Positions 1-64,000 of a DNA stretch of 64,000 bases are shown here, piece by piece. Each line of letters opens with the position of its first letter. Position 1 is the first letter of the stretch. The translations under genes and the position numbers were made by a program. Location: assembly GCA_015039365.1 (NCBI GenBank), contig WION01000020.1, positions 124,001 to 188,000 of the forward strand, in the 5' to 3' direction. Origin of the DNA: Amanita rubescens. Lineage: Eukaryota > Basidiomycota > Agaricomycetes > Agaricales > Amanitaceae. The notes beneath the pieces are model-generated. The model did not search any database and was not told the origin of the DNA. It worked only from the letters and a program-made list of their open reading frames with translations.

Positions 1-1460
1 ATACGGCAAAGCTTCAGCCCAGTATGGCAACTTTGGCTAAAGGTGAGTACTGCGTGGATCGTCCCTCCGGGCAGGATAAAACGTGTTTGTTCATCGTCCA
101 ACAGCAACAACTCCAACCCTTCTAATCGATCAATGGCGTCTTCGGTTGAAAAGGTAATGAGCCCTGAAAAATGCTCTCGCACGTAGATATCAAGATTGCT
201 CGGGGTGGGAGGCCAACAAAGCCAGAGTTTTCGTCCATTGATATGCTGGATGAGCTGGGAAGATCCGCAGTAATCCGTATGGGGGGTTGTGATGGCTCCT
301 ATCGGGACAAGACAGCTTGCCCAGGCCCACGGATGGTCTGATTTCTTCTTTTCCGTTTTCCTCTCGCACACAAACTCCGTACAGTCCTCGACCAGGTTCG
401 GTAATAGGTTAACTTTATCTAGGCCAGAGGATGATGCAGGAATGGTGAGAGCGCCAATCGGGAGAACCTTTTCACCCGAACTGTCTCCAGACAAGGGAAA
501 CAATTTTAACAGCTTTTCGATCGGGGTGTGGTTTGCGGGACCATTGCGTAAAAAATTGACAATACTCGCATGGTTGCCATTTCTTCTCGCCTCAGATAAG
601 TCCGTTATGACATGCGACATGTCTGGTTTGTCCGAGTCCCCCTTCGAGAGGTGTCCGGTACTCTGAGCATGGATAATGATGATATGTTTTAATTCTGGCC
701 CATGTGGCCATGAAGGGACCGATTCCGAGGACCTGGATAGGGCCGTCACTAACTTCGAAAGGATTTTCCGCCCTTGTTCATGCAGCGTTGGGTGCGCAGC
801 GTCGGTGATATCCTTACTCTGCCACCGATGATATTCTTCCATGATCCATGAGGGAGCTAAAATATATTTTCAGAGACTTATTTCTTAGCAGAGAGGAGCG
901 GATCATATTACTACTGCGATCGAAGGTCATCGAGTCTGTTCGAGCTCGTTTTTTCGCTTTTTGTGAGTCACCATCTATCGTTGCTAGGTAAGAATGCTTT
1001 CAAGTTCGGTTCTTGGCATTCTCGTACCGTGACTTGGCTCAACTGCATCATGATCTCCCCCTCCAGATGTTGAATCGAGTCGCTTAGACGTTCGGCGCTT
1101 GCTGTTGGCAGAGTAGTTTCTAGCGTTTCTCCATGTGAATGAAAAGTCATCCAAGAAATACAATGAGATTTCCGGATGTCTGGTGTAGGGTTTGCCATTG
1201 TCATGCCTACGTTTGTCTGCATGTCTCCAGCCGTCTTCAGTCTTATAATAAACCTGGTGTTTTTCGTAGTTTTTCGGCCGTTCTATTGTGCGTTGAAAGT
1301 TTAGGGTATCGGTAACTTCCTGTGTATCTGAACTTTCGACCCCAATATCTCCAATGTTGCCCACGTCGGCCTGTGGAGAATGGGGACCAACGAAGATTTT
1401 GTACTCTATCCGTTCGGATTCGTTTTTGAACGATTTTCTAAAGATTGATGGGTATTGTTC
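1..1460 (-). CDS. JmjC-domain protein, C-terminal part cut by the window edge
   Basis: The minus strand is open from about 862 down to base 1 (about 287 codons without stop), with an intron 3' end (TATATTTTAG) just upstream. This exon carries the JmjC Fe(II)/2-oxoglutarate signature: an HxD pair in TPHTDYCGSSQ, then a glycine-lysine-tryptophan stretch (NGRKLWLCWPP), and the distal histidine in PGGTIHAVL. A second open segment at about 1459–984 in the same orientation reads as the N-terminal part (FVGPHSPQADVGNIGDIG) and is probably joined by one or more introns that I could not place. JmjC proteins are hydroxylases or demethylases acting on protein or chromatin. The family is large in Agaricomycetes, so the substrate cannot be named. 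Start codon and C-terminus are not defined here. Confidence 0.75.
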
Positions 1461-1599
1461 TTACAAGGTGGTATTTTGTCAGTTTAATTATTGAGGACTA
1501 GATTTCTCAGTGATACCTTGGGCCATTCTTAAAATAGAATTTCAATGGGTATCAAGTCTTGGGATATCGGTAATGAGAGCGCGTGATCACACCGAGTCA

Positions 1600-1695
1600 G
1601 AAATTAGAGAGAGAGACAAAGAGAGCCAATGAGAGCCAATGAGAGCCAATGAGAGCCTAAGAGAGCCAAAGAGAGCCTAAGAGAGTTTGAGAGAG
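1600..1695. repeat. GAGAGCC-type microsatellite
   Basis: Imperfect tandem repeats of GAGAGCCAAT, GAGAGCCTAA and GAGAGCCAAA. The same motif family recurs at 3818–3900, and its reverse complement (GCTCTCTTT) appears around 26960–27000. Short open frames across it are repeat artefacts. Confidence 0.8.
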
Positions 1696-1829
1696 ATTCG
1701 CCCCTTTCAATTGGCAGGACTCGGCGTTGCCTCGACAGCTTCTCTCCTCTCTTCACCTTCCTCTTATGACATCCTGACGCATAAACCACACGTTGCGTTT
1801 CTCCCAAGGGATAGACTTTCGGGTCGCCC

Positions 1830-2345
1830 TTTCCCAATCGAACATGCGTACCATCTTGCTGGTTTACTGATTGGCCAGGCTACCTTACTCTTTCAACGGT
1901 TCATCCATAGGTTAGATTCCATGCCACCTGATGTGCATTCTCTTTTACTGGTTCATCCACAGGTTAGATTTCGCTATTATGAACAGTTCCTGACGTCATT
2001 GAAGTTCTTGCAGTTGTGGATGACTCCGACGATGTGGATCATTGCTTCTGGCACAACGGGGGAATCGTCGGGAGCATCGGCGATTGCCAAAAACGCTATC
2101 GGGGTATGTAACCTGACTGCATCCAAGCCGAGCTAGGTGTGTCTCGTTCGCAGCATCGGCCCCTGAAATCTTCATGTGAAGGATTTGGTCTTTTCCGGCA
2201 GCATTCACCTTCCAACAATTTAATAGAGTCCTCCCCTCGCGATCGTCCTGAATTGGATGTCTCCCAAACAGCAGCCTTGAATCGACTGCTTTCCCGTAGT
2301 GTCAAGACAACTTGCCGAGAACGCTCAGGCTGGAACAGTCCATAG
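1830..2345 (+). pseudogene. truncated Plavaka transposase 5' fragment, copy A
   Basis: The segment matches the 5' exons of the intact Plavaka gene at 5484–9920: the duplicated exon end followed by GGTTAGATTTC, the next intron end, and the exon reading about GATTGCCAAAAACGCTATC, equivalent to 6100–6130. Intron sequence is retained, so it is a DNA-level copy rather than a retrocopy. It has no transposase core and contains stops. Confidence 0.7.
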
Positions 2346-2360
2346 CGACAGTACGTCGTT

Positions 2361-3420
2361 TTACGTCTCGCAAGCTGACCGGTTGCTCTAATCCTTTATC
2401 ACTGCGATAGAAAGTTGCTCAATGGGATCCAGAAGCTTTGCCTTCAATACGTCCGGTCCTAATACTGCGTCGTTCACTTTCTTGCTGATGTTGTGCCCCT
2501 TGCAGGTTCTCTCTTATTCGGTACATACGGCTCCTCTGCCATCAGCCTCTAGTATCTTTGCGCATCCTCCAACTTTTTATGCATGAAACACGCATCCTGT
2601 GCTGTTCCTTCTATCACCAGGCCCGTAAGTGCTCCATTCTCTCAATTTGCGTCTCGCACGCTAACCGATTCCTTTATTTATGTATCTCCACGATAGAAAG
2701 TTGCTCAATGGAATTCGGAAGCATTCCTCTCAGTAAGTCCAGCCCTAATACCCCGTCGTTCGCTTTCTCGCTGACGTTGTTGCCATGCTGGCGGCACATT
2801 CTCCCTTATTCGGCGCATACGACCCCTCTATCGTTGGCTTCCCACTTCTTTCTTCATTTCAATGCATCCTTCAACTTTCTATGCACGAAACACGCATCCA
2901 GTGCCGTTCCTTCTATCACTGGCCCGTAAGTGCTCCACTTCGCTCAATTCGTGCCTCGCACGCTAACCGATCGATTTAATTCAGTATTTCCATGATAGAA
3001 AGTTCCCCAACGCGTCCCTCTGTCATTTTCTCTATACAGTCGGTCACAATATCGCCTTGTTCTCCCCCCATCCCAAGTTCTTCGCGTTGGCCAGCGCGTT
3101 CGCCCAATTTGGCAGGCACGTCACGCGTGACGGCACCCGCACATACTAGCGTTGATCTTGCTTTAGCTCGTGCATTGAGGACTTTGCTATAACGTAGTTG
3201 TCCGGCGGGTTTGATTGCGCGTCACCCGTTCTGCAGAGGGAGTAGTTCTTGCATTTCTGGTAAGGTGACGCGCATTTTCCGTTCTCAAGTCACTGAACCA
3301 TGACCTCGAACCAAGCGGCCCACAGACCTACGTTTTGATCGCCATATCGAGCTCTACCCCCGTAGGTCTTGTTTCTCGCCCTGCACATTAATCAATTGTT
3401 TTGACCTGTGTTTCCGCGAT
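2361..3420. repeat. tandem units of about 300 bp
   Basis: Three to four diverged units start near 2361, 2650, 2950 and 3390. Each contains CTCGCACGCTAACCGATT, a run ending in CGATAGAAAGTTGC, and GTCGTTCGCTTTCTTGC. Parts look like an intron (GTAAGTGCTCC to GATAG) between exon-like pieces. Two further units are at about 4758 and 5028. No continuous coding frame is supported. Confidence 0.6.
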
Positions 3421-3751
3421 AGAAAGTCGTGCATACCATCCATTTACATGACGGTCTCACCCTGCCACGCTCAAACTCTGCCACTCTCGCAGTAGCCGAC
3501 GTACTTCGCGTTCCTTGTATCTGTCGTCTTTGTTAATAAATTGTATTCTGGTGCGAGTGATAACATGACGCGGGCGATGGAAAGCAAGGTAATAGATACA
3601 AGCAAGATGATACGCATTAGATACGATGGTATTGAAAACGGCCTGATCACTCTAGGCTAAAAACTTCGCGAGTGGGTACTCAACATGTATCTCAACGTCG
3701 TTCATGCTATCCTGCCTACGTTGAAAGTCTGACTTGTCTGACTTTCCTGCT

Positions 3752-5240
3752 TACCTTGGACCATTCTCAAAATAGAATTTCAATGGGTAGGGATAATTGA
3801 GAGCGCGTGATCACGGGTCAGGAGAGAGACAAAGAGAGACAAAGAGAGCCTAAGAGAGCCTAAGAGAGCCTAAGAGAGATTAAGAGAGATTAAGAGAGAT
3901 TCGCCCCTTTTGGCAGGACTCGGCGTCGACACTCCTCTCTTCACCTTCCTCTTATGTCATCCGAGCTCACGCAGAAACCACAGGAGTTAGACGTTGCGTC
4001 GCTCCCAAGGGATAGACTTTTGGGTCGCCCTTTCTCAATCGAACATGCGTACCATCTTGCTGGTTTACTGATTGGCCAGGCTACCTTACGCTTTCGACGG
4101 TTCATCCATAGGTTAGATTCCATGCGCTCTTTATTATATCGCTTATGAACGGTTCCTCAGGCTGTTGAACGAAGCCAAGTGGATTAGGAATGTAACACCT
4201 GATGTCCATACTCTTTTACTGGTTCATCCACAGGTTAGATTTCGCTATTATGAACAGTTCCTCGCGTCATTGAAGTTTTTGCAGTTGTGGATGACGACGT
4301 GGAATGCTGCTGGCACAACGGGGGAATCGTCGGGAGCATCGGCGATTGCCAAAAACGCTATCGAGGTGTGGAACCTGAGCCTCCAGCACCTCTTTCTTCA
4401 GCACCCTCACAGATCCTCCCTGAATGCATCCAAGCCGAGCTAGGTGTGTCTCGTCCGCAGCAGCGGCCCCGAAAGTCTTCACGTGAAGGATTTGGTCTTT
4501 TCTGGCGGTGTTACAATATTCGACTACATGAATGAGATGCTTGGCCGCATTCACCTTCCAACGATATAATAGAGTCCTCCCCTGACGCCGTCCCGGTGGA
4601 AGAGCGGCGTTGGAATTGGAGTCGTCCTGAATTGGATGTCTCTCAGAGACCAGCCTTGAATCGGCTGCTTTCCCGTAGTGTCCAGACAACTTGCAGCTCA
4701 CCCCGTTACCAGCACTCTCTGCCCAACTGGTTCAGGCTGGAACGGTGATTTGAGTACGTCATTTGCGTCTCGCAAGCTGACCGGTCACTCTAATTCTGTA
4801 TCACTGCAATAGAAAGTTATTCAATGTAATTCAGAAGCATTACCTTCAATACGTCCGGTCCTAATACCACGTCGTTCGCTTTCTTGCCAACGTTGTGCAC
4901 GTTGGCGGCGGGTTCTCTCTTATTCGGCGCATACGGCTCCTCTACCATCAGCTTCTAGCATCTTTTCTTATTTTCAACGCATCCTGTGCCGTTCCTTCTA
5001 TTACCAGGCCCGTAAGCCTCTCAATTTGGATCTTGCATGCTAACAGATTCTTTTAATTCCCTATTTCCGTGATAGAAAGTTGCCCAATGCGTCCTTTGGT
5101 AATTTTACTCGATACGCCCTCGTTCGCCCAGTTTGGCAGGCGCGTGACCGCCCACCAATCTATCTCACCGAATCTGGTAGTTGTCCGGGATCAGGGACCG
5201 TATTTTGTCATAACATTGCTAATTACTATACGCGATATGT
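3752..5240. repeat. duplicated block, copy B
   Basis: Second copy of the block at 1513–3420, with the same lead-in (3752–3820), microsatellite (3818–3900), Plavaka fragment (about 4020–4640) and two 300-bp units (4758–5100). It lies directly upstream of the intact Plavaka gene. Confidence 0.7.
4020..4640 (+). pseudogene. truncated Plavaka transposase 5' fragment, copy B
   Basis: Positions 4201–4510 align with 5940–6250 of the intact Plavaka gene, including the intron that begins GTTAGATTTCGC and the exon coding for the proline-rich linker. It ends before the conserved core. It is longer than copy A (1830–2345) and keeps the segment corresponding to the PEPPAPL linker of the intact protein, though shifted and interrupted. 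Confidence 0.7.
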
Positions 5241-5483
5241 TGAGCCTACGCAAATAAGATTTACTAGCCTAAATGTGAACCGTGGTGCCAGCTAGGGTCA
5301 TCAATGCCGTACCCACCGTGGCACTGCCGCAGAATGACTCACCTAGGAACGACCTAGTACTAGTTGTTGCTCCCCGTCGCTTCGCGCTTTTCCCTGCAAC
5401 CTTCATACTCGAAGAGTCCAAGACCTGGATTCACGGGGCTATAGATTATCTTGATAGCCGCTGCACAGCACGCATCCTCCGCC

Positions 5484-8400
5484 ATGAATTCGCGAGAATT
5501 AGAAGCTTGGTTTCGAATTTGCGTCTGCGGGCGAGTGTTCTCGACGCCGCAAGCATTTAGTTATCACCAGCGCAGTTGTCCGAAGATGAAGCGACGGTTA
5601 TCAGCTGCTCTCGAAAAGGCCGGTGAAGCCTGGCGGGCAAAGAAACGCCAAAGAATTGACGGAGCTCAAGCTGCGGGTTGCTCTTCAAGTGAACATGTAA
5701 CAGCTGAAGTGCAATCAACAATTCCTCAAGCCATTGAGGCAAGTCAAGCTGTAGATTGCTCTTCAAACGGAAATATAACAGCCGATCTGCAATCGAATGT
5801 CGATCCTCTGTCACCAGTTCATTCACAGGTTAGATTTCATGCACCTTCTGCAATGTAGCTTATGAAAGTTCCTCAGGTCATTGACGGAAATCAAGCTGTG
5901 GACTGCTTTTCAAATGCAAATGTGACAACCGAACTGCAATCGAATAATGATGCACTTTCCCTGGTTCACCCACAGGTTAGATTCCACGCACTCCCTCCCG
6001 TATCGCGTATGAACAGTTCCCCAGGCCGTTGAAGCTCCTGCAGTTATGGATGATGACGACGACGTGGATCGGCCGCTGGCACAGCGGAGGAATCGTCGGG
6101 AGGATCGGAGACTGCCAAAACGTTATCGAGACGTGGAACCTGAGCCTCCAGCACCTCTTCCTCCAGTTCCCTCGCAGGTCCTGCCTGAATGCGTCCAAGC
6201 TGAGCCAGAAGTGTCTCGTCCGCAGCACCAACTCCTCAAGACCTTATGCGACGGATTCGGTTTTTTTCGGCAGTATTACGCTATCAAACTACCTGAACAT
6301 GATACTTTGCAGCACTCATCTTCCAACGGTTTAATAGAATCGTCTCCTGACTCCCTTCCGGTCGATATCTACCACCCATATCCAAACCAATCCTCATTTC
6401 TGCTAGGGGAGTGGTATTGGAACGGCGGCGAAAAGAAGTCGCAGTCAAGCTTTCGGAATCTCCTTCAAATAGTTGGGCACCCCTCCTTTTGTCCGGAAGA
6501 TGTTTCCGGCAAGAATTGGCGGCTTATCGATGCAAAGCTGAGCGGAGAGCGCCTCGACAGCTCGGATGATGACGACATCGGGGCGAATAAGCAGTCGGAG
6601 GCTAACAAGCGGTCAAAAGTGAATCAACCGTCGGAAGCGAACAAGCGGTCAAAAGTGAATCAACCGTCGGAAGCGAACAGGCAGTCAAAGGGAGGTTGGA
6701 TCCAAACACCGGTCAAGATCAACGTCCCTTTCCACAATCGAATGTTGCATCCAGGGCCAAAAGACTTTGATGCGGGTGTCCTACATCATCGCAGGTTGAT
6801 ATCGGTGATCAAAGAAAAGATTACCCAAACCTCTGCTTCTGGTTTTCAGTTCGAACCGTATGAACTTTTTTGGCAGCCAAGCGATACTGTTGACCCAGTC
6901 CGAGTTTACGGCGAACTCTATACATCGGAGGCGTTCTTTGAAGCTCACCGCATGCTCCAGGATTCTCCTCGAGAACCAGATTGTCAGCTTCCACGCATCG
7001 TACTGGGCCTTATGTTTGCCTCGGATCCCACTCACTTGACGGCCTTCAGCACTAAAAAACTTTGCCCCATTTATCTTGCGATTGGAAACGAATCAAAAGA
7101 CCAGAGGCATGCGTTTGAACACGTTGCCTATTTGGAAACGGTAAGTGAGGTTCGTTCCCTAGCTATGCGTAAATCCTCAATTTTGCCGAATGGTAGCTTC
7201 CTGACGCTTTCAAATCCTTTGCGGCAGAGAATATTGGCCGGAAAGGAATCAGCTCTACCTTTATGGCACATTGCCAGCGAGAAATATTCCACGCTCAATG
7301 GGCAATCATTCTTGACGATGAATTCCTGAAAGCGTATGAGCACGGTGTGATAATCGAGTGCCGTGACGGCATCCATCGTCGTTTTTACCCTCGCATATTT
7401 ACGTATTCTGCAGACTATCCTGAGAAGTAATCTTTCACCTATTGCACGTCGGCGTTCTGCAAAACTCACACAACTGTTCTAGAATACTTATTGCTGGTAT
7501 CCGCAACCTTGGTCGCTGTCTTTGCCCTCGATGTCTCATTCCGAAGGATCGTGTACCCAATATGGGAATGAAACGAGACATGGCACAGCGCACCTCTCTT
7601 GCACGGGTCGATGACCTCAAGCGCCATGGTCTTGTCAAGGCTGCACGCCGGATCATATACGAAAAGAATTATATGATCAACACGGAAGCGGTAGAGCATC
7701 TTCTACAAGAGGACTCCCTTGTTCCGGCATCGGTAGGTTGCCAATTTTAGCGATGAGATTTTTGTGACACCCATCGTATCAGAATGCGTTCTCCGAGAAG
7801 TTAACGCCGCTTGGCTTCAAAATGTTTGACATGCTTGTTGTGGACTTGATGCATGAAGTTGAGCTGGGCGTTTGGAAGGCGGTGTTTATCCATCTATTAC
7901 GGCTGTTAGAATGCCATGATGAAAGTTTGAAGCATGAGATGGACCGGCGGCAAGTATTGATTGGTTTTCTGGGAGCTAGGCGCTGACTTCCGATTAGCTT
8001 TCGAGAAATCCCAGCTTTTGGTATCGATGGGATAAGGAAAATGACGACCAACCGGTCAGAACTGAAGAAGATGACGGCTCGTGATTACGAAGACATGTTG
8101 CAAGTAGGTAGAATCGCGGGTTAGCATTAATCTAACTAACCTACGAGTCAACTAGTGTGCCATACCCGTTTTTGACGGTCTCTTACCCGAGCCCCACAAC
8201 GCATATGTTCTTAGGGTCCTTTTTGACATGGCTTACTGGCATGGTCTTGCCAAGCTCCGCATGCACACGGACACGACTCTTGCTCTTTTTTCTCAGGTCA
8301 CAACATCTTTCGGCAATAGTATTCGGAAATTCAAGGAAAAAACCTGTAAAGCATTCTCCACCAGAGAATTAGAACGCGAACGTACCGCCCGAATGCGGCG

Positions 8401-9920
8401 TCAGGAAAAGAACGTAGAAACGTCAACTCGTCAGAAACACAATGGCAGTGCGAGGAAGCCAAAGCAACTGAGTCTAAAAACTTATAAGTTTCATGCGCTC
8501 GGCGACTATGTCTATAGTATTCGGCAGTTTGGTACGACGGACTCGTACTCAACTCAACCGGTACGCTCCTCTTGGGACTATATTTAACTCTTTGGCTCAT
8601 GAGGTTCGCCAGAGCGAACGAGAGCACCGAATTTCAAAAGCACGCTTCCTTCGGACCAGCGGCTGGTCAATACCAAAGCAACTATCTAGAATTGAACGAC
8701 GACAGCATCAGATCAGGGCTATCCGCCAGGCTGTGGACGGATGTCATCCTCAAGTAGAGTCAGAGCCCGTTGTTGCCAGCGACCCTGGGGTTCAATACAT
8801 TATGGCAGAGTCAGAGAAATTCTCTGTGCACATTCCGACGTTTCTTCAACAGAATGTGGGTGATCCTGCTGTCAAGGTGAACAATTTGCCCCCTTCCTTG
8901 AGCCTCGCTCATACATCCACCACCGCAGAGCTTTTACCCAAAGCTGAAGCGATATCTTCTTCCTCGTGTTGTAGTGCAACACCTGACGGAGACCGAGTCC
9001 GTCGAAAATCTTGACGTCGGAGTAGCCTCCAACGGCGCTTTGGAAGACAATTTCGTGTTCTTAAGGAACGACAACATTTACGAGCATAAACGTGTTCATT
9101 TTCATTTTACTACTTACGATGTACGGCGTGGAACAGACATTGTGAATCCAGGGACGTCTCGTTGCAACATTATGCTCCTTGCAGATGATGCCACGAGCTC
9201 TTCTTGTCCTCATCGCTTTCTGTATGCCCGTGTCTTAGGTATATATCATGCAAATGTGATCTATACAGGACCTGTGGCACGGGACCATGAACCGCGCCGC
9301 ATTGACTTTTTGTGGGTGCGATGGTTCAAAGTCGTCGATCCATTGTCTTCTGGATGGAGTAGCTCCAGATTGGACTTGGTTCACTTTCCTCCGATGCACC
9401 AAACCAGCTCTTTCGACTTTGTGGATCCAAGAGAAGTATTGCGGGGATGTCATATCATTCCTGCATTTGCTAAAGGCAGGCGACAAGCAAATGGTGATGG
9501 TGTATCACGTTGCGCAAAGGATGGCGAAGATTATCACTTTTATCATGTTAGCCGGTGTGTTCAAGCTTGATGTGGTGATTTTGACTCTAACTCATTTAAA
9601 TACCCAGCTTCTCTGACCGGGATCTTCTCATGCGCTATCACTGGGGCCAAGGCATCGGGCATCGCTACGCATCCACATCCATGACCATTTCCGAAACTGA
9701 TAGTATTCATGATGAGGCAGATGAGGTGGAAAATGATCAATATTTAGGTCTTGAGCTAGACGAGGATTCCGAAGGTGCCAGCGATACGGACGAGTCAAAC
9801 AATTCGGAACTGAGCCTGGATGATCGAGATCCGGAGGGTTGGGAAGACGTGGGGACCTCGGACAGTGGCAGCGACTCTGATTGCCCAAGTGAACAAGACT
9901 CAGAGTTCGATGAGGATTAG
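5484..9920 (+). CDS. Plavaka-type transposase, 11 exons, apparently intact
   Basis: Transposase of a fungal Plavaka (CACTA-like) DNA transposon. Exons: 5484–5828, 5877–5975, 6025–7140, 7197–7426, 7483–7732, 7783–7949, 7998–8103, 8156–8560, 8613–8876, 8929–9554, 9608–9920. All phases fit and give 1,306 codons before the stop. The N-terminus has a C2H2-like finger (CVCGRVFSTPQAFSYHQRSC), followed by a low-complexity linker. The core has family landmarks: YGELYTSEAFFEAH, TYSADYPEK, CPRCLIPKDRVPNMG, VVDLMHEVELGVWK and GTTDSYSTQ. The C-terminal part has TTYDVRRGTD and LMRYHWGQGIGH, then an acidic tail. Exons 2 and 3 begin after near-identical introns, a sign of exon duplication. The sixth intron (7950–7997) begins GCAAGT, a GC–AG intron: with GT splicing the frame breaks, with GC it is perfect. 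I could not define terminal inverted repeats. Confidence 0.88.
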
Positions 9921-11464
9921 CGTTACAAGTATGACGGGGCGTTGCTTGCATTTGTAAGCCTTATCTTTAATTCTGATTATCATACTTTCTAACGTTAGCT
10001 GCTTATGGTCGTTCTGGACGTCCATTTAGTAATTACACTCATTATATAAGTTTTATACATGATGACTGGTGCAACATTTGCTGACGCTACGTATACGGTC
10101 TGCATTTCAAATTAGCTATCAGCCTAATCTATCCTCGCGATTTATCTCCTCAGCTAACATACCTGTTCTTGAGGTACGGGGTGACTTGAACCGAGGTGGC
10201 TAACGTTGGGCGGTACTATGAGGCGTACCGGGGCCGGTGGACGTCTAGCGAAAAGAATTAACATATCCCTCTCCTACAACTCACAATACCCATTAGAGTG
10301 CAGCATTAACCTACCCGGGCCAACAACGCCGTTGTTGGACACATCCTTCCAGAAACCAATATGGCAGCTTGAAGTGGGGCTGTACCGGAAGCGAATGCCA
10401 CAGATGTCCAGGATGCGGGCATGTTAACGAGGTAAGTTTGGTTGCTAATTAGACACGATTTGTGCACCCACGGAACCAGGGCACCACAGGAGCGCCGGTC
10501 TCTTGCTCACTATGATTGCTAGGAGGAACTTGTTGGGACATATGTTTATGTCACGGGTAATCATCCGGAAAAGGGTCTATACTGGAGAATTTTGGGTAAA
10601 GAGATATTACGTTTCGAACCGAGATCGGGAACTCTGCATGATCAATATTCTCTTCTTAATGATCTGTGAGCGAAATAGATGGCGGGCATGAACGAGCTAA
10701 CGAAATACAGGAAATAGAACGTACAATAGTGGCCCTTATACTTTCTATAATAAAACTCACATCGAGAGTCGCGTAGCCACTAGCGCTTGGCAAACCAGCA
10801 GGTCCGCGCAGTGCGTTGTAAAGAAAAAACTACTTGCTAATATACAACAAACGCTAACTTAGCAATACAAGATATTTTATGATCCCCAAATTCCAAAATA
10901 TAGATAAGTTATATTACATCGTCGCCGGCGCCATTATTCCTGAATAAACTACAGATTTAACACCATCCCACCTACTCAGTCAATCCCGGTCCCCTTCGCT
11001 CCCGCCGAATCCTTCCCTTATCTCGTTAGGTCATACGAGCGGTGTAAGTGATTAAGAGTGTGGTTTTGACGTAGAGACGCACAGAAGAGGTCAATGATGG
11101 AAAAGGAACGATGGTCGTCGATGGGCGCTGGGGAATTCAATCGAAACTGGAGACAGCGGTGTGTCGGAGGCTTGATTGGGGTTTGCGAAGTCTTTGGCGC
11201 GTTGATGCGACTATTTGTTGGGTTTATCCTTTGACTTAAGAATCAAATATGAAGAAACAAGAGAATGATTGGGTATATACATTGATGCGAATGACATGGT
11301 ATGGTACATTATATTCTGTTATTCATAACTTAAGTCTTTCATTATCCAGATTCATTTTTTATCTCGTTCCGTCCGTCAACCCTTGTTTCTCATCTTCCGT
11401 GTTCTGCTCCCCTTTCCCTGATATTCCCTATGCTACCCCCAACTCGTTTGCTGTATCTACCGTC
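9921..11464. other. no supported gene
   Basis: AT-rich non-coding DNA following the Plavaka stop. Open frames are short and lack recognisable domains or consistent splice sites. The right end of the Plavaka element may lie here. Confidence 0.5.
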
Positions 11465-11891
11465 TCAAGCAATGCGCAACCCAGTGCACCTTTCCACTAA
11501 GTCAAGATATTCCTCGCCCCACTTGCCACCGTCATCAAAGCCCTCCGATGCCCTCGTTCCCGGGAAGATATGGAGGGTATAGCTTGAATAGCCGTCTTGG
11601 AAGCCGCGAACCGTCCAATGGATTTCATCCAGGGCATCGTGCGCATCGGCCGCCCCCCTCCTCAAGGTTATCGCTATCAGGAAACGTATATCGGGATTTG
11701 ACTCACATTATGACCCAGTCCACACCGCCATCGTTCCCGAATGCCGTCGTTATTTCCTCCGCATTCTCTCTCACCGCCTCCCGCGTCTTCTCTAGCGCTT
11801 CCTCCACCTCTGAATAAAGTAAATCCCATTCGGGATTCCAATTATTGAAGGCGAAGTACCGGTGTTGTGACATAAGGTTGGGAACGTACAC
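11465..11891 (-). CDS. small hypothetical protein, two exons
   Basis: Exons 11891–11707 and 11660–11465 on the minus strand join through a canonical intron (GTGAGTCAAA to CTTGAG) and give 126 residues without a stop. The protein starts MYVPNLMSQHRYFAFNNW and contains a Glu/Lys-rich helix (EVEEALEKTREAVRENAEE), then GFQDGYSSYTLHIFPGTR. No signal peptide or membrane segment is visible. I do not recognise the family. Consistent phase, a canonical intron and biased composition argue for a real gene. An additional upstream exon is possible. Confidence 0.55.
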
Positions 11892-12669
11892 TATAGAATA
11901 CGAAATTGCAGGTAGAGTGACAGAAAGGGCGAGTGAAGTTCACGAAGCACAAGGTGCGAGAATTGATGCGCTTCCAGCCTTATACCTTTCAAGTTGAGAG
12001 AGCGCGAGACAGATTACCATAAATCCTGTCTGCTCTCAATCCAGCGATATTCTGCAGCATCGTCTTCTCCTGCTGACTACGATCTCAAGAATGGGATGGA
12101 GAAGCTGCCGTGTGAGGGTGGCGAAGGGCCGAGGTGAGTCCTGGGGCATTTCATTCTTTATTATAACCTTTCTCTGGATGTTCGTCGACTCCGCCGTAAA
12201 GACTCAGTAACACCTGCCCGCCCTCCGTCCCCGGCTATCCTTCCGATGCGACCTTCAGCCACCTCAATTCCGTGAACGCGAAGATCTAGCAACGCTCGTC
12301 CACCTTACACCGTCGTTCCCCTTCAACCCATTCTAGGCCACTTTTCTGCGACCTTCGACCACGTTTTGCGCCATTTATCCTCACTCTCAATTACCCTCGC
12401 TAATCTCACCTTACAGCTACATTCACCCGCTCTCCGTCTCGGCCTGGCACCATTCAACAAGAGTCCACCCACCCTCGCCCATCATATCTTACAACCAAAT
12501 TCATCCGCTCGCCGTACCAGCTGGTCACCACACTCCTCAATCCTTTAGCAAGCAACATCATACCCCCAACGTCTTTGCCACAACTTACGCACTCTTACGC
12601 ACCTGGGTCATGCACTGTGTTGGAGCTGAAGTTCAACAAAGTCGAGTACTAAAGGTCCGTTCATCGAAG
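11892..12669. other. no supported gene; flank of the LTR element
   Basis: Probable 5' flank of the minus-strand gene at 11465–11891, then pyrimidine-rich DNA. No coding frame with domain evidence. Confidence 0.5.
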
Positions 12670-12674
12670 CATGT
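12670..12674. repeat. target site duplication CATGT, left
   Basis: The five bases CATGT directly before the LTR element are repeated directly after it at 16255–16259. Confidence 0.9.
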
Positions 12675-13360
12675 TGTAAGGACGGTGATCCTAATTGGGA
12701 CGGAGCCCGGGAACTAAGCCGCGGATGGGGAAGGACGGAGTATAACGGAGTCCGGGACGTAGTGGGGAAAGGCTAGGCTTCAGCGTGCAAGCTGCGCCGT
12801 GCTAACGTACGTCTTGCCTAAACTTCTGGAGAACGCTCTGGAGTCCGGGATGGAGTCCGGGACCGGAGTCCGAAGGGCGAGCAGTCTGGATGAGGTTGAG
12901 ACGATGAAAGACAGGGAGTCAATACGAGTTGGGGCACAATCCAAGTCGATATTCGGACTGCTGTATGAGTACAAGTGAGGCCTTATATACGTAGTCCGAC
13001 AAGGGGTTCTATGGCCGTGTTCTGATAAGAACAGGAAACTATGGAGATATAGAACAGAAAGTGGAGTTGAGCATATGGTACGAAGGGACAGTGATACCAG
13101 TGATACCCGAGATGAAACAAGAGGTGAAACAAGTATGGAAATACGTAGAAAGGAACTTAGCGAATATGCACGGAGTTGTGACGGAGTTGTGACGGAGTCC
13201 GTCACGGAGTTTGTCACGGAGTTGTCACGGAGTTTTCGGAGTTTTGGCATAGGCTTGATATGAGATGTGACATGGGTGGAAAGTGGTCATGGGTATAGTC
13301 AGGAGTCCATCGGGGTCCGAGGTCGAGGAGTTTGGGTGGAGTCCGGAGCAGGATATGACA
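12675..13360 (-). repeat. LTR (3' LTR in element orientation)
   Basis: 686 bp, apparently identical to 15569–16254. Reading frames inside it are duplicated in both LTRs and are not genes. Confidence 0.93.
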
Positions 13361-13376
13361 GTATTCCCCCTTTAAG
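13361..13376 (-). promoter_or_regulatory. polypurine tract of the LTR element
   Basis: On the minus strand the bases next to the 3' LTR read CTTAAAGGGGGAATAC, a purine-rich plus-strand primer as expected directly upstream of a 3' LTR. This also fixes the orientation of the element. Confidence 0.75.
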
Positions 13377-14342
13377 GCCGAGCCCTCGAGGCCATTATCG
13401 ATGAGAGAGTGGGTACGAGGTCCAGAGTGTCGCAACAAACATTGCCAAAGAGAGAATAAGAGAGGATGAGGGAGGATAAGAGAGGACGTCAGAACAATGA
13501 AGTCCGGAGTTTTTCGGGGTTTTTCGGAGTCCAGAGATGTTCTGTGTGGAGGTCTGGGGATTTCCGGAGTTTTTTCGGGGATTTTCGGAGTTTTTTCGGA
13601 GTTGTTCTGTCAAAGGGAGGTGTTGTATAAGGAGGTGTATGAAGTCTGGAAATTTTCGGAGTTTTTTCGGAGTTTTTCGGGGTTTTTCGGAGTCCAGAGG
13701 ACCATTGGAGATGGAGGCTGGCATTTGGGAGAAGTTGGGGAAGAAGTCGGATGAAAGAAGGAGAAAAAATGGGGTCCGAAGGAGTGTGGGGTAGTAGCTG
13801 AATGGGTCTGGGGTTTTTTTTTCGGGGCTGTCAAGTAAGTCCGAAAATATTCAGTTACGGTAGTCAGATTAACGTCAGAGGCGTCAGGCAGCGCTGAGGT
13901 CAAGGGATAGTAGGTAGTCGGAGCCAGAGATTAGGCTTTGACAAGGGGGGATATCCTAGGGGTGTTGGCACCGTAATATGACAGAGGTCTGGAATATGGT
14001 GATGCTCCATCCGGTCAATCAACGGATTGTGTTGGTGGGGTCATCGGCGTCCGAGAACGAGTGGCAGTTCAGGTCCAACGGAAAGAAGAACAATTCACCT
14101 GGGGTAAGACAACCAGCAAGTTGGCGTCAGATCCATCCACAAGGTGGAGGCAGATAGGTGATATTGGTTGTATAGGGGTGAGAGGCGAAGAGATGGGAAT
14201 GGGGTTGTAACGGAGTCCGAGATAAAAAGGCCGAGATAACAAGCAAGTCCGGGTCGTCGAAAATGGCCACATTGAGGTAACCACTAGCACTGGTGACTGG
14301 AGTCAACGCAACTCCTAGTTAGTGCAATCCAGAGGACGCCAG
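13377..14342 (-). other. non-coding internal region of the LTR element
   Basis: Downstream of gag in element orientation. It consists partly of short degenerate repeats of TTTTTCGGAGT. No pol motif was found, and the reading frames are interrupted. Confidence 0.7.
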
Positions 14343-15536
14343 TTATTCGTCTGAGTCAGATGACTCCAATGGGGTCATATACTCTGATTCGGAGTCCGAA
14401 GTTTTGGAATTTGGGCTGGGGGGTGTGGGGTCTGAAGTTTCAGAGTTTGGACTGGAGGGTGTGGAGTCCGGAATTTCAGGGTTTGGGCTGGACATTGCAA
14501 AGTCCGGAATTTCGGAGTTGGGACTGGAGGGTGTGGAGTCCGAAATTTCGGGGTTTGGACTGGACGGTGCAAAGTCCGGAGTTTCGGGGTTTGGGATTGG
14601 GGAGTTGGGTGATGAATGTGAGACTGAGGAATGAGATCCGGAACTGTGAGTGGAGTGATTGTCAGGGGTAGTGGCAGAATGGTCAGTGTCATTGGCAAGT
14701 TCATTCTTGGTCAACCAATAAGCCTGATCAATTTGTTGGGCCTTGAGACGCATCTTGACAAGTGTCTTCGGCTTGCCACCACGGAGTAATTCAATCCGGA
14801 TACGAGTCGGGAGTCCACGGAAAAAGTGATCACGGAGTGCTGGTTCGTTCCATTCGGTACGAGAAGCGAGTTTGTTGAAGTTGACAATGTATGTAGTGAC
14901 ATGGTGATGATCCTTCATGGTGAGGTTGCTGAGTGCAGTTTCGGCATCCCCACGGAAATCGTAAGGTCCGAAATGGTCCGTGAGCTCTTTGACAAAAGCG
15001 TTAAAATCATAGAGCCAGTCAGGAATGTCATCAATATCACCCATAATGACGGGTTCAAACCAATCTAAAGCCGCGCCTTTGAGGTAAGAGATTGCATAGC
15101 GGACCATCCTTTCATCTTTCCTGAACAAGTCTGGACGGTCCGAGAACACAAGACTGCATGAAACTAGAAATTCTCGGAGTTTGCTGGGGTCCGTGCCATC
15201 AAATGGCTCGGGGTCCGGAATTTCGGCAGATGAAGGGTGCTGGAGTTTTCGGAGTCCACGGTTAAGATTCTGAATGGCGTTGGCTAGTAGGAGGTTGGAA
15301 TTCGGAGGGTTGGTTGGTGGAGGAGGATGGTTGTCTTCTTGGTCGGAGTCCGAGATGTCTGTGTGCACGGAGTTGGGCGATTTCTCACCTTCGGAGCTGG
15401 AGTTTCCGTGTCCAGAAGGAGACAACCTGGGCTTGCCTCTGCGGCGAAAAAGCACTGAGATCGAAGGGGCAGAGACATTGGAGATGGCATAGCGGCCAAT
15501 GAGGGAGGGGCCTGTCTTTGATTGAGTGTTGGGCAT
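14343..15536 (-). CDS. gag: retrotransposon Gag (Ty3/Gypsy type), 397 aa
   Basis: Gag capsid protein of the LTR element. It starts at the first ATG (MPNTQSKTGPSLIGRYAI) only 33 bp after the 5' LTR. The central part is a typical retrotransposon Gag capsid domain: PEPFDGTDPSKLREFLVSC, YLKGAALDWFEP and LRDHFFRGLP. The usual C-terminal zinc knuckle (CCHC) is missing. In its place are about 100 residues of imperfect repeats of the type PSSPNPEIPDSTPSSPN. Without pol the element depends on a helper. The Gag frame itself is uninterrupted. Confidence 0.88.
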   Translation of the reverse strand: MPNTQSKTGPSLIGRYAISNVSAPSISVLFRRRGKPRLSPSGHGNSSSEGEKSPNSVHTDISDSDQEDNHPPPPTNPPNSNLLLANAIQNLNRGLRKLQHPSSAEIPDPEPFDGTDPSKLREFLVSCSLVFSDRPDLFRKDERMVRYAISYLKGAALDWFEPVIMGDIDDIPDWLYDFNAFVKELTDHFGPYDFRGDAETALSNLTMKDHHHVTTYIVNFNKLASRTEWNEPALRDHFFRGLPTRIRIELLRGGKPKTLVKMRLKAQQIDQAYWLTKNELANDTDHSATTPDNHSTHSSGSHSSVSHSSPNSPIPNPETPDFAPSSPNPEISDSTPSSPNSEIPDFAMSSPNPEIPDSTPSSPNSETSDPTPPSPNSKTSDSESEYMTPLESSDSDE

Positions 15537-15568
15537 GAATGGACGCACGCGCACAAGTCCGAATATAC

Positions 15569-16254
15569 TGTAAGGACGGTGATCCTAATTGGGACGGAGC
15601 CCGGGAACTAAGCCGCGGATGGGGAAGGACGGAGTATAACGGAGTCCGGGACGTAGTGGGGAAAGGCTAGGCTTCAGCGTGCAAGCTGCGCCGTGCTAAC
15701 GTACGTCTTGCCTAAACTTCTGGAGAACGCTCTGGAGTCCGGGATGGAGTCCGGGACCGGAGTCCGAAGGGCGAGCAGTCTGGATGAGGTTGAGACGATG
15801 AAAGACAGGGAGTCAATACGAGTTGGGGCACAATCCAAGTCGATATTCGGACTGCTGTATGAGTACAAGTGAGGCCTTATATACGTAGTCCGACAAGGGG
15901 TTCTATGGCCGTGTTCTGATAAGAACAGGAAACTATGGAGATATAGAACAGAAAGTGGAGTTGAGCATATGGTACGAAGGGACAGTGATACCAGTGATAC
16001 CCGAGATGAAACAAGAGGTGAAACAAGTATGGAAATACGTAGAAAGGAACTTAGCGAATATGCACGGAGTTGTGACGGAGTTGTGACGGAGTCCGTCACG
16101 GAGTTTGTCACGGAGTTGTCACGGAGTTTTCGGAGTTTTGGCATAGGCTTGATATGAGATGTGACATGGGTGGAAAGTGGTCATGGGTATAGTCAGGAGT
16201 CCATCGGGGTCCGAGGTCGAGGAGTTTGGGTGGAGTCCGGAGCAGGATATGACA
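15569..16254 (-). repeat. LTR (5' LTR in element orientation)
   Basis: 686 bp, apparently identical to 12675–13360. The first internal bases on the minus strand (GTATATTCGGACTTGTGC) do not begin with the usual TGG of a tRNA-primed site, so the priming mode is not clear. Confidence 0.93.
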
Positions 16255-16259
16255 CATGT
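16255..16259. repeat. target site duplication CATGT, right
   Basis: Partner of 12670–12674. Confidence 0.9.
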
Positions 16260-16564
16260 ACACATTTAGCAGCAATAACTCTACCTCTTCTGCTCACCCC
16301 ATAGCTCCATCCACCGCCTCTCTTCCTTGCCACACCTCAACCCCCAACACATCAGCGTATGAAACCTTGACAAGTGCATCCACAACGAACCGTATTCATT
16401 ATTCTTAATTTCGTTCTTCGCCTCGCAAAAACTGCATCATCACTGCTACTATCAATCCCTTATCTTCATTCTCTGCCATACGCATCGAAATTCCGAGGTT
16501 GAACTCGGGGTAGCACGCCGATCAACACGTTCACAAAGCGTCGTCACTGATCAAACAAACAACA
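16260..16564. other. no supported gene
   Basis: Pyrimidine-rich flank of the LTR element, continuing the sequence interrupted at 12674. Nothing recognisable. Confidence 0.5.
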
Positions 16565-17105
16565 CTATGTTTGATTGCAGTATATCCTGTCCGCTTCTCA
16601 ACAGATTCCTTCAATTAGGTCCCGATTTAAAGCGTTTTCGACGCCATGTCATCCGTTTAACAAGCAGTGTCCTCGTTTGTCCGTGATTCGATGTTTTCTG
16701 CTGCAAACAGGTATGTTTGATTGCAGTATATCTCGTCCGCTTCTCAACAGATTTCCTTCAACCAGGTCCTGAGTTCAAGTGTTTTCGACGCTCCTTTTAG
16801 CCATATCATCCGTTTGACAAGATGTGTCCTTGTTTGTCCACGATTCAAGTATGTCACTTGATTGCAGTATCGACGCTCCTTTTAGCCATGTCATCCGTTT
16901 AACAAGCGGTGTCCTTGTTCATCCGTGATTTGATGTTTTCTACTGGAGACAGCCTTATATTTGATAATCATCCATTTCTCAACAGATTTACTTTAACCAG
17001 GTCCGGAATTAAAGCATTTTTGACACTCTTTTTGGCCATACCATCTGCTTGACAAGCAGTGCCCCCATTCATCTGCAATTCAACATTTTCCATTTGAGAT
17101 AGGTA
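16565..17105. repeat. tandem repeat, about 150-bp units
   Basis: About four diverged units, each with a GTATGTTTGATTGCAG-like piece, CTCAACAGATT, CGACGCTCCTTTTAGCCAT and CATCCGTTTAACAAGC. The GTATGT to GCAG piece resembles a minimal intron but is too short to be one. Confidence 0.65.
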
Positions 17106-17329
17106 TATTTGATAGCAGATGGTGTCTGAAAGGGCTACTAGTACTCTATATACCTAAGTAATGCTGACTGTGTGCCGTCAAAAGACATGCCTATACCCTA
17201 CTAATTAAGTGCAAACCCGCCTACTACCTGCACCCACACCCACACCCACATCCATGTAACCCATTATGGGTTGGGGTAACACATGACTTACCTGTGGGTT
17301 ACCTGTGCACATGCCTAATCCAGGCAAAT

Positions 17330-18060
17330 AAGGTAGACAAATTATAAGACCTGGTAATGCCTGTTATCCTGGTTGCAGAGTGGGAACCGTTGATCTCCTC
17401 TTGCAAGAGTGGCAAGGAATGTACATATCAGTGGAAAATCCTCCAATACATTAAGGAATGATAAGCTCTGATAATACCTTATGCTGGAGTAACATACTGG
17501 GAATTGGAGGATCCTTCAATGGAATTCAGACAAATGAATTGTAAGCCCTGATAGTGTCTTATATAGCAGCTACAGACAGGAATTCATTGACCATATCCTA
17601 CAAGAATGACAAGTAGTTATGCCAGACCCTGGCCAGGGTATATTAGCAGATACAATTCAGATAAACAAATGGTAAAATCTGATAATGTGTTATATTGTGG
17701 CTACAGAGTGGAATTAGTTGATCAACAAGTTGTCTTCCAATGAAGTTCTGACAAACAGATTATAATATCTTATCCAGCAGTAGCAGAGTTATAACTGTTG
17801 GTAACTTCCTACAAGTCTGTCATGCAAGGTATCAATACAAGATCCTCCAATGCAATTCAGATATATTATTTGTAAGTCCTGATAATATCATAAATAGCAG
17901 CTACAGACAGGAATTTATTGACCACAACCTACAAGAGTGATGGATTATGTATCATTTCATGATCATTTGTTGCAAGCCTTTGAATGATAGATAAGTCCTG
18001 ATAACACCTTATATAGTAAAGGCAGGGTGGGAACTATTGATCAGAGCTATCTATTTATAC
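17330..18060. repeat. degenerate tandem repeats
   Basis: Recurring blocks contain TAAGTCCTGATAATA, CTTATATAGCAGCTACAGAC and AGGAATTCATTGACC. They are strongly diverged and no coding frame is seen. Confidence 0.55.
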
Positions 18061-19103
18061 CAGACACCAGCCGAAAACCTGATGTCACAGTATGGAATGC
18101 ATGTTGACTCGTTGAAGGTCTGTATGGTGTTTTGATCACTTTCCATATCCAGTATAGGGCTTTCGCACGATCTGTAATAGGTAAGAACACATGCCCATCG
18201 ATAAATCGATAACTTGCCATCTCAAAGTTGTAGGTCTGGTTTTAGTTTCAATCTCACCTCCAATTGCCTTATCTTCATTGTAGATGAAGCGGTCAGCTCT
18301 TAAAAGGCACTCGGGGATATCCAAGAAGACAATTGTCCACAGAACCCGAATCGGTGGGCGGGACTCGACTGTTATTGCATCTGGAAAACAAAATGAGCGG
18401 GAAGTGGCAGCGCAAGAGAGGCGCCGCGATGTTATCAAAGGCAAGTCATCTTTTCAATCTACATTTAAAATATTTACCATGGAGTTTCATAGATCTATGG
18501 GATGAAGATCGTCAAGCTGTTGCCCAAATGGACGTAGCAATGCATGGAACTTCGGACGATGTCAATTCGGTCGCCAATACCATAGCGCTGGGGGAGGAGG
18601 GCATCGAAATGAGCCACGAAGGCGGCGAATTCGAGGTTTTTGAAAATTTGGCAAGAGACATTGCCCTGTCGACAGGCTAGTGCGTACATCTTGTTCTCTC
18701 AAAGTTCAACCACATATGAATTGATTATCCAGCCGGAGGGTTGATACCCGTACGAGGCGTGATCGAACCGAACTCAAGACGGAACACTGGCTAATGCAAA
18801 TTGACAAGCTTGTAAACGCATACCTCGGCTTTCAGTCCAACCGCGGATTCGACGGCCTAGCAGATGCTGAACAACCCGCAGCAGCATCAAGTGAATCTGA
18901 GATCACAATCGAAGTTGTCGACTTATTCTGTGCGTTTCTCCCTTGTCACCAGCTCACTCTTAGCATGCGACCCTTTATATCTAGTCCGAAAGACAGTTTC
19001 TCTCCCAGTTGCTGTAGGCGAAGTTTTTCCAAATGAAACTCTCCTTCGCAATGGCTACCTTGGTTGTTCCCCCCTTGGGCCAACAGTGGCAATTACAGTC
19101 CGG

Positions 19104-19500
19104 TGAAACGATCAGAAGAAGGCCGATGCGGAAGTGCGTTCGGCCAAAGGGACTACGGAGGTCAGTCCGAAGGGAGTCTCGGGTGCAGAGAGGGTGCCAA
19201 AGATGAAGGTGAACGAGTGGAAGGTGTCCGAAGCACCGAGGAACGAAGGGAATGGAAGGAATCGAACTCGGAACGAAGCTGGGGTAATAATTCGCTAACT
19301 ACAACTATGTACACAATGGTATATATACTACGGAGGCACGAGGTGACCATGTGATGAATCCTGTGCCGAGTCCGAGGCCTGTGCATGCGTCCGAACACAA
19401 ACGATCATCCTCTGGGATCGAGCATAGGCTCGGAGTGCTTCGGGGAGCTTCGGAAGGTTTCGGAGATCGGTTCCAATGTAGCCGGAATCGGCTCGTTACA
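19104..19500. mobile_element. solo-LTR-like insertion 1 (397 bp)
   Basis: Starts TGAAACG and ends CTCGTTACA (TG…CA ends). It is flanked by the direct 4-bp repeat CCGG at 19100–19103 and 19501–19504 and interrupts exon 4 of the KDZ transposase. The last 20 bases closely match the end of insertion 2. A TATATATAC stretch in the middle would suit an LTR promoter. No coding capacity. Confidence 0.7.
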
Positions 19501-20574
19501 CCGGTCTCTGGACACATATTGGCAGATCCATCGAACCTGCCCTAGATTCAGTGTCGAGGCACTGTCAAAGACGTTATGTCACATAATGTATGTTATAGAT
19601 CCTTTTCAAAGTTGCCACGCTAACCACTCCATTAGGTCCCATTTCAACCCTACCTTCAGAAGCAACTCATTGACGCATTCGATGTTCACCTAGAGATATG
19701 CCGTCGCGTAGACAGGAAATTAAATGAGAAACTTGAATATCTCACCCCTGCCATCCGCCTTGCACGCCGCTGTCCGCTCTGCTTCTATAAGGTCCAAGAC
19801 GAGCCAAATTTGGACTTTTCTGTCTTAGTCTCCATGGATGGGAACAATTCCCTTAAGCGGATAGGTGCCACTGTTCGGGAGCGTGAGGATTTATTTGATT
19901 CTAGGACAATAGATTCGGATCGATGGATTACAGCCAAAGAGGTGGACCAATTCAAAAACGAAGTTGCAGAGGTTTTTCCCACATCATTCAATAGGGAATA
20001 CAGCTGATCGTTTGACAGGGACCCGAGAGAGGGGCATTAAACAATTTTGGTCAAGATGAAGCTAGTCTAGTACCACCCACCAATGACGAATCGACGTGCG
20101 CCGATCGATGGAAAAATGCGGGTCCCGAACAACGCAAGCGTATGTTTTCACTGTTTGAGGAAACAGGAATATTTATTGCTGCCTGCCGTCATCGTACTAT
20201 TCTATATGCTTGCGACATGATCAAGAGCAGCGAGCTGTAAGTATTTTCTTCCATTTTAATCAATGCTACTAATTTAGCTTTGTTTCAGAGCCAAATACCC
20301 CTTGGCGATCGTAAATCGGTTGATGAACGAGGTGGGAGATAACATAGGCTGCGCTTACGACATCGGGTGTACGTTCCAGAAAACCGTTCAGAACAGCACA
20401 CTTGGTGACCGTGCCCAAGCATCTGGACTCCGCTTTATGGTTGGAGCGTTTCATGGTTATGCACATAACCGTGGATGCCAGTTGAAGTGGCACCCATTGT
20501 ATATGAAAGGGACTGGCCGTACTGAAGGGGAAGGATGTGAACACGTGTTCTCATCATCAAATGATTTAGCCCGT

Positions 20575-20921
20575 TGTAACAACGAAACGGAGACTGTGGT
20601 GTGCAGTCTCCGATGATCCGATGCGGCCGATGGAGTTCGGCAGCACCAAAGGGTGCTCGTCCACTTCGGTCGCACTCGTCGGGGCTCGGGAATAGTGAAC
20701 TCAAGTGAGGGGTAGTAAAAGCTTTATAACAAACTATCTAAGACATGACTATATATGTACGACATGCCTCGTGTACTACGTGTGTCCGATCCGAAACGGT
20801 TGAGTCCGACACATCGGAGCTGTCGGAAGTTGTCGGAACCGTCGGAACAGGGTCCCGAGGTCGAGGGTTCGAGTCCGCGATGAGGTAGTGAGTACAACGT
20901 ACCCGGAATCGGTACGTTACA
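20575..20921. mobile_element. solo-LTR-like insertion 2 (347 bp)
   Basis: Starts TGTAACAACG and ends GTACGTTACA, so the ends form a short inverted repeat. It is flanked by CCGT (20571–20574) and CCAT (20922–20925), a 4-bp duplication with one difference. Its end CCGGAATCGG…CGTTACA is shared with insertion 1, so both belong to one family. It interrupts exon 7 of the KDZ transposase. Confidence 0.65.
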
Positions 20922-22258
20922 CCATAACACACGCCATGCCAGCCGGTTCCATCGACATCAAGCAATCGACGAACATTTTACGTTTTGGGATCAAGATAAA
21001 TATGCATTACTTAGTAAGTGCCGATCATTATGCAAGTAACCTAGCTGATTACTATTTAAAATCAGGCACATTTATCGCAAACCATTACCGAGAAGCTGCT
21101 GAAGTGATCAAAAAGCTTGAAGATGAGCTTTCCATGGATAAGGCGGAACTCAGATGTAGCGACGATGACTTCAAGATTGATTTTGACTCAGAAAAGGAAT
21201 ATTTATCCAATTTAGAAAAGCCTGATCACATCGTTGAAACGAAAAAGGAATATGTCAAATCACTGCGTCAATTGTTTAGGTTCAAGTACGTATATACTAG
21301 TATTACCATATACTTGATTCTCCTTACGCAATTTTTAGGCAAGAGTGGGAAAAAGTCTACAATTCCACTGTCCATGCATGTCGGCAATTGGCCACAATGG
21401 GTGATGATACCGGGATATCTGACGCAAGATATTGTGTGGAAGTTTCATCCGGACAAGTTCAAAATGCCGAGGCCCTAGTTACGCTCTATGAAATGATGCT
21501 AGGGGTGTCCGAACGATGGACAGAGGAGTCCGCCGAGTACAAACAATACTATAAAGAGAATATTGAAACAAGATTCCGGAAGACGGTTGATGAATTAGAA
21601 CGGCTGGTAGTCATGAGAATTTCCGAATTAAGCAAGATGAAGAATCCAGAAATAGGTGTGATTGTCTCCGGTGCTGCGTTTATTGTTTATACCTAAAGCA
21701 TCACATTTGCTGTTGTTGGATCCACCTGCTCCAATCGTCAGCTGGCGGGAAATTGCCGAGTACACGTTCATCGGAGAATTCGACATTCTCCGCATTGCCC
21801 GGTCCGACATCCGAAAGGAGAGATGGACTCTGAAAGCTAACCGTGATGCAGCCGTTAAATATTTCAAATTGTGTCGAGCGCAGGAGGAGATCCAGCGACT
21901 AAACATTGAGGTGTGCCGGCTCTTGGCTTTCATCCGTGAAGAGACAAGGCATACAAAGCACGTTATTGAGCAATTATCCATCAACGATCCACATTTGGCA
22001 GATGAGCTACGTAGGAGATGGACCTTGCGTTCATCTGTGAATGCGGTGCATTTGCAACGGCTCCAAATCCTTCAATCCAAAGCATATTATACCGGTTGCC
22101 GGGATTACGGTGACGCTGCGGGAGTTTTACAGTTTACGAGCAACTCCGATTTGCAGGGAATTGCTCAATTGGAGCAGAACGATCAGGTTGCAGCAGAAAA
22201 TGCACAGGAAAGAGACTTTGAATATATTGCAAATTTTGTAGCCAGTATCGTCGACTAA

Positions 22259-22561
22259 TCTAGTTATATTGCGTCATACCATAATATGTGTAATATGTAT
22301 CAGATTCTAATATTGATAATGTTGCGGGTCAAAGGATGGATTGATTGCTGTGTGTACGTGCCCCAGAGGATATCCAGCAGCATGTACAAAGGGGCAAGTA
22401 GCAGGATATGGCCCTGCATGCAGCAGTGTCTGGTGAACAAATGTTTTGTTGATGCGAGGTCGGCAGCTTGGTTGACTCTTTTGAATGCGAGACGACTCTC
22501 GCCCACTGTTGACCGCTGCCAGACTCACCTGTTGACAGTCTTAAGTCAATAGACTAAAGAT
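22259..22561. other. no supported gene
   Basis: Intergenic DNA between the KDZ stop and the next gene in the same orientation. No terminal inverted repeat of the KDZ element was recognised here. Confidence 0.45.
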
Positions 22562-24435
22562 ATGGGAGGGACTGATCAAATAATTGAATTTCCTGGTTAT
22601 AATCGTCTTCCAAGCATACAGTGACGTCGAAAAACTGCTTGTTGCCAATCAAATCATTTGTGTATTGAAAGTACTACTCAGGCTCTCTCGCACGTCTGGC
22701 TGTGTTCTCCGACTGACAGCTCCTACTACTACGTGATCAAGGCCCTACATTTCAATATTCCGAAGCTGATTGACGAAGAGAAGGAAGCCGGAACTCATAG
22801 GTTGGTCGCTTATTGAATTCAATCCTCAAAATCGGTGCAATGAGTCATATCTTATCAAACGCTGAAGGCTGTGTCTGCCAAAATAAGACAACATTATTCC
22901 CACTTGTCTTCTATCTCGCTTGCACCGTACAAGGCTATGGCTTCTGCACCCGACCTCTTTGACCAAAGGTTCAAGTACAACCCTGCTGGCGTTGCATTTA
23001 ACACAAGTGTCATTGGGAAGATCGGTGGTTTTTCATCTGCCCACAGTCGAGCGGCTGCACGTGCTGTCCTTCGTCATGGAATGCACACTGACTGTCTAAA
23101 AGATGTAAACCAGGCCAGTTTGGTTGGTCTTCATCCCTTTTTTTTCAGCTTTAATGATGCAGCCGGTTCTATGAATGACCCTGGAGCGAGGAAAGAACTC
23201 TTGCATGACACATTGGCTGACGCATTTGATGCAGTAAGTGAACGCTCCGATGATGCCGAGGCTTGAATTGACTGTAGAAACTTCAGATTTCGACTCTTGA
23301 CCGACTCGATGGAGGTATAACGTTGATGGTCAGGTGTCCTGGGTATCCCGTCGAGCCCAGGTTCAAGGCAGTAGAGGATGTCACGATTGACACATACATC
23401 AGTCCTCGCGAAGTCAGCTTGAATCATGCCGGGATTCAGGAGCACGTTGCGCTGATTGTTCAAAGGTTTGCAACAAATATTGTTGTTCCACACCTCCACC
23501 GCTTCACGAAACGATGCTTTGAGGGGGGTATAGGCACAACTGTGCAGTGCCCATGTATGTAATTAATTTGATCAGTCAAATCCAGCTAACAACTTTACTT
23601 TAGTGCATGGAAGAAAATTTTCGCCTGAAGGTCCTAACCATTTGCCCCCATTTGAGGAACCTGGAATCGGCTATGTGCGCTGCCGCTGTTTCCCTGCGGG
23701 GACACTTAACAGAGACATTGCCGCTCGCAAGCCTCTGCCAGCATCAAAACGAGTTCAAGTACCGCATCCTGTTAAAAAGGAAGAGGATGACGCCGACAGT
23801 GATGGAGTGGGTTCGACGCTTGCCCAAACTAATACTTCCTTACATAGTGAATCATCAGTATCCTGTGCTAGATTTCCGAGTAAGTAACCTCCTCTGACGT
23901 GTATATTTACTAATCCAAGCCATAGCTCGCGATGCCCAAGTAGACTCGGATGATGACTCGGACACATGCATGACGACATCCTGTGAGGGATTTTCGAGTG
24001 AGTGATTATTCTCTGCCTTGGTAGTAGATTTTGACTGTATACTAGCTGCAGCATTTGGCCAAGAACCAATGCTGTTATGATGCAATTCGAGTTACCAGAT
24101 TCACTCATTCCCCAGATTCATGATGTGGTTTGTACTATCCGCAGCACCGAATGGCAACAAGAGTTTCAGAAGTGTGAATGGGGTCTCAACAAGGAGCAAT
24201 CCCTTACTTTGACGAAGGCGATGTTGGCCGATTTGGGCGCTGAGACGCCAAAGGTAACTAACCATTCTAGTCATTTACTGTCCCTGGGGTTGCGTCTTAC
24301 TGTCAACACTATTAGACCCGGGTGCGATACGTAACGCACAAGATCTCCATCTGCAAGATCATTCAAGACTTATTCTTCTCAATCATTACTGGGGTCACTT
24401 CTGCACTAGTCTTCCATCTTTTATCCAGTATGTAG
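22562..24435 (+). CDS. hypothetical multi-exon protein downstream of KDZ
   Basis: A series of open exons with canonical splice sites reads from MGGTDQIIEFPGYNRLPSI at 22562. Clear junctions are 23233/23287, 23554/23604 and 23879/23926. Segments include LFDQRFKYNPAGVAFNTSV, LRHGMHTDCLKDVNQASL, MVRCPGYPVEPRFKAVEDV and GIQEHVALIVQRFATNIVV, then an acidic linker (KKEEDDADSDG). Near 24070 the frame ends (after QEPMLL) while the next coding-looking piece (FELPDSLIPQIHDVVC) lies in another frame. Either the gene ends there, or a frameshift or unseen intron joins it to a last exon ending at 24435 with a hydrophobic stretch (LFFSIITGVTSALVF). I do not recognise the family. Confidence 0.5.
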
Positions 24436-25101
24436 CCCAAAGATCCGACCCTTCTGCTAGTATAGTCCAGGTCTAATGTATTGAATGAGTTATCGAGATC
24501 CCAGGGCTCAAACTCACGCATCAAGCAACAGGCGCGCACTTGCCAGTAACTTGATGTCTGGTTCGATCTCCACTATTCCTTTTCGGACAAGTTTGTGTTC
24601 ACATCAAAAGGTACAAGTCCATTCAGCAAACAGTAAGTGCCCTTGTCGGGTTCAATATTCGGCTGCCAGTCTTACCTTTCCTATTTAGGTGAATTTCTTT
24701 CCACATTGAACTTGGGCGCAAATCCGATGAGGAGCAAGAAAGGTGCATCATTTTTTGTATCTCACACTCGTCTTCTGCCTCTATTTCTCTAGACCTGCCT
24801 GCAATTGTGTTGGGAGCACGAACTTCATAGGTGTATACGACTGATAGAGATCCCAAGCACCAACAAGATCACAGATCTTAAAGCACTAAATCTCAGCAAA
24901 CGCTAGGTGCGCTCTAGCCTTTAATAGTATCTGGTTCCCAGTTGCGCTTTTTTTACAGAACGGCAGATGATGCTATCTGGCTAGGATCTCAGGTAGCGCA
25001 ACCGTTCCCTGTAAGCAAATTTATTTATTTTCATATTTACTGGATTAATTATATAAATCTATGGCCTGCGTATGCGCTACCCAACTTTCAACTTTGACTG
25101 A
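24436..25101. other. no supported gene
   Basis: Contains a few short open pieces and splice-like signals but no continuous coding frame. Part of it may be untranslated sequence of the flanking genes. Confidence 0.4.
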
Positions 25102-26583
25102 ATGCCGACAAGTCGCTTTTTTAGATCAAGTCTCCAACCATCGGCAAGCAATGCATCCAAAGCATCTCAACCTCGGGTACGCCCACGGTTGAGCAAGGAA
25201 CTTCTTGCCATGCTCAGAGCTCGCCGGCAAGCGGCATCAGAGAGATATCAAAATGCACTTCATGAAGCGTATACTGTCATTGAACAGCAGATTGCCACTA
25301 TTGCCGAGGCCCATGGCAAAAAGGTACAACGTGTCTGGGCTGACCTCCACATGGCTGCACAGACTTCGTTGAATCGGCACAGTCGAAAAAGTTCCTACAA
25401 TGCCTTTTTATGGAAGAAATCTAAGGAAGAGAAAGAAAATAACGCAGAGGAAGGTAATGCGCTACTTGCCAACCAGCTGGGAAACGTGCTGATGATGTAC
25501 TAGGAGGCATAAATAAAGGAGGCAAGAAAGTATTGCAGGACCTCGTCGAACGTACCAAGGATGAATACATGACACTAACGGCGGAACAAAAAGACACGCT
25601 TGTCAAAGAGCTGGAGGCAGTGAAGGCAACAAAGGCAAAGGGCTTTCACTCATCAGCAAGAACTCGCATCAATGATGTTACGACAACCCTCGGCGTACTG
25701 GAAAATGAGGTACATTTTGACAACATAGACAATAATGATCCTTTTACTGACATGTTATAGATTGCTAATTTACGAAGCCGTAGTGGTATTGAGGCGCTCC
25801 TCTTCATAACCCGCAACTCCTCAGCAACACCACTCAATAACATTTCTTACGCAACGCCAGGTGTTGGCAAGTTCTTGGAGACCGTTTTGAAGATGGACGA
25901 ACACGAATTCACTGCAAAAATGGAGGCGTTCGCTCTCCACGGCTTGAAAGGTAGTATTCAAATTGTAATAAACTTAAGTTTTTATTGATGAGTTACTTCA
26001 AGGCGCCGCTATCAATCACAAGCAAGCGGTCTCAGCGAAGCGCTCAGCCATCCGCAATGAGATCAACAAACAACTTCGTAAGTCCCGAATTTGGCCTGAC
26101 CTTGAATATTTCTCATGTAATTCAACAGGTATCATTACTGGGGATGAAAGTGCGCAGATGGAATGGAAGCATTACTGGCGGAAGGTAGTAGCGCGCCACA
26201 AAGTGATGATCGAAGGCTGGCCAGATAGTGTCCCTTTCAAAAACCTTAGTGAAGCATCGAGCGCTTTACCAGAACTCAAGATGCTTCTTGGGCGATGGGA
26301 GGACGGGAGAACATACTGGAAACAACTGACAGATGAGGAAGCTGAACACATCGTTGAGGAACGCAAGGCACAAGGTGAAGTTTCAGATGGGGTTCGTCGT
26401 ACCCGTTCCGACCGTGGCAAGAAGCGCAAGCGGCCATCTAAGTCCACAGCTGATGACTTTGCTGATGATGATGAGGGAGACAATCAGATGGAACAACGCA
26501 AGTCCAGAAGGATTCAGAAGCATAGAAAGGTCACCAGCGCTGAAGCAATTTCCGGCGACGAGTTCAGCGGCGATGATGACTAA
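25102..26583 (+). CDS. uncharacterised Agaricomycete multi-copy protein with YNAFL motif
   Basis: Starts at ATG 25102 (MPTSRFFRSSLQPSASNAS). Open exons follow in order: a basic helical part with SSYNAFLWKKSKEEKE, a Lys/Glu-rich helix (VERTKDEYMTLTAEQKDTL), a GIEALLFITRNSSAT segment, a conserved block with MEWKHYWRKVVARHKV and IEGWPDSVPFKNL, and a C-terminal basic and acidic tail with a nuclear-localisation-like stretch (RGKKRKRPSK). Introns of about 50 nt separate the parts. I know this architecture as a family found in many copies in Agaricomycete genomes, with a faint HMG-box-like N-terminal half, but its function is not established. It lies third in a row, same orientation, after the KDZ transposase and the gene at 22562. 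Confidence 0.65.
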
Positions 26584-29500
26584 TTGATCCTGCCTATTTT
26601 GAAGTGCTAACATTTTATACGTACTCTACAGTCTCTGCTATAAGTACCATTTTGTTCTCCTGTTTATTCATTTCAACGTAGAATACTTTTACACCTCGAT
26701 AATAGTGATGCGAGTCTTGGCTCAACACGCTGTGTGAGAAAGAAGACGTAACTTAATAAGCATGAAACACTGGCAACAGTTCTAATTATGGCAGGGGGTC
26801 TGGTGTGCTCGAAAATTGATTCAGCTCCGCTACGTCTCCTTGAGTGAGCATTATAGTAGATATTGCATCAAGAAGATAGAACGGGGGCAATTTCATCCAT
26901 GACAGTACTCTAATGTGTTCTTTTAAGTCTCAAGCGAGTGACGAGAGTATGCCTAAAAGGGACGCTCTCTTTGGCGCTCTCTTTTACGCTCTCTTTGGTC
27001 CACCCTGGCACCAAACCCATTTGGGAAGGTGCATGAGCGGCAAACTAAATGATTCCCCTTTCACCCGCTGCATGTGGGAATGTCTTGATTGCTCCACCTA
27101 AATGCTTTAGCATTGTATCTTATGTAAATTTCAACAATGAGTGAGATCACGCGTTGAAATGAGCCTCCAGATGCGCACCATATCGCCTGAAACAGACCGT
27201 GAGAATGATCGGTGCCCAAATGTGGAAAGTGTTTCAAAATAGCTTCCAGACGCGCACCATATCGCAATCACCTTTTATCAGTTAGATAAGATAGCTGTGA
27301 GAGTGTCATGGGCCTTATCAATATGTTTTCAAAAGGGGTGTGATGAGAATCGCACGGAAAATAGCTTTCGAATGCACCTTAAGTCGTCCTCGGGGGCACA
27401 ATCCCTGAGGAGTTACCATATTTGGTAATATGACGGACCGTGGGTGAAATCTGATGGGCATTTTTCCCAAACTAGTATGTTTACATCAGCAGGCTACGCA
27501 AATTCTCTAAGTTGCTCTTGACCTCCACAATTACGGGACGATTTAACGCTGGTGTCGAGAATTCTCAACTTTCAGCCTCCTTAAGAGTGAGTCATCTTCA
27601 TGTTAACCCAGTCATAAAAGGCTTAAAATGTGGGATCGCTAGGTGGCTTTACGTTTGGCGAAGCGGCAAGGTGGTGTAGTTCCGTTCACATCTACGTTTC
27701 CTTTGCGTAGGACAGCCGTCAGCGGAGAGTTCAATATTAAGATTGACTCTGGATCACTTCGATTTCGATCACACTTTGTGGCCCTCATGACTATCGTCGT
27801 CTCGTTTGCCTTGTCCCATGGCCAAGTACAAGTCCTGAAGAGTTGCTATGGTAGAAGCACTCCAGGCAATCCAAGAAGCCACAATCATGTAAGGCGGCGG
27901 CGGAGAGAGTGGCGTAAACGGTAAAGCAGTCAAGTTCGCTTGGATCAGAAAGCACAAGCTACTTGACCTCTGGTCGCTTACGGTACGACACGTAGGAGTC
28001 GCAAAACTGTATATCACCAAGTCGAGTACCCCAAATTCAACGAGTCATTGCCCCGCGCGCGCGCCCCATCTTCAGTCCTGCATTTCCTGGTTCCCTAATC
28101 CGTGGACCGCGCCATGGCCAGTCACATTCATGATCCACCAGGTATATGCGAGGGAGAACCTCTCCCCGCCATTTGATCAGCTCCTTGGGTCAACAAATAC
28201 ACTTTTTTACGTTTCACTGCACGCCGTCAGCGTAAGTACAACAAGCGAGTGAGAAAACATACACGTACTTTATAGACCTGATATTCGAAAACTTAATCAT
28301 CTGCTCCGCCTCGTATTCGCTTGATAAGTGAAAAAATGTCAACCAACTCTTCCGATTCTGGTTTTTGGAACATGTATGTACGTACTCTGCGACATTTCGA
28401 GAATCGAGTTACCAGCTGCAGTTTCCGCTTCGAACGAGAGAAGGTTGGCGACTGTGCAAAACGTGCTTTCTTACGCCTGGAGGTTGGAGGCGGTGCTGCC
28501 TACTTCCCTGTTCAGCTTCGCACACGTCCTCTCTCTTTATAAAGAGACGAACAGGCTAAACTGTTATAATTTCGACGATATGAAGCTTGGAACCCAAAAT
28601 AATGAATCCGGAGAATTTACGTCCGAACAACCGCCGCCCGACAGGCATTCGCGTTGTGGCGAGCCTGGCAACTGCGGTGCTGGCTTCAGTGTAGGCGCTA
28701 TCCCTCTCCGGATCCTCCATTCCTTCGCCTTGATAATCAACATACATGACAGTGGCGCTTTAACGCGAAGATTCAGGCTTCGAACCACCCTCCATGGCTG
28801 CCGTTGTTTTAATATTATCCGACTCGAGCCAGGATATTCCAAGCGTGGCTCAGCAAACACGAACGTTGCTAGAAACACTCTAGGCAGAAGCGGCCATCCT
28901 GCGAACAAGATGCTGGAGTACAGAATCCGCAGGGATAATGCGATGACGGGCATCGGTGGCACCTGCGCCAGATGAGCCTCTATTCAAAACGCTCAAAATG
29001 ATGCATGAGGTTTCCGCTATCCGCGTCAAAGGTACAATCTGTCCAGTACAAAACAAACTCGTCCGTTGCTGACTACCCCCGAGATATCATCGTTGTCCTT
29101 CCTCATACCTTCTTCATTCCTGATACCACCAAACGGATTGCTATTGGAATCGGCTGAGCGGTACTCTTTGTGGCCAGCGACCCGCTGTGCTCCAGGGGTT
29201 AGGGAACAACGGCAGACATAAGGGATAGGAAGATGAGGTGGTGGTGGTGGTGGTGTAGGACCGTGGCGACGGGGGTCCATGAAAAGGACAGGACTCAAGC
29301 ACGCCCTAAGCACCCACCCTAACCTTTTCTTCATAAACGGCATCTTGAAGAACAATCTCACCGCCCACAAAATCAGGTACCTCCTCCATCCATGCCCCAA
29401 CGCACCCAATGTCACCATAAATCCCATTGTTCGCTTCGTCATATAGACGTTTTGAGCGTTACGTTCGGGCCACATCGATCCACACCTTCTAAACGTTTAC

Positions 29501-29636
29501 CAGCCGATGAAGGATCGTGTAGAGCGAGCACGAGGGGACGATGAACAGTGCACTGCCAGCGCATATGCCTATCCGACTACAAGACCATACCCCATAAACA
29601 CCAATTCCAACTCCATATGCGCCAGTTATGGCGTAG
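26584..29636. other. no supported gene; scattered open pieces
   Basis: Minus-strand pieces at 28020–27769 and 29475–29026 look weakly coding (for example YGDIGCVGAWMEEVPDF near 29430–29390) but cannot be joined into a convincing gene. At about 27150–27385 the phrase CAGACGCGCACCATATCGC or a variant recurs three times. Confidence 0.35.
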
Positions 29637-30416
29637 CATCAGGAAAACGGGTTCCGACTTAATTGACTTATATTGGACTTAAACTACTTGCACAAGTAAA
29701 TTAAGACAAGATTAAGTAACATTTTTTTGTCTTAGGTGACTTAAAAATTAAGACATTTAAGACACTTTAAGACAGGTCTCGTGCTTTTTTTACTTAAATA
29801 TGCACTTATTTGACTTAAAGTGCCTTATTTTTCTGTGCTACAAGCCTGATCACAATAAGAATTAAGCCATATAAGGCAGTATAAGTCAGATAAGTCACTC
29901 CAGTCAGACAAGTCACTCCAGTCAGTTAAGTGACTTAAGTAAATAGAAGCAAAATTTCAATAATGGTTAACTACTTTTCTACTAGTGACTTCAATACTAC
30001 AACTTATACTACTTATACTACTTATTTAATGCCCTATGAGATGTGCCTGGGGGGGCAAGTGGCGTAGAGGCCCTCCTTATATACCTGGGTCCCTGCGCAC
30101 GGACCATTTTGACCGTGGGAAATATTACGTAAGCATCACGTGACATCAAAATGGTACTCCTGATGTCGAAAAACTCGAATCTAAAATTAGAATTCCCAAA
30201 TATGGCTTAGTTAATGAGATATTCGTGTTTTTTTAACTTTCCCACGCTGGACTTAGTGACTTAAAGTACTTAAGTGGCTTGGCTGCTCCTCCCTTGACTT
30301 AAATCTTCTTAGTTGGCTTAGATGTAAATCTAGTGACTTAAGGAAAAAAAGTGGTAAGTAAAATAAGACACAAAAGGTGTCTCAAGTAGAAAAAGTCGGA
30401 ACCCATTTTCCTGATG
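29637..30416. mobile_element. MITE-like element with 24-bp terminal inverted repeats (780 bp)
   Basis: The left end starts CATCAGGAAAACGGGTTCCG. The right end is its reverse complement (CGGAACCCATTTTCCTGATG) with one mismatch. The interior is AT-rich, has no coding frame, and is filled with variants of GTGACTTAAG and ACTTAAG, denser toward both ends. No unambiguous target duplication: TAG lies before and TAC after. It resembles a non-autonomous DNA transposon; the superfamily is not determined. Confidence 0.7.
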
Positions 30417-30599
30417 TACTTTTAGCGGATGATGAAGACACAAGCGCAAGATTACACTATAGCTGGTTACGCCCTACAACGTGCTATGGGCGCCACGGGG
30501 CCTAGGCGAGGATTCAAAAAAAAGCACGGGGCAATGGGTTGATGAGAATAATGATACGATTCTGGAGATTGACTCAAGACACCAAGGGAGGTAGCAATA

Positions 30600-31113
30600 A
30601 TGGTTCATTATGTATGAACCTTTCCAAGCACTAGAGTTTCTTTGCGTAGGATACGAAGGCGACAAACGTGTCACCGATAAAATTGGTCTCTGGATACCCG
30701 AGATTGTTTATTCCCCTCGTCGTACAAAACTTGGTGAGATCGACTCAGCTCTTTCCCCTTCCAATTTCTTTTTTCTGACGCCGTTCGTTCTGGCCACAGC
30801 TCGCGAGTATATGCGAACAAAAGTACTCGTTCAATAACGAAAAATGTCTCTTATTACCCTCTCGTAAAATCGCGGACGAATGTCGGTCTTATATCGAACG
30901 ATGCTTGGAAAAAAGTGTTTAGCGAGGTGCGTCGAGGAACGACCCCACCCACACCGTCCTTACGGCCTCGACGTTTTAAAAACCAACTCTGGAACGGACT
31001 CGGGGAATCAATCCAGACCCGGGTTCGTTGTACATCATATCGTTCCACCCCGACGCGTTTGCCGTCACTAAAGGGTTTTGGCAGCATACAGGGTTAGGAG
31101 TGTCAAGTCGGTT
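30600..31113 (+). pseudogene. cystathionine gamma-synthase, N-terminal piece
   Basis: First part of a broken cystathionine gamma-synthase gene (transsulfuration, PLP-dependent Cys/Met metabolism family, Str2/Met-7 type). Readable segments are VGYEGDKRVTDK, VSGYPRLFIP, ASICEQKYSFNNEKCLL and ISFHPDAFAVTKGFWQHTG. A one-base insertion near 30680 separates the first two, and stops or frame changes occur at about 30930–31020, so this piece is no longer translatable as one frame. It stops within the codons for GVSSRF, exactly at the left end of the hAT element at 31114. The next part of the gene is the inverted piece at 34488–35107. Confidence 0.75.
31106..31113. repeat. 8-bp target duplication AGTCGGTT (partner inverted at 35100–35107)
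   Basis: AGTCGGTT abuts the left end of the left hAT copy. Its partner lies not at the other end of this copy but, reverse-complemented (AACCGACT), at the inner end of the right copy. Confidence 0.9.
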
Positions 31114-34100
31114 CAGTGTTGTACGGGTCAGCCTGACCCGGGGTCGGAAAGGTCGCGTCAAAAGGGTCACGTCGAGTGACGTGACTAAGTCAAGGGTCAG
31201 ATGTGCGTCAGGCTTATCACCCGTATCGCCATCGCCTGTACTATCGCCATATTGCCTTTCTCAATGAAACACACATAGCCATACTTGCCATCAAGCAGGC
31301 TGTTCTCGCTTCACCTAATTCATGGACAGTTAATCTCCGAGTGAATATATTACCGACTCATGAACGGCAGCCGATCGATCACCTTGCACAAGTGGCATTG
31401 AAACATCGTGTATGATATGGTGTACTCAAGTATATAGTCAATGGAGCAGTTTACGTTCCCCTTACTCGCTCTCTCATGTCTTTGAGACACTGGTCTTGGG
31501 GGTATTTCTTTACTGATGGACTTTTTTTTCGCAACAACAACTCTTACAAGAATGCATGGTGCATCGCTTGCCTCAATAATCACAAGGAACTGCTTCGGCA
31601 GTCTGACATTCTTGGTGCGGCAATTAGCGGCATCAGTGGTGACCGCACAGACGCAGAGCGGGAAGCTCAAGGTGGTTGTCAGACGTTTGGACCTCAGAGA
31701 CTATTATGAATTTTATGTAGCACGCGTCAACTGCCCGCCAATCTCAGGAAAACCAGGTCAATCAATGGTACCACACCTGAGCAAATGTATTTTTGTTGCC
31801 CCAGATGTTAAAGCTCGTGCCGTTGAAGAGATCAATGAGAAGAAAGGCCGTCGCCACGAGGATCCAGGACCTGTGCCACTTGGACGTTCGGTCAGCATGC
31901 CCCTTCCTATTATCACAACAGGTTTAGATCGGGTCCATTATCCAACTGACGGCTGGAGTGGCTCAGCAACGCCGTCACCAATGCCGAGCCCACTCTTATT
32001 GTCCACTCCTTTGGTAAATATAGATCGCCCAACAAAGCGACCTAGAACATCGAGCTTCATGAACCCAGATGGCTCGGGATCATCGAGTCCAGTTACGAGA
32101 GTATGGGACCCACACCTGCAGCAAGAATTCGGAGAAGATTTCTGTAAACTCTTGATTGCAACACGTTCGGCGTGGAACACTGCGAACAACCCGCAGGTGC
32201 GCTTGTTTGTCGACAAGTGGATTCCGGGCGCAATCGTGCCTGATCGACGAACTTTATCAGGTTCCATACTTGACCGAGAAGCAGGAAAGGTTGAGGAGAA
32301 GTTGAAGTTGAAGTTAAAGGGGCGGAAGGCGACTTTTCAGACTGATGGATGGAAGAACACGGCTAAGCAGGCAATTGTTGCAACAATGGTTAGCGTTGAC
32401 TTTGAGGTGAGCGCATGAGTTCAAGGGCGACACGCCAACATTTTGATATGACTGATGAAATATCCGCTGCAGCCTTATTTGATGCGAACTCATGATGTTT
32501 CTGCGCAACCAAAGACTGGCAAAACCCTATTGCAGCTTGTTGTGGATGATATCAGGTGGAGTGAAGAGACATATGGCCATAGAGTTATTGCTGTATGCTC
32601 TGATGATGGTGGTGATGCTCGCAAAATGCGGCGCTTGCTTCGCGCCCAAATGCCGTGGCTTATCATTACTCTTTGTTGGGCGCATCAAATTAATCTTATC
32701 GTTGGTGACTACCTCACGCTCAAGCTTCAATTCCAAGCTTGCGTCTCAAAGGCTTTGGTGGTCATCAAGTGGATGAATAATCACAGTCGCGCATTGGGAT
32801 TATTTCGTCAGGAGCAATTATTCACGTATAATAAGTCCTTGGCTCTGATTCTCCCTGTGATCACTCGCTGGACTGCTCACTATCTTTCACTTCAACGACT
32901 TCTCACCGTCGAAAAAGCTTTGAAAGCAACCTGGATTAAAAATAGCGAAATCATGATTGCAAGTGCCGGTTCTAAAAGTGATGATAAAGCAAAGGCTATA
33001 GCGGTACAGGACATAATCGAAAATCCACAGTTCTGGTACCATGTCAAGAAGTAAGCATCCAGTCGTCGATATCAATGATGCTTACGGTTACTTTTAAAGG
33101 ACGTGTAGTCATCTTGAGCCACTCGCAATCGCCGCTAATATCACTCAGGCATCTAATACTCAGCTTTATCATGTGCTGACAACGCTTGCAAACCTCTATC
33201 GCATTTATTCCAATCTTGATCCTGTAGATGAGTCAGACGTACGTGATGAAATTCTGGATAGCCTTGAGAGGCGCTGGGCGGCAGCGGATCAAGAGCCCTT
33301 TATTGCCGCTGTCGTCCTCAATCCTTATCTTCGCGGGGACCTCCTTGGGCGAGGAATAGCTTTAACACCAATTGGGTTATGTAATATGCTCAAGCGCCTG
33401 CAATGGCGTATGTTTAAAGTGGAAGCAGACGCCAATTTTCAGGCCGCGTTTATGGATTACTATAATAGGCGCGAAGAATTTTCTCCGGAAGCCATGGCTC
33501 TGGAGGACTGGATGAACATGGCCCAGATAAATGTAAGGTATAGCGTACCTTGAACTTATAATATCTGACTTTGTTGAACAGGAACAGGAGGTGAATCCTG
33601 TCGAAATTTGGGAAGGAATTGATACTGGTGAAGAAACTGGCCGCAACCGTCTCACCAAAATAGCGATACACATCCTGAGCATCGTTGCAAACTCAGCGGG
33701 GTGCGAACGCGCATTTAGCCATATGGGGCTCGTCCACACAGGCATCCGTAGTAAACTAGGAGTTGAGAAGGTTCGGAAGGCGACAGTTGTTGGAATGGAC
33801 ATCAAGCAAATGCATGTAGCCGCTGGCTTGCTTCGTGCGCGAGGAAAACGAAGCTTTACTTCCGTGACCGATGTCGAGTCGGCACCTGATCTTGACAATA
33901 TCGACTCAGAAGATCCGCTTGATTTTGATCAGTTATCCGAGCGTCTTATTGGGGGCGCAGCTTCTGCAAATGGCGATAAGGACGTGGGAGATGTTGGCGA
34001 TGATGAACTCCCTCCCGCTGTCCCACATGTCAGGTTGACAATTACCATTCCTCCGTTAACCTCAGCAACTCACTCGGCTCATCATACTCCGGTGAAAGTC

Positions 34101-34487
34101 TCTATTCAGCTTAGAACACTCTTCAAGTATCCGACCGATGGTGACCCACCTTCAGATGGGATGAACACATTCTGGAAAGGAGGTATTCAGAACTTAGAAA
34201 AAGAACTGGAAGCTTATGACTTACTGAGCAGCTCGGGCGAGGAGAATAGCACAGATCTTGAAATAAACCCTGAGATATCCGTAGTAGGGATGTAAGCTAC
34301 GACATTATATGATTTGTTACTTTATCTGTATCCCAAGAGGCGCTGGATGGTGCTGGACGACGCTGGACGACATCGGACAGCCGAGATAAGGGAATTTCTC
34401 ACGGACCCTTGACGCGTCAGTCAACGTCAGGTCACTTGACGACGGGTCGGGGTCTGACCTCGTCAGACCCGGGTCATGACAACGCTG
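31114..34487 (+). mobile_element. hAT transposon hAT1, left copy (3,374 bp)
   Basis: Begins CAGTGTTGTACGGGTCAG and ends GGGTCATGACAACGCTG, hAT-like termini. It encodes one hAT transposase. Both ends carry clusters of GGGTCA/TGACCC. It forms one arm of a perfect-looking inverted repeat with 35108–43448: positions x and 69595−x match throughout wherever I compared them. Confidence 0.92.
31476..34295 (+). CDS. hAT transposase of hAT1, left copy, 859 aa
   Basis: Exons 31476–31671, 31748–32406, 32473–33050, 33100–33532 and 33582–34295 are in phase and give 859 codons before the stop. The N-terminus has a short Cys-pair zinc-binding region (YKNAWCIACLNNHKELL) and LVPHLSKC-like residues. The middle has KATFQTDGWKNTAKQAIV and VIAVCSDDGGDARKMRRLL, followed by CWAHQINLIVGDYL, as in hAT RNase-H-like transposases of fungi. 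The C-terminal part (IVANSAGCERAFSHMGLVH) is the hAT dimerisation region. Splice sites are canonical. No lesion is seen, so the element may be active. Confidence 0.88.
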
Positions 34488-34495
34488 TTCCGCAC
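34488..34495. repeat. 8-bp target duplication TTCCGCAC (partner inverted at 43449–43456)
   Basis: Abuts the inner end of the left hAT1 copy. The partner GTGCGGAA abuts the outer end of the right copy. Confidence 0.9.
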
Positions 34496-35099
34496 GACGT
34501 CAGCACACCGCACACAAAAAGAAACGCGATCATATACTCACCCCAAACAAACGCCCTTCGCTTCAAAGCCTCGAATACCCATCGAACACTGATAGGCCGT
34601 CCAAATCGCCGCCATCCCACTTGGGAAGAGATACACATCCCCCTCTGCCACCCTCGAACTCGAACCCATCACTTCCCCGTCAACACAGTCACCTCCAAGG
34701 GAATCCTTGATCAAAACCCCCGCCAACCGCCGACGAAGTGCCCGTTTTGCAGACGCAGCGACGCACAAGGGGAGATTGTGACCGTACCGCTCTTCGAGGT
34801 AAGTCTGACAATCTGCATCCAATTCGCCGGCCTCTGGATCCTCCCTCCTCCCAGTTCCATTCGCACCTCCGGAGATGGAAACCCTCCTCCGAGGATTGGG
34901 ACTAGTACCGAAACCGAAACTGAACACGTTCTCCCCCTTGCCGGATGAATAATGCCGATGGTGCCTCTTACCGCCCCCACCGTCCGAGTTTTGGAAACAA
35001 TCAACCGCCACTTTTTCGTTGGTGGTTGTTGCCGCCGCCGCCGCACCACCACCACTGCCGTCCAAAATCCCAATCTTGATTGAAAGAAACCTCTCTGCG

Positions 35100-35107
35100 A
35101 ACCGACT
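35100..35107. repeat. 8-bp target duplication AACCGACT
   Basis: Reverse complement of AGTCGGTT at 31106–31113; abuts the inner end of the right hAT1 copy. Confidence 0.9.
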
Positions 35108-35299
35108 CAGCGTTGTCATGACCCGGGTCTGACGAGGTCAGACCCCGACCCGTCGTCAAGTGACCTGACGTTGACTGACGCGTCAAGGGTCCGTGAGAAA
35201 TTCCCTTATCTCGGCTGTCCGATGTCGTCCAGCGTCGTCCAGCACCATCCAGCGCCTCTTGGGATACAGATAAAGTAACAAATCATATAATGTCGTAGC

Positions 35300-38119
35300 T
35301 TACATCCCTACTACGGATATCTCAGGGTTTATTTCAAGATCTGTGCTATTCTCCTCGCCCGAGCTGCTCAGTAAGTCATAAGCTTCCAGTTCTTTTTCTA
35401 AGTTCTGAATACCTCCTTTCCAGAATGTGTTCATCCCATCTGAAGGTGGGTCACCATCGGTCGGATACTTGAAGAGTGTTCTAAGCTGAATAGAGACTTT
35501 CACCGGAGTATGATGAGCCGAGTGAGTTGCTGAGGTTAACGGAGGAATGGTAATTGTCAACCTGACATGTGGGACAGCGGGAGGGAGTTCATCATCGCCA
35601 ACATCTCCCACGTCCTTATCGCCATTTGCAGAAGCTGCGCCCCCAATAAGACGCTCGGATAACTGATCAAAATCAAGCGGATCTTCTGAGTCGATATTGT
35701 CAAGATCAGGTGCCGACTCGACATCGGTCACGGAAGTAAAGCTTCGTTTTCCTCGCGCACGAAGCAAGCCAGCGGCTACATGCATTTGCTTGATGTCCAT
35801 TCCAACAACTGTCGCCTTCCGAACCTTCTCAACTCCTAGTTTACTACGGATGCCTGTGTGGACGAGCCCCATATGGCTAAATGCGCGTTCGCACCCCGCT
35901 GAGTTTGCAACGATGCTCAGGATGTGTATCGCTATTTTGGTGAGACGGTTGCGGCCAGTTTCTTCACCAGTATCAATTCCTTCCCAAATTTCGACAGGAT
36001 TCACCTCCTGTTCCTGTTCAACAAAGTCAGATATTATAAGTTCAAGGTACGCTATACCTTACATTTATCTGGGCCATGTTCATCCAGTCCTCCAGAGCCA
36101 TGGCTTCCGGAGAAAATTCTTCGCGCCTATTATAGTAATCCATAAACGCGGCCTGAAAATTGGCGTCTGCTTCCACTTTAAACATACGCCATTGCAGGCG
36201 CTTGAGCATATTACATAACCCAATTGGTGTTAAAGCTATTCCTCGCCCAAGGAGGTCCCCGCGAAGATAAGGATTGAGGACGACAGCGGCAATAAAGGGC
36301 TCTTGATCCGCTGCCGCCCAGCGCCTCTCAAGGCTATCCAGAATTTCATCACGTACGTCTGACTCATCTACAGGATCAAGATTGGAATAAATGCGATAGA
36401 GGTTTGCAAGCGTTGTCAGCACATGATAAAGCTGAGTATTAGATGCCTGAGTGATATTAGCGGCGATTGCGAGTGGCTCAAGATGACTACACGTCCTTTA
36501 AAAGTAACCGTAAGCATCATTGATATCGACGACTGGATGCTTACTTCTTGACATGGTACCAGAACTGTGGATTTTCGATTATGTCCTGTACCGCTATAGC
36601 CTTTGCTTTATCATCACTTTTAGAACCGGCACTTGCAATCATGATTTCGCTATTTTTAATCCAGGTTGCTTTCAAAGCTTTTTCGACGGTGAGAAGTCGT
36701 TGAAGTGAAAGATAGTGAGCAGTCCAGCGAGTGATCACAGGGAGAATCAGAGCCAAGGACTTATTATACGTGAATAATTGCTCCTGACGAAATAATCCCA
36801 ATGCGCGACTGTGATTATTCATCCACTTGATGACCACCAAAGCCTTTGAGACGCAAGCTTGGAATTGAAGCTTGAGCGTGAGGTAGTCACCAACGATAAG
36901 ATTAATTTGATGCGCCCAACAAAGAGTAATGATAAGCCACGGCATTTGGGCGCGAAGCAAGCGCCGCATTTTGCGAGCATCACCACCATCATCAGAGCAT
37001 ACAGCAATAACTCTATGGCCATATGTCTCTTCACTCCACCTGATATCATCCACAACAAGCTGCAATAGGGTTTTGCCAGTCTTTGGTTGCGCAGAAACAT
37101 CATGAGTTCGCATCAAATAAGGCTGCAGCGGATATTTCATCAGTCATATCAAAATGTTGGCGTGTCGCCCTTGAACTCATGCGCTCACCTCAAAGTCAAC
37201 GCTAACCATTGTTGCAACAATTGCCTGCTTAGCCGTGTTCTTCCATCCATCAGTCTGAAAAGTCGCCTTCCGCCCCTTTAACTTCAACTTCAACTTCTCC
37301 TCAACCTTTCCTGCTTCTCGGTCAAGTATGGAACCTGATAAAGTTCGTCGATCAGGCACGATTGCGCCCGGAATCCACTTGTCGACAAACAAGCGCACCT
37401 GCGGGTTGTTCGCAGTGTTCCACGCCGAACGTGTTGCAATCAAGAGTTTACAGAAATCTTCTCCGAATTCTTGCTGCAGGTGTGGGTCCCATACTCTCGT
37501 AACTGGACTCGATGATCCCGAGCCATCTGGGTTCATGAAGCTCGATGTTCTAGGTCGCTTTGTTGGGCGATCTATATTTACCAAAGGAGTGGACAATAAG
37601 AGTGGGCTCGGCATTGGTGACGGCGTTGCTGAGCCACTCCAGCCGTCAGTTGGATAATGGACCCGATCTAAACCTGTTGTGATAATAGGAAGGGGCATGC
37701 TGACCGAACGTCCAAGTGGCACAGGTCCTGGATCCTCGTGGCGACGGCCTTTCTTCTCATTGATCTCTTCAACGGCACGAGCTTTAACATCTGGGGCAAC
37801 AAAAATACATTTGCTCAGGTGTGGTACCATTGATTGACCTGGTTTTCCTGAGATTGGCGGGCAGTTGACGCGTGCTACATAAAATTCATAATAGTCTCTG
37901 AGGTCCAAACGTCTGACAACCACCTTGAGCTTCCCGCTCTGCGTCTGTGCGGTCACCACTGATGCCGCTAATTGCCGCACCAAGAATGTCAGACTGCCGA
38001 AGCAGTTCCTTGTGATTATTGAGGCAAGCGATGCACCATGCATTCTTGTAAGAGTTGTTGTTGCGAAAAAAAAGTCCATCAGTAAAGAAATACCCCCAAG
38101 ACCAGTGTCTCAAAGACAT
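35300..38119 (-). CDS. hAT transposase of hAT1, right copy, 859 aa
   Basis: Mirror of the gene at 31476–34295 with the same five exons and the same predicted protein. The hAT2 insertion lies upstream of its start (134 bp beyond the ATG), so the coding frame is intact though its promoter side is displaced. Confidence 0.87.
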
Positions 38120-38245
38120 GAGAGAGCGAGTAAGGGGAACGTAAACTGCTCCATTGACTATATACTTGAGTACACCATATCATACACGATGTTTCAATGC
38201 CACTTGTGCAAGGTGATCGATCGGCTGCCGTTCATGAGTCGGTAA

Positions 38246-38253
38246 TATATTCA
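38246..38253. repeat. 8-bp target duplication TATATTCA of hAT2, left
   Basis: Repeated at 43213–43220; the uninterrupted site exists as TGAATATA at 31342–31349 in the left hAT1 copy. Confidence 0.92.
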
Positions 38254-38559
38254 TAGTGCTGCAGAGTCCTGTCCTGTCCTGTCTTTTGGCCCCGGAGGGC
38301 AGGACTGAAGACAGGACTGAAGACTGCAAGCTCAAAAGACCAGAGGACAGGACCAAGACTGCTGTAGTAGGACAGGACTGCAGTCCTGGATCAGTCTTGG
38401 ACCGGTCCTGACCAGTCTCGGACTTAATTCAGTCTCGGACCGGTCTGGACTGGTCCTGACCGGTCCTGTGCAGTCTCGATGATTAGTATATTACTATTAT
38501 AAGATAAATATCTATATACTAAGTAAAGGTAACGGTGTAATCTACCATGTATGGTAATT

Positions 38560-41500
38560 TCAATTAAAACCATCATCATAGTCTTCCGCATATAGCTCCT
38601 CCTCGTCTTTAAGTATTAGCGAAAAATCATTGAAGTCTACATCTACCTCTTCAATAGAACGGGAATTTACTCGTGCCCAGTCAATTATATTACCTTTCCA
38701 GTTGTACTGTAGGCACTCGAGTGCCTCAATGAGATCGGGCCCAATAGATGAGCGACGATCAGTAGTGACCTGTTTCGTGCGTGAAAAGAGTCGTTCACAG
38801 GAAACAGATGATCCGGGGATGGGCAAGATATCGAGTGCTATGCGGGCAAGGGTCGGATACCTCGTTGTATGCATCTGCCACAAATCCTACTAATTAGCAC
38901 CGTTACGCTGCTCATTGATATTACACTCACAGCCCACCATTTTAGAGTATCCATCTTCTTCTTCACGTCACATAAAGGTTCCTCGACATATCGCTTGAGC
39001 TCCCCTTCCCATCCTTGTGTCACCGCCATTAAACGCCCCTTACGTGCCCGGTCGAAGTCATCGTCGTCGTCGTGATCATCGTCATCGTCATCATCACGGC
39101 GATGACAATGCTTGTTGGTATCCAGATCGATCACCTCATTCGCTGTTTGAATTGCGACGCCGAAGCGTTTCGGCCAGTATTCAGCCATCTACTATGATGT
39201 CAGCACAGATATTACTAGGTAAGAAGAGACTCACGGCTTCACGGACAATGACCCATGCCTCTGCCTGCCAATCCTTCGCATCGTGACTTCCCGCTTGAAT
39301 CTCCTCTTCCCACTCATTCCTTCCACCCCATTTCGTCTCTATGTATTCCATTCGATAGTAGGGGTGCAATACTGTTGTCAAGGATCAGCTACTCATCAAA
39401 CAACGATGGAAATGAAAAACGTACACATTGATAAGACATATACCGGCGTATTATCGAGGTTAACGTAGTACTTGTTCAATTTCGATAATCCGCTCTTGAT
39501 TGCAGAGCGAAAGTCGCTGAATTTGGGGTTTGCAAGCTTGCGCTCCCATCGTGTCAAGAGGCCTTCGAGTGCGGGGATAACACGGTGCAGCGTGGGGAAG
39601 GCGTCCGATGAGAACTTCTGCTGGTATTCGTTGGCATCCTGCGAGAATATGTGAGCATCCATGAAAAGAACGCACAAACGAGTCAGTCGAGATCCATACC
39701 TCTAGTATTTCGGCACACCACACCACCCGTTCCCATTTTGGCTCATCTAGTAAAAAAGCCGTCCATGGAATCTTCTTCACTACCTTTCCGTGTTTACGAA
39801 TGGTTGTTATGGGGCCAAATTTCTTATCTGCGCTCAGAATAAACGAATCAATAGGCTACAAAGATGTGTTTAAGTCCAGAAATGCAGTACTACTACCAAG
39901 AGTCCACGCACCTCGCGTAGCTTGTATGCACGCTCGCACATGGCAAACGCAGTGCCCCATCGAGTATTACCATGCAGGGGTATCTTCAGTGGCTTATCAA
40001 TGTTGAACTTATAATATACGATATACATACAGTATATAGTAAATATAAGTGATATCATTAGTTTACACTAACTAATGTAATAACGCTCAGTTACTTACTC
40101 GTCTCTCAACCAATCATAATAGTGGATGATTGAGTGTGAGATAATATATTGACATGAGAATATATTCAACATATTCTCATACTCATCTACCAATCATAAT
40201 AGTGGATGATTGATGATGAGAACATATTCTGACATGAGAATATCCTAGCGATATTCTCATAAGATCATCCAATCATAATAGTGGAACTATTGATGATGTG
40301 AATATATGTTGACATGAGAATAGATGACATATATACGTTATGGTTATCGACCTATCACATTGAAGATTGATAATGTGATGAGTCAGTCAATATAATTGAT
40401 GAGTCAAGTGCTGCGCAAAGCTATGCATTGCTGTATAATAGCTGTGCATTGCTGTAGAATGACGCCTTATGAGTCAAATATCTGTGACTCATACTGATAA
40501 GACTCTTTGTACTTATTTGTAGTTTAGTAGTATATAAACTGTACTCTAGTAGCGTCAATCCTTATCCTATTATCCTCTCTACTGTCTACTGTTGAGCCCC
40601 AGCTCCAGTAAGCTCTTAACAACTCCACACCACACTCGGTAAGTAGTACATTCTATGTACTAGACTGCGCTGCTCGCTAGGGATTTGTTATCCCTAGTTT
40701 CAACAATCAAAGCCATGATCGCGTTGCTGCTTTTCGAACCACTCCTTGCGCTGACCTGAAGCTTGAATCTGAATCATGCGATCGATCAGAAATCAGTCAA
40801 GTGACAAGGATGGGAAGAAGCCAAGATACCTTGACGACGAGTGTCCGGATCGTAGCGATGACATCCAGCCCGCCAATAACTAACCGATTTTCAGGCAAAG
40901 AGGGATCAAAGTCCCAGATTGCCTGCTTCGTCTCAACGACCGCCAGCTGGGTGATCTCAGACATGAAGTCTGAGATCCCCAACTGGATCACATGCGCTAG
41001 GCACCTGTATGTGGTGCGTGAAATGTGATTCATGAAGAACAAAACAACTTAACTCACCCAAGTTGACGGGATTCTGCTGACCACTTTGTAAACCCACGCC
41101 GCCTTAACACGGATGCCACCTTCTTTACTGTGGTCATGTTATTACTTGCGTTGTCCGCAGTGACGTAGCCAAGCTAAGTTGCCGAAGATAAGAAGATGGT
41201 AAGGAAAAGATTTGCTAACGCACATTGTTAGATGTTTTGGAAGTAACACCGACACGATCCAAGAGCTTGATAACGTAGCGGCCAAGGTTGTCGCCATCGT
41301 GTGGACCGGAAATCTTGTGCATCGCGAGAACTTCTGAACGAAAAACCCAGCCGTCCGCCTTCACATCAATCCACTGGGCGCAAAGACCCAAAAATGCGGT
41401 GCTTGTGTGCGGAGCTGTCCAGGTATCCCAATTAACTGAAACATCTCCAATGGTTTGCCGGAAGGTGAGCTTCAGATTGCTGATATATTCATTAAAGTCA

Positions 41501-42558
41501 CTGATTATCTTGCTGCAAATTGCTGAGCGCCCTGGAAGATCTTCGTGAGTTGTTTTTGGACGCATCGTGACCAGGCAATTGGTGAAGGTGAGATCATCAC
41601 CAAGGACAAGGGCCTAACCGGGGTTTAGGGTAAGGACTCAATGCGATCTTATCGATATTAAATTACTAAGCACGTACCTCATCACTGCAGACAACGTGTT
41701 TGACAATCGCGTTGAGGATGGCAGCTCGGGAGAACGCGGTCGGACCCTCAACCTTCTGTACGACGCTGTCAAGCGTCTTTTGCATGTGGACCGGCTTCTT
41801 CCTCTCTGCTTCATTACGCTCTCGCTCCAACACGCTCTTTGGTACCGCAGCTGGCTTTTCGGCGTACCCCTTCTCTTTGCACCGCTTTGAATACTCTTGG
41901 TAGTGGAAGGCGGCGATGTGGCGGCAGCAGCTTGTGTTACTGCCACTAAGCCAACCCGCCATCGCACCACGTTTCTTTTTAACTACGGCATCTTCTCTGC
42001 AAGAAACACGACTGGGTATGCATAAACCACTCGGTGTATCCACATGACTAACGTACCTGCAGATTCCACACCACCGTCCCTTCTTCATATCAGAAGACCC
42101 ATCGCGACGATTAAACTTGACCGTTACGCAGGTGGAGAAGATTGTCTCCATGTCGCGCGTTTTTTCGACCTTCGCCTCATGATGACCTGTGCATTCATCA
42201 GGCTCCATCTGTAAATGCGAATTAGCCTGTACGTTCGAAATGCTGACTCTTAATATAGAGGACTTACCTCGCTCTGAACTTCAGCATCCTCTTCATCTCC
42301 CTCAGGCGCCCTTCTTTCCTCGTCCACTTCTTCAACTAGGTTATTGCTACTCCTGTTCTCAACTTCAATTATTTCATCTTCAGAGTCTTCGGGTGTCCGG
42401 GTATAGCGACGTTTTGGTGCCGGCGTCAAGTCATCAACTTCAACATCAAGTGTTCGTTTATTGGATCTCGACGATGACGACACGGAATCTTGTGCCTCAA
42501 GAAGTCTCTGAGAGGGAACATGCTTGCGTGATGATTTGCGCAACATGGCTGACTCCAT
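38560..42558 (-). pseudogene. hAT2 transposase, split by a solo LTR
   Basis: Multi-exon gene starting at ATG 42558 (MESAMLRKSSRKHVPSQRLL). In order it has a Ser/Glu-rich head, a BED-type finger (GRWCGICR with later Cys/His pairs, RHIAAFHYQEYSKRCK), the catalytic part (NWDTWTAPHTSTAFLGLCAQ, CLAHVIQLGISDFM, PLKIPLHGNTRWGTAF), NKYYVNLDNTPVYVLSM, and the C-terminal dimerisation domain (DILPIPGSSVSCERLFSRTK). The frame is broken at 40001–40705 between WFEKQQRDHGFD and DKPLKIPLHGN by the LTR. I did not map every intron. The remaining exons look undamaged. Confidence 0.8.
40001..40705. mobile_element. solo LTR (705 bp) inside hAT2
   Basis: Starts TGTTGAACTTATAATA and ends CCCTAGTTTCAACA (inverted TGTTGAA ends) and is flanked by the perfect 5-bp repeat ATCAA (39996–40000 and 40706–40710). 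Inside are three near-identical blocks around CCAATCATAATAGTGGATGATTGA and a TATATAAAC stretch. It has no coding region. It represents an LTR retrotransposon reduced to one LTR by recombination; the Copia-like ends are suggestive only. Confidence 0.88.
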
Positions 42559-43448
42559 GTCTCGTGAACGAATGAACCCAGAGGTGGGCCGACGTTTTTT
42601 ATTCCAAAAAAAAGAGACTAATTACTAATTGCTAGTACACCTGAGTCGGAGTTAGGTGCGCGCACTAGTGTTGCGGCGTTAAGTCCACACAATGATCCGA
42701 AGAGCATGCCGCCTTGCACTTACTGCACCATCTACTCAACGTCTCGAACTTAAGAAGTACTATATTAAGCACTAATCGACGCGTGCCACCTTGATCTAAT
42801 ACTCAACACTCTGAACCTGAGCTAAGTTAGGCATCCAACACCTGAGTCTTCCGTGTAACGAGCGACGCCCACTTGGCATCACCCGTTTGATGTTTCAAAC
42901 CTCTCCCATACCCCATTGAGTTATTATTAATAGTAATACACATCAGATGGCTGTCATTGCCCGGGCGCCGGTATTCAACGGCCGCTGAGTCAAGTTGTCG
43001 TCTCAAATGCCATTGCCTGCCTAAGCTTTAAGACCGGTCAGGACCGGTCCCAACCAGTCTTGGCCGGTCCTTCATTTCCCTGAGTTCCCCAGGACCGGGA
43101 CCGGGACCGAGACAGGACAGCAAAAGACTGAGCTGCAGTCCCGTCTTTGACCGGTCCTACTCCGGTCTTTGATCAGTCTCGGACCGGTCCGGGACCGGAC
43201 TCTGCAGCACTATATATTCACTCGGAGATTAACTGTCCATGAATTAGGTGAAGCGAGAACAGCCTGCTTGATGGCAAGTATGGCTATGTGTGTTTCATTG
43301 AGAAAGGCAATATGGCGATAGTACAGGCGATGGCGATACGGGTGATAAGCCTGACGCACATCTGACCCTTGACTTAGTCACGTCACTCGACGTGACCCTT
43401 TTGACGCGACCTTTCCGACCCCGGGTCAGGCTGACCCGTACAACACTG

Positions 43449-44433
43449 GTGCGGAAAGGTTCACGTACACCGAGACCCTCAAAATTCTCCAAAAATGGGG
43501 TCCAGGATGCCATTTCTTTGAAAACGGACTAGACTCGGATATTGATAAGCTCGCAAAGATGTTGGTTGATCAGGGGCCGATTTTGGCGCTGTTCGCCGAG
43601 TTTCCGTCCAACCCTTTGTTGAGATCGGTGAACTTGCCAAGGTTGAGGGCATTGGCGGACGAGTACGGTTTGCGCTCGTGGTGGACGAGACGGTGGGAAG
43701 TATCGTGAATGTGGAGGTCATCCAGTATACGGATATCGTCGTGAGCGGTTTCACCGGGATTTTCAGTGGGGATGCGAATGTCATGGGTGGATCGTGAGTG
43801 GATCATTCTTGACTAGACGTACTATCTCATCGTGTCAAAGTCTCGTGTTGAACCCACAAGGAAGGTACTACAAAGCGTTAAAGGACCACCTCGATTCCAC
43901 TTTTGAAGATGTCTATTTTGATGAAGACTATATACCTAGAACGAAACTCGAGAGATTTCAAACGGCGCATTTGGAGAATCAACGCCAACACGGAGGCCGT
44001 ATGCAATTTCCTGTGCTCGCGCTCTATAGCGGGCGGCAATACCTCTCCAGACACCGTCATCAAACAAGTCTTTCACCCAAAATATTCCACGCCCGAAAAT
44101 TACGAGCGGTGTCGGAAGAAAAAGGGCGAAGACGAGGAAGGCGGGTACGGAGGCCTCTTTTCGCTCACCTTCACCTCGAGAGCGGCATCTGAAGCGTTCT
44201 TCGACGCACTGCAGTGCTTCAAAGGCCCTAGTCTCGGAACAAACTTTACCCTTGCGTGCCCGTATACCATCCTGGCGTGGCACTATGGTGAGCTGGATTG
44301 GGCGGCGGGGTTCGGGGTCGAGGCAGGGCTGGTGAGAGTCAGTGTTGGGATGGAAGACAAGGATGACCTTTTGAAGCTGTTTGAAGTGGCATTGAATGCG
44401 GCACAGATTCAGGCGCAGGGTGAGAGCCAGTGA
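43449..44433 (+). pseudogene. cystathionine gamma-synthase, C-terminal piece
   Basis: The exon starts at 43459 after the intron end GGAAAG and reads FTYTETLKILQKWGPGCHF and LFAEFPSNPLLRSVNL. It then reaches the PLP-lysine region as SGFTGIFSGDANVMGGS; in the family this is SxxTKIFSGD, so the lysine (43756–43758) is replaced by Gly. An intron (43794–43840) follows, then LVLNPQGRYYKALKDHL. Near 43928 the frame shifts by loss of two bases or gain of one before IYLERNSRDF. The rest is conserved: KGPSLGTNFTLACPYTILAW, ELDWAAGFGVEAGLVRVSVG, stop at 44433. Pieces 1 and 2 of the gene lie at 30600–31113 and 34488–35107. A functional second copy elsewhere is expected but not visible here. Confidence 0.88.
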
Positions 44434-44477
44434 ACGTCTATATGCTGTCGACAGGGACTTTATTTTCGTGGAGCTTT

Positions 44478-45117
44478 TTATTCTTGTATTGAACCAACTA
44501 CACAAGTGATTTGTGTATCATACCTTATATCCAAAGACATCAAAAGTACATTTTGGCAGACGACGACGCCATAGCATTTGGGCCATCTCTTGCTACAGCC
44601 ATCGACGATGACGGGACCTGATCCTTGATATATGATATCAGAGATGCCTTGCTGCTCCTCGGTAATCACACTCATGTCTGTCCAAATGTACAGAACGTAC
44701 AGGTCGAGAGTTTCATCCTGCCCATTTACATTTAGCAAGCGTCGCTTTTCCTCACTATCGAGCACCGGCTCCAGCACCGGCTCGATGGTAGTATCCCTCA
44801 CGTTCAATTGTTCCCAGTGACCCAAGTGTCGACGAAATCCGGTGAAAGGATGACTATAAAGAAGTTTTTGGTCCATGAAGACAGGCGTACGGGCCGTCGC
44901 TAGTCTAATTAGGCCACGCAGCATACTACTGTCGACGATTCCGTTTACCTCCTCCAACAGCACACCATGAGAAGAGCGGAGCAGTTGGTAAAAATAGAGC
45001 GCCGTCAACGCTCTATATCCCCGTGTTTCATCGTTCTTCTTCGCCTCAAATACAACATGACCATAACCGACCCATGCACGCTGACCAACAAGGCAGGGCC
45101 AATTTTGGAACCTCTAT
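44478..45117 (-). CDS. hypothetical protein, C-terminal exon
   Basis: Open minus-strand exon from an apparent intron end (GGAGGATAG, near 45118) to the stop at 44478. It reads FQNWPCLVGQRAWVGYGHVV, then FEAKKNDETRGYRALTALYF and SGPVIVDGCSKRWPKCYGVV. The start lies in upstream exons that I could not place. The gene is convergent with the cystathionine gamma-synthase remnant (stops 45 bp apart). I do not recognise the family. Confidence 0.5.
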
Positions 45118-45393
45118 CCTCCGTCACAGGATGTACAGAGGACAAAGGGGGATCATGCTTCCGATGTCAACGGCGTCTAGGATATAGAACAGAGTTCCAT
45201 TCTACCAGATATTACAAAAACCCGCTGCGAACCCCTGCTCGGATATGATTGCACGATGCTTGGTGACTAGCAGTACTTGCACGTCGGAACATTACCCATT
45301 ATCTAAGTGGATAGTACGCTTCAGCAACGCTTATGATTAATCACCAGGGTCATGCTCATGGACATTTGGACTTTAACATATGAATACAGGCAT

Positions 45394-48003
45394 CTATTTT
45401 GAATCCACCTGCATGGCTCTCCCCCACACGACGTTCTCGTTTATCCCCACGACGTATTGGTCAATCTTGTTAGCCCATTCACATTTTTTGGTATCTCCTT
45501 CGAAATTTTGCAATTTATAATCGGGTGCCATAACCTCAGGCACCACGAATATGAGGGGCCAGTGTTTTCCTGAGATCGAGGGTCGAAGATCTTCAAGTGG
45601 AGTACGGCGTTTGAGCCATGCTTGAATACGTCTAAGACCCGAGACGGCGACAGGGTGATCGTTGTTGATGGTGACTTGAATACAGACGAGGCCTTCTGCT
45701 GGGTTATAGAGAATTGAATCAACTGCAGGAAAGTTTGGATCTGAAGGTACCAAGTGTCGAGATTGTTTAGCCTCAACAGCAGATGTGAGAGAGGGAGTGA
45801 ATGATCGTGATTCAAAGGTGACGCGCTTAGCGGGACCAGGATAAGTCCATGTCGAAACGGCGGAGCTGGCTAAGGAGCGCATGGGGAAATCATGTGGGCC
45901 GGCAAAAGTGTCGAAGTGCTTCAACAGTTGCCTTTCCATCAGACGGCCTCGGAGTGACCCCGCAAAAGGCTTGTCAGCGATTGCTATGTAGAAGTCAGCG
46001 ACAGCATCGGCTGTGCGAGTTTCATACTCCTTCAGCAACACATCCAAAGCCCACTCGGACACTGCTTTTATTTGACAACTAGATAGCAAACGCATATCAT
46101 CGGATGGCGCGAGTTCAAATATGGAGTGGGATACACCCCTCGTCATGAAAGCCCCGGTCAGAAGGTTTAGAATACTGGTGCCCAGTGGAATACGCCTGAT
46201 TTTGTGTTGAATTTCTTCCTTAAGTTGACGCAATTTAGACTTAGACTGGGAAGCAATAAAGCAACGGCGAGGATTGTAGCCGAAATATGAGACTGACTCG
46301 CTGAGCCGCCTGAAAGTGAGATCTCGGTGATGGAGGAATATGCTAAAGAAGTGGATCAGTAGAATCGTCAAACACATAATGGTATGACGAACCCAGTTAG
46401 GAAGAGCTCTCTAGGCGACCACAGATCGGCTCCAAAATTGGTCACGAACGCGCCCATATCTCCTTGTTTCACCCAACTTTGGTCTGTGCCTCCGGGTGAC
46501 GATGCCGCAATAACCTTCACGAACTGAGAGCGGAGGAATTGATTTGGTGCGCCTAACCCACCATCTGCGTCGACGAAAGCCACCATAGGTTCATCAGTAT
46601 CTGGTGACCATGACTCTATCTTTGTAATATTTTCAGAGACGTGATAGACGACTCCGTCGATGGTTTGATACAGGAATGCGTGACCAGAAATCATGTACTC
46701 GATCATCATGAGGTGGAGAAAAGTAGTCTTGCCTTAAAACCCCAGGTCTGGTTAGATCCTATGTGACAAGAAAGACGAGGACCTCACCCGTTCCGGGTTG
46801 ACCACTAACAATCGCAGAGCCATTGCTTTGTTCAGGTTCCTTCTCGAGCAGCCGAGAGATGAGATCGTACTCTTCACGGAGGAAAAGTGGTAAAGGTAAG
46901 CGGGTCGGCTGTTTCTTGAGTTTCAAACTCGAGAGATCCAAGAACTCGAGAGTAGCGGGGAGGAGCGACCTAAATTCTGTATCATCATTATCATCGCTCT
47001 CCTCCAAGTCCTCGTCATCTTGTACGAGAATCTGTTCGTTACCGGAATGAGCTCGTTGCATAAATGGTGACGAAGCAGAAGCAGGAATAGTTTGATGAAG
47101 GATCTCAAGTTTAATGGATAGGACGTTATTCCTACCAGCGTCATAATTTGGTAAGTCGCGATCCGGATGTTGCTCCTTAAGACGCTTTTGCAACGCATCA
47201 TAGTGTGCAGCAGTAACCTTGACTTTGCGGAAAAGTTCTGACCGAAGGTGTTGGCGACCCCAGATCTTTGAGTGAACTTCGTGTAACCAGGGGTCTAAGA
47301 GCAACAAATGAGACAGTTTTGTCATCAGGAATGTCAGTCATGGAGATTCCGTCCCCCGCTCACCAGAAATATGTGAAACAGAGCTGGCGTTAGATTCGTT
47401 AGACACACTTGGACTGATTGTGGCTGATGAGATCGCGGAAACAATGACGGGAAAAGGTTTTAGGGACAGAAAAGCGGATGTTTTTGGCAAACAAGAGTGG
47501 CACGAACGCGGTCCAAATCGTGGAGTTAATAAAGGAAAAAAGGTTCTCGTCAGCAACGTTCAGTCGCGGAGATTTACTTCCACTCACCAGCGGCCGGGAC
47601 CTGCACAATTATGTGGATGTGGTCTTTGGGAGGAGACATTGAAAAGATATCGAAGACGCTGTCCGTAGGTTCTAATATGACCGCAAATTCCGAAAGACCT
47701 CCCAGGGACCCGATACGTACAGCCAAAGTCTTTGCTGGCTTCGCAACGATAGGGTCCTTGGGCTGAGAAAAGTAATGTCACTTCACATCGTAAGTCATCA
47801 ATGGCGGTCACCTTCCACAATTCCAGAGTGTGAGGATCAATATTCTTTAAGATACCGTGTCTTGCCTTGCTTTGTATAACTTCCTTCAGTTCGCTAACCG
47901 CATAATCGCGCCCCACGGTAACTGGGAAGAGTTTACATTCGTCTTCGATAACACAATTAAGGTGAGGGGCGTCCTGGTTCGGGATTGGGATAGGGTCTGC
48001 CAT
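45394..48003 (-). CDS. Crinkler (CRN)-like protein with P-loop ATPase and nuclease-like C-terminus
   Basis: The N-terminus (start chosen at 48003, MADPIPIPNQDAPHLNCVIE; an in-frame ATG also exists at 48066) has the ubiquitin-like CRN header: LFPVTVGRDYAVSELKEVI followed by LELWKV. After further exons comes a linker (RLPLPLFLREEYDLISRLL) and a P-loop split by an intron: GQPGTG is joined to KTTFLHLMM across 46795–46735. The sensor-like part has MVAFVDADGGLG and VIAASSPGG, then LWSPRELFLTG and SESVSYFGYNPRRCF. The C-terminal exon (46326–45394) includes FPAVDSILYNPAEGLVCIQV, compatible with a PD-(D/E)xK-type nuclease fold. CRN proteins are known from oomycetes, chytrids and many fungi, as intracellular effectors or conflict proteins. 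No signal peptide is seen. All junctions I checked are in phase, so it looks intact. Confidence 0.75.
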
Positions 48004-48278
48004 GAGGGAGGAAGCAAGAGTCAAAGTTGCACTGCCACATGGGCCTATCGTTCGAATCGCATACATCTCATGATTCTCATCACTTTTACCTCGATTTCAA
48101 ACTGAAAGCTTTTATTTAGTGTGTTAATCAAAGGAAACAGTCTGCTACATTCCCCAAGCTTGGAGTTGTCAGATGCTGTATGCGAGGCCTCCCTACTGCT
48201 CCGAGTCGTGACGTTAACTTTTGCTTTCTTGGTCCAATTTAGCCATCTGGCCGAAAATATCTAGCGCGCGCGGATACG

Positions 48279-48584
48279 ATGGCGTATGTAAATTTGAAGT
48301 CATCCGTCGCCGTGGTTAGAGACCAAGTCGTCCTTATTACCCTGGCTCGACTTTGTTCAATTGCCTCAAACTCAGAGTTCCTCAATGATTCTGTAACCAA
48401 GCTGGCTCTGTGGGTGGCATTCGACGACTTGTCTCAGAACCAAAGGGGGATCCTATCCGAGTACTTTCTCTCGGACAAGGACTTTAGTGCCGTATATGCC
48501 CTCCCCGGGTTGATGAGAATGATGATGCGATACTGGAGATTGAAGAGACGGAGGGAGGTAGCAATAATGGTTCATTATGTATGA
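48279..48584 (+). CDS. hypothetical short protein or gene fragment
   Basis: ATG at 48279 opens a 101-codon frame (MAYVNLKSSVAVVRDQVV, NSEFLNDSVTKLALWVAF). Its last third overlaps a segment also present at 30540–30660 upstream of the cystathionine gamma-synthase remnant, so the C-terminus is probably a chance fusion. No domain is recognised. It lies head-to-head with the CRN-like gene, 213 bp from its most upstream in-frame ATG (48066). Confidence 0.3.
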   Translation: MAYVNLKSSVAVVRDQVVLITLARLCSIASNSEFLNDSVTKLALWVAFDDLSQNQRGILSEYFLSDKDFSAVYALPGLMRMMMRYWRLKRRREVAIMVHYV

Positions 48585-48625
48585 ACCTGAAGGGGTTCCA
48601 TGCACTGGAGTTTCTTTGCGTGGAA
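48508..48625 (+). repeat. segment duplicated at about 30540–30660
   Basis: GGAGGTAGCAATAATGGTTC, ATTATGTATGAACCT and TGGAGTTTCTTTGCGT are shared in the same order with 30540–30660. One copy probably derives from the 5' end of the cystathionine gamma-synthase locus. Confidence 0.65.
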
Positions 48626-49099
48626 GCCTCGAATTATCATATTAACATTCATTATCAATAGTGCTACTCAAATGAATCCGTTAATTGCGTCAGCGTACGC
48701 GTAAAACCATTCAAATTAGGTGATGGTCGTATAGCAACCACCGAGAGACCTTCTGACTACCCAGGTTAATCTTTCCTTCTACACTCTTCGTACCCCTGGT
48801 TAAGGAGACAGATTCAGCCTAACATTTTGTCCCGAACCCCGAAATTCTCAAAAGTGGGAATTTTCGAAGTAAGGTATTGCAAGGGGTTCTACCCATGGCC
48901 ATTCTGCCGATTCCGTCAAATCGACAAAGACGATAGCGCAAGTAAAGAAAGAATTTAGGCGGATAAGCACCCAAGGTATGACGAATTGGTTTTTTGCGCA
49001 GATTAGCCCAGGCGCATGACGAACTAATCCAAATCGTCGATACGGCCACGCGCTTTTACGTCCTCACTCCGTTTTTTGGCCTTTACAATTCCGGCAATA
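48626..49099. other. no supported gene
   Basis: Intergenic. Nothing beyond short open frames. Confidence 0.45.
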
Positions 49100-50377
49100 T
49101 CAGACCTTAGCATAGAATATCAATGTCGAAGGCTGAAAACAACAAACGATGACTGCACCTTTTGCGAGGGGGTAAACGAGCAGGCTCTTGAGTTCTTGGC
49201 GCGTTGCCTGCCGTGGCGCTTCTGGTAAATGATATTAATAAGATCCGCATATAACTCGTTGGCGATGCTACCGTACTCATAAGAAGGGGGACTTTAATAG
49301 GAGGGTTGATGTCAGCCATTTTCAACAATAAGTGATAGAGTACCGTACGCGTAAGGAGGCGGAGGCGGCCTTTAAGAGGTCCCAATGTCAGCCGTTTTCA
49401 AAAATAAGTGATGGATTACCCGTACTCATCATTCGAGGGCGCAGTATGAGCGGGTTGCCTATTGTGAGCAGTATTTTGAGTCCCAACACTAATAAAATAA
49501 CGTCAATGAGGTTGGCTTATTACAATAGAAGGCGCTGCCACCGCACCGGGAAGGTTGACGATTAAAAGGTCTTTAAGAGGAGCGCTAATGTCAACTGTTT
49601 AGAATTATAAGTGGTGGAATGCCGTACCCATGATTCGATGACCTATGACATGATTTATGATAGATGTTAAAATCTTTAAGTAATAATAGTGATTCAACAC
49701 TGTACCTGACATGCGCAGGAGGCGGAGGCACTGGCACTGCGTCGGGTTGCACTGCGCTTTTGCAAAATGAAATGTCAAAACCGTCTTGTTTAAATCATAG
49801 AGAATGCGATAGTCTTACACGTAAGGAGGGGGAGGGGGAGAGGCAGGAATTTCGGGCCTGACGCTCTAATGTCAACTGACGCTTAAATCGAAAGTAATTC
49901 TATGCTGCACCGTCGACGGTTCTGAAGCGGAATGCCAGTGGACCGAGGAGGCCTTCTGATACCGACGTCACATTCATAATATCATGAGTAATGCTATACT
50001 GTACTCACTGGCAGCGCCTCTCCCGTCCAGATTTCCGAATACAAGCTCCGATCGCACCCGAAGCTGCTAATGTAAAGAGTGTGCCCAACGCTATGAAGGG
50101 AGCCGCCGGAACGGCACGTTTGAAAAGCCTTTGCACAATCATAAATCATTGCCTCGGCGATAGAAGAATTCTCTCACTCGTGTTCTTTTTCATCATTCAA
50201 GAGCGTTCGCGAGTCTGGAACATCCTCGGGTCTAGAAGCAGTTGCATATTAAGGTTCTAACCATGTCATTTAGCGCGAGGGTAAAACAGCATACCGGGTG
50301 GGAAGGCCAGTCGAAATTTGTGCCGATAAAGTAAGGTGAATGAACGCAGCAAAAACCGCGTTGGAAAGTTGAACCAT
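49100..50377 (-). CDS. DELD/PPxY family paralog 1: signal peptide, membrane segment, proline-rich tail
   Basis: Starts at ATG 50377 with a signal peptide (MVQLSNAVFAAFIHLTLSAQ, cleavage probably near ISTGLP). A second exon (PEDVPDSRTLLNDEKEHE) follows, then LFKRAVPAAPFIALGTLFTL continuing into a hydrophobic membrane segment ending GAIGACIRKSGRER. The tail is made of mini-exons of 45, 45, 51, 15, 24, 63, 21 and 15 nt, all entered and left in phase 2. It contains PPPPPYA and APPSYE, that is PPxY motifs. The last exon runs to a stop at 49100 and lacks the DELD end of paralogs 2 and 3. Introns are short and resemble each other (start GTAC, internal ATCACTTAT and TTGACATTA). A conserved promoter block lies at 50415–50490. 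Role unknown: PPxY motifs bind WW domains such as those of Rsp5/Nedd4 ubiquitin ligases, so an adaptor-like function is possible. Confidence 0.72.
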
Positions 50378-50414
50378 GACTTGATGGGAGGTACACTGCA
50401 GAAAGTGAATGTAT

Positions 50415-50490
50415 TCCCGAGTGACCAGCACCTTGGGAGAAGAAAGAGCGCAGCTCTTTGGCCGCGAAGGGCAGTTTGATATTTATGCGG
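50415..50490 (-). promoter_or_regulatory. conserved promoter block of paralog 1
   Basis: Plus-strand landmarks GTGACCAGCACC, AGAGCGCAGCTCT and TTTGATATTTAT occur in the same order upstream of all three paralogs. On the coding strand the last is ATAAATATCAAA, a TATA-box candidate about 105 bp upstream of the ATG. Confidence 0.65.
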
Positions 50491-51083
50491 TACCACCTCG
50501 ATCATGATGGTCCAATGAGTAAGTATCATGTTACCATGACAACTTGGCGTTGATGCGGGCCGGCCCGGGAATCCAGATCTCCCATTGCACATGCCAATAA
50601 CTTCCGTTCTCCGACCATCGCTGTTTCCATCGCTAAATGCACTTTTTCCGACGTCAACACGTTCTACTTTCGCTGCAAAGGTCACTCTTCAGGCTTTCGA
50701 TAACATATGTGTACTAGTGCGCGTTGAATGTTGCGTTGAGACTCTTCGGAGAGGTACAAGCCCCTCGATATAGAATCCCTGACGGTTCTTTTATCGCCTA
50801 ATTGAGGTTCGATAGCAGCAACACGTTCGCGATATGCGTTGAACGTTCCCTGCACCATCTAAGCCTTGTTGAAAGAGGAGAGCATAGTAGTATCTCGCAA
50901 TGTGCAGCTCGTCGGTCTCTTTATATATTGCGCGGTCGTCAGTTATTGCATGTCAGAGAAGTAATTTGATCCAGTGTGAAAGCGTTTTTCCTCAATAATC
51001 GCTGATATCTCTTATGGTCCAACAGTTGCAGCAAACTCGGAATTCTGAAATACATTCGGATTTGCTTTCGTTGATGACAAGAA

Positions 51084-52643
51084 TTAATCTAGCTCGTCAA
51101 TGTAATAGCCCCGTGCCTTGAGATTGCTCCCTTCTGCGTAGGGAAGCTCGGACCTTAGGGCGAGAAGTTAATATCAACTACTGAAAACCATAAATAGGAT
51201 ATGTCGTACTTTTTTCGAAGGCGGCCATGACCAGTAGAGCCAGAACTACCAGCTCCACGCTGTCCCTCTCTCACTGCCTGCCTTGACAAAAAAATTAATA
51301 CCATCTGTTTAAAGCATATGAAATGTTATGCATTACTGGTAACTCGGAGGAGGCCTGATGCTAATGTCAACAGCCGCTTAAATCGTAAATAATATTATGT
51401 TATACCCAAGGCTCCCACCACTTCCGTAAGAAGGGGGTGAATATAATGATGGTCTTTGTTAAAGAGGAGGGCTAACATTAATCGCTTAGAATCGTAAGTG
51501 GTGGAATCATTTACCTGTTGTTCTGGTCATGATCGGTGGGTGGCCCTCTAGTACTATGAAAGTATTTATCAGGAACATTAATATTAATCACCTGAATTAA
51601 TAAGTGATACTAGACTGTACCTGCTGCCGAGTGCATGGGCTGCGTGCGAGGCCGTCATCCTTTATTTATCAGGAGCGCTTATGTCAAATGCGTAGCATAA
51701 TAAGTGAAAGAGCTTGTATACCCGTTGTTCTGGTGTCCGTGGTAGGTGGATGGCCCACTATGATAGTATTTGCGATAAACGTTAATGTCAACTGCTTAAA
51801 GTGATAAGTGATAAGACTGTACCTGCCGCGAGCTAAATGAGGTGCGGGCGGGAGCGCCGCTGGTGGTGCTGGTGGTAGTGATGGCAATCTTAGGAACTCT
51901 CGGGTCAACTGCGTAGCACAATGAGTAAATGGTATTACATACCTATTGCACTCATGAGTGGGAGATGAGGTGGATGGCCTATTATATTATAATTTGCGAT
52001 GATCATTAATATTAACCGCTTGAAAAGATCAGTGATACAAATTGTACCTTCCGTCAGATCCGTGCGGGGGTTGTACACCGCCCCTCTCGCTTTGGAATGA
52101 ATGTCAACGCTATCTATTTGAATCATAGGAAATGCTATACTGTACAGGTCAGGAGTTGAAGGTCTAATGATAACGTGAGCCATCAACCAAGTCGATAATA
52201 ACGAATGTTATCCTGTACCTTCGATAGCGCGAGCTAAGGGTAGAGATATCACATTCGTAAATTACATTTCAATGCTCCACTGCCACTACTTACTCGTTTT
52301 CATAAGCCGCGCTTACAGCCGCCCCGACTACAATACCACCAATTATTGCGCAAGCAGCGATCTCCGAAGGTATCAAGTGCACAGTACGTTTAAAGCGCCT
52401 TTAAACAGTGGGTCATTGCCGCGACCTTGATAAATAATTCTCTCACTGGTGTTCTTTATTACGCTTTGAGAGGACTTGCGATTCCTGCGCACCCGTTGCA
52501 GACCTGGCAACGATAGATTAACGTTTGACCATGTCACTTGGCGGGCACAGAACAACACACGGCATGGGAAGACCAGTCGAAACTCGCGCCAACAAGCCGA
52601 GTTGAATGAAAGCGGCAGAAACTGCGACGAATGATTTGACCAT
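51084..52643 (-). CDS. DELD/PPxY family paralog 2: signal peptide, membrane segment, C-terminal IDELD
   Basis: Starts at ATG 52643 (MVKSFVAVSAAFIQLGLLAR, signal peptide). Exon 2 reads PSATGAQESQVLSKRNKEHQ. Exon 3 holds RFKRTVHLIPSEIAACAIIG and a Gly/Ala-rich membrane segment. Then follow mini-exons of 15, 18, 36, 36, 66, 36, 39, 39, 48, 24 and 72 nt, each in phase 2, coding for proline-rich stretches (LPSLPPAPPAALPPAP, RGPPTDHDQNN), a His/Ala patch (TASHAAHALG) and PPxY motifs (SPPSYGSGG, RPPPSYQ). The last exon ends ARGYYIDELD, stop at 51084. All junctions I traced keep the frame. The C-terminus resembles RSIDELD of the His/Ala-rich DELD proteins known from Serendipita indica, though this protein is longer and has a membrane segment. 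Confidence 0.78.
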
Positions 52644-52728
52644 GGCTTGATTGAGAGGTAAGGTACGTAGACCAAGTCAAAATAATGAGCGAGTTGCGAA
52701 GATAGCGCGCAAGTGAGTATATTCCCAA

Positions 52729-52816
52729 GTGACCAGCACCGTTAGGGAGCAAGAGCGCAGCTCTGAGGATGGGGGGACAGGTAACAACAGGTAACAACCA
52801 GCGTTTGATATTTATG
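52729..52816 (-). promoter_or_regulatory. conserved promoter block of paralog 2
   Basis: Same order of GTGACCAGCACC, AGAGCGCAGCTCT and TTTGATATTTAT as upstream of paralogs 1 and 3, with an extra duplicated GGTAACAACA between the last two. TATA candidate about 165 bp upstream of the ATG. Confidence 0.65.
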
Positions 52817-53327
52817 GCTGGTGGCTACATCATGATGCTCCAAAGAATATCTGATCAAGTTACTAGGACAAGAGATGCGGCCAGAAGTGCCCTGACTCAG
52901 GCCAGGAAACAACGGAATACGCAACTTGTCCGGAAAGAACGGGTCTCGTAACCTGGTGGCTTCATAATGCTTTTCATATTCAACGTGGTTGCGCTGAACC
53001 TGCAGTCAGTTGCCAAGGTTGACCTAGCATATTTGACCAGCAGCTGGCTTGTTACGACCGCAACACACTAGAACTTGAAGTTAGAACGGTCATCTCGGTC
53101 GGAAACCAGCTGCAGCAGTTGATAAGGCTGTTAAGGAATGATGGAAACGATGACGGGAGCAACAGACGAACTGAGATGAGGTGGACCGTGGGACGCATTG
53201 CATGATACTTACATATACGTGTTTGTGGGTGTGTCCGACCGTAATGATAGTACATACCACGTAATTACATTCAAGAGCGAACCCATTCCCTCTTGCTGCG
53301 AACCTCGATATACCTCACCTCACTGAC
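52817..53327. other. no supported gene
   Basis: Intergenic. Nothing recognised. Confidence 0.45.
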
Positions 53328-53720
53328 TTGCTCACCGTAATGGAACCCTCAATCCTCGCCCATTGCTACGTAACTTCAGGTTTGATGAGATCTGATGCTA
53401 TCATATCCACGAAACTCACCGTAAGTTTTATTCACAACTCTCGCATGTGTAAAATTCCTCCGCAACGTGGCGGGTTTTGGATCCCCCCTGTTTGCACCGG
53501 CAACGTACAATGACCATAGCTATGGAAAGGGAAAACGGTCCTTGCCTACATCGCATCGTGCTTGGTTGGCCAGCGTACGTTTCGAACTTTGTTCTATATA
53601 TAATGAAAATGATTAACACGCGTTATAAGCCCTGCCTATTCTGGACAGCTGGATTCATGGAAAACGAATACGCGCTAGCAGCCGCTATGCACGGAAATCG
53701 ACACATCTTTAGATCGATTG
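53328..53720 (+). pseudogene. decayed copy of the last exons of the MFS transporter
   Basis: Aligns over most of its length with 56990–57310 of the MFS gene: CTCTCGCATGYGT, GTCTTGGTTGGCCAGCGTACG-like and GAAAACGAATACGCGCTAGC are shared. Several substitutions, a small insertion in the last exon and missing upstream exons show it is non-functional. Intron positions are retained, so it is a genomic duplicate. Confidence 0.8.
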
Positions 53721-55010
53721 CGTCATACTATCATCGGTGTCTGCGTCAAGTCGGGCTGACTCCAGAAGTCGCTTGCAACCTGAACTAACGTGCATATATG
53801 CCCTCATCACTCGCAGAGTGACATCGGAGGACGTCAACTTCAGGTTAGCAGTTACCATCAAGTAAAAACTCCAGTCCCACTTTCGCTTTCTTGGCGTTTG
53901 TGCCTTTGTCTCCCTGTGTCACTGGCTCGAAAAGCGCATTGAGCTTGCACCGGCCCTCTGTCGCCACACACTGATACCGCCTCAGGCAAAGGGAGCCGCC
54001 TCCATGGACCAACAAGTCTTGTTGCCTTCGCCCGACTCACCTCGAACAGCAACAGTAGTACGTAGAAGGTCACTGCACCAGTGGGTCACACGCAACGTCA
54101 TCGCGATTGACACCACTGTAAGTCCTTAACGTGAGGCTCAGCACCTCAGTCTCAGATAATCCACCATCGCCCAATGCATCAATTTTCGACGCTCCGCTGA
54201 GTCCGGTCTTCAAATTCCGGAGCATTCCAGTCAGCTACATCGTATACCTGCACTGTGTCGAATTTCAAACTTGCAACGCTCTTTGTCATATGAAGAAAAT
54301 TGCAGTTGCTCTGGATTGCCGATTCCTGTCGAGGGATGAAGAGGTCGAGTAGAGGTAATACCCGGAAGCAATCGTCTACCAACGCAGAATAGAATTTTGG
54401 CCATAAGGTTGCAATTGATTGGTAATGATAACATGCTCCGCACAGCTGTCTTCCAGGTTTCACATGGTCAAGGGCTTGTTACGTTGAGATCGGAATATCC
54501 CACGATAGACAATATCAGAAGAGCGCGAGAAGGTTGTAAGACCCGGAATCGATTTTAAGACCAGAATATAGAAATGGGAGGGTGACCGGCGAAAGCAAGA
54601 GTAACCTTCACACCTGTCAAGCTGATCGGGCCGTTGAAAGCAAAGAAGTATAATAGCAAAAGGGTGTCAAGAGCATAGACCATCGGCGGATTCCAAATCC
54701 ATCCATGAACTCCATTCCTCGCGATGGGCTGGTGCGACATCGGTTCACTGGTTGCCCATGGAGCTGGAGAAGATTGGAGACGACGTTAGACGCGACAGAA
54801 CCGCGAGTGTCAGTCACACCGGTACCGGCAAGTATAACCGTAACCGTTGCTTACCTAACAGGCACGGGAAGTGATCCGAAGCGGCAGAGACAACCTAACT
54901 AATTCCAGGCACGTCAGCAGCGGATAATTACCGGACACAGATTCGTTTAAAAACTCGCATGACCAGCCCCTCATGCAGCGCTGCATCTTCTTATCTTCTA
55001 TCCTATTCTA
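53721..55010. other. no clearly supported gene; weak minus-strand pieces
   Basis: Minus-strand open pieces at about 54820–54555 (a hydrophobic stretch, ALDTLLLLYFFAFNGPI) and 54463–54179 look partly coding but could not be joined. The end is the promoter region of the MFS gene. Confidence 0.35.
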
Positions 55011-57306
55011 ATGCAGTCGGAAATCGAGGCTGACCGGACTACCATCGACTCGCGAGAGACTCGCGCACCGACACCCTCTTTACCGGACAAAAAGCTGGAG
55101 GATGATGCTCATCCTGCTGGTGAAGATATGATATTTGTAGACTGGGATGGCCCTGATGACCCCGCTAACCCCCTAAAGTGAGCTTTCAAGCACGGTTTAA
55201 TGTTCATTGCGAGAATGAATTAAATATGCTCGCAGCTGGACGTACAAGAAAAAATGGATCTCTACTATCATCGTCTCGCTATTCACATTCATCAGTCCAG
55301 TGTCGTCATCGATGGTTGCGCCTGCCTCAGAAACAATAGCCGAACAATTCCATATCACAAACGAGGCAATTGTTGCAATGACAACGTCCATATTCATCTT
55401 GGGTTATGGCGAGTATCAAATCACACCGCGGCATTCAGTTACTGACCCAATCGCAGCTATTGGGCCTTTGGTTTGTCCTGCCAAGCCAGGTATCCTGCAT
55501 AAATGCTGACCAAGTATCTTTCTCAGTTGTTAGGACCTCTGAGCGAATTGTATGGTCGCTCTCGAGTTCTGCAAATCGCCAATATGTGGTATCTTGGTTC
55601 GTCCCTTCGCTTCTCTCCCGGATCTTACGCTCACGACGTTTAATCAGCCTGGAATATCGGCTGCAGTTTTGCGCAAAGTGAAGGCCAACTGATCGCGTTC
55701 CGTCTGTTGGCTGGTCTAGGAGGCAGCGCGCCCCTGTCGGTACGTTTAAAGACACTATATGATATTGATATTGTTTTCCCTTATGTTCTCCTAGGTAGGT
55801 GGCGGGACTCTCGCTGATATGTGGCGACCGGAGGAAAGAGGAAGAGCAATAGCTATATATTCCTTGGCTCCTTTATTGGGGCCCGTTCTAGGGCCTATTT
55901 GTGGTGCATGGTTAGTAATTTAGATCAGCTCCCCATAAATACGAACTAACACCTAAAATAGGATAGCAGAGCGTTCCACATGGCGCTGGGTTGTAAGTTT
56001 CTCTCGATGTTTCTGGCCCGGTAACTCACCTTTTCGGAAAGTACTGGGCGACAAGCATTGTCGATGCAGCTATCCAAGTAGCGGGCTTATTTTTGCTCAG
56101 GGAGAGTACGTACCTATATTATTTTAAGTTAAATTCTATTAATAGCTTTTGCCAGCCTACGCACCATTTCTCCTGGAACAAAAAGCAAAACGTATGCGCC
56201 AGAATATGGATGTTGAGAAGGCTCGGGTTCAAACTATTCTCACCGTATATGAGAAAAATGGGTCCAGAACGTAATTGACTTCCATAGTACTGGGGCGCTA
56301 GACCTGAGAGCTAATAATACTGATATTTAGGTGGCAGGAGATATTTGCTCAGGCCATGACCCGGCCATTTGCACTCCTTGCCAGAGAACCCATTATACAA
56401 CTTGTTTCTCTTTATCTCGCTTTCATTTACGGTCTTCTTTATCGTAAGTCGTCTGTATGCTATCACCTTAATCATTATTAATTTATCATTACAAGTATTT
56501 TTAACTAGCATGCCGAACATTTTCATGGGCGTCTATCACGAATCACTTGGGATCAGCGGATTGCATTACATTGCATTGGGCATAGGACTAACCTTGGCGT
56601 CGCAAATAAATGCTCGAATGTTGGATAAAATATACATCTACTTCAAAAATAGGAATGGAGGCGTGGGCGAGCCAGAATTCCGATTGCGTAAGTAGATGCA
56701 CTTGTTTCACTACGCCTTTTTCTCACCTACGTCCGTCCCTGGAATAGCGTCCACAATCGTTGGTGCCGTCTTACTTCCAATTGGCCTATTCATATCCGGA
56801 TGGGCAGCCCAAGCTCATGTTCACTGGGCAGTCACCGACTTGGTCAGTTGGGGTATATTCTGTTGCGAATCTAACGCTCAATGACTTGCTTAGGGAATCA
56901 TGTTTGTTGGTGCAGGCATCATATTGGTGTTCCAATCCACGCAGACATACGTTATCGACGCTTTCACTCTGTATGCCGCTTCAGGTTAGACAATGCTTAC
57001 TGATATCCTATCCGTGAAACTGACGCAAGTTCTATTCACAGCTCTCGCATGCGTAGCATGTTTCCGCAGTCTGGCGGGTTTTGGTTTCCCATTATTTGCG
57101 CCGGCAATGTACAACGCGCTTGGCTACGGAAAGGGAAACACGATCCTTGCTTGCATCTCCATCGCGCTTGGTTGGCCAGCGTACGTTCTGAGTTCTGTTC
57201 TGTGCATAATGCAAACGACTGACATATGCATCATAGGCCCTGCCTATTCTGGATTTATGGAAAACGAATACGCGCTAGCAGCCGCTTTGCGCGGAAATCG
57301 AATTAG
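55011..57306 (+). CDS. MFS drug:proton antiporter (DHA1-like)
   Basis: Plasma-membrane multidrug or metabolite exporter of the major facilitator superfamily. Starts at ATG 55011 with a cytosolic acidic head ending [13 protein letters not shown]. The first membrane exon follows ([33 protein letters not shown]), then [38 protein letters not shown] and the loop signature [19 protein letters not shown] with LLGPVLGP, all family hallmarks. The C-terminal half includes [30 protein letters not shown] and [19 protein letters not shown], and ends [18 protein letters not shown]. About a dozen exons. One is only 14 nt (55457–55470) and is preceded by an intron starting GCGAGT (55409–55456). Frame appears intact. 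It lies between the DELD paralogs and the P450 genes. Confidence 0.85.
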
Positions 57307-58053
57307 CAATCGATCAAGAAATCGATTGAGTCATACCAAAACCAGTAATGTACCATATATGCTGGATGAGGTGGCTCCAGAAGTCACATGCAAATTTGAA
57401 CCGATCCTCGGTGGACGGGTTCCAGATCGTTTTGAGGAGGGTATTCTTTATCTTACTCCTACAATGTGTGGGAGTTTCTCCCTGAGAAGGGGCGCGATCC
57501 TTCATTTAGCGCAGTGAGAATCAATCCATACGCATGTCAGCCAACACTAAATACATGACCCAGGTCGAATAGCTCTCCTCCCTATACTTTCCCTGCCGTA
57601 TATCCCTTGCCCCTTGTTCTTAGGCTCTACTTACCTATCGAGCGATCTCTTCCATTTGCTTTCTTGTCGCCATTCCGCACATTAGATCTGAGGTATTTGT
57701 ATGTATAATGTTACAACGCGGAATAAAATGAATCCATCAAGTGAAATGAACGAATGCGGGTCTTTTGTGCGCCATTAGACGTAGTGGTTGTATTTCACTC
57801 GTACGGGCAATCTCATCTATGTCGTCCTGAGCGTAGTGCGCGTAAGACAAGTGCTTTCATGGTGCGTAGCTTATTCCATTATCGCGGTATCTCATTATCA
57901 TGATATCGGATACGCACGCAAATCGTATTACAGTCGCAACATTAACAAGACCTGTAGTCTCTCCCCAAAGACATACATTCAAAATAATAGATCGAAAAAA
58001 AAAACGATCGGTGCATGTAAACTCGCACGACTTGAATGCATATTACGATGAAA
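57307..58053. other. no supported gene
   Basis: 3' flank of the MFS gene and of the convergent DELD paralog 3. No coding evidence. Confidence 0.5.
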
Positions 58054-59246
58054 TTAGTCCAGCTCGTCAATGTAGTAGCCCCGTGCCCTCATGTTGTTTC
58101 GATCTACAACGTACGAAATGTCAGACCTCGATAAGAGACGTCAAATGACAACCTTTGTATATCGTAAATGATGTTATACTATACCTTGCCTTTATTTTTG
58201 GGGAATGAGGTGAACCCGGCCTTCATTAAAGAGGATCCTTAATGTCAGCTGCCGAAAGTGATAAATGATGGAAGACTATACCCGTGCAAGCCTTCCAAAT
58301 GCTCGTGGGGGGTGGTTGGCCTCCTGTTATTGTAATGGATATCAGTTTATCAACCGCTTGAAGTAATAAGTGATACGGTACTGATAATTAATGCCGTCAG
58401 CTACATGATGTGCTTCCTCAATCGACGTTCGTGGCGATCTGCTATAATGTTGTATGTTGATATCAGCCGAGGTCGGAATAGGAAGTAACACTGTACCTGT
58501 CGCCTTCATGAGCACTTTAGTAAATGTTAATGCCATCTGTTTCGCTTTATAAAAAATATACTGACTGGTACGAAGGTGGGGGCCCTTGGGAGCCCTCTGG
58601 AGTCGAAAGCCTTTAAAAAAGATATCAATAATGTCATCTGCTTCATCTCATGTAGTAATGCTATGCTGTACATTAGGTGATGAGCTGAACCCATTTGATG
58701 AGCCGAATGTGTTTGAGGGCTTAAATGCTCTTCGGGAGGTGAACCTGAATGCGTTCCGAGCTGATTTGAAGGCTCTTGAGCGCCTGGATGCAGAGAGTAT
58801 GGAGGAGGTGGAGTTCGAGGCCTAATGGATGAGTGGGGATATTGAATATCTTCGCAACATAATGGTAATGAAATATTGTAACTTACCGATCTGGAGGACC
58901 TGAGCGCATACGGGATAGGCACCGTTGCGCTGCAGCTTTTACGACTTCCGTGCACTTCTCGATAAATTTAGGTTTCCCAGCACGCCTAAAAAGCCTTCCG
59001 GGGAAAGAATGGGCCTCTGCCCCGACCTCGAAGAATAAGGTCTCTCTCACCGTTGATGCTCTTCATAACCGGAGAGGATTCTCGGTTTGAGTATAACCGC
59101 AGACCTAACAGCAGCAGACTGATTTCAAACAGTGTCGCTTTACGTGAGGACGGAACATCATACTGCACGGGAAAGCCGATCGAAAGTTGTGCAAATAGAG
59201 CAAGTTGAATGAAAGTTGCAAAAATCGCAACGGAGGGTTGAACCAT
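58054..59246 (-). CDS. DELD/PPxY family paralog 3: signal peptide, C-terminal IDELD, about 221 aa
   Basis: Starts at ATG 59246 with a signal peptide (MVQPSVAIFATFIQLALFAQ). Exon 2 reads SAVILKPRILSGYEEHQ. Exon 3 begins LFRRAGKPKFIEKC and, unlike paralogs 1 and 2, has no membrane segment. Further exons, all phase 2, code for RTPPPPYSLHP, a His/Ala patch (HSAHQMGSAHHLM), GPPPSYQ, AHEGD, SIEEAHHVADGINY, PTTPHEHLEGLHG and PGSPHSPKIKA, and a last exon ending ARGYYIDELD, stop at 58054. It keeps both PPxY motifs and the DELD-like end, and is the member most like a soluble secreted protein. Ten exons, all consistent. Confidence 0.78.
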
Positions 59247-59308
59247 GATTTGATGAGAAGGTACGTCGTAATCCGAGTCGTAATAATGGGAGATGAGTAG
59301 AGTATAGA

Positions 59309-59376
59309 GTGACCAGCACCGTAGGGGGGAGAGCGCAGCTCTGGGGATGCAGAAGACGGGCAATCCAATATTTATA
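59309..59376 (-). promoter_or_regulatory. conserved promoter block of paralog 3
   Basis: GTGACCAGCACC, GAGCGCAGCTCT and CCAATATTTAT are in the same order as in front of paralogs 1 and 2. The coding-strand TATA candidate (ATAAATATTGG) is about 125 bp upstream of the ATG. Confidence 0.65.
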
Positions 59377-59829
59377 CCGCGACGAGCCACTGGAAAGCTC
59401 CATCACGTTACCAGGACACGAGATATATTTGTTTCTTTCATCTTGGCTTTTCTGGTGGTGCCGGCGGGCCGTGGTGCGGCCGAATACGATGATGCATCTA
59501 GCATAAATGATGGATTTCATAATATATCGACGCTTCTTCATCAGCAGTGTGCAGCGCTGGGCGGAAGCAGGGTCAATTTAAGCTCAAGTTGACCTGATGT
59601 GGCGGACGCCAGCCATGTAGGTACTGTCCATAGCGACAACTTCATCGGGATTCCAAACGCATGAATTAGAATCCTGAACTAATTACCCGATGAATCACGT
59701 TTGTAACCGGGGTGCCCGAGCCCGATAGCCTGATCTTGTCGTGCTAATCAGTTTTGCAGAGCGGGTGTTGAACCTGAGTTTGAGCCTATGGCGGTGCATG
59801 ACAGCAACTTCACATCTTGAAACCAGAAA
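59377..59829. other. no supported gene
   Basis: Intergenic between two minus-strand genes. A local inverted match (ATCGGGATTCCAAACG near 59647 against CCCGATGAATCACGTTTG near 59687) is imperfect. Confidence 0.4.
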
Positions 59830-60180
59830 CTACTCGCGATTCAAGAATCCAAGGCCGCGGTTGAGTAGTGTTTCAGCTTCAAGCGACGTCGATACCTTAA
59901 AGTTAAACTCATCACCCTTCGCGACCGTTCCCAGACGGACATCGAATGCCACGTCAAGTAAAGTCGGGTCCGTTCCGCTTATTTTCTTATAAGAAGTAAG
60001 GACGATGACAATTGCTACTACCTGAATACCGGCATAAGTAGGTTCACTGGTCTTCGAATTGGCTTCTGTCGTTTGCGTCGTCGTTGGTCGATAATGTACC
60101 ATTTCAAGGTATGCACCTGGGGGGATTTCGACGCGTGTAACGTCTAACCATCTTAAGCCGATGATATTTGCCTGATGGTA
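59830..60180 (-). CDS. hypothetical small protein
   Basis: Minus-strand exons read LRWLDVTRVEIPPGAYLEMV and HYRPTTTQTTEANSKTSEPT, then across a possible intron (GTATTCAGG to CTTATAAG, about 60030–59987) KISGTDPTLLDVAFDVRLG and ending ETLLNRGLGFLNRE. The residue pattern looks like an all-beta protein, but I recognise no family. The N-terminal exon is not certain. Confidence 0.4.
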   Translation of the reverse strand, partial: YHQANIIGLRWLDVTRVEIPPGAYLEMVHYRPTTTQTTEANSKTSEPTYAGIQVVAIVIVLTSYKKISGTDPTLLDVAFDVRLGTVAKGDEFNFKVSTSLEAETLLNRGLGFLNRE

Positions 60181-60836
60181 TAGGTGTTATAGGTAGGCCT
60201 TCCTTGCTGAGCCGTTGCTATTAAATAAAGGCAAAAACGAATTGAGGACGCCAGTGTTCCAGGCAAGGGTCAGCCTTGTGCTTGGAGGGTATGACGGGGA
60301 AACTCACAAGGAGGCAGTGTGACGACCTTAAGGTTTGGATCCGATCGCGCTGTCTATTCGTACCTTTAGATCGGGTACATAGATCCTGCTGTTAGTATAT
60401 TGTTCCGGCCTTGACTGCTGACCGGTGATAGATGGTGAATATTGTCAACCTTTGCCAAGCACACTGGTGAATTCCATAGTCGTACTGCAAGGCCATGCTT
60501 TGAATTCGAACATGATGGCTGTAGCAGTGCATGATGCGGCGCGTGGGAATAAATAATACTATGTGGGCCCTAAGCTCGGCGGCCGGCCTGTCATTAATTC
60601 ATCGAATCGGAAGACTTCCACCTGAAGTACACCACTTATGAGTGTTATCGGGAGAAAACCTAGGCTTCAGGTTTCGCAAGTGTGGAGTTGAATTGTGCCG
60701 CGGCGGCACGGGTTCAGTTGGAGGTTCTTGGCGGTACTCTCTGCAGCGCAAGTACAGTTATTCCGTCACTAACAAAATATTTCAGCTCCCGATACCTCAC
60801 GATTTACAGTCACAGGCGTACCCCAACACAAGGTCA
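60181..60836. other. no supported gene; promoter side of the first P450
   Basis: Intergenic. No coding frame supported. Confidence 0.45.
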
Positions 60837-63148
60837 ATGTCTTTCAACATTCAAAACTCGTCAATCTTTGGGATCGTTCTAGAGTGCATATCGGATGCTG
60901 CGTCAAAGAAAGTTCAGATAGCGCTTTCCGTCGCGTTTATCTTTCTTGCAAGGAGGGTAATTCGATACTACCAGGGATTATCGGTTCGTACTTTCCGGTA
61001 ATGTCATCATAATCGAAGATTTATATCCCCATTGCTAGGCAGCTCCCAACTTCCCTGGTCCTCGAGTTGGCTTCCAGCCGTTGTCCTTAATCGGCAATGT
61101 GTTTCTTCCGCAGACCTGGTGGAATCCCACTGCTTTGTTCCCTTGGGGAGAAGATTGTAAGCAATGCCTATTCGTCTTGAGCCATGCGTCAGGGTGCTCA
61201 TTTGTATGCAAGTATACAAGAAATATAATACGGATACTGTTCGCATGGTTCCGATGTTGTCCGGTTCGCCCATCGTTCTAACTAGTAATCTTGAAGTTAT
61301 GCGCCAAATTGCGCATAATGGGCCGGACGCGAGCTTTATCAAACCGGATGTTGTGGGTGCAGCGCTGCGGTAAGTGCCATGTTATGCCATCCTCGTATTA
61401 TAATTGATCCTTTCTTCTAATACATAGGGTGTGGGGTATGAACTTATTCTCTGCGAATGGAGATACGTGGCGGACGCATCGGCGTGTCGTCGGACCTTCC
61501 TTTAATAATGCATTGTTCGTCACGAACGAGCTTTCTCTTTTCACTCTAACCCAAAATTTAGGTACGAACACGTATTTGAAGGAAGTGTTGCTATATACCA
61601 CGATATGATCGCTTCGGAGAAATGGACAGACCAGAACGAGGTTCAAGTACCAGTCTTCCAAGACCTCACTCATAAGGTATTCCCGTTCTAGAGTCAAAGG
61701 GTATTTTACTAATCCGCCAAGTTTGCTTTGCTTGTCATTGAAGTTTGCGGCTTCGGCGTCCCGTTTAAATGGGCAGAACCACCCAAAGCAAATGACGGGT
61801 CAATACCGCTCCAGGAAGCAATACAGGTTGTGGGCGAGAATTCTCCACTCCTGATTTTCGCATTCTGGTTGACATCACTTCCGGTCGCCAAGTAAGTCCG
61901 TGATAGTTTTGCTTCATTACCAGGTTGTAACTCATTGGTGCCAAGATTTCGCCAGGTTCGAGCGGCTTTTTGGCAGGTTATGAATTTCATGGAGAGGCAA
62001 GTGGATCAGCGGAAGTCTTTAGTCCAGAATAGCAAAGGTGCGGACGTGGGACACGACGCATTCACGATGCTTGTACAAGCCAATGAGGATGAAGCTGCCA
62101 AATACAAGCTAAGCAAGCAAGAGCTTGTTTGTATGCCGTGACCTTGGTGTGCTCTTAACTCACTTTTCTTCGTAGATTGGAAATGTCTATACTATGCTCA
62201 TCGCCGGTCATGGTAAGGCGCTCCACGTCTCGGATTTTGTGTTTACTAAATCCTGTAAGAAACGACTGCTACTTCCCTTGCCGCTACGATGGTCTATCTA
62301 GCCTTGGATCCCGAAATTCAAACCGAACTTGTTGAGCAAATTGAGTCAGTTGTTGGATATGATCGCGATCCTGTATGTTTGCCTTCCTTACTTTCGCTAA
62401 CGCCAGATTTATCCCGTACATGAGATTAGGCTTTCGAAGATTACCACAAGTTGAATAAAGTCCATTCTGCTTTCCTCGAATCGATTCGGTTGTTCCGTAT
62501 GCCGTTTTTTTCTTAGAAATCCAAGCTTCTCATGACGCTGGACTAGCACCTGCATTTATACTGACTCGCGAATCAACGAAAGACACAGTCTTGAAGATTC
62601 CGAAGCCAGTTGGCCAAGAAGGGTTTACTACACTTCCTATTTCCAAGGGAACAATGGTATGTACCTTATCAATGCTGTCCACTTCCATACCGAAGATATA
62701 GTTGTAGGTGATTACAGACGTGGTAGCCCTCGGTACGTCTATGAATCTGATAGAGGCTTTATCGGTTATTTAGTGGTGGTACAGGTCGCAACCCAAGATA
62801 CTACGATGAACCAGAAAAGTACAAGCCGTCACGCTGGTACCAGACAGAGAACTTGGAATCGGAGCTGTTCACTGGATTCGGCGTCGGTATGTCTTGCACC
62901 GTTTCGTTAATCGGTGCTCATACATGACACCATTAGGCGCCCGGGCTTGTATCGGTCGTAAATTTGCAGTCACGGAAGCTGTTGCCTTCCTTACCATGCT
63001 TCTGCGTGACTGGCAGGTTGAGCCGATGTTGAAAACTGGTGAAAGCAAAGAAGAATGGAAGGCACGCTTGTTCCAGCCAAAAATCGGTTTTGCGCTTGGT
63101 ATGCAGGATGTCCCGGTGAAGTTCACGAGGAGACAGCAACCGCTCTGA
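60837..63148 (+). CDS. cytochrome P450 monooxygenase, tandem copy 1
   Basis: Membrane-bound fungal P450. The first exon (60837–60983) codes for MSFNIQNSSIFGIVL and a hydrophobic anchor (IALSVAFIFLARRV), then the proline-rich hinge AAPNFPGPR. Later exons carry GDTWRTHRRVVGPSFNNAL (helix C), FALLVIEVCGFGVPFKW, the oxygen-binding I helix AGHETTATS, the ExxR helix FLESIRLF, NPRYYDEPEKYKPSRW and the haem-binding loop FGVGARACIG, whose cysteine ligates the haem, then VKFTRRQQPL and stop. The frame holds across the splice sites I traced, including two difficult introns around 62495–62550 and 62656–62785. The length looks normal for a P450. The substrate cannot be deduced. A paralog begins at 63787. 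Confidence 0.87.
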
Positions 63149-63786
63149 GGTTTGGGATGTAATATCTTTAAATAGATTAGGAACGTAGTGTATATCATGT
63201 CTTACGCCACCCTCTACAATCCACAGACTGGAGTCCTTTGGACTATACCCTAAAATGCGCTATCGGTCGAGGGCATGGGTCTACGCGTACGAATTTGCAA
63301 CATGAGAGGAGACGAATCTCATAACGAAACCTCTCTCAAGTCTTGCTAATCGGCGAGCCCGGGCGCTGAGGAAGGATACCGAAGATATGTCGTATTCCTG
63401 GCATGATCCTCTGTTGATGTCGAACAACTTTTCGCCTGTGTTACCTGTCACAGCGCTGTCATCAATTCTATTGAAGGACCTGAACACGAGATTTTCCACA
63501 CCCGCCGAGGCTAAACTTCTGAGACGAAAAAACGCGAGGCTGGACCCGTCCAAGTGGTATGTACGTTGTGTTTCTCTCTTGTGCGCTGGAGAATTGAATC
63601 GTAGTTAAGGGTGAAGTACAGTGCGAAAAACCTCAAGTCGGTTTAGGCAAACCGTTGACAAATCGCGTTCTCGCAACGGGCCGTTTACAGCATACTTGGC
63701 AACATGACTGTGCCTCAATCCAACATATATAATAACAAGCCCTGGGACCTCGAATCCCTAGCGTTTCAGCTTCAAGACCAAGTCAA
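63149..63786. other. no clearly supported gene
   Basis: A plus-strand open piece at 63308–63557 (YSWHDPLLMSNNFSPVL, RFSTPAEAKLLRRKNARL) ends at a possible donor (TGGTATGTACG) but is not joined to anything recognisable. A TATATAATAA stretch at 63726–63735 is a TATA candidate for the next gene. Confidence 0.4.
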
Positions 63787-64000
63787 ATGTCTTTCAGCAT
63801 CGAAAACCCTTCACCCTTTGGGGTCATTCTCGGTTGGATATCAGATGCCAGGTCTTCAAGAAAAGTGGAGATAGCGCTTTCCGTCGCGTTAATCTTTCTG
63901 ATAGGGAGGACAATTCGTTACTACCAAGGATTAAAGGTACGTCGTCCATAATAGCAGCATGAACAAAATATTCATACTTCGTATTATCAGACAGTCCAGA
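63787..64000 (+). CDS. cytochrome P450, tandem copy 2, first exon only
   Basis: ATG at 63787 opens an exon (MSFSIENPSPFGVILGWISD, IALSVALIFLIGRTIRYYQG) that matches the first exon of the P450 at 60837 along its whole length, including the position of the donor (GGATTAAAG followed by GTACGTCG). It is the start of a second tandem P450, cut by the window end. Confidence 0.8.

What the first reader, a model, noticed from the sequence alone, without database searches (positions are those of the whole stretch)
31106..43456. Inversion between two inverted hAT copies, shown by swapped target duplications
Each hAT1 copy has different 8-bp flanks at its two ends: left copy AGTCGGTT / TTCCGCAC, right copy AACCGACT / GTGCGGAA. 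Pairing end 1 of the left copy with end 1 of the right copy, and end 2 with end 2, gives two perfect 8-bp duplications. This is what remains when two inverted insertions recombine and flip the DNA between them. The flipped 620 bp (34488–35107) encodes the middle of cystathionine gamma-synthase on the minus strand while its other parts lie on the plus strand, and turning it back restores the codon order at both borders. Both the inversion and its mechanism are thus recorded in the sequence.
Basis: partly seen in the sequence, partly recalled or inferred. Interest (0 to 1): 0.88.

Follow-up and report, generated by a model that had tools for sequence, protein, structure and literature searches.

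The report
Transposon pair flanking a flipped segment
In one of two nearly identical stretches of an assembled genome, likely the paired chromosomes of a fungus, two identical, oppositely facing copies of a jumping gene flank a 620-base piece of DNA that is turned round relative to the other stretch, which lacks both; the two copies likely come from one insertion that duplicated itself and flipped the piece in a single faulty jump, although an ordinary crossover or an assembly error would look the same.

Summary
Two identical 3,374-bp hAT copies lie in opposite orientation around a 620-bp spacer. Their four 8-bp flanks pair crosswise (AGTCGGTT and GTGCGGAA). The right copy is split by a second hAT (4,959 bp) that holds a solo LTR. 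New evidence: the same genome holds a likely allelic contig, C774 (99.5-99.8% identical in the four blocks over 1 kb), which lacks both hAT copies, has each target 8-mer once at the site, and has the 620 bp in the opposite orientation. That is an empty, unflipped site. The claim that the mechanism is recorded is too strong: a script shows that two insertions plus a crossover, and one hybrid-end (sister-chromatid) transposition of a single hAT, give the same sequence. Delprat et al. 2009 state this ambiguity and name identical versus chimeric copies as the test. Here the copies are identical, and no other full copy was found in 75.7 Mb, so I lean slightly to the one-step event. The interrupted cystathionine gamma-synthase-like gene looks degenerate on both contigs. 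An assembly flip is unlikely but not excluded without reads. This is a known kind of rearrangement in an unusually complete record.

The parts
31106..31113 (+). outer left 8-bp flank AGTCGGTT
   Evidence: once at the C774 junction
31114..34487 (+). hAT1 left copy, 3374 bp, ends CAGTGTTGT / ACAACGCTG
31486..34292 (+). hAT1 transposase, predicted exons 31486-32406, 32473-33050, 33100-33532, 33582-34292 (start codon not fixed); DUF659 and hAT dimerisation domains
   Evidence: splicing predicted; Pfam
34488..34495 (+). inner left 8-bp flank TTCCGCAC
34488..35107 (-). 620-bp spacer, reversed relative to likely allelic contig C774:131992-132611; piece of a degenerate cystathionine gamma-synthase-like gene
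35100..35107 (+). inner right 8-bp flank AACCGACT
35108..43448 (-). hAT1 right copy, in two pieces (35108-38253 and 43213-43448), identical to the left copy apart from the nested insertion and its 8-bp duplication
38246..38253 (+). hAT2 target duplication TATATTCA, left
38254..43212 (.). hAT2 nested in the right hAT1 copy (ends TAGTGCTGCAGAGTCC and its inverse); relative at C154:46132-50380
   Evidence: filed as hAT by its ends and 8-bp duplications only
40001..40705 (.). solo LTR inside hAT2, 5-bp target duplication ATCAA; absent from the C154 relative
43213..43220 (+). hAT2 target duplication TATATTCA, right
43449..43456 (+). outer right 8-bp flank GTGCGGAA
   Evidence: once at the C774 junction
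43457..44453 (+). 3' part of the cystathionine gamma-synthase-like pseudogene (PF01053)

Best explanation
Two identical, inverted hAT copies flank a 620-bp segment that is reversed relative to a near-identical, likely allelic contig lacking both copies; they likely arose from one hAT insertion at AGTCGGTT whose left end on one sister chromatid and right end on the other were joined by transposase into the site GTGCGGAA 620 bp away, which would duplicate the element and invert the interval in one step. Shown: the two copies, their identity, the crossed target duplications, the contig with an empty and unreversed site, and that this model yields the observed letters exactly. Inferred: that the two contigs are the two haplotypes of a dikaryon, that the event was a single hybrid-end transposition and not a local hop followed by a crossover, and that the assembly orientation is right. 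Afterwards hAT2 inserted into the right copy (the order is inferred); a solo LTR lies in hAT2.
For: The sister-chromatid hybrid-end product, built in a script from the sequence pieces with hAT2 left out, equals the observed 9,489 letters. Of 9 DNA matches to hAT1 in the 75.7-Mb assembly, 3 are these two copies (one copy in two pieces) and the other 6 are no longer than 89 bp. Of 7 protein matches to the C-terminal part of the transposase, 2 are these copies and 5 are only 28-36% identical (the tool calls its counts lower bounds). So a single founding insertion is likely. The copies differ at 0 of 3,374 bases, whereas the two contigs differ by 82 substitutions in 33,339 aligned bases. Identical copies are what the hybrid-element model predicts, and chimeric copies what ectopic recombination predicts (PMC2775673, passages). 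C774 shows each target once with no footprint, so it reads as never having held hAT1. The transposase reads open through four predicted exons, with DUF659 and PF05699 above their cut-offs.
Against: Two insertions plus a crossover give the same letters. Identity is also expected for a recent local hop or after gene conversion, and no other full hAT1 copy was found with which to test for chimerism. Ordinary transposition is thought to be commoner than hybrid-end transposition (recalled), and inverted 3.4-kb arms could flip their spacer repeatedly, so the present orientation says little about origin. The orientation rests on one assembly without reads. An exact search in C774 for the 2,620-letter joined flanks plus spacer found neither orientation, so the empty site rests on the alignment and the printed junctions of that call.
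Confidence: 0.43

Rival explanations
1. hAT1 inserted at one site and a second copy was placed 620 bp away in opposite orientation by ordinary local transposition; later a crossover between the two inverted copies flipped the spacer.
For: The product equals the observed sequence. The arms are identical, 3.4 kb long and 620 bp apart, which should make them good substrates for host recombination. Exchanged target duplications are the expected mark of this (PMC2775673, passages).
Against: It needs two events plus the right orientation. There is no chimerism to show a crossover, since the copies are identical. Two independent arrivals are improbable, so the second copy must be a local hop.
Confidence: 0.4
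2. Assembly artefact: the genome has two ordinary inverted insertions, and the assembler placed the 620-bp spacer in the wrong orientation between identical arms.
For: The arms are 100% identical over 3.37 kb, so reads shorter than about 3.4 kb could not fix the orientation.
Against: The contig is 447,660 bases long with no N in the window. It places a nested hAT2 in one arm only and is kept apart from a contig differing at about 0.25%, as long reads would allow; the read type itself is unknown. Reads of about 5 kb would span the left arm. No contig found shows the other orientation between hAT1 arms: of 8 spacer matches, 2 (C113 and C774) are full-length at about 100%, and full-length hAT1 lies only on C113.
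Confidence: 0.14
3. Chance or unrelated cause: two unrelated insertions with coincidental flanks, or breakage and end-joining.
For: None found.
Against: Two exact 8-base matches at exact element ends (probability about 2e-10), and C774 holds both targets once, exactly 620 bp apart end to end.
Confidence: 0.01

Closest known systems
Galileo-generated inversions of Drosophila buzzatii (2z3; also 2j, 2q7)
   Different: Galileo is a P-superfamily element and the two 2z3 copies are chimeric, which the authors take as showing ectopic recombination. Here the element is a hAT, the copies are identical and the inverted segment is only 620 bp.
Hybrid element insertion (P element) and sister chromatid transposition (Ac/Ds)
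   Same: One end from each of two sister copies inserts at a new site, giving two copies and rearranged flanks. The legend of Figure S1A in PMC2775673 describes an inversion flanked by two copies arising this way. Ac/Ds are hAT elements (recalled). Passages on sister chromatid transposition were seen in PMC8225341 and PMC3744419.
   Different: Here it is only inferred from the end product, in a likely fungus. The passages seen credit Ac/Ds sister transposition with inverted duplications, composite insertions and deletions, not with this local inversion.
MarorhAT-10 of the mushroom Marasmius oreades
   Same: Autonomous hAT of 3,396 bp with DUF659 and hAT dimerisation region, active in a mushroom, with local pairs and one inversion event (PMC9674265, passages and section 7 read).
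   Different: There the pair was head-to-tail about 2.5 kb apart, and one copy was inverted with the middle deleted. No exchanged duplications were reported in what I read. The sequence was not compared here.
impala aberrant transposition in Fusarium oxysporum
   Same: Non-standard transposition causing rearrangement in a fungus (cited in PMC8225341, passages; the impala paper itself was not read).
   Different: Tc1-mariner element, not hAT.

Membership tests
hAT superfamily transposon (hAT1) | 8-bp target site duplication | tested here: met
   AGTCGGTT and GTGCGGAA each once at the empty site and twice at element ends, counting both strands
hAT superfamily transposon (hAT1) | short terminal inverted repeats | tested here: met
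   CAGTGTTGT and CAGCGTTGT at the two ends, 8 of 9 alike
hAT superfamily transposon (hAT1) | transposase with hAT C-terminal dimerisation domain | tested here: met
   PF05699 24.7 bits, cut-off 21.4, and PF04937 49.7 bits, cut-off 34.7, in the predicted spliced protein
hAT superfamily transposon (hAT1) | catalytic D, D, E residues | tested here: inconclusive
   TDGW, SDDGG and CERAF stretches are in the protein; their match to the catalytic residues is recalled, not aligned
inversion by ectopic recombination between two transposons | exchanged target duplications | tested here: met
inversion by ectopic recombination between two transposons | two chimeric copies | tested here: inconclusive
   copies identical; no other full copy found to define parental types
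hybrid element insertion / sister chromatid transposition | two identical copies, shared original duplication, new duplication at the second breakpoint, no loss of DNA | tested here: met
   modelled product equals the observed sequence with hAT2 left out; PMC2775673 Figure S1A legend
hybrid element insertion / sister chromatid transposition | reciprocal chromatid with an excision footprint at the donor site | not testable with these tools
   the reciprocal product would be in another nucleus or strain; C774 shows no footprint and reads as ancestral

The most novel reading that the evidence does not exclude
A single hAT in a mushroom-type fungus duplicated itself, turned its neighbourhood round and exchanged the target duplications in one sister-chromatid transposition. 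The identical 3.4-kb inverted arms would then act as a flip switch for the 620 bp between them in living nuclei, with the empty, unreversed allele preserved in the partner nucleus as a control.
Probability: 0.35. Interest if true: 0.5.

Novelty: new member of a known kind. Interest (0 to 1): 0.4.

Why it matters
The empty and the rearranged state sit side by side in one genome, so both target sites can be read directly. The case also warns that exchanged target duplications, often taken as the mark of recombination between transposons, cannot by themselves separate it from a one-step faulty transposition. A fungus with one locus, two copies and an empty partner allele would be a simple place to test the two.

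Tried and rejected
Rejected: two independent random insertions (about 3e-5 for a second hit within 620 bp, and no other full copy found). Rejected: a composite element carrying the spacer in from elsewhere, because C774 holds the spacer at the same place. Rejected: C774 as an excision product, because each 8-mer stands at its junction once with no footprint. Doubted: that the inversion broke a working gene, because three short length differences that shift the frame are shared by both contigs and absent from the paralogue near C774:55 kb.

Led nowhere: of the six loci with short end-only relatives of hAT1, three were tested for a paired target duplication and none showed one within the DNA held. 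A try at splicing the paralogue near C774:55 kb gave no product over 450 residues, so I do not claim that the paralogue is intact. Literature searches showed, by title and start of abstract, no fungal hAT inversion with exchanged duplications. They cover only the open library, I saw only the rows listed (20 of 78, 20 of 35, 6 of 6, 8 of 926), and I opened four papers in all. Searches listed 20 of 20,835, 3 of 3 and 12 of 5,460. One search listed 10 of 12 papers and I opened none of them for Tam3; the snapdragon Tam3 inversion is recalled only.
Full report
What is there. In window 31106-43456 two copies of a 3,374-bp hAT (hAT1) lie in opposite orientation around a 620-bp spacer. The arms are fully complementary over 3,146 and 237 bp, and the left copy equals the reverse of the right copy once the interruption is set aside. 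The four 8-bp flanks are AGTCGGTT and TTCCGCAC on the left copy, AACCGACT and GTGCGGAA on the right copy. Crosswise, they form two perfect target duplications. The right copy is interrupted at 38254-43212 by a second element (hAT2) with its own 8-bp duplication TATATTCA. hAT2 holds a 705-bp solo LTR with duplication ATCAA. A relative of hAT2 on contig C154 has its own duplication AGTATGAT and no LTR.

A control in the same genome. Contig C774 matches the window from about 18.1 kb to the end of the fetched stretch, at 99.5-99.8% in the four blocks over 1 kb, apart from insertions. At the locus it runs straight from the left flank through the spacer to the right flank, with no hAT, one AGTCGGTT and one GTGCGGAA at the junctions, and the spacer reversed relative to the window with one mismatch in 620. 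An exact search for the 2,620-letter joined sequence failed in both orientations, so this rests on the alignment and the printed junctions. The search for the right flank gives the same adjacency. So the window carries the derived state and C774 reads as the ancestral one. That the two contigs are the two haplotypes of a dikaryon is inferred from their similarity and order.

What the element is. The left copy has a transposase that reads open through four predicted exons, 881 codons to the stop with the start not fixed. It has DUF659 (49.7 bits, cut-off 34.7) and the hAT dimerisation domain (24.7 bits, cut-off 21.4). Of 9 DNA matches to hAT1 in the assembly, 3 are these two copies and 6 are pieces of 89 bp or less. 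Of 7 protein matches to its C-terminal part, 2 are these copies and 5 are 28-36% identical. The search tool calls its counts lower bounds.

Age. The two hAT1 copies differ at 0 of 3,374 bases. The two contigs differ by 82 substitutions in 33,339 aligned bases; six of the eight listed blocks were counted, and the two 78%-identical repeat matches and all gaps were left out. At that rate 8.3 differences would be expected in hAT1, and none has a probability of about 2.5e-4. The pair is therefore likely younger than the split of the contigs or has been kept alike by gene conversion. hAT2 differs from its C154 relative by 10 and 5 substitutions in two blocks of 2,506 and 1,751 aligned bases, plus two gaps.

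The gene. The spacer and its flanks are parts of a cystathionine gamma-synthase-like gene. Of four open pieces of the C774 copy, PF01053 is found in one, the 3' piece. The piece that holds most of the spacer gives no Pfam match, nor does its counterpart in the paralogue near C774:55 kb, of which two other pieces do match PF01053. So the spacer is assigned by its position and its alignment to paralogues. The gene is likely not functional in either haplotype: three short length differences that shift the frame are shared by both contigs and absent from that paralogue, and the family search counts four stops inside the match on both contigs (introns are read through there, so some of these stops may be intronic). 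The left target lies within a 231-codon open frame. The right target lies next to what looks like a 3' splice site, in an intron by comparison with the paralogue (by eye).

Mechanism. A script built two products. One was two inverted insertions with the spacer then flipped. The other was a single insertion whose two ends, one from each sister chromatid, insert at GTGCGGAA with inversion. Both equal the observed sequence letter for letter with hAT2 set aside, and the unflipped pair does not. Delprat et al. 2009 (PMC2775673, passages seen) state that the two models give strikingly similar outcomes and that copies are identical under hybrid element insertion but chimeric under ectopic recombination. 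Here the copies are identical, but no third copy was found to define parental types, and a local hop would also give identical copies. Parsimony favours one event; the commonness of ordinary transposition (recalled) favours two. I give 0.43 to 0.40. Because identical inverted arms could keep flipping their spacer, the present orientation is weak evidence for either origin.

Artefact. An assembler could flip the spacer if reads were shorter than about 3.4 kb. The 447,660-base contig without N in the window, the separation of near-identical contigs and the placement of hAT2 in one arm speak for longer reads, but I could not see reads or the read type. I leave 0.14.

Place among known things. Inversions with exchanged duplications between transposons are known from Drosophila Galileo. 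Hybrid-end events are known from P elements and from Ac/Ds (PMC2775673, PMC8225341, PMC3744419, passages). In the mushroom Marasmius oreades an active hAT of almost the same size with the same two domains has taken part in local rearrangements, including one inversion (PMC9674265, passages and section 7). The present case is a new member of a known kind. Its merit is the complete record in one genome and the demonstration that the record does not identify the mechanism.

Noticed in passing
12675-16254: A repeat of about 3.6 kb, likely an LTR element with about 690-bp ends; contig C311 carries the flanks at 100% without it and with a 5-bp overlap, so it is likely another insertion present in one haplotype only.
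   Followed up: partly
19105-19495 and 20575-20921: Two insertions of 391 and 347 bp relative to C774 with similar right ends (GTTACACC); likely small non-autonomous transposons.
   Followed up: no
40001-40705: Solo LTR whose relatives elsewhere in several cases occur in pairs about 9.3 kb apart, likely complete retrotransposons.
   Followed up: partly
43457-44453 (C774 near 38.7, 45.8, 55, 63 and 132 kb): Several cystathionine gamma-synthase-like copies lie along C774, likely an old cluster of duplicates with decay.
   Followed up: partly
31114-31202 and 34405-34487: Outside this locus, hAT1 ends recur as pieces of 83-89 bp at 95-96% on C451, C182, C564, C276 and C24, and as a 59-bp piece at 86% on C201, without the interior; perhaps non-autonomous elements once moved by the same transposase.
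   Followed up: partly
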